Position numbers and translations under genes: made by a program
The notes under the pieces: model-generated
Databases searched by the model: none
What the model saw: the letters and a program-made list of their open reading frames with translations, nothing else
Told to the model about the DNA's origin: nothing
Part shown: in pieces, positions 1 through 64,000 of the stretch
Numbering within the stretch: position 1 is the stretch's first letter
Layout of the letters: every line of letters starts with the position of its first letter
Source of the DNA: Aphrocallistes beatrix
Taxonomy: Eukaryota; Porifera; Hexactinellida; Sceptrulophora; Aphrocallistidae
DNA: 64,000 nt
Assembly: GCA_963281255.1 (NCBI GenBank)
Contig: OY725495.1
Span: forward strand, 2,046,001 to 2,110,000
Direction of reading: 5' to 3'

Positions 1-273
1 ATATTTAAAGGGGCCAAACCATTTTGAGGTTCATATAATTGAAAAAATATCAGATAAGTTAGAAAATAATTGATGAATGCGCAGCAAAACCACGAATATC
101 TTTCCGATTTTTAGTACGACTGAGCTTTAGGAGCTCAGTTCTAGAATATCAAAATAAATACCGTCCAACAAGTACGATTAGATGGTAGACTACTCAATAT
201 TCCGATTGAATTAGCATTAAAAAATTTCACCATTTTTTTTTATGTCAGGCGATGTTTTTCGAGGGCGGTATCC
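1..273 (+). repeat. 3' end of a TTAA-flanked element (family TT1)
   Basis: This stretch matches the right-hand end of the copies at 14.5-14.98 kb and 30.4-30.89 kb. It ends in the shared terminus CGAGGGCGGTATCC, followed directly by TTAA at 274-277. The terminus is the inverse of the left terminus GGATAC(A/C)GCC seen at 11754 and 13117, each preceded by TTAA. The element is therefore a terminal-inverted-repeat (TIR) DNA transposon family with a TTAA target site, as in piggyBac or Kolobok. I see no transposase in it. The left part lies outside the window. Confidence 0.65.
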
Positions 274-280
274 TTAAAGA

Positions 281-676
281 GATATCTAAGCATGTATATA
301 TCTTGTAGCTATGCATTTCTTAAGGATTTGTTCGAAGTATTCAGCAAGATATAGTTTCTGAAAGTCAGAATTAGGAGTGTGATTGAGGCCCGCAGAGATT
401 AACAATGTAAAAAGTGGAATTTAGCCCATAAAATTCACAATTTTAAACTTGTTTAAAGTAATGGTTTAACTAATAATTAGTGCTATTTGTAGGTATTGAA
501 CATAAATACAATTATTTTTTCTCAAATTAAAATTTTTTTCTCGGGAAATTTGATTTTTGTAGGGTAATCACTTGAACACTCCTAATTCTGAGTTCACAAC
601 CTATATATTGCTGAATACTTTGAACAAATCCTTAAGAATTGCATAGCTACAAGATATATACATGCTTAGATATTTC
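281..676. repeat. Foldback repeat with ~100-bp arms
   Basis: The arm at 281-381 recurs in inverted orientation at 576-676, for example CTTAAGGATTTGTTCGAAGT on the left and its complement near 620-640. About 195 bp of AT-rich loop separates the arms, which are slightly diverged. No coding capacity is seen. It starts directly at the TTAA end of the preceding repeat, so it may be a separate MITE or part of a longer hairpin. Confidence 0.6.
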
Positions 677-1118
677 TATAACTAAATTAAGCGGTATAGA
701 AGAAAACATTGCTATACCATAGCAAATGTTGTTGGAATTTTGACAAAAACTGAGACAAAGAATGAGTTTGCATTCTAGAAAAGATGCTGGGTAATCACAT
801 GGTATGATAGTGTGACTCAAAACAATGTATATATAGTAAGAACATACATACATGAAGTTATACTGAAATTATAATACTCTTTCTAATTACAATACTACAT
901 TATACTACATTAGGTTAAAGTCTAGTACCAATAATTATGAAACACACTGTAGACGTAAATAAGTGAAATAGTCTCTAAAGTTTACTAATTTGATTTTTTT
1001 TACATTTCATTAGTTTGAGAATCTGCTCTCTCATCACGATGACGTCATAATTAAATAATTTGGTGTATTTTCCTTCCTAAGACTTTATAGCCTTCTAGTG
1101 TTTTTTGAATAGCATTTC
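677..1118. other. No recognisable gene; 5' flank of the Tc1 copy
   Basis: AT-rich sequence without a supported gene. A CRE-like TGACGTCA lies near 1040. The outer ends of the neighbouring Tc1-type element could not be fixed: AATAATTATGA occurs near 929 and again near 2185, but as a direct rather than an inverted repeat. Confidence 0.4.
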
Positions 1119-2093
1119 ATGGCTCAGAGAATAAAGAGAGACCTTGTCCGAACGCTATTAGAGACCAACAAGTTAAGCCCAAAGGAGATCAGTGAGGAGG
1201 CTAGCGTTTCTTTGGCAACGGTTTACAATGTGAAAAATAAACTGAAAGCAGGAGACTCACTTGAACATGCAAAAGGTGGGGGCAGACCTGGGGATAAACA
1301 ACACCGAATCGCTCGTTCTGTTGCTCAATACATCAAACAAGATGATGCTAGGTCAGTTCGCGAAATTGCCTCTGAAATAAACAACAAAGGAGAGCTATCT
1401 GTGTCGAAGGACACCGTACACCGTTGTTTGAGGAGAATGGACTATTCGAAGCCCAAGCCATACACTGTACCGATGTTGTCCAACAAGAACCGGCTTAAGA
1501 GGCTAGATTGGGCTAAAAAGAACAAGAGGAAGATGTGGTCCAGGGCAATATTTGCTGATGAGGCTTCATTTTGGCTTTCTAGGGGAAAAATAAGAATGTG
1601 GACAAAAAGTGGTCAAAAAAAGGCCCAGTATTCAGTGAAGCACTCGGCGAATACGTTTGGGCAGCCTTTTCAACCATGGGAACCTTCCCCTTGTGCGTTT
1701 TCACTCAGAACATGGATACTACTTTGTATCTAAAAATCCTTGAATGGCATTTGTTGCGACAGGCAGAGACATTCCACGAGAAAAGGTGGTACTTGGTTCA
1801 AGACAACGATCCGAAACACACTTCACGTCTTGCCAAGCGATGGATGGATGAAAAATTCCGAACAAACTCTTAAGTCCAAGTCAGAGCCCAGACGTCAATC
1901 CCATCGAAAATATATTTGGCTGGTTGAAATATCAGCTTGCAAGATCACGTCCGAGAACGATTAGCGAACTCAAGGCGAAGTTGGTTAACATTTGGGAGAG
2001 TCTTAGCCCGAAATTTCTTAAGCCTTATTGGAAATCGATGCCAAAAAGATGCCAAATGTTATTAGATAATCAAGGAAACAAAATTAAATATTG
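1119..2093 (+). pseudogene. Tc1-like (DD34E) transposase, two frameshifts
   Basis: A Tc1-family transposase would bind the element's TIRs and cut and paste it. The first part (1119-~1640) carries the N-terminal paired helix-turn-helix region (SPKEISEEASVSLATVYNVK) and the first catalytic Asp (FADEASFW). The reading then moves to another frame from ~1640 to 1870 (AAFSTMGTFPLCVF, VQDNDPKHTS) and to the third frame from 1870 to the TGA at 2091-2093 (SPDVNPIENIFGWL). Counting across the second shift gives 34 residues between Asp and Glu, so it is DD34E. Total length is about 320 codons, near full size. Both shifts look like single-base losses, so the copy is dead but not old. Confidence 0.85.
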
Positions 2094-2203
2094 AACTACT
2101 ACATATATTTCCGAATATTTGGGCATATCGATCACTTTATTTAGTCGAATGGAAGTTGTCGTTATAGTAATTTTTATGATTCTGAATAATTATGAGACTA
2201 TTT

Positions 2204-2470
2204 AAATAGCCCGATTTAGCCTATTCTATAAAGAATTGGTCATTTACAATGAACAAATCGGATACAATATGCATACAATCCTTTAGAAACTCTTCAAATT
2301 CATTCATAAATCGATGATCTAACTTTAGGGATCTAAAAATGATTAAAAAGTACTTTTGGCAAATTTTTGATAAAAAACAAAATTCCCATTGGAAAGGCCA
2401 ACCAAGTTTAGCGTTGCTAAAAATTGTAAATTTATTAGAGGTTTTCGACGCATCCATCATTTAGTTTCTT
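2204..2470. other. No recognisable gene
   Basis: AT-rich spacer between the Tc1 remnant and the reversed TT1 repeat. A 79-codon minus-strand frame (2221-2460) has no recognisable motif and I do not consider it a gene. Confidence 0.3.
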
Positions 2471-3445
2471 ACTTATTTGATATGTTTTAATGTTATGGAC
2501 CCCAATGGAGATGATATTGCACAAAGATATAAAACAATGGCCAATAAAATCCAATCAATTAGTTCTATAATGGAGTTCATTTTTATAATGCTCGGGAAAT
2601 GGCCTGAATGATATCAGAAATTTAGCGATAATTGTATTAGAAATAAAATTCGGATCATTCTTGTAAAAATTTGATCCAGATCCGACCATTTGTTCGTGAG
2701 ATATCGCTAATTAATTGTAAAGTTCGGGCATTCTACCTCTCTATGTTCCTGAAAGAGGCCGATGTCATGTCTTAAAAATTATTGATTTATAATCTAGTAA
2801 AATATTAAATGAATGGATATATGCGAAAGTATATAGGTTACACAAACATATATTTCTCGATTTATCATTCACAATATTTTAATTCAAATTCTATGGAAAA
2901 CTTTAGATATATTAGAAAATGGCGAATCTAATCATGAAATATGTATCTAAATGTGGCTATTATGCAAAATAATCGATACAAATGTCGTTAATAATGTGTA
3001 TAGAAAAGGTGGAGCATTTTTCATAATTATTTTGGAAGTTCTGGCCTTGGATCTCCCCAGATTTAGTCAAAATCTCCCCCATTTAGGGTCCAAAAAGAAA
3101 AATCTCTAAGTAAATATAAGCCCAAATTCTTCCTTCTCACCTCCTGATATACTTTTTATAAGGGTATATATATGATTCATTCATAATAATTGCACCACAG
3201 CCTATGGAATTTTAAGTTTTAGATTTTTGTCTTAGATTTTTGTGATGACATAGCATTTTTCGAAAATCCCAACTTAGAAACTAAAAGTCGTAGACTTTCG
3301 TTCCAACTTCCTAATATACTTTTTAGAACCTATTTATTCATTCTAAACTGATGGATTATACTTCGTAGTGCTAGGAATATGAATTATAATTCACAAGTAT
3401 CTCAAAATATTCGGGTTTGGGGCCTCAAGGAAATTTGTGGATTAT
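2471..3445 (-). repeat. TT1 element fragment, reversed
   Basis: The reverse complement aligns with the interior of TT1 at 12.4-14.7 kb. Shared blocks include GACATCGGCCTCTT, GAACAAATGGTCGGATCTG and the segment CTTGAGGCCCCTAACCCCGA (in reverse near 3420). Neither TIR is present, so it is an internal fragment. It abuts a Helitron-like fragment at ~3450. Confidence 0.65.
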
Positions 3446-3467
3446 CAGTGACTTTTGCTTCATTAAG

Positions 3468-3652
3468 CATCAAAATTAAAATTGACAAATTTGGTGATTT
3501 TTCGTCCGATATCGTTTATAGCAGTAGGACAGATGTATTTATGGGTATTATCTACCTTATAATTGATTAATGTAGCCCCAGGCACCCTAAAGGTTGCCTC
3601 TGGCGGACAGTGTTCACCACCCGCACAGCGCAAGCAAGCGAAGCGCGAGCTT
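3468..3652 (+). mobile_element. Helitron-like element (HLE), 3' fragment
   Basis: This is a diverged 3' third of the HLE family: the block ATCAAAATTAAAATTGACAA, the decayed hairpin region (GGCGGACAGTGTTC) and the terminal run CGCAAGCAAGCGAAGCGCG. The 5' two thirds are missing. The following AT run carries the Tigger-type MITE. Confidence 0.6.
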
Positions 3653-3667
3653 ATATATATACATATA

Positions 3668-3985
3668 CAGTCGAACCTGCTATAACGGCCACTTTATACA
3701 ACGGTTACCTCTTTATAGTGGTCACCAATGAACAGTCCCGTCCGAAATTCCATAATATTGAACCTGTGTATAACGGTCACCTGCTCAACGTGGCCAGCGG
3801 CCACCTGTTTGTAGTCCCTTATATACAGTCGAACCTGCTATAACGGCCACTCTATACAACGGTTACCTCTCTATAGCGGTCACCAATGAACAGTCCCGTC
3901 CGAAATTCCATAATATTGAACCTGTGTATAGCGGTCACCTGCTCAACGTGGCCAGCGGCCACCCGTTTGTAGTCCCTTACTGATC
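3668..3985 (+). repeat. Tandem pair of Tigger/pogo-type MITE ends
   Basis: Two almost identical units of 158 bp start at 3668 and 3826, each with CAGTCGAACCTGCTATAACG after TA. This terminus is typical of pogo/Tigger-derived MITEs. Another copy with both ends lies at 56884-57141. No right-hand TIR follows the second unit, so the pair is a tandem duplication of the left half. Confidence 0.6.
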
Positions 3986-4020
3986 CTCTTGCCATCCCGA
4001 TTAAATTAAACACAAAGGTT

Positions 4021-4784
4021 AGAGCTGTGCCGAATATCCAGCTCTATTCTGGTATCTGACTATATCCAGCCATTTACCGGATATCCGGTTGTGACCAGAC
4101 GCAAAGCAATATCCGGCTGGATATTTATCAAGATAACAAATGTGGTCGGAGAGCCGAATTGATATTTGTAAAATGAAAAGTTTATTTTCTTTCACTAAGA
4201 ATATTATTATATACGTAAGTAATTAAAAGTTAAAGTTTATAGATGTATATACCCCCGAATCCATGCTAATATGTTCTCAAGGGATTTACAATCTGGGTGA
4301 GGTGCTTAACCTACTGATAGTTGCATACTGTGGTGTTTGCGGCATGTGTGTATGCATATGATAGCGTGTTACAGAGAAAAACTCGGCTAACAGTAGACAA
4401 GAAAGATAGCACCTGACTTACCTTTAGGTTAAACGAGATGACATCCTTAGTGTTTTCAGCTCACTAAAGTTCTGCAAGAGTGTAGGCTCAGATTACATTA
4501 CCGAAGCAATGTAATTGATAGTAGATGCAAATGACTTAGAGCGAGGTTAGAACCCGTGACCTAAGTCTTGGTATTCAAACACCCTAACCAGTGCACCATC
4601 CAAGTAGATGATATCTGGTAGAAGAGAGCTGCGTTTTTCTTCAAAACGAACCCTGCAGCACTGAATTGATTTTCACTGTATATTGAGCTTGGTGGAGCCG
4701 ATAAATATTTCATCGCAATCTCTAGCCAGATAACCGGATACCGGATCCGGCCGGAAGAGATTGTCTAATCCGGTACAGCTCTAT
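4021..4784. mobile_element. hAT-type MITE with nested SINE
   Basis: The left end AGAGCTGTGCCGAATATCC and the right end ATCCGGTACAGCTCTAT are inverted copies of each other. Flanks CAAAGGTT (4013-4020) and CAAAGGTA (4785-4792) form an 8-bp target duplication with one mismatch, as expected of hAT. The interior is rich in CCGGATA motifs and has no transposase. A tRNA-derived SINE occupies 4236-4613. Confidence 0.65.
4236..4613 (-). mobile_element. tRNA-derived SINE, copy 1
   Basis: On the minus strand the element starts near 4613 with a tRNA-like head. It has an A-box-like TGGTGCACTGGTTAGGG and a B-box-like GGTTCTAACCTCG about 45 bp downstream, followed by a ~300-bp unrelated body. A second copy with the same layout lies at 25297-25676, and having two copies defines the ends. 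Pol III transcription and LINE-driven retroposition are family inference. Confidence 0.7.
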
Positions 4785-4792
4785 CAAAGGTA

Positions 4793-5552
4793 ATTCAGTC
4801 AAAGAAATGAAATAACTCAAATCGTTATTCAGATAGTGAAGATACTTAAGATACATAGTATTGATAATTTACACTATGTAGAGACAGTTGAAATATTCCA
4901 TATTAAACACCAGAAAAAAATTCAAGGAAGTGTGAACGAGTATCCCATCGATTGCGGGCCAGGTGGTCAGGCCTGGTATAGTTCTAAAAACTAAATTATC
5001 TCATTCAATCCGCAAGTTATTAATTCCTATATAATATTAATACTGTGTTTATTTTCTATATTCTCTTCGAGTTGTCTAAGATTTTGTCACAACTCATTAC
5101 TTTATAGATCGTGATCAAATCCAAGAAAACAGAGAATGTTGAAAATAAAAACGTAAACAACATAGGTCTCAAGTTTGAGTGAGCACAATGCAGGTCACTT
5201 TAGTCACTAGGTACCTTAGTCACCAGGATTATGATTCTGGGAGCCGGACCGTACCCTAGGTTTGATATTAGTATTTTCAATTATTTGCTTATATACTAAG
5301 AATTATTTGCGTTTGAGATGTGAGATACTAGGGGATCCTGGGCCATGTCCCAAGCAATATTTTAAAATTATTTCTCCTGATACGCTATTTCTTGAATTCA
5401 GAAAGTTTTTCGTGGCGAACAATACAAATTTATTAAAATTAATGTACTTTGAGTTATGTTATTTCAGTTAGTTATTTCACTAATCGGAACAAATTCACTA
5501 GTCCGAACGATTTTTCGATGATTTAGCGAGGGAGTACTGTATTTACTGTATA
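4793..5552. other. No recognisable gene
   Basis: AT-rich spacer. The 3' edge (5462-5550) holds short repeats resembling Tigger-type MITE ends (CACTAATCGGAACAAATTC, GAGTACTGTA), too degraded to delimit. Confidence 0.3.
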
Positions 5553-6042
5553 CAAGCGCGCTTCGCTTGCTTGCGCTGCGCGGCTGGCGGACACTTTGTG
5601 TCCGCCAGAGGCTCCTTTCGGTCGCCTGGAGGTGACATTGGCTAATTATAAGGGAGATATCATCTCTAAATATGTCCATCTTAGTGTTAAAACCGATTTC
5701 ACTCAAAAATCACCAAATTTGTCAATTTTAAAATTTTTGATGCGTAATGATGACGTCATAACAGAGTGATGAGTCATCATTTTTTGATGAAAGTCGCATC
5801 ATATGTGAGGTATGTTAGTATACAGATTCTATTAAAATTTCAGCCTTCTATCTCATATAATGGCTGAGTTATGCTCGAATAACTGTGTTGCTTAACTTTT
5901 AAAAATGTGACAATGACGTCATTATTTCCATGATGAGTCGACATTTTGCTCTGAACTCAGAACTTACTGGAGCCACAGCCAAAAGACTCCCACATGCCAA
6001 AGATCAGCCTTCTGCGCCTGGCAGTTTCTTCAATCAATTCGT

Positions 6043-6088
<46 letters not shown>

Positions 6089-6110
6089 AATCGAGTTTTA
6101 ATAGTAAGGA
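5553..6110 (-). mobile_element. Helitron-like element HLE, tandem unit 1 (558 bp)
   Basis: In element orientation (minus strand) it starts TCCTTACTATTAAAACTCG, continues through an (AT)n microsatellite and a conserved body with two TGACGTCA sites, and ends with a perfect GC-rich hairpin (arms GGCGGACAC and GTGTCCGCC around 3 nt) followed by AAGCGAAGCGCGCTTG. Insertion is between A and T with no TIR and no duplication. The 5'-TC start, subterminal hairpin and A/T target fit non-autonomous Helitron or Helentron/HINE elements. The end reads CTTG rather than the canonical CTRR. Confidence 0.7.
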
Positions 6111-6112
6111 TA

Positions 6113-6604
6113 CAAGCGCGCTTCGCTTGCTTGCGCTGCGCGGCTGGCGGACACTTTGTGTCCGCCGGAGGCTCCCTTCGGTCGCCTGGGGTCACATTAG
6201 TTAATTATAAGGGAGATAGCATCTCTAAATATGTTCATCTTAGTGTTAAAATCGATATCACTCGAAAAATCACAAAATTTGTCAATTTTTATAATTTTGA
6301 CGCGTAATGATGACGTCATAACAAAGTGATGAGTCATCATTTTTTGATGAAAGTCGCATCATATGTGAGGTATGTTAGTATACAGATTCTATTAAATTTC
6401 AGCCTTCTATCTCATATAATGGCTGAGTTATGCTCGAATAACTGTGTTGCTTAACTTTTAAAAATGTGACAATGACGTCATAATTCCATGATGAGTCGAC
6501 ATTTTGCTCTGAACTCAGAACTTACTGGAGCCACAGCCAAAAGACTCCCACATGCCAAAAATCAGCCTTCTGCGCCTGGCAGTTTCTTCAATCAATTCGT
6601 TACA

Positions 6605-6636
<32 letters not shown>

Positions 6637-6658
6637 AATCGAGTTTTAATAGTAAGGA
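6113..6658 (-). mobile_element. HLE, tandem unit 2 (546 bp)
   Basis: Nearly identical to unit 1 and in the same orientation. It is separated from units 1 and 3 by exactly the dinucleotide TA, the minimal A|T insertion site. It differs mainly in the length of the (AT)n tract and in a few substitutions. Confidence 0.7.
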
Positions 6659-6660
6659 TA

Positions 6661-7152
6661 CAAGCGCGCTTCGCTTGCTTGCGCTGCGCGGCTGGCGGAC
6701 ACTTTGTGTCCGCCGGAGGATCCCTTCGGTCGCCTGGGGTCACATTAGTTAATTATAAGGGAGATAGCATCTCTAAATATGTTCATCTTAGTGTTAAAAT
6801 CGATATCACTCGAAAAATCACAAAATTTGTCATTTTTTATAATTTTGACGCGTAATGATGACGTCATAACAAAGTGATGAGTCATCATTTTTTGATGAAA
6901 GTCGCATCATATGTGAGGTATGTTAGTACACAGGTTCGATTAAAATTTCAGCCTTCTATCTCCTATAATGGCTGAGTTATGCCCGAATAACTGTGTTGCT
7001 TAACTTTTAAAAATGTGACAATGACGTCATAATTCCATGATGAGTCGACATTTTGCTCTGAACTCAGAACTTACTGGAGCCATAGCCAAAAGACTCCCAC
7101 ATGTCAAAAATCAGCCTTCTGCGCCCGGCAGTTTCTTCAATCAATTCGTTAC

Positions 7153-7189
<37 letters not shown>

Positions 7190-7211
7190 AATCGAGTTTT
7201 AATAGTAAGGA
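6661..7211 (-). mobile_element. HLE, tandem unit 3 (551 bp)
   Basis: Third head-to-tail unit, again preceded by TA. Its 5' terminus (minus strand, TCCTTACTATT) at 7211 abuts unrelated DNA. The three units agree over almost their whole length, which indicates recent amplification. Confidence 0.7.
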
Positions 7212-7213
7212 TA

Positions 7214-7706
7214 TTACATTAATCAACCAAGGATCTGAATTTATAATACAGTCGAAATCGATTTTATTTGTCTAATCGTTTTTATTCTGTCATCAAATCT
7301 GCAATATAAATTGTTTATTCGTGTAATTTCATTATAAAATAATCGTTTATTTTTGTCTATCTTTATTTGTCGCCTAGAAATGAAATCAAATGGAAGAAAA
7401 ACGATTTCAAATATATATTTTCAATTCTCTGTAAAAGAACTTGTCTCAAACAAGCTTCTAGTAAACAATAGTGAGACACATCTACAATTTAAGTATATTC
7501 ACTCTACATTATATAGCGAACCCAAAAGATTGCGTCACATTATATAGCAATAATAATTATAGAAAATATAAAGTGGATACCTTTTCCAGCTGTTCTTTGA
7601 ATCAGATATAGTCTGTGCAAGGCAAAATTCCTTCTTTAGAAAGTACCACCAGAATGCATTTGTAGAAGCGATTATACTAAGAAAGATAAAAGGTAGTGAG
7701 TTTGCA
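7214..7706. other. No recognisable gene
   Basis: AT-rich spacer. A 64-codon plus-strand frame at 7353-7547 has no recognisable motif. I see no repeat shared with other parts of the window. Confidence 0.3.
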
Positions 7707-8400
7707 CGAGGGGTATATACTACTCAATATGCTTTAATCCTGAAGTAGTTGCTTTTGTTTGATTCAAGGCCGTAGCAACCGGTGCGGCTGGTCCGGCCAT
7801 GGCCGTACCACTTTTACGGCCCTTACATCTTAATGATTTTGTATTCAATAAGTGAACCTAAATACCCAATAGTCTACTCCTATTTATATTATAGTTTACT
7901 TGCTAAATTAGCTACTTGATATTTGTTACATTGCAACTGTAAACATGGTCGAGTCTATTCCTGATTTTACAGATGTTCAAGATATAATTTAGGTAATATG
8001 TTGGAATAATTACAACATTTGTCACTAATATTTACAAAAATGAACTATTGTTGCTTGATAAGAACTGCTGATATCGATATTTGAGCCTATAAGGTTCAAA
8101 ATATTTGTGGCGGGCAAGCCCGCAAGACCCCATATGGTTGCTCGCTACGATCGGTCTGATCCACCAAGAATGGCCTTACCACTTTTCATGAGCTTGCTAC
8201 GGCCCTGGTTTGATTGCGTTAAAATTTCTGCTGATTATTCATCCACCTATTCTTATCTTTTGATTCGAGTATCGAGTTCAACAGTCTAAGTCCCTAAATT
8301 TTGCATTAGTGACTTCTATGGAAACACAACCACAATTGTCGAATTGGGATATTTTTGAGTATTTATTTATGCTTTGCAAACGAAATTTAAATGCATCCAT
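7707..8400. mobile_element. Mariner-type MITE, decayed copy split by a hAT MITE
   Basis: The flanks of the nested MITE (ACGAGGGGTATATACTACTC on the left; ATTATTCATCCACCTATTC and onward on the right) align with the left half of the intact copy at 9558-10035. The right TIR is missing. Confidence 0.55.
7765..8207. mobile_element. hAT MITE (443 bp), perfect 8-bp TSD
   Basis: The ends are CAAGGCCGTAGCAACC on the left and, in reverse complement, CAGGGCCGTAGCAAGC on the right. GTTTGATT occurs at 7757-7764 and 8208-8215 as a perfect 8-bp duplication, and the same GTTTGATT is present once in the uninterrupted host copy near 9600. The interior is GC-richer than the surroundings and repeats the GGCCGTACCACTTTT motif. 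No transposase. Confidence 0.8.
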
Positions 8401-8697
8401 AGTAAAAAATATAAAATATTTTTAATATGCAAAACTAATCCTAAATAGAGTTACTAATAGAATTAGCACCTGGAGGTCCAGAAATATTATCAGGCATGCC
8501 AGAAGCAACAGATGTTAACATATTGAGTTTTTCGACGGACTTTGTGAGGTAAAAGGACAAATTCAACTTCTCCACGGTGACTTATGATATCTCTACGTTC
8601 AGGGACGATTGGTGTAGGTAGAGATGTGATTTCACTATCTGAAGAGTTTGAGAATACACATCTGGATAAGAAACGATTTCTCAGTTTTTTCTAGGTG

Positions 8698-8800
8698 GTA
8701 TAGTGGTTTCACTAGGCGGTGGACTGGTCTCTCTTGGCGATGGACTGGTCTCTCTAGGTGTTGGACTGGTTCCTCTAAGGGGTGGACTGGTCTCTCCATT
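8698..8800 (+). repeat. Minisatellite, ~24-bp period
   Basis: Four imperfect units built on GGTGGACTGGTCTCTCTAGG. Low-complexity, not obviously coding. Confidence 0.6.
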
Positions 8801-9164
8801 TGTTATTAGACAATAAACTTCTATCAAAAGTGATTAATATATTATAAAAAGTAATTATAGATATTATTGAATACGTTAACTAAAGTTACAATTCCGTAAA
8901 TTATTTTTGTAATACGTAACTCTGAGCATGCTGGTTTTGATTGAAAATGTTGATAACTGGTCACTAGGGTTGCAAGAATATAATTATGGTGTCGTGGATT
9001 TAATTATCGCTTGACCATTAGGATGGTGTGAGATGCCCCATGGGGAGGCGAATAATTTTAGTAGAAGAAACCCTCTTGTGGAGTTGAAGGTGTGGGGTTA
9101 TTGGCTGTGAATACCCCAAGTGGCGGTTTGTGTAGTATCTGACCGGAGAATTTCCCACGGCTGG

Positions 9165-9266
9165 AGTGTGTACTGCGGCCGGAGTGTGACTGCGGCTGGA
9201 TGTGTCCTGCGGCCGGAGTGTGTCCTGCGGTTGGAGTGCGTCTTGCGGCTGGAGTGCGTCCTGCAC
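9165..9266. repeat. GC-rich 18-bp minisatellite
   Basis: About five units of CTGCGGCCGGAGTGTGTC. Because 18 is a multiple of three, several frames on both strands stay open across it (for example a repeating Q-P-Q-D-A-L on the minus strand). These open frames follow from the repeat and I do not call a gene. Base composition is much richer in GC than the surroundings. Confidence 0.6.
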
Positions 9267-9557
9267 CCGGAGGCAGACGTGCTACGGTCACATTTTCTTA
9301 GTCTCACTGTAATCCCAAATGAAAGGAATTTCAATTACGGTATCAACGCTAGTTACTATTATACTTGGAGTACAGTACAGCGAGCTTCGATTCATCCAAA
9401 ATTCAGATCTCAGATGTATAAATAAATGATCTACGTACATATATCATTCCCGTCTCAAAGTCAAATAATGTACAATCAATTGGTTAGAAATAATATTGAT
9501 ATCTCACATGTGAAGCATTTTTGGACCATGGATAAGAACAATTGGCTGCCTTATTTA

Positions 9558-10035
9558 CGAGGGTCACTCAATATGTTTTGAGCCTGGAGTAGTTGCTTCC
9601 GTTTGATTATGTTGAAAATTTCTAGGATTATTCACCTACCTATTATTATATTTGACTTTGAGTTTTATTTCAATCGGACAAGTTTCTAAAATATTGTAAT
9701 GAAGAAATTGTCTAGGATATTTTGTATTAGCATATATGAAAACACAAACACAAGTGTTGAATTGGGATATCTTTGAACATTTATTTATATATCGCATCAT
9801 TGATAATATTTTTCCATAAAGAGAATAAATAAAATTCCATAGGAAATGGCTTGCAAATGTGTCGGAGTCCACAAGGACACTCCATTATATGTGGCATAAT
9901 ATTTTAGAAACTTGTCCAATCTAACTCAAAGCCAAAGATACAAGTAATAATAGGTAGATGAATAATCTTAGGAATTTTCAACACAATCAAATGGAAGCAA
10001 CTACTCCAGGCTCAAAACTTATCGAGTGACCCTCG
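9558..10035. mobile_element. Mariner-type foldback MITE (478 bp)
   Basis: The left arm CGAGGGTCACTCAATATG and the right arm (reverse complement CGAGGGTCACTCGATAAG) extend as ~150-bp inverted repeats. TA flanks both ends (9556-9557 and 10036-10037). The terminus resembles mariner TIRs. No transposase frame is recognised in the ~180-bp centre. Confidence 0.7.
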
Positions 10036-10037
10036 TA

Positions 10038-11176
10038 GTATAAATATATTGAAGATTAAACTTCAAATCCCTTGTAAATCCTTAAGGACTCCTTTACTAA
10101 CCTTCCTGCAAAAAGAAAATAATTTTGAAAATTTGAAAAAGATTCTTCCTATACAAATAATAGTAGTATACGGTAGCATTAAATATTACCACAGCGTGCA
10201 ATACTTTTAATTTTATAAACATGGTTACCAGAAATGATGCATCTACTATTAGTTATTCTCAACGGTGGTATTCACAATTCGATTTCAAAAAAATACTCAC
10301 CTTCCATAATCTCGAATTTCACTCCCTCCCGGACAGTTGGGGTTTCAAAATTTCAAATCTTATATTTCATTAACCATTGACTTTTGACAATTGAGATGTT
10401 TTAAGTGCAAATATGAATATGTTATTTTATACATTTAATGCATAATTTGTCCCAAAGCATGATAGGATTGAAATGTAAAAGCAAGATTGCACTACGGAAT
10501 TCAGTTTAATTGGCACATTAATAGATAAAGGTCTGTTTGCTCAGGCCATAGAAGTTCATTAACAATCCTTACTAATTTTTCACAATCGTTTCTTTCTAAG
10601 TTTGAACATGGCATGGCTGCAATTCAATCTATACTGACGCACTAACTTGAAAGTATCAAAGTTAGAAACACCATATCTTATGCGATTTTGTCAATAATTG
10701 TATTTTAAAGAACATGAACAGCTGGAAACAAAATAAATCGAAAAAACTACTTCGAATAAAGAATTTCTTCATAACCTGATGAATTAGGTGAAATCGTGCA
10801 TACAGTCATGAACATATACTTACAAGTGGATTAATGTGTTTCCTTTGGAATTTGAATCATGCGAATTGAGAAGTTCTGTATTGAGTATTCTCGCATTCAA
10901 AACCTTCATACAGTTGTAATCGCTTACTTGCTTTATCTCTAAACTAATGTGAAGTAAATCTCAAAGTTGTATTAAAAACTATTTCAATAATTTGAATGCA
11001 CGGCGGACATTTCGTCGTACGGACATTTTGAGAATTTCAAACAATTAATTAAATTAAAACTCAATTTAATTGAATTAGAGATCACCAATGAATATCGTTG
11101 AAAATAATGATTGAGATAACATGAATGAATATGACGTTATTAGTTGAGAGAATTAATTAAAATTGAAAATTGAAAG
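10038..11176. other. No recognisable gene
   Basis: About 1.1 kb of AT-rich DNA with no supported coding region, no inverted repeat and no match to the other repeat families of the window. It is one of the few stretches that may be plain single-copy spacer. Confidence 0.3.
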
Positions 11177-11632
11177 CTATTCCACCAAGTCGGAAAGCGT
11201 TTCTCTGTTTTCATAAATCGAGAAATATTGATGATTCATTTCTCGGCTCACTACATTTTGAAATGTTTGAAATTTCCAATGCTTCCTTTTAACTACACTT
11301 GCCTCTTGTAATACTGCTCTCTTTTCAATTGACTCAAAGGTTTTATATCACTCGGGTGGACAATTTACCCCCGATTGAAAGGTATTATGTCACCTTTTAA
11401 CTGCATTGTTGGTCTTTGCGGTCCTTGATGCTACAAGACCGAACATGTTACAAATTCTTATTTGATACGGTGGTGTCCTCCTACTTTGATCCGGGAGTCT
11501 TCTACTTATGTAATTTATTCCAAAGTATCCAGCTATTTCTGTTGTAATAGGAGGAAAATGTGTCGTATGTTTGATAAAGCAGTCAGTTACGTCACATTCA
11601 TGAACGAACGCTAGAGCTGCAAATATTCTCAT
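11177..11632 (-). pseudogene. MULE (Mutator-like, FLYWCH-type) transposase C-terminal remnant
   Basis: The minus-strand translation reads AFVHECDVTDCF, EIAGYFGINYI, RRLPDQSRRTPPYQIRIC, then SRTAKTNNAV and, past two stops, HNTFQSGV. This follows the C-terminal part of animal MULE transposases, where an RTNNAVEGWH-type motif is followed by a NAFQ helix. Stops lie directly after the NNAVKR stretch and again ~15 codons later. The N-terminal catalytic part is not found in the preceding few hundred bases. Identification is from remembered family motifs, so moderate confidence. Confidence 0.6.
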
Positions 11633-11753
11633 TTAGACATCGAACTCTTCCATATATTGAGTTCTAGGGAAATTTGATAGAATTTGCCGGTAGAAGTTTT
11701 GCGACAGATGGAAAAAAAATCCGGTAATAATGGAAATAAAATGATCTTGTTAA

Positions 11754-13112
11754 GGATACAGCCCTCGAAAAAACATATGATTTGGCTTACAGCATACGAT
11801 GAAAGTAGAGCTATAAGAGATGTTAAGCGTGGGGAGGTATCTCCGTCAAGAAATACTTGCAGATTCCAAAGCGTTTTTGATTCACATTTCTAGTTTTTGA
11901 AATACAGTGTCTCGAAGTATGTTTTTTTCGTTTTTCACTAGCACATCTTAATGGTAGAAACCGGCCACTCAAGGAATTGTTTAGGACATACCAAGGAATC
12001 AAATGCTTCCAAAATCGAATCATAAATAGTTAACCATATTTGCCACTTAATAGGACCAAAAGAAAGATAAAATGATAAAAATTTTAAATTTTATCTGTGT
12101 CCAAAAAAAAGGGCCAGAAAACGGCGAAAAATGTCTGTTTTTTTGAGAAATCAGTAATAAAAACACCAAGTTATAAGATATCGAAAATAAAGTGGTCCTA
12201 CGTTCATCGCCTAATAATAAGGAACAACTCTTGAAATTTTCAAACCTCTATCTCAAACCAATTTTGACTTAAAATTGTGTAAAGACGGTCAATTTTAAAT
12301 TTTAAAGTCCCGAGATATAGAGATTTTAAGTTTAGATCTAATGAAGAATGTAAAATGAGTTATTAATAATGAACAAAAGCATTCACAGACATTTATTCGC
12401 ATTTATACTGCTGATTTAGGTATATTTGAACCAAATATTTACAAAAAATACCAAGAGTACCCTGAAAATCCACAAATTTCCTTGAGGCCCCTAACCCCGA
12501 ATATTTTGAGATAATTGTAAATAATAATTCATATTCCTGGCGCTACGAAGTATAATCAACCAGTTTAGAATGAATAAAGAGCTTCCAAAAAGTATATTAA
12601 GAAGTTAGAGTGAAAGTCTACGACTTTTACTAGTTTCCAAGTTAGGATTTTCAAAAAATGCTACGTCATCATATGACAAAAATCTAAAACTAACATTCAA
12701 TAGGATGTAGTGCAATTATTATCAATGAATCATATGTGCCCTCATAAAAAGTATATTAGGAAGTGAGAACTAAGAATTTGGACTTATATTTGCAGAGATA
12801 GAGAGATATCTCTTTTTGGAACCTAAATGGGAGTTTTTGACTGAATCTGGAAGATCTAAGGCCAGAACTTTCAAAATAATTATTAAAAGTTCACCAATTT
12901 TTCTGTACACATTATTAAGGACAATTGTATTAATTATCTAGCATAATAGTCACATTTGGATACATATTTAATGATTAGATTCGCTATTTTCTAATATATT
13001 CAAGTTCTACATAGAATTTGTATTACAATTAAATCAATGGTAAGTCGAGAAAGATTTTTTTTTACAAAGGATTGTTTGAGGAACCTATATATTTTCGCAT
13101 ATATTCTTTTAT
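11754..13112 (+). mobile_element. TT1 copy A1, left part (interrupted by TT1 copy A2)
   Basis: It starts TTAA|GGATACAGCCCTCG at 11750 and runs to TTTATTTAA at 13116, where a second TT1 copy begins. The remaining A1 interior resumes after the second copy at 18404 (ATATATCTTCAATAG). The two copies run parallel with a ~1365-bp offset. Non-coding: the open frames seen are not shared between copies. Confidence 0.75.
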
Positions 13113-13116
13113 TTAA

Positions 13117-14981
13117 GGATACCGCCGCTGAAAAATCCATAGGTTTGGCTTACGGCATATATCAAGAAGAGATATATATAAGATGTTAAGCGTGGGCAGG
13201 TAGTGCAATTAAAAAATATTTAGACATGCCAAACAGTTTTTGTTTCGCATTTCTAGTTTTTGAGTTACAGCGTCTCAAAGTCAATTATTTTCCGTTTTTC
13301 CCTAGCACATCTTAATGTTAAGCCCTCCTCCACTCTGTGAATTTTTTGAAACACTTGTTTGGATCAAATGCTTCGAAAATTTATTCATATATTGTCTATC
13401 AAATTCGCTATCGCATAGGACCAAAAGAAAGTTCAAATAACCAAAATTGTTAATTGTATAGGGTTTTGAAAAAAATTGCCAAAAAAAGGCGAAAAAAGCC
13501 CGATTTTCTATGGAAATCAGGAATAAAATCACAAATTTATAAGATATCGAAAATCGAGTGGTCCTACGTTCATCGCCTAATGATATGGAACAACTCTTGA
13601 AATTTACAAACATCTATATCAAAGCAATTTTGAGTTTAATTTTTGAAAAACGGTCAATTTGGAATTTTAAAGCCCCGAGATATAGGGATTTGAAGTTTTA
13701 TGTTAAGAACGATGTAAAATGAACTATTAACGATAAATAAAAGTATCCATGGGCATTTAATCGCATTTATACTGATGAATTAGATATATTCCAACAGATT
13801 TTGAGGAAAATAGCAAAATTATACTGAAAATTCGCAAATTACCTTGAGGCCTCTAACCCCGAATATTTTGAACAAATTGGGAAATATAATTCATACTCCT
13901 GGCACTGCAAAGTATAATCTATCGGTTTAGAATGAATAACGAACTTCTAAAAAGTATATTAGGAAGTTAGAACGAGAGTCTACGACTTTTAGTTTTCAAG
14001 TTAGGATTTTCGAAAAATGCTACGTCATCACGTGATAAAAATTTAAAACTTACCATTCCATTCCATGTAGTATACTTATTATTAAAGTATCAGATATATA
14101 CTGTCTTGAAAAGTATATTAGGAATTGAGAGCTATGAATTTGGGCATAGTAGTATATTTCCAGAGATAGGGAGGATTCAGTTTTTGGACCATAAATGGGG
14201 GTTTTGACCGAATCTGGGACGTAAAAGGCCAGAACTTCCAAAATAATCATGAAAAGTGAACCAATTTTTCAGTATCCATTTTTAGTTACAATTGCATTGA
14301 TTTTTTAGTTTACTAGCTACATTTGGACACATATTCCATGACTAGATTCGCCATTTTATAATATAGTCAAAGTTCTCCATAGAATTTGTATTTCAATAAA
14401 ATCAATGATAAGTCAAGAAATATTTATTTTTTGACAAAGAGATTTTTGAGGAACCTATATATTATCATATATATCCTTTCATTTAAGATGATCATAGATT
14501 ATATATCTTTAATAGTCTTTAAGATATGACATCGGCCTCTTCAGGGAACCCAGAGAGGCACAATGTCCGAACTTTACCTATAATATACGATAACTTACGA
14601 ACAAATGGTCGGATCTGAAAAATTTTTTAATAAAAATGATCAGAATTCTATTTTAGATACAACAATTAATACCACAGAGGCCTTTTCCCTAGCATTTTAG
14701 AAATGAAGTCCTTCATGGAGCTATTTTGATTGGATTTATATGCCTTTTTTTTTCTAAATTTTTGTGTTTTATAATCTCTAAATGGGCCAAAATCATTTTT
14801 AAAACATTAATTTCCAATATTTACTAACACTAATCTTTAGGGGGTCACCACAGAAAAATCAAAATAAATACCTTCCAACAAGTACGATTAGATGGTAGAC
14901 CACTCATTAATATAATGGAATAAACAACAAAAAATTTTGCCATTTTTTTATGTCATGCGATGTTTTTCGAGGGCAGTATCC
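13117..14981 (+). mobile_element. TT1 copy A2 (1865 bp), inserted in A1
   Basis: It begins GGATACCGCC directly after TTAA (13113-13116) and ends CGAGGGCAGTATCC at 14981. The TTAA that should follow is displaced to 18400-18403 by the Transib insertion. TIRs are short (~20 bp, GGATAC-GCC-CGAAAAA). The interior carries the family hallmark GACATCGGCCTCTT and no transposase, so it is non-autonomous. TTAA target specificity suggests piggyBac or Kolobok machinery. Confidence 0.75.
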
Positions 14982-15692
14982 CACAGTGGTTTAGAACCAA
15001 AGAATAGGAAAAAAATAGATCTCCTTTCCTATGATTTTATTCGATTACTTATTGTTTGAATAAAACTTGTTTCAATTTTCTAAGCAATTGAGTGCCTAGA
15101 AGCAGTACAAATATGCATGTTCATTTTAGCTAAAATTGTGGTTCCGGGGAATTCTAAATTTAACCTCAATTCAAATATAAGCAAAATCATTTTCTAACAA
15201 TACAAGACGAAAAATTCAGTTTAGTTTATACATTTAAAGTATGCTGAAACCGAATAACCTGTTTTCATTCAAGTATTTTCAATATTTCAGTTGAGAAATT
15301 AAATTCTATACTTGTTGCTAACTTAGAATCAAAATTTATTTGATAAAAAATTGAAAAGTGCTCGCAAAAGTAAACTTTACAAAACTTCAATTAGATATTG
15401 ATACAATATACCCCTAACTAGATCTAAATTCATAGTTTAAACGGATACGCCCCGAAACAGTGCGCAAAGTAAGATTTTATATTGAATTCCATTGTCATAT
15501 TTTTGTTGTTAGGCAAATTCCATTGTCAAATATTGTAACTATGTAACAAAATAAGATATTATTCTTACAACCACACTCATCGTATTTCAACTCAAAGTAT
15601 GAACACTATACCGATATTATAAATAAATGTCTGATGATGTAAAAAGCTTCAGTATTGGAATCTCTTAATCATTATTCATTGACACATTCCTC

Positions 15693-17873
15693 ATGGCTGA
15701 GAAGTTATCTTTCCCAAATTCCCGTATTGAATTTGCAAGACTCTTAAAAGAAAATAACAATTGTATCTTGACAACGGTGAATTACCTACAACAAAACTTC
15801 GAATTAGATTTCGATAAGAAAAGTTTGGAATCAATACTATTCAGAATTCGAGATAGGGTCAAGAAAGCAAAGAAATCTTTAGATTGTTTAGAGGGAGAAT
15901 GTTGGCACTCTAACATTTCCACTGAACCAGAGGTGAAAAAAAATCGCATTTCTGACTCCCTTGATTTGCCTTCAGACGACGAAGCAGAAGTAGCCACACT
16001 TTCTGTGACCCATAGGAAGACCCTTGATCATCTTTCCATGCAACAGCAACGTTCTCGACTCTCAAGTGTGCTGGAATCTATCAAGTCACTCTCACTGATT
16101 GAGAATACCTCTGAAATAAAAATCGCGGCGCTTGCCTTACAACTGTTATCCAATCTAACAGAGAATCGTGGGATAGCAAAAGTTTCAAAGTCAATCGTGT
16201 ATGATAAGTTCCCCGGTCAATTCGGGAACATATTGAAGAAAGAACTGGATGTCAGCAAAGCGTTATTCCTTGTAGATATGTTAGAGATTGGGAGGAGAAA
16301 ATATACGAACCTACGCCATCACTTGCTATCTAGCGATATTCATTTCCCTGCATATCATAAGGTTGTGGAACAAAGGAACAGCATTATTTTACGAAATATT
16401 ATTCAATTATATCCCAATCCTGCTACTCCAGTTGGTGCGCACGTACCATATGCACAATACGTCCGTCATACACTCGACCGAATCTTGTTCACCATACCTC
16501 CTCCTGCAGCTCAAGACTTTCCTCTGCGATTTCAGATTGCAGATGGACTAGATGGCTCCGGAAGTCACAGAATTTACAACCAGTCTAGCACGAATACAGA
16601 GACTAAAGCATACATCCTATTCTGTTTTAAGGCAGTGCAGATTACAACCTTCAGCGGTCGAGAACTCTGGAAAAACACCAGTCCGAATTCTCCCTTCACC
16701 CAGCGACCCATTTTCCTTCTCGCTGCGAAGGAAAATGAAAATAATATCAAGCAGTTCATGACCGATTTAATCAATCCGGAAACTGAGTTAATGAAGAATG
16801 AAGGATTTTCTCTTGGGGATAATCAACAAGTTCATATCGACATTGTTCGGTCAATGTTTGATGGGAAAATGTCAGCAATTCTATCTGGAGCAGGTGGGGC
16901 AAGTTGCCAATTATGTACCGCTACTCACGATGAACTGAAAGATCGTGAATTGATAATACAGGGATTTCCTATCAATAGACACATCACTGACGCCATTCAA
17001 CTATTTGGAGAAATCGAAGATAACGATTCTTTCTTTTCTCTACCCTCAAACGAACGTTATAACCTCACCCACGAACCAACTTCCACTATAAATATCCTTC
17101 CAGCATCTCCTCTACACTCATACACTTGTATCTTCAGGTGGTTTACTCTACTAGTTTATCATTTGAGCTGCGGTAAACTTACATGGTCACCAACATCGAC
17201 TGCAGTTAAAAATTCGATGGTCTTTGTCAGAACTCTCGTACAAGAGAAGACTGGTTTGAAGATAGACCAGCCTGATCCTAAGGGGGGTACTACCTCTACT
17301 GGTGGTGTTGCGCGTCGAGCTTTTTCCTCCGAGTCAAAATTTATTGATTGCGTTTCGTCATGTGTTGCAATTGAGTACAGGGAGACACTTTCACAATTAC
17401 ATACACGATTGTCATCTATTCTTAGAATAATAAATTCAGACAGGAAGATACACACCGAAGAATTTGGCGATCTATGCACGAACACCTATCTCTTAATTCT
17501 GGACTCGTTTCCTTGGGCAGGCGTTACACCGACATTGCATCGCGTATTAGCTCACTCAGAAGAAATTTTGAACGACTTGAATTTCGGACACGGCTTGAAA
17601 TGCTTCTCTGAGGAAGGTTCCGAGGCCCGTAACAAGCTAATAAGAAAGTACAGGGAGAATCTCGCTAGGAAGTGTTCATTTGAAGACAATGTGGTTGACA
17701 TTTTTGTGAGATTGGCTTCTGAAAGTGACCCCATACTAAATCTATTCCGATCAAAGTTAGTTTGCGAAAGATGTGGAGAACACGGGCACACAAAAAGAGC
17801 TAAGTGTTGCAGAAATAATTCATCACTTTCATCAATAGATACAATTGTCGATACACTCATAATTAACACTTAG
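15693..17873 (+). CDS. Transib transposase, RAG1-related (726 aa)
   Basis: An RNase-H-fold DDE recombinase that would nick and hairpin at CACAGTG-type ends in the nucleus. The frame is uninterrupted and full length for Transib (usually 650-750 aa). Catalytic candidates by motif: Asp284/Asp287 in ADGLDGSGSH (RAG1 D600 region), Asp390 in SMFDGKMSAIL (D708) and Glu644 in SEEGSEARNKLIRKYR (E962). The zinc pair C405-x2-C408 (CQLC) and H616-x4-H621 (HRVLAH) match the RAG1 C727/C730 and H937/H942 pattern. The C-terminus adds CERCGEHGHTKRAKC (residues 691-705), a zinc-knuckle-like cluster. There is no RING or RAG2 partner, so Transib rather than a RAG-like (ProtoRAG) element. No introns are needed. 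Confidence 0.9.
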   Translation: MAEKLSFPNSRIEFARLLKENNNCILTTVNYLQQNFELDFDKKSLESILFRIRDRVKKAKKSLDCLEGECWHSNISTEPEVKKNRISDSLDLPSDDEAEVATLSVTHRKTLDHLSMQQQRSRLSSVLESIKSLSLIENTSEIKIAALALQLLSNLTENRGIAKVSKSIVYDKFPGQFGNILKKELDVSKALFLVDMLEIGRRKYTNLRHHLLSSDIHFPAYHKVVEQRNSIILRNIIQLYPNPATPVGAHVPYAQYVRHTLDRILFTIPPPAAQDFPLRFQIADGLDGSGSHRIYNQSSTNTETKAYILFCFKAVQITTFSGRELWKNTSPNSPFTQRPIFLLAAKENENNIKQFMTDLINPETELMKNEGFSLGDNQQVHIDIVRSMFDGKMSAILSGAGGASCQLCTATHDELKDRELIIQGFPINRHITDAIQLFGEIEDNDSFFSLPSNERYNLTHEPTSTINILPASPLHSYTCIFRWFTLLVYHLSCGKLTWSPTSTAVKNSMVFVRTLVQEKTGLKIDQPDPKGGTTSTGGVARRAFSSESKFIDCVSSCVAIEYRETLSQLHTRLSSILRIINSDRKIHTEEFGDLCTNTYLLILDSFPWAGVTPTLHRVLAHSEEILNDLNFGHGLKCFSEEGSEARNKLIRKYRENLARKCSFEDNVVDIFVRLASESDPILNLFRSKLVCERCGEHGHTKRAKCCRNNSSLSSIDTIVDTLIINT

Positions 17874-18049
17874 ATTTATAGGATTAGTACAATATTTGTG
17901 TATGTGTGTTGTCATCATCATTAAGAATCATTGTGTCTTCATTTGACAATCAAATTATCGTGTACTGCGGGTTTTCCCACTTTTGATGTACAGTTTATCT
18001 CATAATATTTATACGATTTTCTGAGATGTGGAAAATTTTTTTGAAAAAT

Positions 18050-18360
18050 GCAATATAAAATATATTCACCAAATTCTAGGTAAACCATATCTCGAAAAAA
18101 CGAAGACATATAACAATTCTGAGTGCACTAATGGCTTTCTAGGGGTTGATAACCTATATGAATCTAATACATTTCATGGAGCTAATAGCAAATCTGAAAG
18201 AAATATGAGCAAAAGAACAAATTTCGGCAAAATATGGGGAAGCCATATCTTGCACAGCTGAAGCCATATAAAATTTTTTATTATGCCAATCGTTTTCCAA
18301 GGGTGGATAACCTATATGCATATAATACATTTGATAGGGCTAACGTGCATCTATATACCT
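18050..18360 (+). repeat. Subterminal direct repeats in the Transib 3' region
   Basis: Two diverged ~130-bp copies, about 18075-18190 and 18240-18355, share CCATATCT..., GGATAACCTATATG and AATACATTT...GCTAA. They lie between the transposase stop and the right TIR. They could be subterminal binding repeats, but this is only inferred from position. Confidence 0.5.
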
Positions 18361-18399
18361 ATTCTTTACTAACTGTGTTTTTAAACCACTGTGATATCC

Positions 18400-18694
18400 T
18401 TAAGAATATAATATATTATATATCTTCAATAGTTTTTAAGATATGACATCGGCCTCTTTCGGGACCATAGACAGATATTATGCCCGAACTTTACCTATAA
18501 TAAGCGATATCTCACGAACAAATGGTCAGATCCGAAAAAATTTTTAACGATCAGAATTTTATTTCTGATCCAGTGATCGCTAAATATCTGATATCAAACA
18601 TGCGATTTCCCGAGCATTATATAAATGAACTCCCTTATAGGGCTATTTAGTTGGAAGGTCCATATCATTAAAAAATGATCAAATAAGTTCAAAA
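18400..18694 (+). mobile_element. TT1 copy A1, right part (truncated)
   Basis: The A1 interior resumes after TTAA at 18400-18403 with the family block GACATCGGCCTCTTTCGGG and AACAAATGGTCAGATC. It breaks off at ~18695 where the inverted-repeat-bounded Gypsy segment begins, and the TT1 right terminus is not found downstream. Confidence 0.65.
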
Positions 18695-20612
18695 CATAGC
18701 CTACTACAATAAGGCCTTTTCACTGAACAATTTTCAATGGTACCAGGGATAAGATAAAGTGGATTTTCTTACGCACCCATAATATGAATGAATAATTTTT
18801 GTTCCAAATCTAATTCATCATTTGTTTGTTGCATAACTGTTCCAATAAATTATATATCAATGTTATGGCTAGTTTCTTTCTCTGCTATATGGTTCCTTTT
18901 TACTTTTACGTTGTATTTGTTCTTGAATGTTAGCTCTCTCAACTGTTTCTATACATATAAGGATGCGCCACGCAGCAAAGGGGCAATGGGGAGGCGGGAT
19001 GGACCCACAAGGAAGTATCCGGCAAGCCAATTTCCTAAGGATCGGTGCTTTATTTGCGACTCGGACAGGCACTTTGTGGCCCAATGCCCGGAACGGCACT
19101 GCGAAATGTGGCGAAAGAGGACACGAGGTCCGCTATTGCCCACATACACGAAGTCGAAGAGCGGTATTTCAGGCCACGACGCAGCATAGTGTTGTACATG
19201 AGACGGCGGTTGTGTTACCAATTAAATGGAACGGCAAACCCACCAATGTAATGATGGACATGGAGGCGGATCCTTCGGTGGTGGACAGAGGCACCGTACA
19301 AAAGATGAATATTCCTTACAGCACAAAGTACAGTCAAGTGTATGGGCTAGGGCGGGCAGCGCTTGCGGTCTGTGGTACGGCCTGCGTGGCGATAGATGTG
19401 TGGAATGGTCGACCACTAGAACACGATATCGAAGTACTCGATACTAACAATAGGGTGGTTATATTGGGGCGAAGGTTCCTCACACGCTTCAAGAATACTA
19501 CTTTCGATTGGGAAAACATGAGAGTTAGGCTAGGTGGTTGTTGGAAAACCTCTTTAGCTGCGGCACGCGGGGGATACGCGGCGACTAGAGCAGAAATTAT
19601 GCAGACTGAGATGGGAAAGGTGTGAGATAGCTTGGAGGCCAGGTTCGATATAAACCCGAAACTATCACCGCGAGAAGAGACAGCCATACGCAAGGTGCTA
19701 TCGAGATGGAAAGACGTTTGCGCTGAGAACCCGAAGAGCCCGCGCGAAATTGGAACTGCGGAACACGTTATCACTCTTCTGGATGAGCGGCCGACCAGAC
19801 GCCGGCCGTTGCGTGTTTCTCCAGAAATTGAGGCGGAGGTATCCAAGCAGATAAATGAAATGCTCGAGAATGGGATCATACGTCCCTCTTCTTCCTCTTG
19901 GGCGAGTCGAGTGACCTTAGTGAAGAAAAAGGACGGGACCCATCGATTTGCCGTAGATTACCGGGATCTCAACGATGTGACGAAGCGAGATTGCCTATCC
20001 GATGCCGGATCCCCGAGATGTTTTCGATCGTATGGGAGGGGCAACTGTATTCTCTACACTGGATGGGGCATCCGCATACTGGAGCGTGCCTGTGAATGAA
20101 AAGCATAGGGAGTTCATTGCGTTTGTTTCAACGCGCGGCCAGTTTGAATTCAACCGCATGCCTTTGGATTGTCAAACTCACAGGCTACCTATCAGCGAGC
20201 GGTAGACCAGGCTCTACGAGGGTGTCCGAATGTACAGGCATTTGTTGATGACACATGTGTCCACTCGCCCAGTTTCGATACGCACCTGGAGCATTTGGAT
20301 GAGGCTCATTTGGCTATTCTAAAATTGAGGATGAAGAATGTGAGGATTGGGCTTTTGAGTGTACTGATTGCTGTATTGACGGAAAAGATATGCTACGTTG
20401 TCCTATATATTTACAAGTATGTAGTATTCCTTGTCCGTCATCTAAATTATGCCAGCAGTCAGTAATATCATTATTGTGGGGTAGAGGATGTATAATTACT
20501 CGATATTAAATATATCAAAATTATATTGTGTTAAATTTCATTGGATTAAAAACTCGACTTTATCTTATCCCTGGTCTAAAGTAGTGAAATGGCATGTATG
20601 TAGTAGGCTATG
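18695..20612. mobile_element. Inverted-repeat-bounded segment carrying a Gypsy fragment
   Basis: The left end CATAGCCTACTACAATAAGG...CCAGGGATAAGATAAAG (18695-18760) recurs inverted at 20555-20612. The same AGCCTACT...AAGGCC terminus borders the large foldback at 26.0-27.2 kb and ends the one at 62.8-63.7 kb. A DNA element with these ends appears to contain the retroelement sequence. No transposase for it is visible. Confidence 0.6.
18955..20345 (+). pseudogene. Gypsy-type LTR retroelement gag-pol fragment, multiply broken
   Basis: In order: two gag zinc knuckles (the first an intact CX2CX4HX4C, CFICDSDRHFVAQC, at ~19050; the second split by a frame change at ~19100), an aspartic-protease region whose active-site motif reads DMEAD instead of the expected D-T/S-G-A (~19258), and reverse transcriptase from ~19700 with FVDD at ~20245. 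Breaks are a stop at 19623-19625 and frame changes near 19998 and 20170. Sequence similarity fades at ~20340, and no RNase H, integrase or LTR is present. A dead, truncated copy. Confidence 0.8.
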
Positions 20613-21380
20613 GATAATTATAATTAACTGCACAGCATTCACAGAATTCTGTATCCTTGAATAAGAATTTTCAAGAAACAATTTCAATTAATAAGTAAGT
20701 CCGATGTATATAAGAACAGCCTTAGGCTGCAAACTTACGAACAATACTACTGTTTGCGGTCATTGACAGCTAAACTGAAATAACTCGAAGGGAATAGTTC
20801 AAAACTTAACCAAAATTTCTACATTTTGCAAAGTCTGTACTATATACATACAACAAGATAGAACACTAAAATTTTGGTTTTGAAAGTCTCCCCGAATGCT
20901 ATGTCATAGTTCCGGTTTCAATTCCGGTGTTAGTTTCAGTTCCATTGTTGAGGTACAGAGCTAATTGACATCAAATTGTTATCAGCTTCATTGAATTAAG
21001 CACTTTTAAACTATTAAAATGTAAAGTTTAGTTTTAAACAGACAAATATTGACGATTTTGTACGAATTTTAGTTAGTGAAGTTAGTTTCAAAATTTTGAA
21101 AAATGTAGATTTAGTGTCAAAAAATGGAAATTTTGTGACGTCATAAGTCTGGAACCAGTTTACCGATTGATTAGAAAACTGAACATAATAAATGACTAGC
21201 ATAGCTATGGATGGACCGTCTTTCAAACAAATCGGTTAATGTTGGTAAAATGGCTGGTTAACTTGACATGGAATTCTCCCAAATTAAGTTTAAACGGCAA
21301 AAACACAAAATATTCAATAATTTGGAAAAAATCCATCTGAAAAATATTCAGTTGTTATTTCTTTGAGAATGGATGTCTAA
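20613..21380. other. No recognisable gene
   Basis: AT-rich spacer between the Gypsy segment and the next transposase remnant. No repeat shared with the rest of the window was noticed. Confidence 0.3.
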
Positions 21381-21424
21381 ATAGACAAACTTGAAGTCCG
21401 TAACAGGGGAATAGGGACGTTAAT

Positions 21425-22340
21425 AAGTGATAAAACGCAGTTAAGTATTGCTAATATGTTGGAGAAAGATATCAGAACCATTCAAAGATGGTGGTCAAGA
21501 TACCAGGGTGAACCAGGAGGTTCAGCATCGAAGGGAGACCGGACGTCCAAAAAAGCTCGACAGAGTCTCTAAGATTGTCATTTCGAAATCTTTGGGTAAA
21601 AGCCACAAGTCAACAAGGAATTTGCCTGAGAAAATTACCAACATGGGCAATCCTGTTTCAAAATACACTGTTCATTGGTATTGAAGGATGCCAAAAATCT
21701 CCAAAATTGACTGCTAAACTGAAGGATAACAGAATTAAATTTTTGCAAAGATAAGGTAGATTGGTCTGTTGAAGACTGGAGACGTATACTCTGGTCAGAT
21801 GAGTCCCCATTTGAGCAATATCATCCATCTAATGTACGGGGCGATCGAATCTGGGCCAGAGATAATAGCAAAATTCCTCTTCGCGAAACTGTTAAATATC
21901 CTTCGAATTTAAAGGTTTGGGGCATGATGAGCTTCCAAGCACTGCCAGAACTTCATTTCCTTCCCCCGAAGCAATCAATAAATACAGCATACTATGTAGA
22001 TGAAATTCTAGAAAAACAATGTCTTTCAGCAATGAAAAGATCTGTTAGTAATGGGTCGGTTCTAATAAAGAAAATGTTGCCCGATATGTCAAATGCTGTG
22101 TTTATGCATGACGGGGCTCCAGCTCATACCGCGTAAAGCACTCAAAAATGGTATAGACATCGGATAAACGCTTTTTGAGAGAAACAGCACTGGCCGGAGA
22201 ATTCACCCGATCTCAATCCTGTTGAGAATCTGTGGTCGATTTTGCCAAATAAACTTGATGAAATGCATCCTTCAATTAATCTGGAACAGCTAAAGATTCA
22301 ACTACAAAATGCTTGGTCATCAATTGAACCAGATATTTGA
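21425..22340 (+). pseudogene. Tc1/mariner transposase, decayed, apparent DD37E
   Basis: The N-terminal part is shredded by stops and shifts but retains IQRWWSRYQG and a Tc1-like GRP stretch. From ~21748 one frame reads VDWSVEDWRRILWSDESPFE (first Asp), NLKVWGMMSF, VFMHDGAPAHTA (second Asp), then, through TAA and TGA codons at 22134-22136 and 22176-22178, WPENSPDLNPVENLWSILP. Counting codons between the second Asp and the Glu gives 37. This would put it in a DD37E-type lineage if no compensating indels are hidden. TIRs were not found. Confidence 0.7.
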
Positions 22341-22931
22341 GGAGAGATTGGTTGACGGAATGCCAGCACGCATTCATAAATGCTTTGAATTGAAATACGA
22401 ATTTATAGGGAAATAGGAATAATTCTAAGTCTATGATTTTTAAGTTTATAGCTGAAAATTCATTATGGCAATGATTTTTAGACTCCCTGTATAATAAACC
22501 ATCGAAAATTACAAGTTTTGTGATATAGTGGATAACTTTTGAATTATCCCGCCATCCAGGATTCGAGTTTGGACATTTTTCAAAACTTAAAGTTATTTAG
22601 GCTCTTTTATTCAGAAAATGCCTCAAAGAGTGCTGGGTGCAGTTTAGAGAAGAACCTACGTAAATTCAAACTTATTTCCCCGAAAGTGGGATTTTTTGCA
22701 ACTTTAAAGTTTATACGTTGGGGCTGTAATTTACTTTTAACATGCCCCTTATCCGAACCTATATTATTTTGAAATTTTCAAAATAAACACAATAGAACGG
22801 ACACTAGCCTAAATTTTATTAACGAATTTCTTTTGTAGGTTTGTTTAAACATCTATTTCTTCACTAAAAATATTTGAACATCCTGACAAGCAAGGCATTC
22901 TAACAGTTCAGTCTTATTCCAATTCCGACTA
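22341..22931. other. No recognisable gene
   Basis: AT-rich. A 77-codon frame at 22539-22772 has no motif I recognise. The stretch near 22480 (GACTCCCTGTATAATA) might be the outer end of the preceding transposon. Confidence 0.3.
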
Positions 22932-22939
22932 TCATGAAT

Positions 22940-23150
22940 CATAGGCGCCAGGTATGGGTACCTGGGTCCACCAAAGTCCGAGATTTTCTTTTCCCTAGGT
23001 ACCAACAATAGCTGTATATCTATATTTGAGCATCTAATATTTTAAAATTTTTGGGGGGAAAGCCCCTCAGACCCCCCTCACCGTCGCTCGCTTCGCTCGC
23101 TCTTGACCCCCCCCAGGTTTTATTCTATTTTCCAAAACTTGGCGCCTGTG
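22940..23150. mobile_element. hAT-type MITE (211 bp), GC-rich core
   Basis: The ends CATAGGCGCCA and (reverse complement) CACAGGCGCCA are flanked by TCATGAAT (22932-22939) and TCGTGAAT (23151-23158), an 8-bp duplication with one mismatch. The core has C and G runs and the near-palindrome GTCGCTCGCTTCGCTCGCTC. Confidence 0.65.
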
Positions 23151-23235
23151 TCGTGAATCATACTTATTCTTACTATTAAACTCGATTAATATTTATTTGT
23201 GTATTTGTATATATATATATATATATATATATATA

Positions 23236-24526
23236 CTACGGGCGTTCAATAAGTAGTCGTTATTGCGATATATCTTGGTTGTTTCATTTGATTCAGAATT
23301 GGGTTAGCATATCTAATGTAACCCTACCGATGCTCTTTCAAGTGATACTTTACTTTTTCAACTCTGAGCTTTGGTTTTTATACTGTGGCTATTCTTAGTT
23401 TGCCATTTTTATATACTGGCATTTAGTATGGCTTCCGAGAGTGCAGATTTCAAAATTGAGCAGCGAGCCTATGTAAAGATTCGTACACTTCTCCAAGTTT
23501 CTTCAACCGACATCCACAAGGATTTGATGGAGGTTTATAATGATAAAACTCTTCCATATTCCACGATAGTAGACTGGACCCGACGTTTTCGTGAGGGAAG
23601 AGAGTCGATAGAAGATAGGTCCAGAGCAGGGAGGCCGATTTCCGGCGGCAGTGACAAATTTGTCTTCGAGGTTTCCGAATTACTTGAGGCAGACCCTCAT
23701 ATTTCATTGGTGGAGATAGCTAATGCAGTTGGGGTCTCAACGGGAACCGCTCATACCATTATGCATGACAATTTGCAATTTAGGAAAGTCTGCGCTCGGT
23801 GGGTCCCGCATGCACTAACACAGGCCCAGAAAACTAAGAGGGTTCAATGTGCTCAAAGGTTGCTTTCTGACTTCGATAGAACCGACTCCAGGAGACTATT
23901 CGAGATCGTGACTGGTGATGAGACTTGAGTGCGTTATAGCGAGCATTTTTCAAAGGAAGCTAACAAAGTATGGATAGCTAAAGGCCAGGACCCACCAATG
24001 ATCCTTCGACATGACTTCCGGAACCCCAAGGTTATGTACTGTATATTTTCTTTTCTTATGGTCTAGTGTGCCAGATTTGTGTCCCCAATATTACCACTAT
24101 TACTGGATCATTTTACATGAGTGAGTCCCTATCTGAGGTTGAGAAATTCTACCACAATCGACGGCCAAGGACTGGGACTCGAGGAGTGAGATTATTGCAT
24201 GATAATGCCCGACCCCACAAGACCAAGCTGGTGAGGGAAAAGTTGGAAAGTCTGAGAGTTGTAGAGCTAGATCATCCTCCCTACTCACCAGACCTCGCTC
24301 CATGCGACTTTTGACTCTTCCCTAAGCTGAAGAAACACCTGTCAGGGAGGGAATTCGGAAGTCGGGCTCACCTCGGGAAAAAAGTTTTTTTGATTGGATT
24401 AAGAGGCTAAAACTAGTTATACACCATCAAGGAGAGTATTTCGAGAAATTGCTACATTGATATTAATTATATTACTAGTTTTGGGGAAAGTATACTATGA
24501 TAACGACTACTTATTGAATGCCCGTA
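23236..24526 (+). mobile_element. Mariner element with both TIRs (1291 bp)
   Basis: TIRs of ~27 bp begin CTACGGGCGTTCAATAAG on the left and CTACGGGCATTCAATAAG (reverse complement) on the right, with TA at 23234-23235 and 24527-24528. Inserted at the end of an (AT)n tract. Size is typical of mariner. It contains one broken transposase. Confidence 0.85.
23428..24460 (+). pseudogene. Mariner transposase (DD34D), broken
   Basis: The start MASESADFKIEQRAYVKI is followed by the mariner helix-turn-helix domain (TIVDWTRRFREGRESIEDRSRAGRP in two stretches) and KVCARWVPHAL. GDET is followed by TGA (23926-23928) where mariner has Trp. A frame change near 24057 leads to LLHDNARPHKTK and YSPDLAPCDF, again followed by TGA (24312-24314) in place of Trp. 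34 residues separate the second and third Asp (DD34D). A last shift near 24390 precedes GEYFEKLLH and the stop. About 345 codons, all parts present, inactive. Confidence 0.85.
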
Positions 24527-24528
24527 GT

Positions 24529-24765
24529 AATATCTTTAGATGCTCACCCTTTGAATAGTTTATTAACAATTCGGAGATGATTTAGTGGTCGCAAGGTAGG
24601 CTTCTCCATGCAGATTTAGAATGGGATTTTTCCCGTTTAGGGATAGAATTGCAAAAAGAGTACTCCTGATATATGTAAATGCTCTAACACTTTGTATTGG
24701 GATATTTATGGGTGGTTTTATATTAGCTAATAATACATTTTGATGGGCTAAAATCTCCCGATTTG
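24529..24765. repeat. Short repeat shared with the 32.5-kb foldback
   Basis: Contains TTTTATATTAGCTAATAATACA and GGAGATATT blocks that also occur in the foldback at 32455-32660. No gene. Confidence 0.4.
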
Positions 24766-25121
24766 GAGATATTGTCACATTTTTAAAAGTTAAGCAATAC
24801 AGTTATTCAAGCATAACTAAGCCATTATAGGAGATGTAAGACTGAAATTTTAATAGATTTTGTATATTAATATATCTCACATATTGCACAACTATCATCA
24901 AAAAATGATGACTCATCACCATGTTATGACGTCATCATTACGCATCAAAATTTTAAAAATTGATAAATTTGGTGATTTTTCGTGCGATATCGATTATAAC
25001 AGTAGTACAAACATATTTAGAGATGTTATCTCCCTTATAATTAACCAATGTGACCCCAGGCGACCGAAGGGAGCCTCCGGTGGACACAAAGTGTCCGCCA
25101 GCAGCGCAGCGCATGCAAGCG
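24766..25121 (+). mobile_element. HLE, 5'-truncated
   Basis: Body and 3' end of HLE, with paired bZIP-like motifs (ATGACTCATCA and TGACGTCATCA) and the hairpin GTGGACAC/GTGTCCGCC with one mismatch. It ends at GCATGCAAGCG where a TT1 fragment begins, so the terminal CTTG is lost. Confidence 0.65.
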
Positions 25122-25770
25122 TAATCATGAAAAGTGCACCAATTTTTCTGAATACATTATTAACGATAATTGTATTCATTGTTCAGTATAAAGGCCACTT
25201 TTGGTCACATATTTCATGATTCGATTCGCCATTCTCCAATATATTCAAAGTTCTCCATAGAATTTGTATTACGTGTATGTACATACAATAAAGCAAAGAA
25301 AAAAAGTTTTTAGATATATACACCCTCCGAATCCATGCTAATATGTTCTCAAGGGGTTCACATTCTGGGTGAGGTGCTAAACCTAATGATACTGTAGTTA
25401 CTGAATGAGATGCATGCAGCATGTGTGTATGTATATTATAGCATGTTCACATAGATTAACTCGGTTATCAAGAATTAGAGTACCTAACTTGACCTTTTTG
25501 CGAGATGACATCATTTGTCCTTTCAGTTCACTAAGGTTCTGCAAGAGTCTAGGGTCAGATTACATTACCGAAGAAAAGAAATCTGAGCAAAATGCAAATG
25601 ACTTGGGCAAGGTTAGAACCCATGACCGAAAACTTGGTGTTAAAACGCCCTAACCACTGCACCACTCAAGCAGATCAATGATAAGTCGAGAAATATTGAT
25701 TTTTATAAAGAAGATATGTTTGAGGAACCTATATATTATTTTATATATCCTTTCATTTAAGATTATAATA
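25122..25770 (+). mobile_element. TT1 fragment split by a SINE
   Basis: TAATCATGAAAAGTGCACCA to TAGAATTTGTATTA (25122-25272), and ATCAATGATAAGTCGAGAAA onward (25675-25770), are contiguous in TT1 copy A2 (near 14245-14480). The SINE lies between them. Confidence 0.65.
25297..25676 (-). mobile_element. tRNA-derived SINE, copy 2
   Basis: Same structure as copy 1: tRNA-like head at 25676 descending (TGGTGCAGTGGTTAGGGCG as A box, GGTTCTAACCTTG as B box), then the shared body ending near GGGTGTATATATCTAAAAAC. Inserted in a TT1 fragment. Confidence 0.7.
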
Positions 25771-26015
25771 GACAAACTCGATCCGCTTGATTGCTGCGTG
25801 GCTGACGGACACTTTGTGTCGCCAGGGGGGCACCCTCTGGGTGTATGGTCTCACAATGAGTAATGATAAGTGAGAAAACTACTATAAATATGTGTGTCTT
25901 CATATTATAATAGATATCACTCGAAAAATCATCAAATTAGTCAGTTTTTAAATTTTTGATGCGTAATTATGACGTTATGACAGTGATTAGATATCATTTT
26001 TGAGGAAAGTTTTAT
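25771..26015 (-). mobile_element. HLE fragment, reversed
   Basis: 3' half of HLE on the minus strand with a damaged hairpin (GACGGACACTTTGTGTC then GCCAGG) and the TATCACTCGAAAAATCA block. The outer CTTG end is degraded. Confidence 0.55.
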
Positions 26016-26020
26016 CTATA

Positions 26021-27207
26021 GCCTACTGTATATAAGGCCTCACAGTAACTTGCGGAATTGAGAATAGGGATGCGGTAGAAGATGGTTGAGCTAATACATG
26101 AGCAGCCTTAAATCATTAACAAAGCACAATAGAGGAATGTATTACCGGTATATAAATGGTGTCAAAGTACCCATATCCGTTGTTAAAATTTAGATTAGTC
26201 ATCATATGGTTGCGAATAGACTATATTTGTGACAAATTTTGTGATTTTCAGAGGTCGTTTAGGCCCTTCTTAGTGTTTTTATTTGAAAATTTCCGCATAG
26301 AATTGAGATGTGAATAGGTTAATACGAAGATTTGGATTTTTTCATGGAATGCGGCTACATTCCAGCTTTGCTATGGAAACGTGTTTTGGTGAGTTGGGGT
26401 TATATATTGAGAAACGTGATAGCTAGACATTCAATTGTAATTTTATTTGATAGCAAATAGAATACTTCCTATTAAGCGATAATATAATTTTGACTTCTAA
26501 ATTCAATGGTTACGAGATATTCGACAAATTACCAAATGTAACCAATATGATAAATTGTCTAATAATTAAACCATGAAATAGTTAAATAAATAATATTATC
26601 ACTAACTAAGAAATAGTCCATTGGCTATCAATTGGAAATATATTTTGATGTCTAGCTCTAGCGATTTTCAAGATATGATCCCAAATGACCAAAACACGTT
26701 TCCATAGCAACGCTGGAATGTAGCAACGCTGGAATGTAGCAACATTACATGAAAAAATCCCAAATTTTTCGTATTAACCTATTCACATCTCAGTTCTATG
26801 CGGCAAATTTTATACTAAAAAGTGCCCTCAAATGACCTCTGAAAATCACTAATTTGTCTCAAATATCACGTATTGCGCAACCATTTGGTGACTAATCTAA
26901 ATTTTAACAACGGATATGGGTACTTTGACACCATATTTATCCCTAATTTGACGAGGGGTCAAATGTATAAATAGAAATGACTCCACTTTCATTTTCAATT
27001 TCAGTTTATTTTCGATTAACTTTCACTTTCAATTCAACATTCCGCGGCAACATAGGGATAATTATGTACACTGGTAATACATTCCTAAACTCTATCGTGC
27101 TTTGTTAATTATTTAAGGCAGCTCATGTATTAGTTCAACCATCTTCTATCGCATCCCTAGTCCCAATCCGCAAGTCACTGTGAGGCCTTATATACAGTAG
27201 GCTATGT
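26021..27207. mobile_element. Large foldback element (FB-C), arms ~550 bp
   Basis: The left terminus TATAGCCTACTGTATATAAG is matched by the inverse at the right end (27187-27207). The arms pair over several hundred bp: AGATTAGTCATCATATGGTT with its inverse near 26890, and the CGTTTCCATAGCAACGCTGG blocks near the centre. The right arm is interrupted at ~26942-27062 by a segment with CACTTTCAATTCAACATTCC that recurs in the 32.1-kb copy. No open frame of note; non-autonomous. Confidence 0.7.
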
Positions 27208-27224
27208 TTTATCGTATTTGAGAT

Positions 27225-27333
27225 ATATTAATATACACATTTCTATCAAAATTTCAGCCTTCTATCACCTAAAATGAGTTATAGTCGGAAAACCGAAATT
27301 TCTAATTTTCAAAAAAGGTGATAGTGACGTCAT
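27225..27333 (-). mobile_element. HLE, part 1 (split by hAT-like element)
   Basis: The HLE interior runs up to GTGACGTCAT at 27333, where the hAT-like element starts. The matching remainder begins at 30187 with the duplicated CGTCAT. Confidence 0.7.
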
Positions 27334-27486
27334 CATACTTGCCAACCGTCCCACTTTTTGGCACTAATTTTGTGGATTGTTCCGCGTCCCGCTTTTAGTC
27401 GCACTTGTCCCGCTTTTTGAAACTTGCATCTCGCTTTTGTGATAATAACAATATATTATAATGATCTAAGCATTGCTTCTTCCAAT

Positions 27487-27547
27487 TAGGTAATAAATTT
27501 GTGGAATTGACTAGAGTCCCTAGTCAATTCCACAAATTTATTACCTA
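27487..27547. repeat. Perfect 28-bp inverted repeat (hairpin) in the hAT leader
   Basis: The arm TAGGTAATAAATTTGTGGAA...CTAG (27487-27514) is matched exactly by its complement at 27520-27547 around a 5-nt loop (AGTCC). It lies between the left TIR and the transposase start. It could be a hairpin in the transcript, a tiny nested palindrome, or a repair-generated duplication. Confidence 0.85.
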
Positions 27548-27903
27548 GTTTTTTTAGCGAGACGACCCGTTCTTTTAGCGGGACGTCCCGTTCTTTTGAC
27601 GGGAGGTTCCGTTGCATGCATTTCGATCAAGGTTCCTTCCCGATCCATGAAATAATCCAATTATTACATTAGGGCATCAGTATGTATATGTAGTATACGG
27701 ACATTTTCATTACTATACTACTTACGTATTACTTTTAGTTCTATATTGGCGACAATACTTAGCCAACCTTAAGTAGTATAGTATCGAGTGTGTTCAAAAT
27801 TACAAAGTTGAAATTATCTGTATTTCCCTAATAGTCCACTACTGTTAATTATTAAAGTGATTAAACTAATATTTTTTACTTATTAGCTATAAAATATCCG
27901 AAC

Positions 27904-29955
27904 ATGTCAGCTGATGAGAATAGTACCACAAGTACTACACATCTTGATCCTGAATTTCAAGCAGCAAAGAGGTAATCTATCATTTTCTGTTGTTTAGAGC
28001 CCAACTTTAATATACTTGTTTTAATGGATTTTTATATAGGATAAAAAGAGTTTGTAAATGGAATCCTAACTGGCAATCGGAATTTAATATCTTCAAAAGC
28101 CGTAGAAGACCAACTTTTGCTCACTGCAAACTTTGTAAAGCTAATTTCTTCATAGCAGCTGGGGGTCTAAATTATGTGAAAAGACACCTTGAGAGACAAA
28201 AACATAGATATTTAACTAGTCAATTATCCGTTAAAGAATCGTTCAGAAAAATTGACAATCCTGTAACTGCTGCAGAAATATACTTCGCTACCTTTGTGGC
28301 AGAGCACAATTTGCCTTTTATGTGTGCTGACCATTTTACCGAATTGTGTAAAGTCATGTTTCCTGATAGCCAAATAGCTCAATCATTTGCAGCTGGTAGG
28401 ACGAAAACAACCGCTATAATGAAGTTTGCTATTGCTCCCAGTAGATTAAACGATGTTGTTGTCAAGGCTTGCAAACGTTCCCCTTTTTCTATTTTATGCG
28501 ATGGGGGAAATGATCAACTCGATAAGAAGTATTTTGCTATTTTGGTCTGCTATTGGGAAGATATTACAAATCAAGTGGTTACCCGTTTTCAAGCTCTACC
28601 AGTGTGCAACATTAGTACCTCACAAGCATTGTTTGATGCTCTTGCTTTAGAATTGATTCAAGGAATATACCTTGGGAAAACGCTATCGGGTTCGCTTCCG
28701 ACACCGCTAATGTGATGGTGGGCCAAAGAAATTCTGTTCTAAGTAGGGTAAAGTTGAAGCAACCCAATGTTTTTAGTCTGGGTTGTCTTTGTCATTTAGC
28801 TGCACTATGCGCAGTTTCTGGACTGAAGAAGTTGCCAGTCTCTATTGATAATTTATTAATTGACATATTTTACCATTTTAAACATTCACCGCAACGTTGG
28901 AGTGAGTTCGCAGAGATACAAAAAGACTTCGATGAAATCGCTCCTCTCAAAGTATTGAAGCATTGTTCTACTCGATGGCTTAGTTTAGAGCGTTGTGTTA
29001 AACGCCTCATATATCAGTGGCAACCTATTTTAACATATTTTGACAGAGAGTCAGGGTATACTTCTAATGAAAGGGTCCAGAGAGTTTTCAGACATCTTAG
29101 TAGTATCGAAACTAAACTTTTCTGTCATTTTGTCCTTTATGCTTTAAAACCCCTTAATAATTTTTCATTATCCTTCCAAACAAATGCTAATAAGATAGCA
29201 TTTATACAATCTGACGTTCGCAAATTGCTCAAGGTTTACCTCAGTAATTTCATACATCCGAACATTTTACAGGCAATTGATGATGTGATCCAAGTTGATT
29301 ATATGAACAGATCATGCCAGTTAGGCGATAATGAACTTGGGATCGGGACATCTACACGGATGCTCTTATGTGAACCTGACTTTGCAGATGAATTTATTGG
29401 CACAACTATTGGGAAAAGATTTTATACGAGTGTAAGGCTATTCTATGAATGCAGTGTCACTATCTTGAGATAAATGTTTCTAGTTCATTAAACCTGACGA
29501 AACGTTTCTGTTACTACAATTGCGATGAACTTGATTTATTAACTATGGAAATAGGGGATTTTAAGGTTTGTTGTGATAACCAACTTCCTGCATTCAATCC
29601 ATATGATGTAGCAGGAACTGATCACTTTTGGGCAACCGTTGGCAACATGAAATCTTTTATAAATAATGACAGCTTACGATTTAACTTGCTTTCACAGCTA
29701 GCAAAAACTCTTCTAGTGCTCCTGCATTCTAATGCAGATCCAGAAAGAATATTTAGTATGGTGCGAAAAATTGAAAGTGAAGAGAGGGGAAGGTCAGGAA
29801 CTGACACAGTTCGTTCGCTACTTAGCTATAAGATGAACAATAGCACCCCTTGTTTCGAAAATGCACATTTGATGACAAAAGAACTATTAGATTCTGCTAA
29901 GGCTGCTACGAAGAAAAGTCTAGATATTTCTGAGCCCCCAAACGCTGATCATTAA
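27904..29955 (+). pseudogene. hAT-like (BED finger) transposase, two frameshifts
   Basis: Exon 1 (27904-27971, MSADENSTTS...) joins exon 2 at 28040 across a 68-bp GT...AG intron, with the codon AG|G completed in phase. Exon 2 opens with a BED-like zinc finger (C52-x2-C55 ... H72-x5-H78). It continues through FSILCDGGND and, after a one-base frame change near 28668, IPWENAIGFASDTANVMVGQ, LGCLCHLAALCA and HCSTRWLSLE. A second frame change near 29460 leads to the C-terminal hAT dimerisation region (LLHSNADPERIFSMVRKIESEERG). About 680 codons in total. The open exon-intron structure suggests recent activity, and the two shifts inactivate this copy. Confidence 0.85.
27972..28039 (+). other. 68-bp spliceosomal intron in the hAT-like gene
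   Basis: Starts GTAATC, ends TTTTTATATAG. Removal joins a BED-finger reading frame without a stop, which is the support for the call. It is the clearest intron in the window. Confidence 0.75.
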
Positions 29956-30186
29956 TTCTATATGAATTCGAATTATCCAACTAGTTTAATAATAATTATT
30001 TCCTAGTTATTTCTCCACTTATATTTTATAAAATACTTACGTAAGTAACATTTTCAGCTTTGATATATTGTAGCATATAACATTGAATTTATGTACTGAT
30101 GTGTTTTGTCCCGCCAAACTTCTAAATGTCCGGCCAAAATGCACTTGTCCGTCCCGCTAAAGACTTGCTATAGGTTGGCAAGTATG

Positions 30187-30371
30187 CGTCATAATTCAAC
30201 GATGAGTAGACATTTTATCTGAGCTCAGAACTTAGTGGAGCCATAGCAAAAGTCCTCCCATATGCCAAAAAATCAACTTTCTGTGCCTGGCAGTTTTTTC
30301 AATCAATTCGTTACAGAGACATATATACTTGTATATAAACAAATACACATTAGTCGAGTTTTACTAGTAAG
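30187..30371 (-). mobile_element. HLE, part 2
   Basis: Continues the HLE interrupted at 27333: ATTCAACGATGAGTAGACAT through CAATCAATTCGTTACAGA and the microsatellite to TCGAGTTTTACTAGTAAG (inverse of the TCCTTACTATT-type start, slightly mutated). Confidence 0.7.
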
Positions 30372-30894
30372 AATTATATAACTTATCAATTTTTAAGATA
30401 TGACCTTGGCCTCTTTGGGGACCATAGAGAGGTATATTTTCCGAAATTATCTATAATAAGCGATAACTTACGAACTAATGGTCGGATCCGAACAAATTCT
30501 TTTCAAAAAATGACTATATTTTTATTTCAGATACAATTGTCGCTAAATATCTGATATCAAACCGGTTTTTAGCTTGTTTAATATTTTATTAATGATATGG
30601 ACCTCAACATTGTTTTGGCCCCTTTGGAGATTATAAAACACAAAGATTTAGAAGAAAGGTCTATAAAATCCAACTAAAATAGCTCAATAAGGGAGTTCAT
30701 TTATATAATGGTCGGGAAATGTCCAATAATTTTCAATTTTTAGTAACGCTAAACTTTAGGGGGTTAACTCAAATCAAAATAAATACCGTCTAACTAGTAC
30801 TATTAGATGGTAGACCACTCAGTAATTCAATGGAATTAACAATAAAAAAATTGTCGTTTTTTCAGTCAGGCAAAGTTTATCGTGGGCGGTATCC
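30372..30894 (+). mobile_element. TT1, right part
   Basis: Family block GACCTTGGCCTCTTTGGGG through the right terminus CGTGGGCGGTATCC, followed by TTAA at 30895-30898. The left part is absent; the HLE lies directly upstream. Confidence 0.7.
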
Positions 30895-30926
30895 TTAATG
30901 TGCACCCTAAACTATTTAAAGGCTTT

Positions 30927-31797
30927 AGAACAGTGGTTCTCAAACAGGAGTACGCGTACCCCTGGATGTACACCAACACTTTTTCTATGGGTACGCCGAT
31001 GTTTAACCAAATAATATCAATTCTGTAATAATAAACTTCGCTCCACTCCATCATATCAACAGACCAGCACATACAAAGTAAATTCATGCCATATAGTTAA
31101 AATATATCGGTTGCAATGGTTTCATCAATAATTATAATTATTAGTTATCACCTGAACATTCAATGGTTTGAGGTTATGCTATTAAGGATTCCATTATCTC
31201 TACATTTGTGTCACCCCATATCGATTTGCATATCACACCTACCCGTGTATCGTAGTGTTCTTATAAAACGGAAATACTTGATTGAACTAATATTTCTTTG
31301 AGACCTTGACATTATAACCAAAATTCATATGGAATCAGCTAATAAACGGAAGTATAATGAAGATTATATCAAATACGGATTTACATCCATACTTATAGAG
31401 GACAGGAACTACCACAATGTGTAGTATGTTATAAGGTGTTATCTAAGGGCTCGATGAAACCAAGTTTTCTAAAACGCCATTTAAGCGGATGCCACCCTGA
31501 CTTGCAGATAAATGCATCGATTTCTTTAAACAAAATACATCGATTTCTTTAAACACAAAGAGGTCGGAGTAAAGCGAATCCGTTTCGATCAAAGAGGGAA
31601 ATTCAGTCAACAGACTCAAGCAGGTCTTCGTGGCTCGTAACATGGTGTAAGTTCTATACTAGACAGAGTCCAAGAGGAATTTGTTGAATTAGACATAATA
31701 TTTACAATGTAAGGTTGTGAGCCATTTTAAGGGGTACAAGACACATAAGATCCTGCTTGAAGGGTACGCAATGAGAAAAAGTGTGAGAACCGTTGTT
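30927..31797. mobile_element. hAT (ZBED-type) non-autonomous element
   Basis: The ends CAGTGGTTCTCAAAC and (reverse complement) CAACGGTTCTCACAC resemble the CAGTGGTTCTCAAAC termini common in hAT elements, with CGTACCCCTGG next to the left one. It holds only the start of a BED-finger protein. The TSD is not clear. Confidence 0.6.
31329..31640 (+). pseudogene. BED-finger transposase N-terminal remnant
   Basis: It starts MESANKRKYNEDYIKYGFTS, the usual opening of ZBED/hAT proteins. After a stop at ~31420 and frame changes it gives remnants of the finger (VLSKGSMKP, FLKRHLSGCHPDLQ). The catalytic part is absent. Confidence 0.65.
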
Positions 31798-31939
31798 CAA
31801 GAAGGTTGTATTATTTATTACATGATCTGCATAAAATCATTAACCACGTAGAATTGATCTTGGATGAATAACCATATATAAACATGGTTCTAAAGCACCC
31901 ATATTTTTATGAAAATTATGATTAGAAGAACACTACTGA

Positions 31940-32410
31940 GTAATTTTATTATACGTTTTTTACACATAGAACCGAGCTGTAAATGATTTTAGCACATTTT
32001 GGTTAGTTGAGGTTAGGTCTTGAAAATCGAAAAAACTAAGCATCCAAATTTTATCGTATTGATAGACTACTTCCTTCCTATTAAGTGATATTATCATTAT
32101 AATTATAAATTCGATGGTTAACCCGAGGATTACTTGGGGTCAAAGGTATAAATAGAAATGACCCAGCTTTCAATTTCATTTTCAGTTTACTTTCAATTAA
32201 CCTTCACTTTCAATTCAACATTCCTGGACGTGCTCGGGTTAATTGAGTTATTAGACCAATTAGCAAATGTGACGAATATGATAAAATGTCTCAATAACTC
32301 GGTAACCATTTAATTCAGATATTGAAATAATATTATCGTTTAGTAGGAAGTAGTCTATTGGCTATCTAATACGACCAAATTGGATGCCAAGTTTTTCGGT
32401 TTTCAAGATA
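31940..32410. mobile_element. Foldback FB-C, core copy
   Basis: The left block CTACTTCCTTCCTATTAAGTG and its inverse TAGTAGGAAGTAGTCTATTG (near 32340) pair as arms. The centre holds the TATAAATAGAAATGACCCAGC...CTTTCAATTCAACATTCC segment also found inside the 26-27 kb copy. The outer ends are missing. Confidence 0.55.
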
Positions 32411-32454
32411 TGACCTCATTGATAAAAAAAATCAAATATAGTAGTAACTTTATT

Positions 32455-32660
32455 TTAGAGATATTTGGAGGACGTATTATATCAGCTAATAGTATATTTA
32501 AAAACCTAAAATCTAGCGGTTCGGGGATAATGGTGAAAACAGTTGCGACCAGCCTTCGTCTTTGAAATTAAGGGGGTCGCAACTGTTTTCACCAATATCT
32601 CCAAACCTGTAGATTTTATTTCATTAAAATGTATTATTAGCTAATATAAAATCACCCCCA
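32455..32660. repeat. Foldback with perfect 20-bp inner arms
   Basis: TGGTGAAAACAGTTGCGACC at 32531-32550 is exactly inverted at 32575-32594. Outside it the arms continue imperfectly to TATCAGCTAATAGTA and its counterpart TTATTAGCTAATATA near 32635. Small MITE-like palindrome. Confidence 0.7.
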
Positions 32661-32894
32661 CATATTTCGTTACTAGTATACTGGAATATCAGAAGTACGC
32701 ATTTTACAACTTTAAGCCACCAACCGGACACATCTCATTATAAATCTACGCCAGGAGGAGCCTACTTTGCGCGACTACTAAATAATATCCAAATTGCTTG
32801 AAAATTTTATAGTGGATACTTGGTGATCAATGTAAACTATTCGAAGTGCATCTAAGGATTTTAACTTCCGATTTTTTTGACCACCCTAATATAT

Positions 32895-33270
32895 TTATTT
32901 ATTTATTCATTCGTAATGCTGATGTCATTAGAGTGATGAGTCATTATTTTTTTATGGGAATTGTACCATATGTGAAGAATATTAATATACACTTTCTATT
33001 GATATTTCAGCCTTCTATCCCCTATAATGACTGAGTTATAGTCGACAAACTGAAATTTCTAATTTTAAAAAAGGTGACAATGGCGTGATAATTCCATGAT
33101 GGGTCGACATTTTCATCGGAGGTCAGAACTTATTAGTGCAATAGCCAAAATACTCCCACGTGCCAAAAATCAGCTTTCTGTGTTTCTGTGCGAGTTGCAG
33201 TTTCTTCAATCAATTCGTTACAAAGATATACGTGTATAAACATTTATCGAGTTTTAGTATTGTAAGAATG
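32895..33270 (-). mobile_element. HLE, reversed, 3' end missing
   Basis: GTAATGCTGATGTCATTAGA through CTTCTATCCCCTATAATGACTG and CAATCAATTCGTTACAAAG to TCGAGTTTTAGTATTGTAAG. The hairpin end is missing and the copy is older than most. Confidence 0.6.
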
Positions 33271-34500
33271 GATAGTTAGTTTACCTATTAGACAATATAT
33301 ATAAATCGTTTTAAAATTTTATATATGATAGTATTATTCCACCATGATGTTGAAAAGGATCAATGCAGAATTGGTTTAGAGATGAAAATTGATCGAGGTA
33401 GACTTTTTTATGAAATAGTGTATTAATGGTAGTTACCTATAATATTAAAGTTTGTATTATATTCTAAAGATACAAGTCAGAATCAATAATATATTCCGGT
33501 TCATCTGATGGCTTCCAATTTGGATAGTTTAGATATAGCACTGTCACTATAATGATTACACATATTATTTAAGCATGTTATGCCAAAATCATATCTATTC
33601 CGTTCTCTGCAACTATATTATAATACTCCTTTGCTTAATAGAATGAGTAGAATTATTATTTGAGTACTTAAGTAATTACGTTACTAATTTGAAGAGCTCG
33701 AATTTGCCAATTAGGGCATTCTGTTTATAAGTTTGGTTGGCTATTAGATAATGTTTTAACTTGTAAATAATTGCAATTCGATTATCATTATCTATTTTCA
33801 GCATTTTCTATGCTCCGAAGATAGTTTTAAAATAAATAGATAGAGCTAAAATATGCTACTGTGTAAATACATGCCGTAAAGGGGAGGGACGTAGGTCGTC
33901 TAATCTGAAACAAGTTCCTTAAAGCTATAAAACATGTTGCACAAAATTCGTTTCCCAACAGGTCCGTAGGGGTTATATTGCATTTCACACAATTGGTCGA
34001 GTATCAAGTTCAAAACAAATTTTGTACTACATGTAGATGTTATCAATTCAAATATTTAATGGTAGAATCGTCTTCGGTATATTTATCACTTTTAAATGCA
34101 TCAGAGGAGTTAAAATGAATTTATGACAACTTGAGTAGAATTAGACCATTTCTCAAACGTTCATGTAACGCCGGGGTTGAGGTAAAAATTCAAAAAATGA
34201 TTTCTCGGTAAATACTGAATGGATTGAGCTGTAACTTGCAAGCACTTAAAGACAAGTATGGTACTATCAATGTGCCAAGTATCAGCCAAATCGGATAAGT
34301 TTGCTTAAACCTTTAACGGTCTTTCCATGGAATTATTCAATAACCAACTTTTAGATTAGAATTATTATCTTCATACTTTTCTTTTTGTATGAGTAATTAT
34401 TTGTAAAAAGAAGGTATAAATAAAGTGTGTTCATGTATTATAGCTTCGATCAGCATGTCAATGATCTAATGATGACTTCCAAGTCTATTTGAATCCAGGA
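33271..34500. other. No recognisable gene
   Basis: About 1.2 kb of AT-rich DNA without a supported gene or repeat assignment. A possible repeat end CGCTCCGGCAAAAGTATTTG appears at its right edge (34514), matching the Tc1-type MITE of 50.9 kb. Confidence 0.3.
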
Positions 34501-34904
34501 TTCAATTGAAAGGAGCTACGCTCCGGCAAAAGTATTTGTACACTTCATTACTTCACGTGCATCCTTACTATTAAAACTGTAACCAGTCATTTCGCGTAAT
34601 GCCTACAAGTTTCAGGAATTTCATGTAATAGCTGTGACCCTCAGTCATTACGTGAAACACTTAATATATCTAGCTGTTTCGTGAAATGACTAGAATTTTA
34701 GGTTAGTCATTTCATGAAATACCAGATAACTAATGAATGAAATAACTGAATAATGAGAAGATGAAAGAATGGATAGATATAAAAAGATGAAAGTACAATA
34801 TATGAAAGATCTATTGCATTTAGTATTTGAAGAATAAAATTAGTATCAATGCAGTTAATGAGTGTAAATATATTTGATGTTGTCTTTCCATTCTGCCATA
34901 GTTA

Positions 34905-35850
34905 CTTGTGTTTACATGACAAACTGCTATGGTAACGACTAGAACATTTAACCTTGTTCTTGAAACACTTACTACATCTGTTGCTTTCACAGCGTTTGTC
35001 TCAAGCACAGTTGTATTTCACATAGCTCTGACCACAAGAAGTGGACTCTTGCGTTACCGCTTCGCGTAGAGTCGTTGTGAGGTCTAAATCTGATTCTTGT
35101 AAAAGGTGTTGTGGACACACTAGTTGTGGGCATACTTTGATTTAAGAATTCCTGATTTGACACAAATAGTGTACATGTTGTATTCATTGCGTTCAAGTAT
35201 AACTCCCAGGATATTAAGGGGGTCACCACGTATTGGTACTGCTGCAATATCATCAGGATGTCCATGAGCTATATCAATAAGACTCTTCATCATACGTTCA
35301 GCTTGGGCAAATTGGGCAATTCTAGTACTCTCTCGTTCAATTAATATGCTATCCATGCGTGAGGTAATTATATCCATAGGTACAAAGTTCATGGGATATG
35401 GATCCTCTGATTGGGATATAGTGAATACTGGTGTGGTGGTATTAATCGCTGGACTGTCTTCATTTACAATTGCTATCGGTATATCGTTAGACGTTGTAGA
35501 GTTGGGATTTCATTAATATTTACGCTTTCGCTTGCACAAGGAGAATTTGGCCCAGGCGCTGGTGCAGAGGTACTTGTTGTGTTTCTGGCTAAGGTAAAGC
35601 TGACAGGAGGTAATCTTCACTTAGCATGCGTTCAATGACTTCGGTGGGAAGAGATGAAGAAGTCAGACCAACTTTAACATCACAACCAAATGGAAGCGTA
35701 TGGTGCACTTTTGATTCCGGAATGGAGACTGAGTTTTTATGAATTGAACGAATTTGATACCTGTAGACCAGTCAGCTGTAGAATTATCCCCACCCATGCA
35801 ATAATTAGAAATTGCAGTTTTTCGATCAGAACTCACCCATTTTAAGAGAT
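34905..35850 (-). pseudogene. KRBA2-like integrase-derived gene, C-terminal remnant
   Basis: Reading down the minus strand: MGGDNSTADWSTGIKFVQFI, then in another frame PFGCDVKVGLTSSSLPTEVI, then MNFVPMDIIT...AERMMKSL, GDPLNILGVILERNEYNMYT, and finally a cysteine-rich tail RCESNRCSKCFKNKVKCSSR. This order (end of a DDE integrase domain, a linker, then CxxxxCxxC-rich tail) matches transposon-derived proteins related to KRAB-A domain-containing 2, by memory of the family. At least three frame changes. The N-terminal catalytic part is cut off where an HLE begins at 35855. Confidence 0.6.
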
Positions 35851-35854
35851 TTAA

Positions 35855-36130
35855 TAGAATGTGTATATTAATATCCCACATATGATACAACTATCATAAA
35901 AAAATGACGACTCATCATTCTGTAATGATATCATCATTAAGGATCAAAAAATTTAAAAATTGACAAATTTGATTATTTTTCGGGTAATATCGATTTTAAC
36001 AGCAAGACAGACATATTTCGAGGTTATTTCTCTTATAATTAATCATTGTGCCTCCAGGCACCCAAAGGGAGCCTCCGGCAGACACTTTGTGTCTGCCAGC
36101 CGTGCAGCCCAAGCAAGCGAAGCGCGCTTG
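35855..36130 (+). mobile_element. HLE, 5'-truncated
   Basis: Body from GTATATTAATATCCCACATA with ATGACGACTCATCATTC, through the hairpin (GGCAGACAC/GTGTCTGCC, compensating base changes on both arms) to AAGCGAAGCGCGCTTG|T at 36130. The paired changes in both hairpin arms suggest selection or gene conversion on the stem. Confidence 0.65.
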
Positions 36131-36149
36131 TTTAGTATTAAATGAGTCG

Positions 36150-37020
36150 AGTCATGAAGCTTAAAACTCCTAAATGGTAAGTGATACAACTAATCGGATT
36201 TCAGGCTCGAAATCTGCGCATTTGAATTAGTCATAGTAGATTATTTCTAATCAATTATTTCCAAGGTTTTCAAATTATCAATCGCTGCCAACTTTTGCCA
36301 CTGATGTCGCTATTCAGTACTATGCATGATGGTGATGAATTATCTCTTGGACCACACGTTGAAAATTTTACTTGTCAGGTTGAGCAATTTATTAGAATTC
36401 TTCAACTATCACTAATTCGAATGAATAGATTTCGAATCTTAATTCAGGCTTTTAGTTTTTCTTAGAGTTTGAATACTGCACACTTCCTGAAAAGATCAAA
36501 TTTAGTACTGTTGCGTAATATCTTTAGATCGTAATACTTGTGATATCGTAGCATTCTTAGATTTTGTTTAGTTTACACAAATGGCCTTGAGGATCAATCG
36601 GTTTGATCGTGGCACTAAATTGTAGCACATTGCAAAATTTGATGGCATGCGACACATTTTAGTGGCACGCGACATGATTGACTATGTTTGAACCCCATAT
36701 GGACCATGGATCAATTATATTTTCATTTATGGTCCATATGGGGTTCTACCATAGTAAATTGTGTTGCGTGCCACTAAATTGTGTCGCTTGCCATCAAATT
36801 TTGTCATGTATCACAAATTAGTGCCATGATTAAACCGATTGAACCACAAGGCCATTTGAGTAAACCAAACAAAATATAAGAATGCTATGATATCTCAAAA
36901 TATTACGATCTCAAGATATCACGGTACTAAATCATCCATGGTTACGAAATACTAGGATCTCAAGCTATCACGCAACAGTACTATTTGTATGGGAAATAAT
37001 GTAGTCACAAATATTATTGT
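36150..37020 (+). mobile_element. Tc1-type MITE (family D), split by a foldback
   Basis: GGTAAGTGATACAACTAATC through GCAGTATTC-like body blocks aligns with 50985-51350. It is interrupted at 36510-36976 and resumes with ATTTGTATGGG. Both outer TIRs are lost. Confidence 0.6.
36510..36976. mobile_element. Foldback MITE (467 bp), 6-bp TSD AGTACT
   Basis: The ends GTTGCGTAATATC and (reverse complement) GTTGCGTGATAGC start near-complete inverted repeats of ~220 bp whose apex lies at ~36720 (CCCCATATGGACCAT and inverse). AGTACT at 36504-36509 and 36977-36982 is a perfect 6-bp duplication; the empty site (TTTAGTACTATTT) is seen at ~42358 and ~51320. Confidence 0.75.
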
Positions 37021-37022
37021 AT

Positions 37023-37764
37023 GGTTAGCGTAAGTGTCATATTAAGTATCATGAAGTTGAATTCTTCAGGTATCAAATATCATGAATTGGAAGATCAGTA
37101 ATGACTGGCAAATAAAGAATCAGTACTTCCAGTGTCTTAAATCATTCCACGAGCGCCCAAATTTTGTGAGCATTTTCAATTATATTATATTTGCTACATC
37201 TAGGAATCAACAAAAAGTAGCATCAGTGGATACCATTTTTCAAAGGTGATCCTGACTAGACTAACGAATGTAATCAATCATTTGAAGAATTACGTGTCAA
37301 ATCAGTGAAAGTGCTGATCATACCACTACATACATCTTGAGACAGCGAACTTTAATTCGAAGCGGATACGAGGGTGCTGGGAATGACAGCTGTGTTATTT
37401 TAAAGGGATAGCGAAACAAAGAAGCTCAGAGGCCGTATTCACAAATAATTTAATATATATATAGTGCATGTCAAAAAGAATTGCTCAAAATCAATGTATA
37501 TAGCATAGTAAAAGTCAAATAGTTTCGACTCACTAGATAGTTTCTTTCTTACGAAATCATATACATATTTGTTTATTTTGCTGTAATACCGTAATACAGA
37601 TATTTCATTCATTATATTTGAATAATTTGCCTTTTTCACTTTTCTAATCTTTATTACAATTTATCAGTATTTATCGAATTTTCAATGCCTTTGAAACCCC
37701 GAATTTTCTTTGAAAATCTGGAAAACCTGATATTGTATTTTAAAACGGCCATACTCAGAGGGAG
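37023..37764. other. No recognisable gene
   Basis: AT-rich spacer. A 66-codon minus-strand frame has no recognisable motif. Confidence 0.3.
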
Positions 37765-38022
37765 GTAGCCCAAAAAGCGTTGGTGAGATCCCAAGGAAAC
37801 ATGGACTGACTTGCTCGGTAAGAGACCTCACTATTCCGGGGAGGCCTCGTGTCACAACCAATAGGAAAGACAGGCTTATTAGTCAGAAAAAGCAAAAAGG
37901 ATCGATTTAAGACTGCTACTCAAATAAGAACCGAAGTATTATCCGAATATTCGCTAAAAATGTCCACTTCAACAGTTCAGAGAAGGTTACGAGGTGCGAG
38001 CTATCATTGTTCAAATCAATAT
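37765..38022 (+). pseudogene. Tc1 transposase N-terminal fragment
   Basis: Remnant of the second helix-turn-helix region: GRPRVTTNRKD-type sequence in one frame, then KKDRFKTATQIRTEVLSEYS and KMSTSTVQRRLR in the next. A frame change lies near 37895. It is cut off by HLE sequence at ~38023, so no catalytic residues remain. Confidence 0.7.
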
Positions 38023-38024
38023 AT

Positions 38025-38282
38025 ATATATATATATAAGCGCTCTTCGCTTGCTTGCGCTGCGGAGTTGCGAACACTTTGTGTCCGTCGGAGGCGCCCAG
38101 TGGGCGCTAGGGTCACATTGATTAAAAAGGATCACTTTGTTAAAACGTCATCATTTCGCATCACAAATGTGGTGATTTTTCATGCGATATCGATTATAAC
38201 AGTAGGACAGACGTATTTAGGGATGCTATCTCCCTTATAATTAATCAATATGACCCCAGGTGCATGCGGCCGGCGGACAATT
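38025..38282. mobile_element. Two HLE fragments, head to head
   Basis: A reversed 3' end (38033-38120: GCGCTCTTCGCTTGCTTGCG and GAACACTTTGTGTCC) meets a forward 3' part (38138-38282: TTTGTTAAAACGTCATCATT to GGCCGGCGGACAA). Both are truncated. Confidence 0.55.
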
Positions 38283-38640
38283 TTTTGCGATTACGTGATC
38301 CTTATTATTGAAATATATATGTCAAGAAAAATACCAATCCCGATCCCAAGCACCACACTCTAATCAAACATGTAAACGTGCGATATAATGCTTGAAATCC
38401 TTTGAAATTTTTTAGAAATCAAGACAAATTAATGGAACAAAGCAAAGTGATATAAAAGAATTTCGAATTACTAGTGTATAATATTTATGGGTGAATGAGA
38501 TCAATCAGCTGGGTTATCCTTTGATTATTTCAAGAAAATACTTTAGGGTTGCTGTCACAGGTTTCGGACTGTATAGGAAATGAGAGCGGGATAATAGTAT
38601 TTCGCCTTGTAGAGTAGGGTGGATGAGACTATTCCACAAT
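38283..38640. other. No recognisable gene
   Basis: AT-rich; possibly upstream part of the coding remnant at 38724, but no frame is convincing. Confidence 0.25.
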
Positions 38641-38723
38641 CAAAGGAACTATCCACACAATTATGTAGATAAAATCCAAGGATTCCCATTAACCAGTTCG
38701 ACATCCACTTCTATTTAGATCAG

Positions 38724-38977
38724 ATGGGTCTTCGTGTGAAGTTCATTGGGCCTGTAAATTTTAGAGAGACTCAACTGGAATCGAAAATAATACAAAAAGA
38801 TATTCAGGATAACCTACGAATTGAGAAAGAAAATCAACGTATTCAAGATTCAGTTTTATCATTCCCGGATGCACACGTATCTCCATTAGATGAAGGCTTT
38901 GAACATACTTCTGATTGTGAAGATAGCGATTTTGAAGTGCAAACGAGATTTGATGGCAGTACAAGCAATGAAATATA
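38724..38977 (+). pseudogene. Unidentified coding remnant truncated by an HLE
   Basis: An 84-codon acidic, charged stretch (MGLRVKFIGPVNFRETQLES ... DCEDSDFEV) runs into the HLE 5' terminus at 38978. A coding remnant of an uncharacterised repeat-associated gene resumes right after the HLE at 40296, so both may be halves of one gene. Joining at the A|T site leaves the frames one base apart, which is not decisive beside an AT run. No function recognised. Confidence 0.4.
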
Positions 38978-40295
38978 TCCTTACTATTAAAACTCGATTA
39001 TTGTGTATGTGTATATATATATCTATCTCTGTAACGAATTGATTGAAGAAACTGCCGGTCATAGAAAGCTAATTTTTGGCATGTGGGAGTATTTTGGCTA
39101 GGGCTCCAGTAAGTTCTGAGCTCAGAGCAAAATGTCGACTCATCATGGAATTATGACGTCATTGTCACATTTTTAAAAGTTAGGCAACACAGTTATTCGG
39201 GCATAACTCAGCCATTATAGGAGATAGAAGGCTGAAATTTAAATAGAATCTGTATACTAACATGTCTCACATATGATGCGACTATCATAAAAAAATGATG
39301 ACTCATCACTTTGTTATGACGTCATCATTACGCATCAAAAATTTTTAAATTCACAAATTTGGTGATTTTTCGAGTGATATCGATTAGCACAGTAGAATAC
39401 AGGGTGACAATTAAGTTCTGTCCCAAGCTTCATTAGGTATAATATTTCTTATACTCAAACGATCTTAGTCATTATGGTCATTAGAGATTGTAATTCGAAT
39501 ATTTTCAATGATTTTAAAAGATTTTTCGATTCTAAGACTTAGAAATGTGTTTTGTATGGCGAGTTTTGAGAAAAAAAAATGTGTCCTGATACGCAGCGAA
39601 AATCGCGAATCAGGGCCCACTGCTTTTCAAGTTATCTTCCCAGAGTCTTCAAATTCTAGGAAAAATTAGCTCACACATTTCCTCGGACACTCTAAATTTG
39701 TAGAAATATAGGATGTTCAGATCAGTGCATCTTGAGGGCCAATTGAATCAGATTTTTTTGTGATGTGAAAAAAAGTGCCATTTTGGGGAATTTTGCAAAA
39801 TGTACTTAATTTGAACTGCGAATGAACAACTTTTTCTCGTTTCTGATAATGAATTCAGTGGATTTGTGAAAAATTTCTATGGCGAATGAAAGGTATTTGG
39901 TGATAAATCGGCATGGAACATCGATTATGAAGACATTTTTACAGAAGAAGTGGGGCCTGATTCGCGTTTTCCGCTGCGTATCAGGACACATTTTTTTTCT
40001 CAAAACTCGCCATACAAAACACATTTCTAAGTCTTAGAATCGAAAAATCTTTTAAAATCATTGAAAATATTCGAATTACAATCTCTAATGACCATAATGA
40101 CTAAGATCGTTTGAGTATAAGAAATTTTATACCTAATGAAGCTTGGGACAGAACTTAATTGTCACCCTGTAGACATATTTAGAGATGTATCTCCCTTATA
40201 ATTAACCAATGTGACTCCAGGTGACCGAAGGGAGCCTCCGGCGGACGCGAAGTGTTCGCCAGCCGCGCAGCGCAAGCAAGCGCGAAGTGCGCTTG
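38978..40295 (+). mobile_element. HLE, both ends present, carrying a nested long-TIR MITE
   Basis: Starts TCCTTACTATTAAAACTCG after A and ends GCGAAGTGCGCTTG before T. Without the nested element (39400-40169) it is ~550 bp. It has the microsatellite, two bZIP-like motif pairs (39131-39160 and 39297-39325) and a hairpin with one changed base. Confidence 0.75.
39400..40169. mobile_element. Long-TIR MITE (family E), 770 bp
   Basis: The ends CAGGGTGACAATTAAGTTCT are flanked by TA on both sides. The inverted arms run ~195 bp with almost no differences (for example CAAACGATCTTAGTCATTAT on both). The terminus resembles that of the maT element at 55 kb (CAGGGTGGCTCATAAGTTCT), so maT or Tc1 transposase may mobilise it. 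Confidence 0.8.
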
Positions 40296-40297
40296 TT

Positions 40298-41088
40298 TAC
40301 ATTATGTCGCGTACAGTCCAAGAGGGACGTGAACATTTCGATGAGACGCTTGCATCGCTTAATCCGGGAACAGTACATAATGCACGTTGGTTGACAAAAG
40401 CGAATCGGATCTTACGATTGTACGTCTCTACTCTGCATCCGTCTGTGGAACTTATAAGAGTAGTTTCTATTATAATCAATATTTATGCATCCATCCTGGT
40501 TTTATTTCAAATCTCATCCCTACTGTTATCATGGATCAAGTAATCTATTCTATTCTATCCAACTAATGCGTGACCATCTGAATGTGAGCGAATTCAAAAT
40601 TGCCAAAGGAGCTATACAACATAATGCACATATAGCACATCCTGAAAATATTCTTTTGAGTGCTCTACTCGGCGATGATTTATCTGCGGAAACTTGCTAT
40701 GCACAAGGTTATTGAAGCTAAGGACATTTACTCATCAGCATCTCATGAAATAATCAAAACATTTAAACCTCCCCCAATTAATTTTCAAGCTGACACATAC
40801 TGGTATTTAATTGATTGGGAATCAACTGATGTTACAGTTCCACCACTAATTTCAGATATCCCGATAAGTATTCTGGAAAAGGCTGTCATTGATGGGAAAC
40901 TGATTCCAAAGGTAGCTTGTAATACCTAATCAGTGGAACGAACTGTGAAGCTAATAACAGAAAAATGTATGCAAACAACATCATACGAAGAGCGTCATGG
41001 TCATGTATTATCAACCTTAGCATCAAGAAACAGATGCCACATTTTGACACAAAAAAGAGAATTCCATACTATAGAATTACGTTACTAA
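40298..41088 (+). pseudogene. Uncharacterised repeat-associated gene, broken
   Basis: LNPGTVHNARWLTKANRILR and LYVSTLHPS, then (next frame) HIAHPENILLSALLGDD, then KVIEAKDIYSS, PPPINFQADTYWYLIDWE, VPPLISDIP and, past a TAA, SVERTVKLITEKCM to the stop at 41086-41088. The same motif order (HxxRWLTxAxRILRLYVS, AHPENLLLxML, INFxAxxYxxLIDW, VERxVKLV) occurs, from memory, in multi-copy proteins of unknown function in arthropods and other invertebrates. Function unknown. Three frame changes or stops. Confidence 0.5.
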
Positions 41089-41970
41089 TTGATTTATTAT
41101 ATGTCTCATACACTATAATTAAAATTTGATTCTTAAGGAATAGCCAAAAGTTACCTAATATAATGTCCTAAGGCATATTGAAACATTTTAATACACGTGA
41201 AATACTTTGGGAGTCAATGTAATTCAATATCACACATATTCTGCATATTTTAAGGGAGATGAAACTCAATTTATTAAGAAAAATTCAAAAAAAGTCTAAT
41301 TTTAGTGCTAAATCATAAAGTAATCCATATTTTATGGGTTTATATTAATTCACTGATTTATGAATTCGACCGGTTCAAACAAGTCGATTGTGGCAGGGTC
41401 AAACATGATTGTGGCAGGGTTAAACATCAAAGCTGTAGATAGAATAGGAAGAGGGGTTGCTCTCCTGGGTTTCAGTCATGGACTGAGGCGCTTGAGCGAA
41501 AAGATGACGTTTCGAAGGGAGCATAGGCACATGTGATAGCATTCGTCTCCAAAAGGTTGGGGGTCCCTTATGTGAGGGCGTTGTACATATCCATGAACGT
41601 GGTGCAGAGCAAAGCTGGAAGTTGTCCAATGAACTAATCCATTGTCTTATCACGAGCCCTCGACTCGAGGATGTTGGTGTACTTCCTTTACATGGACGTT
41701 AAGATCAGCGCAGTTATAAAGTGGCGGGGGCTTGGGAGGGGTAGATATAATATACTCCCCACGGAGAAGAGTATTTCAACAGTTTAATATTTCCCGACAT
41801 CCCCGGCGCCACGGTTTTATAAATGGTCCGATTTTACAGGACCAACCGGACCAGTGGAGCCAGTCCTGCCCGGTCAGTTAGTACTAAATTGTGCATATTC
41901 TTGAGGCAAATTTTTCCAAACTGTTTGACATACTACACCAAGGTGACAAAAGTATTTGAAAACTTCATTA
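41089..41970. other. No recognisable gene
   Basis: AT-rich to 41400, then a GC-richer part (41440-41810). A 77-codon minus-strand frame (41420-41653) looks protein-like but I do not recognise it. It may be another repeat-associated remnant. Confidence 0.3.
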
Positions 41971-41974
41971 TTTT

Positions 41975-42800
41975 ACATACAAATTGTACTAAATTGGTCT
42001 TTTCATGATGAGGATTACTTCTAAACGGTATGGGATACAGCTAATCGGATTCCAGATTCGAATAATACGCATTCGAATTAGTCACAGTTGAATTTTTCTA
42101 ATTAATCATTCATTCATAACTTTTTGTAATTATCAATCAGTGCCACCTTATGCACATACGCCCGTTTTAACCACTATACATGATGGCAATGAATTACCTA
42201 TAGTAGCTCAGGCTGATAAGATTATTCTTTGAGTTTGGTAATTTATTAGATATGTTCAACTATGACTAATTCGAATGTGTAGATTGCGAATCTCAAATCA
42301 GATTTTTAATATCTCTTTGAATTTGAGCGTATTACCCTTCATGAAAAGTACAAATTTAGTACTATTTATAAAGGAAAGAATAAAGTGTTCAGATACTTTT
42401 GTCCGGTAGGTGTATATAGTTTTCATTTTTTAAATTCTACGCATTCGAATCACACATTTTAGAAGAATTTAACCTAATTAATCACTCAAATGGTTAAAAG
42501 TAATGATATGGTGCCACCTTATGTCACTTACGTATAATTTTAAACGCTATCCATGATGGTGATTATAGTAGCACCAAGTAACAATGGCTGATAATTATAA
42601 ACACAGAATAGAGTAATTTGATTGAATTCTTCAAAATGTGAGATTCGAATGTCTAAAATTCAAAAATGGATTCAAATCTGTGATTCTAGCTCTAAGGTTC
42701 GACCTCCGAATGCGGACAACCTTTAAATAACAGGAGATGACTTATGATCCCAATGCCTGTTGTTTAGAGGCTATACTGTATTTCCTTTAAGAATAAACAT
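41975..42800. repeat. Two diverged family-D MITE copies in tandem
   Basis: 41990-42416 ends TTTTGTCCGGTAGGTGTATA like the right TIR at 51376, and 42417-42700 is a more diverged partial copy (GCATTCGAATCACACATT, CATGATGGTGATTATAG). Left TIRs are lost. Confidence 0.5.
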
Positions 42801-42937
42801 ATTTAGTACTAATTGAATGGAATTTAACAAACTAAAGTATTTTTCTCTGAGTCGAGTGTACATGATATTAGGCAACAAATTTTCAAATAAAAATTTGCAA
42901 ACAAGTAGCATCTTGATTCTAAGGTCCATTATGATAA

Positions 42938-44041
42938 TCCTTACTATTAAAACTCGATTAATGTATACGTATTTATTTATTTATATATATGTCATGGGGA
43001 AGCTTCAAATTTGGTGGAATTTTAAATTCCCCTATTGGAAATTAAAATTGGAGTTTCCACTGGGGGGAATTTCAATTGGAGTTTCCCCTAGTGGAAATTT
43101 AAATATCCCTAGTGGGAACTCTAATTATAATTTGCCCTGGGGGAATTTAAATTTCTAAAGACTAGATTTTGCCGTACAAAAATTGGAGTTTCCCCTAGTG
43201 GAAATTTAAATTTCCCTAGTGGGAACTCTAATTAGGGGCAATTTAAAGTTTCACCAGTGGGACACCCAATTGTAAACGGATAAATTTAGTCATTTGATTT
43301 TAAATACCCCCAGGGCAAATTATAATTAGAGTTCCCACTAGGGGAATTTAAATTTCCACTAGGGGAAACTCCAATTTTTTGAACGGAAAAATCTAGTCTT
43401 TAGAAATTTAAATTCCCCCAGGGCAAATTCAAATTGGAGTTCACACTAGGGGAAACTCCAATTGAAATTCCCCCCAGTGGAAACTCCAATTTTAATTTCC
43501 CCTGGGGGAACTTCAAATTCCCCCAGATTTGAAGTTTCCCCATGACATATATATATATATATCTGTAACGAATTGATTAAAGAAACTGCCGGGAGCAGAA
43601 AGCTGATTTTGGCATGTGGGAGTCTTTTGGCTATGGCTCCACTAAGTTCTGAGCTCAGAGCAAAATGTCGACTCATCATGGAATTATGACGTCATTGTCA
43701 CATTTTTAAAAGTTAAGCAATACAGTTATTCGAGGATAACTCCGCCATTATAGGAGATAGAAGGCTGAAATTTTAAAAGAATCTGTATACTAACATATCT
43801 CACATATGATGCAACTAACCTCAAAAAATGATGACTCATCACGTTTTTATGACGTCATCATTACTCATCAAAATTTTTAAAATTGATCATTTTGGTGATT
43901 TTTCGTGCGATATTGATTATAACAGTAGGACAGACGTATTTAGAGATATTTCCATTATAATTAATCAATGTGACTGCAGGCGCCTCCGTCGGACACAAAG
44001 TGTCCGCCAGCTGCGCAGCGCAAGCAAGCGAAGCGCGCTTG
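42938..44041 (+). mobile_element. HLE, both ends, with a palindromic element in its microsatellite
   Basis: From TCCTTACTATTAAAACTCG to GCGAAGCGCGCTTG. The 578-bp palindrome at 42983-43560 lies inside its (AT)n tract. The hairpin has intact CGGACAC/GTGTCCG arms. Without the insert it is ~526 bp. Confidence 0.75.
42983..43560. repeat. Giant near-perfect palindrome with internal repeats
   Basis: TATATATATGTCATGGGGAA at the left is matched by the inverse at the right, and the inverted match continues to the middle (~43270). Each arm contains several copies of CCCTAGTGGAAATTTAAATT and GGGAACTCTAATTA, so pairing is possible in several registers. No coding capacity. Confidence 0.8.
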
Positions 44042-44042
44042 T

Positions 44043-44799
44043 ATACCTAAACATGCCAAAATTATTAAATCAACAATCGAAATAATTGATACTGTAATCC
44101 GGCCTGTCTAAATAATTGGAAATATACCTTGGCCAGGAAAAAAACAATTTTAAATCCTGTATAATTAATTGACCAATATTTATTGAAGGGAACCTTTGTC
44201 AGACAAGAAAGATTGGCTAATAAGAATAATGCAAATTGTAACCAATTGATTTCTGATCTTATCAAATTTTAGATGTAACATTTCCAGCAAGAATAAAACG
44301 GGTAAGAAAATAGAGGTCGCGACCGTATTATCACTCTATGTTAGTATAAAATGCTTAATTATCATGGGTGATGGGTGAAATCATTAACACATTTTGCTCT
44401 TGTATTTATCTGTATATATTATCTTAAATTTCCATGGATAATTTCGAAATCTAAGCACCTAACAAATTTATTTCAAAATAATAATATCACGAAAAGTCTT
44501 CCCAATTTTGAAACGAGAAAAGTGGAAATCAGGTGACGGGAAAGAATATTGTTCTCCACACATCATACCCAAGGGAAAATACGTCACAGTATAATTGTTA
44601 AATAGAATAACGAATATTCAGTGCCAACACGATACACAAGCGGATCTCCTAAATGAATTCCTTATCATATTAAATTTAATCGCAATATTATTTTGAGATA
44701 TATATTTTTTTAAATGAATTATCTCATGAAGTTTATAACTAGATAAGTGAAAATTAGAAGATTTTACAAACAATGTACGTGTATGTACAAAAAAACAGG
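44043..44799. other. No recognisable gene; PKN downstream flank
   Basis: AT-rich sequence beyond the polyadenylation signal of the kinase gene. No repeats of the families above were noticed. Confidence 0.35.
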
Positions 44800-44805
44800 T
44801 TTATT
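44800..44805 (-). terminator. Poly(A) signal AATAAA for PKN
   Basis: AATAAA on the minus strand about 180 bp after the PKN stop, followed by a T/GT-rich stretch. No poly(A) tract is encoded after it, which argues against a processed retrocopy. Confidence 0.55.
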
Positions 44806-44984
44806 GAAATACTTGAATATTTATATCAACAGAAAATATAATGAATCACAGAGAATAATACAATATACAATATCGATACCACAAATATAATACCAACACA
44901 TTCATTCACAACTCAGTACCAAGTGACCTATAGTTAATTGATAATAAATTTAATAGAAACAAAGGTAAAATGAATTATGATAGC

Positions 44985-48894
<3,910 letters not shown>

Positions 48895-49540
48895 TTTAAG
48901 GTTGGTGTTTCCTATGGGACACTTGTTTTTTACTAAAATGTGCCCAAATTGGTATTTTATCATTTTTAGATCCTTATAGGGGTTCTAAACAATAATTCTG
49001 ATTTTTATAACTCCAGCCCCAATATTTCGCCACTTTGAGCCACTTGTTTCACCTGGTGTCGCTGTAAAAACGATACATTTTAAATGCGAAATGTCCCACA
49101 GCTATAACTTCTTTTAACAGTGGCAGATCATTTTAGTGCTAAATTCATGCTCAGCACTAGATTTCCAGCAATTCAATATTTATATTGACCATATTTGGAA
49201 ACAATTTTGTTTGACCGTGTCTAGCAACGGCCAGGAATTTTTTAACATTTCTGACCGTTGCTAGGAAAAGGGAACCAAAATATTCTCCAAAAACCCCAGT
49301 CATAACTGACAACTTTTTAACACTTTTGAAGGTGTCATGATGTGAAAATATTTGATATACCATATTTTGAAGTTAAGTACTACTATAAGTTGTTGAATTA
49401 GGATGTTTGGATGTTATTTAATAGTAGGATACAGTAAAAACTAATGGAAATCAAGCCTTTCCGAAGAAAATTGCTTTGTAGCCTGTTTTTAGCACTTAAA
49501 AAATCAATTTTACAAAGGAGGAATCTTTAGTTACAAAAGT
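48895..49540 (+). repeat. Direct repeat family F, copy 1
   Basis: AAGGTTGGTGTTTCCTATGG through GGTGTCGCTGTAAAAACG and CAGCACTAGATTTCCAGCAA aligns with copy 2 about 1.07 kb downstream. Non-coding and diverged (roughly 70% by eye). Confidence 0.6.
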
Positions 49541-49970
49541 CGTAGAGTAAAAAACTCGATGGTTTTGGAAAGATCCCGTCACGTAGAACAAAATGATAGA
49601 GACAGATTTTCGATATTCTACTTTAAGAAAACGTAAAAATATTTTTACTTTCAAAATCTGCTTCTAAATATTGTAGCAACGAAATTGGAAAGAAAAAATT
49701 AATTGGGTTAAAATTTAAAATTATATCCTTATTATTAATTTATTCAACCATTTCGTGCAAGAATAATTGAGTTAAAGAGGCATAAGCCATTGAAGTTTCC
49801 TTGTATGTCCTCTATAAATTAGGTGATTTGGGGGAAAATTTTTTCTTGCTTTTTGAGCTCCCGAAAAGTGTATTTTTGCAGATAACTCATCGAGATCAGT
49901 TTCCACCAAAAATTTCATGAGAAAATAATGAAAACTTTTTGAGTTAGTTCTAGAGAAGGAAACACCAACC

Positions 49971-50700
49971 TTAAGGTTGGCCTTTCCTAGGGCATTTTGT
50001 TTATTATCACTAATTTGCAAAAAGTCATTTTTATTCATTTTTATCTCCTTAATTAAAGGGTTCTAAACATTAATTTCGATTTTTAGAATTTCAATACTAG
50101 TATTTCGCCACTTAGAACCACTTGTACCACCTGGTGTCGCCCAAAAAAGTACACATTTTTGACGCGAAATGTTTCATATCCATATTTCTTTAAACCATGT
50201 CAGATCATCATTTCAATGGTAATTCGTCCTCAGCACTAAATTTCCAGCAATTTGATATATATATTGGACACATTTGGAGAAATTCTTTGGTTGCGGGTTC
50301 TTCAAATATGGTCAATATATATATCAAATGCCGAAATTTAGTGCTGAGCACGAATCCAGCATTAAAGTGATGATCTGACATGGTTCAAAGAAGTTATTGA
50401 TCTGGGATTCCAGCGGATAATATCGAATGTGGTTATTTTTGGGTGGCCAGTCATTAATGACCAGTTTTTTACACTTTTAATAGTGAAAAATTTTGATATA
50501 CCATATTTTGAAGTTAAGTACTGCATGTTATTTAATATTACAAAGCAGTTAAAACAATTGGAGATTGAGGGACATATATAAATATTTTCAAAATCCTATT
50601 TTCTGAGACCTTTTTTCAGGAATTATAAAGTTGATAACTTTTTGTAAATTCAACATGGGGCAAAAACTCAACGGTTTTTGATAGATCTCGAAGAATAGAA
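49971..50700 (+). repeat. Direct repeat family F, copy 2
   Basis: Parallel to copy 1 (CCACCTGGTGTCGCC, CAGCACTAAATTTCCAGCAA). A ~130-bp inverted duplication of its own centre follows (ATTTAGTGCTGAGCACGAAT near 50340), making a local hairpin at ~50200-50400. Confidence 0.6.
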
Positions 50701-50811
50701 CAAAATGAACAGACAGATTTTTGATAATATAAATAAAAAGAGAATTATGAAAAAATAGTGTCAAAATTACTAAAATAAAATTCCTCTGGTCTGAATTATC
50801 TAATTCTAAGG

Positions 50812-50922
50812 TGACAATGACGTCATAATTCCATGATGAATAGACATTTTCGTCTGAGCTCAAAATTAGTGGAGTCATAGCCAAAAGACTCTCACATTCC
50901 AAAATCAGCTTTCTGAACTATA
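50812..50922 (-). mobile_element. HLE fragment, reversed
   Basis: Short 5'-half piece: GGTGACAATGACGTCATAAT through CCAAAAGACTCTCACATTCC. Truncated at both sides. Confidence 0.55.
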
Positions 50923-50926
50923 TATA

Positions 50927-51376
50927 CACTACTCGGACAAAAGTATTTGCACACTTCATTATCTTACGTGCATTTAATACTAAAACGGTAAGTGATACAA
51001 CTAATCGGGTTTCAAATTCGAAATCTTCGCATTCGAATTAGCTATTGTAGGATATTTCTAATCAATTACTAATTCCCAATTATTTCAAATTATCAATCAC
51101 TGCCATCTTGTGCCACATATGTCCCTTTTATCACTGTACATGATGGTGATGTACTTACTATCCCTTGTGCCACAGGTTGATAATCTTACTCATTGAGTTG
51201 AGCCATTTGTTAGAAATCTTCAACTATTACTAATTCAAATGTGAAGATTTCGAATTTTAAATCAGACTCTTAATAGCTCTTAGAGTTTGAATTCTTTTCC
51301 CTCCCATGAAAAGATCAATTTAGTACTATTTGTATGGTGAAGAATATAGTGTACAAATAATTTTGTCCGGTTAGTG
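50927..51376. mobile_element. Tc1-type MITE (family D), intact (450 bp)
   Basis: The ends CACTACTCGGACAAAAGTAT and (reverse complement) CACTAACCGGACAAAATTAT, with TA on both sides. The body is a long imperfect palindrome around ATGATGGTGATG. This is the reference copy for the fragments at 36.2, 42.0 and 34.5 kb. Confidence 0.75.
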
Positions 51377-51519
51377 TATACAGGGTGGTCCATGTATAAT
51401 CTATCGATTTAATGATGTTATAATTCAGGAAATTCTTGTCCGATCTTTATGAATGACCACTCGTTTTATTGCCAAAACTTATACTTTTTTATATTTACTA
51501 GCTAAAACACCATTAGATT

Positions 51520-52018
51520 ATGTCATTGCGTTTGGAGACAGAAATGAAAGTCAGCATTGTGAAATGGTACTATGAAAATATTAAGAGTGTAGTCAGAACA
51601 CAGAGGACTTTCAAGAGAGTTTACAAGTGTAAAACAGCTCCATGTGGACAAACAATCAGGAATCTTGTTAAGAAATTCGAGGAAGATGGTTCAGTTGCCA
51701 ACAAATCAGCACCAGGTCCAGTATTCACTGCAAGAACACCCCATAACATTGCAAAAATCCAGAAGAAAATTGAAGAATCACCCCGACACTCTCAAAGGAT
51801 GATTTCAAGGAAGAAGAAAATATCAAAGTCAACGGTCAGGAGGATCCTTGTGGATGATTTGTCCCTATTTCCCTATAAAATACAAGTGCTACAAAAGCAG
51901 TCCAAGAACAACAAGAAGCAGAGAAGAGACTATGCTAAACGTATTTCACAAATGATTGAGGATGGTATTCTTGACATCAGAAAAATCCACTGGTCTGATG
52001 AAGCCAATTTTCACTTAT
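51520..52018 (+). pseudogene. Tc1/mariner transposase, truncated after the first Asp
   Basis: MSLRLETEMKVSIVKWYYEN opens a helix-turn-helix domain (CGQTIRNLVKKFEEDGSV), followed by the second DNA-binding region (SKSTVRRIL) and the first catalytic Asp in IHWSDEANFHLSG. The sequence then passes directly into the AACCGAATAATT array, so the rest of the catalytic domain is lost. The element's left TIR, CAGGGTGGTCCATGTATAAT, starts at 51381 after TA. Confidence 0.75.
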
Positions 52019-52559
52019 CAGGACACGTTAACCGATTAATGGTCAGACCAAATAATTTGGTTAACCGAATAATGGTTAAACCGAATAATTTGGTCAACCA
52101 AATAATTTGCTGAACCAAATAATACTTTTTGCATAAATTTTTATATATTATATAAATATTTATACAAAAATATAATCAAGTATAAGTAAGCCTATTAGAT
52201 TTATTTGTTTTCGGACCACCTCATGTAAGAACGTGTGATTTTATTGGGAAAGCATGCAAATTATTTGTTTGACCAAATTATTCGGTTGACCAAATATTTG
52301 GTTGACCAAATTATTCGGTTGACCAAATTATTCGGTTGACCAAATTATTTGGTTGACCAAATATTCGGTTGACCAATTTATTCGGTTGACCAAATTATTT
52401 GGTTGACCAAATATTCGGTTGACCAAATTATTCGGTTGACCAAATTATTTGGTTCTCAACCGAATACCAAATAATGATATTTGGTTACAAACCAAATATC
52501 AATTATTTGCAAATAATATTTGGTTAAACCGAATAATCAACTATTCGGTTTCAACCCTG
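52019..52559. repeat. GGTTGACCAAATTATTC tandem array, possible hAT MITE
   Basis: Some 15 or more imperfect units of ACCAAATTATTCGGTTG (period 16-17) in one main block (52255-52450), with inverted and diverged units at both sides. The outer ends CAGGACACGTTAACCG and (reverse complement) CAGGGTTGAAACCG could be hAT-type TIRs. CTTAT occurs directly outside each (52014-52018, 52560-52564), shorter than the 8 bp expected. Confidence 0.6.
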
Positions 52560-52630
52560 CTTATTATCCAAATCAAAATTAAAATTAATGGGTATGAAAA
52601 AATGTCACAGAACTTATGAGCCACCCTGTA
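52560..52630 (-). mobile_element. Solo end of a maT element
   Basis: This 71-bp segment matches the 3' side of the maT at 55087-56345 (TTATTATCCAAAT...GTCACAGAACTTATGAGCCA, CCCTG, then TA). The rest of the element is absent here. Confidence 0.75.
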
Positions 52631-52734
52631 ATAGGAAATAGTATATTCGCTATCAAATGGAATTACATTTGAATCTGTAGCTACTGCAGTTTTCAAGATA
52701 TAACCCCAACTGACCAGAACACGTTTCCATAGCA

Positions 52735-53060
52735 ACACGAAAATGTCGACTCACCATGGATTTATGACGTCATAGTAACCTTTTTAGAACTAGAAATTTC
52801 AGTTTTTCGACTATAACTCATCTACTTTTGGTAATTGAAGGCTGAAATTTTAATTGAATCTGTATATTAATATATCTCAAATATGATGCATCTATCATCA
52901 AAAAATGATGACTCATCACTATGTTATGACGTCATCATTACGCACCAAAAAATTTTTGAATTCACAAATTTGGTGATTTTTCGTGCGATATCGATTATGA
53001 TAGGAGAACAGACGTTTTAGAGATGTAATCTCAATTATAATTAAACAACGTGACCCAGGT
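52735..53060 (+). mobile_element. HLE, truncated at both ends
   Basis: CGAAAATGTCGACTCACCAT through ATGATGACTCATCACTATGT and TGACGTCATCATTACGCA to GTGACCCAGGTGCCC. Hairpin and CTTG end lost; a second HLE follows at 53068. Upstream (52630-52733) is a small FB-C fragment. Confidence 0.6.
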
Positions 53061-53067
53061 GCCCAAA

Positions 53068-53911
53068 TCCTTACTATTAAAACTCGATAAATGTATCTGT
53101 ATATGTGTGTCTATACATATATCTGTAACGAATTGATTGAAGAAACTGCAAGGCACAGATTGGTGATTTTGGCATGTGGGAGTCTTTTGGCTATGATTCC
53201 ACTATGTTCTGAGCTCAGACGAAAATGTCGACTCAACATCGATTTATGACGTCATAGTAACCTTTTTGATATTTAGTAATGTCAGTTTTCCAACCTTAAC
53301 TCAGCCATTTTAGGTGATAGAAGGCTGAAATTTTAATAGATTGTGTATATTAATATATCTCAAACAGTGTATCTTTTAAGGTTTGAAAAAAAATTTTTAG
53401 TTCTTCTTAGGATTAAAAAAAATAATACCCGGAATAAAAAAAATATATTATATTGGGATTTTTATTTATATAAATTCAAAATTTTGAAACGTTATTGTAA
53501 TCGAAGCCATCTGAAACTCCCAATATTGGCCAGGAATGTAAAATTTATCATACTTCGAACAAAATCATGTAATAATACGCTAATATAAAATATCAAACCA
53601 TTTCTTAGTCATATATAAAAAATTTGTATTATAATCTAAATTCTAGAAAAAAATAAATCAGAAATTAAAAAAACTTTTAGAAGTAAGAAAATCATTAAAA
53701 AATGATGACTCATCTCTGTTATGCCGTCATCATTACGCATCAAAATTTTAAAAATTGACAAATTTGGTGATTTTTCCCGCGATATCGAATACAACAGTAA
53801 GACAGACGCATTTATCTCGTAATTAATCAATGTGACCCAGGCGCCCTTTGGGCGCCTCCGGCAGGCACAGTGTCCGCAGGCTGCGCTGTGCAAGCAAGCG
53901 ATGTGCGCTTG
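53068..53911 (+). mobile_element. HLE with ~330 bp of inserted AT-rich DNA
   Basis: Starts TCCTTACTATTAAAACTCG after A and ends GATGTGCGCTTG before T. Between 53360 and 53690 the HLE body is replaced by unrelated AT-rich sequence; the hairpin is imperfect. The insert's nature is not clear. Confidence 0.65.
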
Positions 53912-54034
53912 TATACATTGCCACTTTTACCTGGGTTCTCTTCTATTTATAGTCTGGACCCCAAATTTATATGGCTTCCCCAACCAAAATGGTTTAAATA
54001 GGAAATGACGCAACACATTCCTGGTATAGGCGGG

Positions 54035-54458
54035 GATATATATATCTGTAACGAATTTATTGAAGAAACTGCCAGGCGCAGAACTGATTTTGGCATGTGA
54101 GAGTATTTTGGCTATGGCTCCAATAAATTCTGAGCTCAGACGAAAATGACGACTCACCATGGATTTATGACGTCATTGTCCCCTTTTTGGAACTAGAAAT
54201 TTTTTTAGAGTATAACTCAGCCATTTCAGGTGAAAGAATCCTGAAAATTTTATTAAATGTGCATATTAATGTATTTCACATATGATACAACTATCCTCCA
54301 AAAATGATGACTCATCACTCTGTTATGACGTCATTTTTACGCATCAAAAATTTTAAAATTAACATATTTCATGATTTTCGAGTGTTATCGACTTTAACAG
54401 TGAGACAGACGTATTTAGGGATGTTACCCCCTTATTATTAATCAATGTGAGCCCATCA
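54035..54458 (+). mobile_element. HLE, diverged, 3' end missing
   Basis: ATATCTGTAACGAATTTATT through CATATGATACAACTATCCTC, ATGATGACTCATCACTCTG and TGACGTCATTTTTACGCATC to ATCAATGTGAGCCC, which is directly repeated (54442-54469) at the break. Confidence 0.6.
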
Positions 54459-54469
54459 ATGTGAGCCCT

Positions 54470-55000
54470 AACCGCGTTTGTATCTCTTATTTTGTAAAGA
54501 TGTTCATTTATCAAAAGTAAGAGTATTTTCATTTTCAATTTACTAGTTAACAAACATCTGGCAACTCTTTGGCGTAAATGATTAGCGTATTTCACAACTT
54601 TTTCCTTAATTTCATTTGCAGATTTAGGTAGAGAATGGTCAATAGCATTAAGAGATTTTCTTAAGTCGGAGGAAGTTACAAAAATTTGAAATGAAAGGCA
54701 ATCACAAGCTGTCATTCTGACAAGAACTGCTGGAAGACTAGTTTCATTGATAAAACGGTCTAGAATCATTGATAAAAAAGTTTTCCAGCTACATTAGGTT
54801 TAGATCTATGCTCAGAATTACTCTCTGAGCTAGTCCGATTTAATATTTCAATTTGATTGATGGCTTTCAAGTAAACATAAAAACCATTTGTTGATCTGCC
54901 ATCACACTTGATCACCTTCTTGCAGATTTTACATTGAGAGTTTGACGCATTTTGATCGTTTGAAATGCTGCCAAATCTCAGTTCCTTAAAATTGTCGAAA
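54470..55000 (-). pseudogene. BED-finger/hAT protein N-terminal remnant
   Basis: The minus strand from ~55000 reads NASNSQCKICKKVIKCDGRS, a BED-like finger start (C-x2-C) without its His pair, then SESNSEHRSKP. After a frame change near 54775 it reads DRFINETSLPAVLVRMTACD and VTSSDLRKSLNAIDHSLPKS, typical of the region after the BED finger in hAT proteins, then diverges. The catalytic domain is absent. Confidence 0.6.
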
Positions 55001-55086
55001 TATAATATTTTCTGTCAATATGTAATAGGATGTAACACGTATTAAAAAAAGTGCAGTTGGACTTTGTACACATACTATTATTTATA

Positions 55087-56345
55087 CAGGGTGGCTCATA
55101 AGTTCTGTGACATTAATATATTTAAAATACACTGGTCCTACTTGCTATTTGCACTAGACTTGCATGTTTTGCTAATAATATGCTAGAAATAATCACTATT
55201 CTATATACCCTCCTTTCTTCTGAATTACAGCATTTAATCTACGAGGGAAGGCCTCTACTGCAGCACGCAGTGTTTCCTGAGGTATTTTATCCCATTCTCT
55301 CCTCAACGACGCCTTAAGAGACTCTATATTGGTGTGGGTTTTAGCACAAGCCTTTGTCTCCAAAATAGACCAGATCGAGTAATCCATTGGATTCAAATCG
55401 GGGCTGTAGGGGGGCCATTCCTCCTTGGTAATAAAATCGGGGATATTCTCCTTTAACCATGCCTGGGTGAGTTTCGAGATGTGGGCAGGTGCACCATCCT
55501 GTTGAAATAAAAAAGACTCCCCAGAGAACATGGACTGGCTTAGATCTTTCAGTACAGGTTCTAATATAAGCTCGCGATACGAGATTGAATTGATTTTAGC
55601 TCCTGGCGGAACAAAAACCAGGGATGTCCGACCAATGCCCGAAACCCCAGCCCAAACCATGACAGAGAGTGGTTTCTGAACTCGTGCAACGTAATGCAAC
55701 TCTTCTGGGATTGAATGAGCACTAGATGATATAATTCTGTCATTTTGAGCATTACTAGCTTCTTCTATCGTGAATAATTTCTTGTCTGAAAAAAGAATGT
55801 TGTTCATTCCATGAATAGCGTGCCGCTTTAACAGACCCTTGCTCTTAACCAGTCTCTTTCCCTTGATCTAGTCAGTAAGGAAGTGCACCTTCTTCCTTTT
55901 GAATGATTTCATTCCTAAATGGTCCCTAACGATCCTTTGAACAGATCGGCGAGATATTTTAATGACTGATGCCATTTTACGCATAGATCGCCGGGGATTT
56001 CTTCGAATTTGTTCCCGCACCGTCTTCCGCACCTTTGGGGTCACAACAGTACACGGACGTCCACTCCTGGCCCTATCCTCAACATTTCCAGTCTCCAGAT
56101 ATCTCTTAATGGCCCTAACAGCAAACATTCTTCTTCCCCTGGGCATTTTGAGCATTTTGGAAATTTCCTTCGGTTTATAACCCGCTTGAAATAATCCAAC
56201 TACAGCACATCGATCACGCTCCATTAGCTACACAATATGTTGAATATATAGTGATAAAATAAATTTGATTAACTGTCTTATTATCCAAATTAAAATTAAA
56301 ATTAATGGGTATGAAAAAATGTCACAGAACTTATGAGCCACCCTG
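55087..56345 (-). mobile_element. maT transposon with perfect 27-bp TIRs (1259 bp)
   Basis: The TIRs begin CAGGGTGGCTCATAAGTTCT and are identical over 27 bp at both ends, flanked by TA (55085-55086, 56346-56347). Contains one transposase frame on the minus strand. Identical TIRs and a nearly open frame point to a young insertion. Confidence 0.9.
55196..56224 (-). pseudogene. maT (DD37D) transposase, one in-frame TAG
   Basis: 342 codons in one frame, interrupted only by TAG at 55868-55870 (codon 119). The N-terminal part holds two helix-turn-helix motifs (YKPKEISKMLKM; ISRRSVQRIVRDHLG) around a GRP box (RSGRPC). The catalytic triad is Asp147 (FSDKK), Asp243 (QQDGAPAH) and Asp281 (SPDLNPMDYSIW), with 37 residues between the last two, the hallmark of maT. 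Otherwise intact. The TAG could be a recent mutation or a sequencing error. Confidence 0.85.
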
Positions 56346-56347
56346 TA

Positions 56348-56880
56348 GTAGTACAATAATATAATTACAACGGATTCTTACTTAATATTTTTTAGCACAT
56401 GTAATTAGTATACCACAGCTCTTGTTAATGTTTTATGTTCACAGATTTAAAAAGAATTCGCATCAATGATATTTGGATAGTATCAATGATAAAATGTAAC
56501 TTAAATATTTTGATTAATTTGTGGGAAATTATTATCACCGTATCTTCGATTAACTTAGCGGAAAGCCCCTCAGTTAGAAGCCAATAAAATCAAATTTTGG
56601 GGAGGATGAGCCTCACCAAGCCTCCATTACGCGCCGCTCATGCTAACACCCGACAAATCGAATTACAACTCTTTATTAAGCTCTCAAGCAATTGAAAAGC
56701 TTAGGGCCACTATTAATAGAAAACTTGTTTCAGCTTCAAAAACACTCTTAGTGGGGATGCGGGCCGGCGTATTTCATTATCATGATCTCATTATTTGATA
56801 TAACAATAAAACCTGTTTATTTGACCTATAATTGGCTGCAAACATTTAATTAATGCAGTGGAATCTATAAAACAACCAGT
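56348..56880. other. No recognisable gene
   Basis: AT-rich spacer. A GC-richer stretch at 56560-56660 (CATTACGCGCCGCTCATG) and 56760-56780 has no assignment. Confidence 0.3.
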
Positions 56881-56883
56881 ATA

Positions 56884-57141
56884 CAGTCGAACCTGCTTTA
56901 GCCCACCTCTATATAGCGGTCATCTGCACATAGCGGCTAGCAAATAACATGTGACAGTCCCGTCCGATTTCCTATAATATTTACTCGTGTATAACGGCCA
57001 CCTACCCACCTGCCCTCTTTTCCTGTCCCTTGGGGTTCTAAAACTGTCAATAACGGCTTGTTGCCACTTCATCTCATCGTTACAACCTGGCACTCTATAT
57101 TCTGGGCGCTATTTAGAAATAACTGAAAACGGGTTCGACTG
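56884..57141. mobile_element. Tigger/pogo-type MITE (258 bp)
   Basis: The ends CAGTCGAACCTGCT and (reverse complement) CAGTCGAACCCGTT, TA on both sides. Body shares GACAGTCCCGTCCGA with the tandem pair at 3.7-4.0 kb. Confidence 0.7.
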
Positions 57142-57456
57142 TATACTGAAATGTTAGTTATATTAACTGTATAACTCAATCAATAGTAATAAAGTCCCGC
57201 AACTGAAATATATAATGAGATGCTAATCGCTAAATTAACAATATATGCAGTAGGCTAAATATTGATCCGGGCGGTGGAGATGAAACATGCTTGCAATTAA
57301 CAGTGGCCTAAATTATTGAAATATTCACAGATTTTTCATACTTATCTATCTTTATGGTTTATTTTGGTTTAGCTAGTAATGTTTAGAGTGATACCATTAT
57401 AAAGAGACTGTATATTTTGATCAGAAATGTGGAATTTCAATACTAATTAGTACAAA
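57142..57456. other. No recognisable gene
   Basis: AT-rich spacer between the MITE and the next HLE. Nothing recognised. Confidence 0.3.
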
Positions 57457-57599
57457 CAAGCGCGCTTCGCTTGCTTGCGCTGCGCGGCTGGCGGACACTT
57501 TGTGTCCGCCGGAGGCACCCTTTGGGTAGCTGGGCTCACAATGATGAATTATAAGGTAGATAACATATCAAAATATGTGTGTCTTGCTGTTATAATCGA

Positions 57600-57961
57600 C
57601 AGGGCTGGGGTTGGTTAACCGATTTTATGGTTCGGTTATTTTGGTTTCCTCCAGGGCGGTTAACCGGTTAACCGATACCAGTATTAATTAATTGGTTGAA
57701 CTATGGATTTTGGACTAAGCTTTAACCTGATATTGAAAAAATTGATAATTTTCAGTGGTCTCGAAATATACTTTGTGGAAAATAGGAATTCTATTAAATT
57801 TTCAAATTTTTAGAAGTACGTAATATTCTTGAGTCTCCTTCGAAAAACAGAAATTAATGTGAATATTTAGAAAATAAAGCAGATCGGCTAACCGATCTAA
57901 GATTTCCTTAACCGTTAACCGAGATTGACGGCGGTTAGACGGTTAACCGAATCCAGCCTTG
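57600..57961. mobile_element. hAT-type MITE (362 bp) with TTAACCG motifs
   Basis: The ends CAGGGCTGGGGTTGGTTAACC and (reverse complement) CAAGGCTGGATTCGGTTAACC; both sides repeat CGGTTAACCG. The flanks ATAATCGA and TATTCGAT are only an imperfect duplication. Related in style to the array at 52.0-52.6 kb. Confidence 0.6.
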
Positions 57962-58086
57962 TATTCGATATCACTCGAAAAATAATTAAATTTGTCAGTT
58001 TAAAGATTTTTGATGCGTAATGATGACATCATAACAGAGTGATGAGTCATCATTCTTTGAAGAAAAGTTTTATCATATTTGAGATA

Positions 58087-58277
58087 CAGTTGAACTCGGT
58101 TAGTACGTATCCCTCCGGGAAGCGGAAAAAAGTACGTCCTATCCATAAGTACGTACTAGCTGAGTTGATATTACATAGGAATCTAGTAAGTAATAAATTC
58201 ATTTTGATTCAGAGAAATAAGTAGGTACTAAGCCGAAGTACGTCTTATCCCGAGTACGTACTAACCGAGTTCTACTG
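58087..58277. mobile_element. Tigger-type MITE (191 bp)
   Basis: The ends CAGTTGAACTCGGTTAGTAC and (reverse complement) CAGTAGAACTCGGTTAGTAC, TA on both sides. Inner repeats of AGTACGT. Confidence 0.75.
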
Positions 58278-58535
58278 TAAATTAATATACACATTCTATT
58301 AAAATTTCAGCCTTCTATCACATAAAATGGCTGAGTTATAGTCCAAAAACAAATTTATAATTATAAAAACGGTGACAATGACGTCATAAGTCAATGATGA
58401 GTCTACATTTTCTTCTGACGTCAGAACTTAGTGGCGCCATAGCCAAAAGACTCCCACATGCCAAAAATCAGTTGTCTGTGCCTGGCAGTTTCTTCAATCA
58501 ATTCGTCACAGATATATATATATATATATATATAC

Positions 58536-58669
58536 CAGCGCTGTCCAACAGGCGGCCCGCGGCCTTGCTTTGTGCGGCCCACGTTGCGTCCAAAATGCCT
58601 CTATCCATACCAATCCCGAGTGCACGCCCCTGTATTGCGGCCCGAAGTAAATATAGTTGGACAGCCCTG
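58536..58669. mobile_element. hAT MITE (134 bp), perfect TSD ATATATAC
   Basis: The ends CAGCGCTGTCCAAC and (reverse complement) CAGGGCTGTCCAAC. ATATATAC at 58528-58535 and 58670-58677 is a perfect 8-bp duplication within an AT tract. GCGGCCC motifs inside are typical of this hAT group. Confidence 0.75.
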
Positions 58670-58683
58670 ATATATACTATATA

Positions 58684-58845
58684 CAGTGGAATTCGCTTAT
58701 TAGCAACTCCCTTATTAGCAATATTGCTCTATTAGCAACCAATCATCAGGTCCCAGGTGAAGATTTTGTTCCCTTATTAGCAACTTCGCGTATTAGCAAC
58801 CATTTTATGAGCAAAACTCGAGTTGCTAATAAGCGAATTCCACTG
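58684..58845. mobile_element. Palindromic Tigger-type MITE (162 bp)
   Basis: The ends CAGTGGAATTCGCTTATTAG are perfect inverted repeats extending to GCAACTC, with TA on both sides. Inner direct repeats of CTTATTAGCAA. Confidence 0.8.
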
Positions 58846-58849
58846 TATA

Positions 58850-60143
58850 TACGAGGGGTGCCCGATAAGTTTTTAGCCTTGAACATATATTAAGTCATTA
58901 TTAACGAACCATACATTTTTCTTATAACTCGATACTTTACTAACTGACTCTGTAAATCCTAGCTCTCTACTATATATTTTTCTGAAGTTTTGCTACATTT
59001 TGTATGATGGCTCAGGCAAATATTACTGAAAATATTATCCTCACAAAAGATCAAATTCGGGCAATTATTCTTTTTCAATTTAAAATGAATAAAACAATTG
59101 ATGATTGTTACCAACAGTTAATACAAGCTTTCGGTAACGATGTTACATCTCTTGCTACTGTAAAAAACTGGTACAGAGAGTTTAGAAGAGGAAATTTTGA
59201 CCTTACTGACAAACCTAGACCAGGGTCGCCGTTGACTGCTTCGACCCCAGAGAACATCAGCGCAATTGAGAAGTTGGTACTTAATGATAAGCACATAACC
59301 TATAGACAGATTCAGTACGAGTTGGGTATCAGTAATGATGTGATCCAATTCATCCTACACGAAATTCTACACTTAACAAAAGTCTGTGCAAGGTGGATTC
59401 CACATTTGCTCAAACCTGAGCAGAAAGTAGCCCGAATTGATTGGTGCAAGAAAATGAAGTCAAAATTCAAAAAAGGCACTTCTCCTCTGGTTTCCAAAGT
59501 GATTACGGGTGATGAAACATGGATTTATCATTATGACCCAGAATCCAAAGAGCAGAGCCGTCAGTGGACTCCAATAGGTGAACCTCCCCCTCAAAAAGTT
59601 AGGAAAAGTCAGTATTCTAAGAAGCAAATGTATGCAATATTCTTTGATCCTAAAGGTATTCGTGCAGTAGTTGCACTAGAGAGTGGCAAAACAGTCTCTT
59701 CAGAATGATACACCACTAGTTTCCTCCCAGAACTCATTCAAAATGTTCATAAAATGCGACCAGAAGATGGGGCAAGGGGTTTACTGCTGCATCATGATAA
59801 TGCAAGTTCACATAAGGTTTTATTGAAGAAACTGGCTTCGAGGAATTATCTCACCCACCCTACAGCCCAGATTTAGCTCCATGTGACTTCTGGCTCTTTC
59901 CTCGTATTAAGAAGAAGTTGAAGGGGAGGGTTTTCAGCAGCAATGATGAAGTGCGGTCAGCATTATCAGAGGCTTTGGAGGACATCCGAGAAAATGAGTT
60001 CGCCGAAGCTTTTGATAGTTGGTTTTGCAGAATGGACAAGTGTATTAAAGCTGGAGGAGAGTATTTTGAACAATTATAATAATGCATTATATTATAATGC
60101 TGTTTTCGAATCAAGGTTAAAAACTTATCGGGCACCCCTCGTA
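58850..60143 (+). mobile_element. Mariner element with both TIRs (1294 bp)
   Basis: TIRs of about 32 bp begin TACGAGGGGTGCCCGATAAG, one mismatch between the ends, with TA duplications at 58848-58849 and 60144-60145. Inserted directly at the right edge of the palindromic MITE. Contains a nearly intact transposase. Confidence 0.9.
59004..60079 (+). pseudogene. Mariner transposase, one nonsense codon and one frameshift
   Basis: MMAQANITENIILTKDQIRA begins a mariner transposase with its helix-turn-helix (TVKNWYREFRRGNFDLTDKP), KVCARWIPHLL, first Asp in ITGDETWIYHYDPESK, and QMYAIFFDPKGI. TGA at 59706-59708 stands where Trp is expected (SSE-stop-YTTSFLPEL). HHDNASSHK carries the second Asp. A frame change near 59820 precedes SPDLAPCDFWLFP (third Asp) and the C-terminal CIKAGGEYFEQL to the stop at 60077-60079. 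About 350 codons, dead but young. Confidence 0.88.
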
Positions 60144-60350
60144 TAATAATTAAGCAAAGAACATACAGAATGATTTGACTTATATAGAGTCTCATCAGAA
60201 TGATTATGGCTAAGTTAGAAGTAGTAGTTCTTGGGGTAGCACTATATTTTATAGTGTTCGGAGAATACTCTGCTGATAGTACCTTAATAGTATCTTAATA
60301 TATATATATATCCTTACTATTGACACTCGATTAATGTGTGTATATATATA
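60144..60350. mobile_element. HLE 5'-end stub
   Basis: Mostly unassigned, but 60311-60350 is the 5' terminus TCCTTACTATTGACACTCGA plus the microsatellite, directly abutted by a reversed HLE-type 3' end. Confidence 0.45.
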
Positions 60351-60829
60351 CAAGCGCGCTTCGCTTGCTTGCGCTGCGCGGCTTGCAGACACTGCGTGTC
60401 CTCAGATTTACCCAGTGAGCGCTTGGGGATATTAGAGAAACAATACGTCGCTTTCTTATTTTATACTACGCTGGATTATCATTTGTCTACGGTTTACATT
60501 AATGAAATCAGACTTACATTAATGAAATCAGAACTGTAGCAGAAATTTTGTTTCTTGATAAATATAATTTACTTCGTATTAAGTCAACTAATCCCGAATG
60601 TAAGCTCAATTTGAATACATAAAGTTCACATTGCTAAAGATTATTATACTTAAATAATCAATTCCAGTCCATGTCGTTAAAAGTTATTTTATGATCGAAT
60701 TGATTGATTGTAGCATATAACACACTTTAATTGTTGTTAACAATCAAATTATAGACTCAAAATAGCAGTATTCAATCATAAATAGTCCTTTTGATTGTAT
60801 GCATAAGTCACTACTATTTTATTCCAATA
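60351..60829 (-). mobile_element. HLE lineage 2, unit 1 (truncated)
   Basis: On the minus strand its 3' end is the same GCGCAAGCAAGCGAAGCGCG-type terminus as HLE, but the body is different (AATCAGAACTGTAGC, ACATAAAGTTCACATTGC in reverse). It stops at TATTCCAA where unit 2 begins. Confidence 0.6.
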
Positions 60830-61590
60830 CAAGCGCGCTTCGCTTGCTTGCGCTGCGCGGCTTGCGGACACTGTGTGTCCGCAGATTTACTCAGTGGGCG
60901 CTTGGGGATATTAGAGAAAAAATACGTCGCTTTCTTGTTTTATACTATGTACGCTGGATTGTCATTTGTCTACGGTTACATTTATGAAATCAGAACTGTA
61001 GCATAAATTTTGTTTCGTGATAAACATAATTTACTTCGTATTAAGGTCTACTAATCCCGAATGTAAGCCCAATTTGAATACACAAAGTTCACATTGCTAA
61101 ATATTATTATACTTAAATAATCAATTCCAGTCCATGTCGTTAAAGGTTATTTTATGATCGAATTGATAGATCGTAGCATATAACACACTTTAATTGTTGT
61201 TAGCAACCAAATTATAGACTCAAAATAGCAGTATTCAATCATTTATATGAAATAAAATCGTGTGAATAGCATTATAAAAGGCTGATAATTGATTGGTTCT
61301 CACATAAACCAATGAATTTCAATCATAAATAGTCCTTTGGATTGTATGCATAAGTCACTACTATTTATTCCAATGTATTTGCATTATAAAATAATCGAAT
61401 TTGATTGGTCAGCAAATTTTGTCACCTATCTTTGCGAGGTGTGAACATTTCGCTTAGATCTTCGAACTTAATCCTAGATTCATCATTTGACACCTACATG
61501 CCAATTTCCGTATCTCTACGACTTGCCAATTCTTCAATCTATTCGGACAAACAAACAAACAAACAAATCCTAGTGTTTTAATATATAAGA
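60830..61590 (-). mobile_element. HLE lineage 2, unit 2 (761 bp)
   Basis: Same body as unit 1 plus ~95 extra bp (61224-61320), and a full 5' region. The minus-strand start is TCTTATATATTAAAACACTA, followed by a (GTTT)n microsatellite and then a segment parallel to HLE (GATTGAAGAATTGGCAAG, TTGGCATGTAGG). The 5'-TC start and shared 3' end make it a sister lineage of HLE. Confidence 0.65.
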
Positions 61591-61621
61591 TATATATATA
61601 TATATACTATATATACTATAT

Positions 61622-61870
61622 ACAAGCCTGTTTCGCCTGCTTGCGCTGCGCGGCTGGCGAACACTTTGTGTCCACCGGAGGCGCCAATAGAGCGCCTGGG
61701 GTCACATTGATTGATTAAAAGGGAGAAAGTATCTCTAAATACGCCTGTCCTACTTTTATAATCGAAATCGCACGAAAAATTAACAAATTTGTCAAATTTT
61801 AGAATTTAGATACGTAATGATGACGTCATAACAGAGTGATAAGTCAACATTTTTTATGATAGTTGTATAT
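61622..61870 (-). mobile_element. HLE, part broken by a family-E MITE
   Basis: Reversed HLE 3' end with diverged terminus (CAAGCCTGTTTCGCC) and imperfect hairpin, through the TGACGTCA block to GATAGTTGTATA, where the family-E MITE is inserted. Confidence 0.6.
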
Positions 61871-61871
61871 A

Positions 61872-62486
61872 CAGGGTGACACATAAGTTCTGTTCCAAGC
61901 TTCATTATGTATAAAATTTCTTATACTCAAACGATCTTAGTTATTATGGTCCTTAGAGATTGTAATTCGAATATTTTCAATGATTTTAAAAGATTTTTCG
62001 ATTCTATGACTTAGAAATGTGTTTTGTATGGTGAATTTTGAGAAAAAAAAATGTGTCCTGGCACGCAGCGAAATCGCGAATCAGGGCTCACTGCTTCTGT
62101 AAAAAATGTCTTCATAATCGATGTCCCATGAGGATGTAGCACCAGGTACCATTCATTCGCCATAGAAATATTTCATAAATCCACTGAATTCGTTATCAGA
62201 AACGAGAAAAAGTTCAGTCGCAGTTCAAATTAGGTACATTTTGCAAAATTCCCCAAATGGCACTTTTTTTGGGCCTTGATTCACGATTTTGCTGCGTGCA
62301 AGGACACATTTTTTACTCAAAACTCACCATACAAAACACATTTCTAAGCCATAGAATCGAAAAATCTTTTAAAATCATTGAAAATATTCGAATTACAATC
62401 TCTAAGGACCATAATAACTAAGATCGTTTGAGTATAAGAAATTTTATACCTAATGAAGCTTGGAACAGAACTTATGTGTCACCCTA
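61872..62486. mobile_element. Long-TIR MITE (family E), 615 bp
   Basis: The ends CAGGGTGACACATAAGTTCT (right end with one change, CCCTA), TA on both sides, arms of ~200 bp. It lacks the ~150-bp centre of the 39.4-kb copy and is slightly more diverged. Confidence 0.75.
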
Positions 62487-62490
62487 TATA

Positions 62491-62825
62491 TACAAGGGCG
62501 CTTCGCTTGCTTGCGCACTGCGGCTGGCGGACACTTTGTGTCCACCGGAGGCGCCGTTTGGGCGCCTGTGGTCACAATTGATTAATTATATGGGAGATAG
62601 CATTTCTAAATACGGCTGCCTTACTGTTATAATCGATTTCGCACGAAAAATCACCAAATTTGTCAATTTTTATAATTTTTATGCATAATGATGACGTCAT
62701 AACAGAGTAATGAGCAATCATTTTTTTACTATAGTTGAATTATATGTGAGAGATATTAATACACACATTCTATCATAGTTTCAGCCTTCTATCACCTAAA
62801 ATGGCTGAGTTTTGGTCAAAAAACA
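62491..62825 (-). mobile_element. HLE, reversed, 5' end missing
   Basis: Diverged terminus (CAAGGGCGCTTCGCTTGCTT), hairpin with one mismatch (GGCGGACAC/GTGTCCACC), TGACGTCATAACAGAG block, then the FB-C foldback begins. Confidence 0.6.
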
Positions 62826-63716
62826 CAGATAAATATGGTGTCATAGTAAACATATCCGTTTTAAAAATCTCGATTAGTCACCATATGATTGCGCAATAAG
62901 TTTTATTTGTGACAAATTCAGTGATTTTCAATGACCGTTTAAGTGCTTTTAGTATAAGTGTTTTTGGTTTTTAGCATAGAATTGGGATGTGAATGGGTTA
63001 ATACGAAAAATTTGGAATCTTTTCATGGATTGCTGATACATTCCAGTATCCCTATAGAAACGTGTTGTGGTCATTTGTGGTCATATCTTAAAAGCCACAA
63101 GAGCTACACATTCAAATGTAATCCCATTTGATTGCGAATAGACGATTTCCTATTAAGTACTAATATAATTTATTTGTCTAAATTCAATGGTTTATCAGTT
63201 TTAAGACAATTTATCAAACTGGTCACTTTTGCTATTTTGTCGAATATCTCATAAACAATTGAATTTAGACGTAAAATTATATTAACTCTTAATAGGAAAT
63301 AGTCTATTCGCAATCAAATGGAATTAAATTTGGATGTCTAGCTCTTGTGGTTTTCTAGATATGACCACAACTGACCTTGCAACACTTGAATGTATGAACA
63401 TTCAATGAAAAAAATTTCCAAATTTTTCGCATTAACCCATTCATATCTCAGTTCAATGCTAAAAATCTTATAATAAAAACACTTAGAAATGCCCTTCAAC
63501 GGTCACAAATAGAACTTATTGCGCAATCATATGGTGACTAATCTAAATTTTAATAACGGATATGTGTACTTTGAAACCATATTTATATATGCTGGTAATA
63601 TATTCCTAAGCTCTATTGTGCTTGGTTATGATTTACGGCAACTCATGTATTAGTTCAACCATCTTCTACCACATCCCTAGTCCAAAATCTGCAAGTTACT
63701 GTGTGGCCTTACATGC
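62826..63716. mobile_element. Foldback FB-C, third copy
   Basis: CGATTAGTCACCATATGATT on the left is inverted near 63525, and the arms pair inward to ~63200. The right terminus CATTACATGC-like GGCCTTACATGCAATAGGCT (63694-63713) matches the family end; the left terminus is missing. Confidence 0.65.
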
Positions 63717-64000
63717 AATAGGCTATGATTCTACATATTTTCTGATCAAAGTATACTGTCTTCACTTGTCAAGTTCCAATGTCAATGAAGCTAAGTCCAA
63801 ATTTCTCAAGAGTCTCGTCTTCTGATATTTGGAGATGTTAGTATTTACAATCACTGTAGTAGATGATTAGTTGATCCTCTAGTAGTAGCAGCATAGTAGT
63901 TTTGTGCATCATTTATTCTTATATGTCGTAGGTTATACTTTGCCCTAAGCATCAGACATTCTCTCCTGAATTAATGGTAATGGCTTGTCAGCACAAGATC
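63717..64000. other. No recognisable gene
   Basis: Spacer to the window end. Nothing recognised. Confidence 0.3.

Follow-up and report, generated by a model that had tools for sequence, protein, structure and literature searches.

The element and its insertion site

The DNA analysed here (the window) is a 64,000-nt stretch of contig OY725495.1 from the hexactinellid sponge Aphrocallistes beatrix. Positions 14982–18393 of its forward strand hold a 3,412-bp Transib transposon, which is recognized by its inverted ends, an open transposase frame, empty sites and near-identical copies elsewhere in the genome. The element begins with CACAGTGGTTTA at 14982, and the complement of this sequence finishes at 18393. 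Both ends of the element carry CACAGTGG, an inverted terminus of the CACxxTG type that resembles the RSS heptamer. A preliminary description had placed a Transib with two readable terminal inverted repeats at this position; the open frame, both ends and the empty sites confirm it.

The flanks on the left and right are both host-repeat sequence and contain a target duplication, TATCC, with its left copy at 14977–14981 and its right copy at 18395–18399. The right copy does not abut the right end of the element, because a single A, which we interpret as an added base, separates the two at 18394. The duplication described earlier is therefore present on both sides, but directly adjoins the element only on the left. 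Two other copies of the left-flank host repeat in the window (101–277 and 30724–30898, both on the forward strand) contain the uninterrupted pre-insertion site GGGCGGTATCCTTAA; here TATCC, ending at 273 and 30894, respectively, is followed by TTAA. The 3′ non-coding part of the element contains a direct repeat, with a first copy of 121 nt (18065–18185) and a second copy (18223–18343) that is 73% identical to it.

Besides the transposase, the window contains 12 stop-to-stop frames of at least 150 aa, 10 of which were scanned with Pfam. Five of these 10 match transposase domains: four are of the Tc1/mariner type (one under the cut-off) and one is a hAT dimerisation domain. At 168–240 aa, each covers part of a transposase only, which fits the earlier claim that all other transposases in the window are broken. 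On the host side, a protein kinase N match and two nuclear-receptor zinc-finger matches point to an animal; a search for cuticle proteins gave none, with a control that was silent too, and offers no more than a hint that the host is not an arthropod.

The transposase

The element carries one long frame only and no RAG2; in the genome at large, a Pfam RAG2 search had no hits, although its control gave none either. This transposase gene (15693–17873, forward strand) encodes 726 aa from its ATG, needs no intron and is preceded by an in-frame stop at 15666; the frame is open throughout, without the stops or frameshifts that the preliminary description had also found to be missing. The catalytic residues D287 (16551–16553), D390 (16860–16862) and E644 (17622–17624), as well as the zinc-site residues C405 and C408 (16905–16916) and H616 and H621 (17538–17555), all encoded on the forward strand, align with counterparts in HzTransib, BbRAG1L and mouse RAG1. 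In RAG1, the catalytic positions correspond to D600, D708 and E962. D284, which had been listed among the conserved positions along with those above, is ruled out as a catalytic residue by the same alignment, where its position is occupied by W in HzTransib, E in RAG1 and D in BbRAG1L; the first catalytic Asp is D287.

In vertebrates, RAG1 cuts the antibody genes. By sequence, the transposase is homologous to this enzyme and belongs to the Transibs, as had been proposed. Searched alone against the PDB, it matches HzTransib best (6pqn, E 2.8e-24), rather than a member of another superfamily, followed by BbRAG1L (6b40, E 3.5e-10) and RAG1 (E 3.7e-4 and weaker), while its match to the Pfam RAG1 family (E 0.0013) lies below the family cut-off. 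A profile built from five proteins of this genome, two of them fragments, reaches HzTransib at 5.8e-42, BbRAG1L at 5.8e-15 and RAG1 at 6.5e-14. This profile also matches the 96-residue RAG1 chain 3gna (E 7e-4), which we take to be the isolated nonamer-binding domain; mapped approximately onto the window protein, the match covers residues ~106–170 (16008–16202, forward strand). Residues 409–474 (16917–17114, forward strand) form a stretch that is present in BbRAG1L and about 36 residues shorter in HzTransib: C408 and H475 are 67 residues apart here versus 61 in BbRAG1L and 31 in HzTransib. Judged by length alone, the region equivalent to RAG1 alpha11–alpha12 is thus present.

Near its C-terminus, the transposase has a zinc knuckle, CERCGEHGHTKRAKC (residues 691–705; 17763–17807, forward strand), with the pattern CX2CX3GHX5C, one residue longer than the published CX2CX3GHX4C. 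Among the Transib families of this genome, the knuckle occurs in family A (that of the window element), A2 and B, whereas the tails of L016 (family D), L023/L025 and L024 lack it. As family D, which lacks it, has the most end matches by the patterns we used, the knuckle seems to be dispensable; a counterpoint is that L016, the single D protein, has Q at the position of H621.

An open frame of 726 aa with RAG1 homology could also belong to a domesticated, immobile RAG1-like host gene. We reject this reading as extremely improbable, since the frame lies between two transposon ends and a target duplication, with empty sites in the window and near-identical copies elsewhere.

Copies and age

Copies were sought in 100.5 Mb of genome, which is possibly incomplete, so that copy numbers are lower bounds. 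There are at least 69 matches to the transposase at E ≤ 0.001 (319 candidates, 62 scored). At least four span residues 1–726, of which at least three are stop-free (the window copy, C2 and C15), while the full-length C13 copy has one TAG stop. Six copies, including the partial C10, were compared over 2,731–3,424 sites per pair and differ by 0.15–0.79%, the window copy differing from the five others by 0.38–0.79%. Such near-identity indicates that the family moved recently. The preliminary description had called for a search for copies of >95% identity, and such copies, nearly identical and flanked by clean 5-bp duplications, are indeed found in the genome; the outcome in which all copies are old and defective did not occur, as near-identical, full-length, stop-free copies exist.

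The window copy is not the least changed member of its family. Ten substitutions are private to it, and 12 bp have been deleted from its 5′ non-coding part; its transposase also shows the same five amino-acid differences from each of the five copies compared. Relative to C2, it has four silent and five replacing codon differences; with about as many replacing as silent changes, constraint on the window copy is not evident. The family may thus have been recently active with the window copy already dead, its frame open only through youth. The deletion and the near-neutral ratio of changes are in keeping with this, as are the five recurrent differences, one of which (R646, C in the other copies) lies two residues from E644. 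On the other hand, neither end is damaged, every catalytic and zinc residue is in place, and HzTransib likewise has R at the position of R646 (EARN). We regard a dead window copy as a serious possibility, though not the likelier one.

Two unequal, bipartite ends

The two ends of the element are each composed of a heptamer, a spacer and a second, 10-bp motif, and differ in the length of the spacer. At the 5′ end (14982–15008, forward strand), the heptamer CACAGTG (14982–14988) and a 10-bp spacer are followed by AAAGAATAGG (14999–15008), which starts at base 18. At the 3′ end (18358–18393, reverse strand), a 19-bp spacer lies between the heptamer (18387–18393) and AAAGAATAGG (18358–18367), which starts at base 27. 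A literal 12/23 spacing with an RSS nonamer is rejected, the spacers being 10 and 19 and the motif being AAAGAATAGG.

Surveying the genome for the ends of this family gave 21 (5′) and 19 (3′) non-coding matches, of which the 15 and 16 that lie near an end were examined. Of the 15 left ends, 14 have GAATAGG at base 21, and 13 of the 16 right ends have it at base 30; in the right ends of L060 and L066 its letters are altered, and the end itself is lost in one left and one right copy. Gapless end patterns, allowing up to three mismatches, find 13 5′ ends (nine exact) and 10 3′ ends (seven exact) genome-wide, against none in the control.

Other Transib families of this genome have different second motifs at similar positions. 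In family B (L013, which is 43% identical to the window protein, and L019), the motif is AGGGAGTTG at bases 18/27, and the motifs of families D and D2 (L016, L022), which are related to each other, lie at about 17/26. A 9-bp offset between the ends is common to four of the five families tested, two of the four being related, while the motifs differ; as D and D2 share a motif, this amounts to three independent motifs. Single-family shuffles are clear at offset 9 for A (0/2000) and B (1/2000). Taken singly, D and D2 are weak, with P at offset 9 of 0.03 and 0.014, and of 0.83 and 0.30 when any offset is allowed. A2, represented by the single copy L015, fails the single-family test and fits +10 best in the joint table. 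With all five families tested jointly, 43 matches fall at +9, a number that none of 5000 shuffles reaches at any common offset. Loose rules gave no credible end pairs for the families behind L021 and L023–L029, so that the offset test rests on five families.

To see how ends are paired in the genome, we used the ends found by pattern in families A (13 + 10), B (20 + 9) and D (31 + 38, with degenerate patterns). Among 35 neighbouring facing pairs within 7 kb, 34 combine a 5′ with a 3′ end, one combines two 5′ ends and none combines two 3′ ends. Most of the D pairs (19 of 23) are non-autonomous elements of 0.47–1.28 kb, three of them tandem copies. We do not take the 5′/5′ pair (C13:1098915–1104563) for an element that has two 5′ termini: the final 25 letters of its two flanks are identical, and the locus has apparently undergone an inverted duplication. 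A deletion derivative receives one 5′ and one 3′ end from its parent, and the 34 pairs are therefore weak evidence for a pairing rule.

The same consideration allows for a reading in which the unequal ends have no function, with the second motif an inherited leftover and the transposase reading the terminal bases alone. For invertebrate RAGL, recognition has been proposed to lie mainly in the terminal 15–17 bp and to be insensitive to asymmetry (PMC7204232). However, A, B and D each have a different motif, which recurs at the same offset within each family, a pattern that chance decay would not preserve. We consider a leftover motif unlikely.

Target duplications and junction bases

Both flanks could be read for 32 elements (six A, one A2, four B and 21 D). 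This set leaves aside one of the five B pairs and two of the three tandem D copies, as well as the C13 5′/5′ case and old C17 copies for which no pair was found. A duplication of at least 5 bp abuts both ends in 16 of the 32 insertions; in nine, including the window copy, the duplication is accompanied by 1–3 extra bases at one end; and in seven there is no duplication by the rule used. Mismatched flank pairs, serving as a control, gave two clean and seven ‘extra’ cases in 992, from which about 0.2 ‘extra’ cases are expected in 32. The extra bases are A at the window copy and G, G, G, CG, TA, TT, TAT and TAT at the others. Two of the nine cases, an old A copy (C2:4963k) and a D element (C6:3542k), are AT-rich or ambiguous. 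Within family A, four copies have abutting 5-bp duplications, while the window copy has TATCC plus one base. A D element that lies within the family-A copy on C19 lacks a duplication, and compared with the window copy this site has lost five bases, ACTCC.

For the window copy alone, the extra A could also be read as part of a 6-bp duplication with one G-to-A change. We disfavour this, because extra bases recur across the insertions, on either side. Our preferred explanation is that they result from untidy joining or repair at insertion; alternatively, imprecise excision may have carried donor bases along.

Comparison with known systems

Subgroup I Transibs, as presented by Tao et al. (2022, PMC9435367), are characterized by a nonamer-binding-like domain, a stretch that HzTransib lacks, a CTT1 knuckle and unequal ends, the last of which also occur in some Subgroup II members. 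The window element shares with them its unequal ends, the nonamer-binding-like domain, the zinc Cys-His stretch absent from HzTransib, a CTT1-like C-terminal knuckle and, in its family, 5-bp duplications. Its tail differs in reading CX2CX3GHX5C where Subgroup I and RAG1L have CX2CX3GHX4C. In RAG1L, this knuckle is critical for the full activity of the amphioxus enzyme (PMC7204232). Going by these described features, the locus is probably a Transib of the kind published as ‘Subgroup I’, young, complete in structure and of autonomous type. It is a cut-and-paste transposon that has recently moved, and another example of an already known kind of element.

HzTransib (PDB 6pqn and related entries) is 27.6% identical over 435 aligned residues and has the same DDE and zinc residues; its zinc Cys lies 31 residues from the aligned His, as opposed to 67 in the window protein, and its ends are described as symmetric (PMC8289069), whereas those of the window element are unequal. 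AanRAGL, an algal RAG-like transposon, has ends that consist of a 13-bp element, spacers of 4/13 bp and a 10-bp element (PMC9435367). Computed from this published text, its second motif starts at bases 18/27, as here; it differs in also carrying RAG2L and in the letters of its motif.

With ProtoRAG of amphioxus and vertebrate RAG1/RSS, the window element has in common the unequal spacers, a homologous catalytic core and the nonamer-binding stretch, and the RSS consensus heptamer CACAGTG is that of the window element. The spacers after the heptamer are 10/19 here, 12/23 in the RSS and 27/31 in ProtoRAG, and the window element, unlike these systems, encodes one protein only (PMC8289069, PMC8355894). 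The 12/23-type Transibs of fly and mosquito also combine a heptamer with a second motif at unequal spacing; there, the second motif was assigned by its likeness to the RSS nonamer (PMC8355894). By contrast, the motif of the window element was found by the likeness of its own two ends, with spacers of 10/19. Pattern scans for relatives gave 15 matches in viral contigs and 143 in bacterial and archaeal genomes, none of them confirmed, a result that is compatible with the published bacterial Transibs.

A probable mechanism

Drawing on homology and on general knowledge of RAG1, ProtoRAG and Transib, we can outline how the element probably moves. The single protein is a DDE cut-and-paste transposase, which would cut at the heptamer by nicking followed by hairpin formation, the route known for RAG1. 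The knuckle, along with other contacts, may read the heptamer-proximal bases, and a dimer of the nonamer-binding-like domain would read the 10-bp motif, from base 18 onwards in the 5′ end and from base 27 onwards in the 3′ end. Synapsis would then bring together one short-spacer and one long-spacer end, which would be the counterpart, without RAG2, of the 12/23 rule. Once excised, the element would join a target staggered by 5 bp, and the joining or its repair may sometimes leave 1–3 extra bases, as at the window copy.

Implications for the origin of RAG signals

These ends bear on the origin of the unequal 12/23 signals that antibody-gene recombination uses. Being of two unequal kinds, they look like an early version of what RAG1 reads. 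We tentatively suggest, as an idea that may well prove wrong, that they represent a RAG2-free forerunner of the 12/23 rule, in which diverged families keep a fixed 9-bp spacer difference (10/19) while the motif changes, the 10/19 layout of the algal element is ancestral, and about a quarter of insertions acquire 1–3 added junction bases. If so, the added bases would be an insertion-side likeness to junctional diversity. No statement on the constancy of spacing across families or on such junction bases was found in the text of the literature searched. Three points deserve the attention of specialists: a 9-bp difference that stays constant while the motifs differ, the same difference in the RAG-like transposon of an alga, and the additional bases at junctions.

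For the sponge itself, the genome holds a number of Transib families that have diverged from one another, some of them young; they combine RSS heptamers and a nonamer-binding stretch of the RAG1 type with unequal ends whose second motifs are family-specific. Families with and without the tail knuckle let the role of this knuckle be asked. As such families have no RAG2 in the element, they would also permit a direct test of whether an unequal pair of ends is required without RAG2.

Protein tails and junctions of Transib insertions

Among the Transib transposases of the Aphrocallistes beatrix genome, a C-terminal zinc knuckle is found in families A (that of the window element), A2 and B, and is absent from the protein tails of four individual genome matches to the window transposase: L016 (family D), L023, L024 and L025. 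At the insertion junctions, 1–3 extra bases separate the transposon end from the target duplication in 9 of 32 Transib insertions.

Rearranged and nested copies

On contig C13 (1098915–1104563), two family-A 5′ ends (the ends with the short spacer) face each other and are flanked by identical letters; this is probably an inverted duplication of an old family-A copy. A 1.13-kb D-type non-autonomous Transib interrupts the family-A transposase gene L006 (at about 378–1509 on the transposase strand; contig C19:2055753–2056884), where the target duplication is absent and five target bases are missing. On contig C20 (635361–638535), a 473-bp D-type element occurs three times, once every 1,351 bp; this Transib derivative is thus part of a tandemly repeated unit.

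Host sequences in the window

The window also contains an intronless frame of 1,091 aa (44988–48260, minus strand), encoding HR1 repeats, a protein kinase domain and Pkinase_C, with a match to human protein kinase N2 across the kinase region (E 1.1e-165). This frame may be a retrocopy or else a gene with few introns.

The host repeat into which the Transib inserted lies at 14300–14981, 18400–18655, 2482–2973, 30373–30894 and 101–273. Because its copies end in GGGCGGTATCC followed by TTAA, and the inverse of this terminus, GATACCGCC, is located at 13118, the sequence suggests that the target repeat is itself a TTAA-targeting transposon or the remnant of one.
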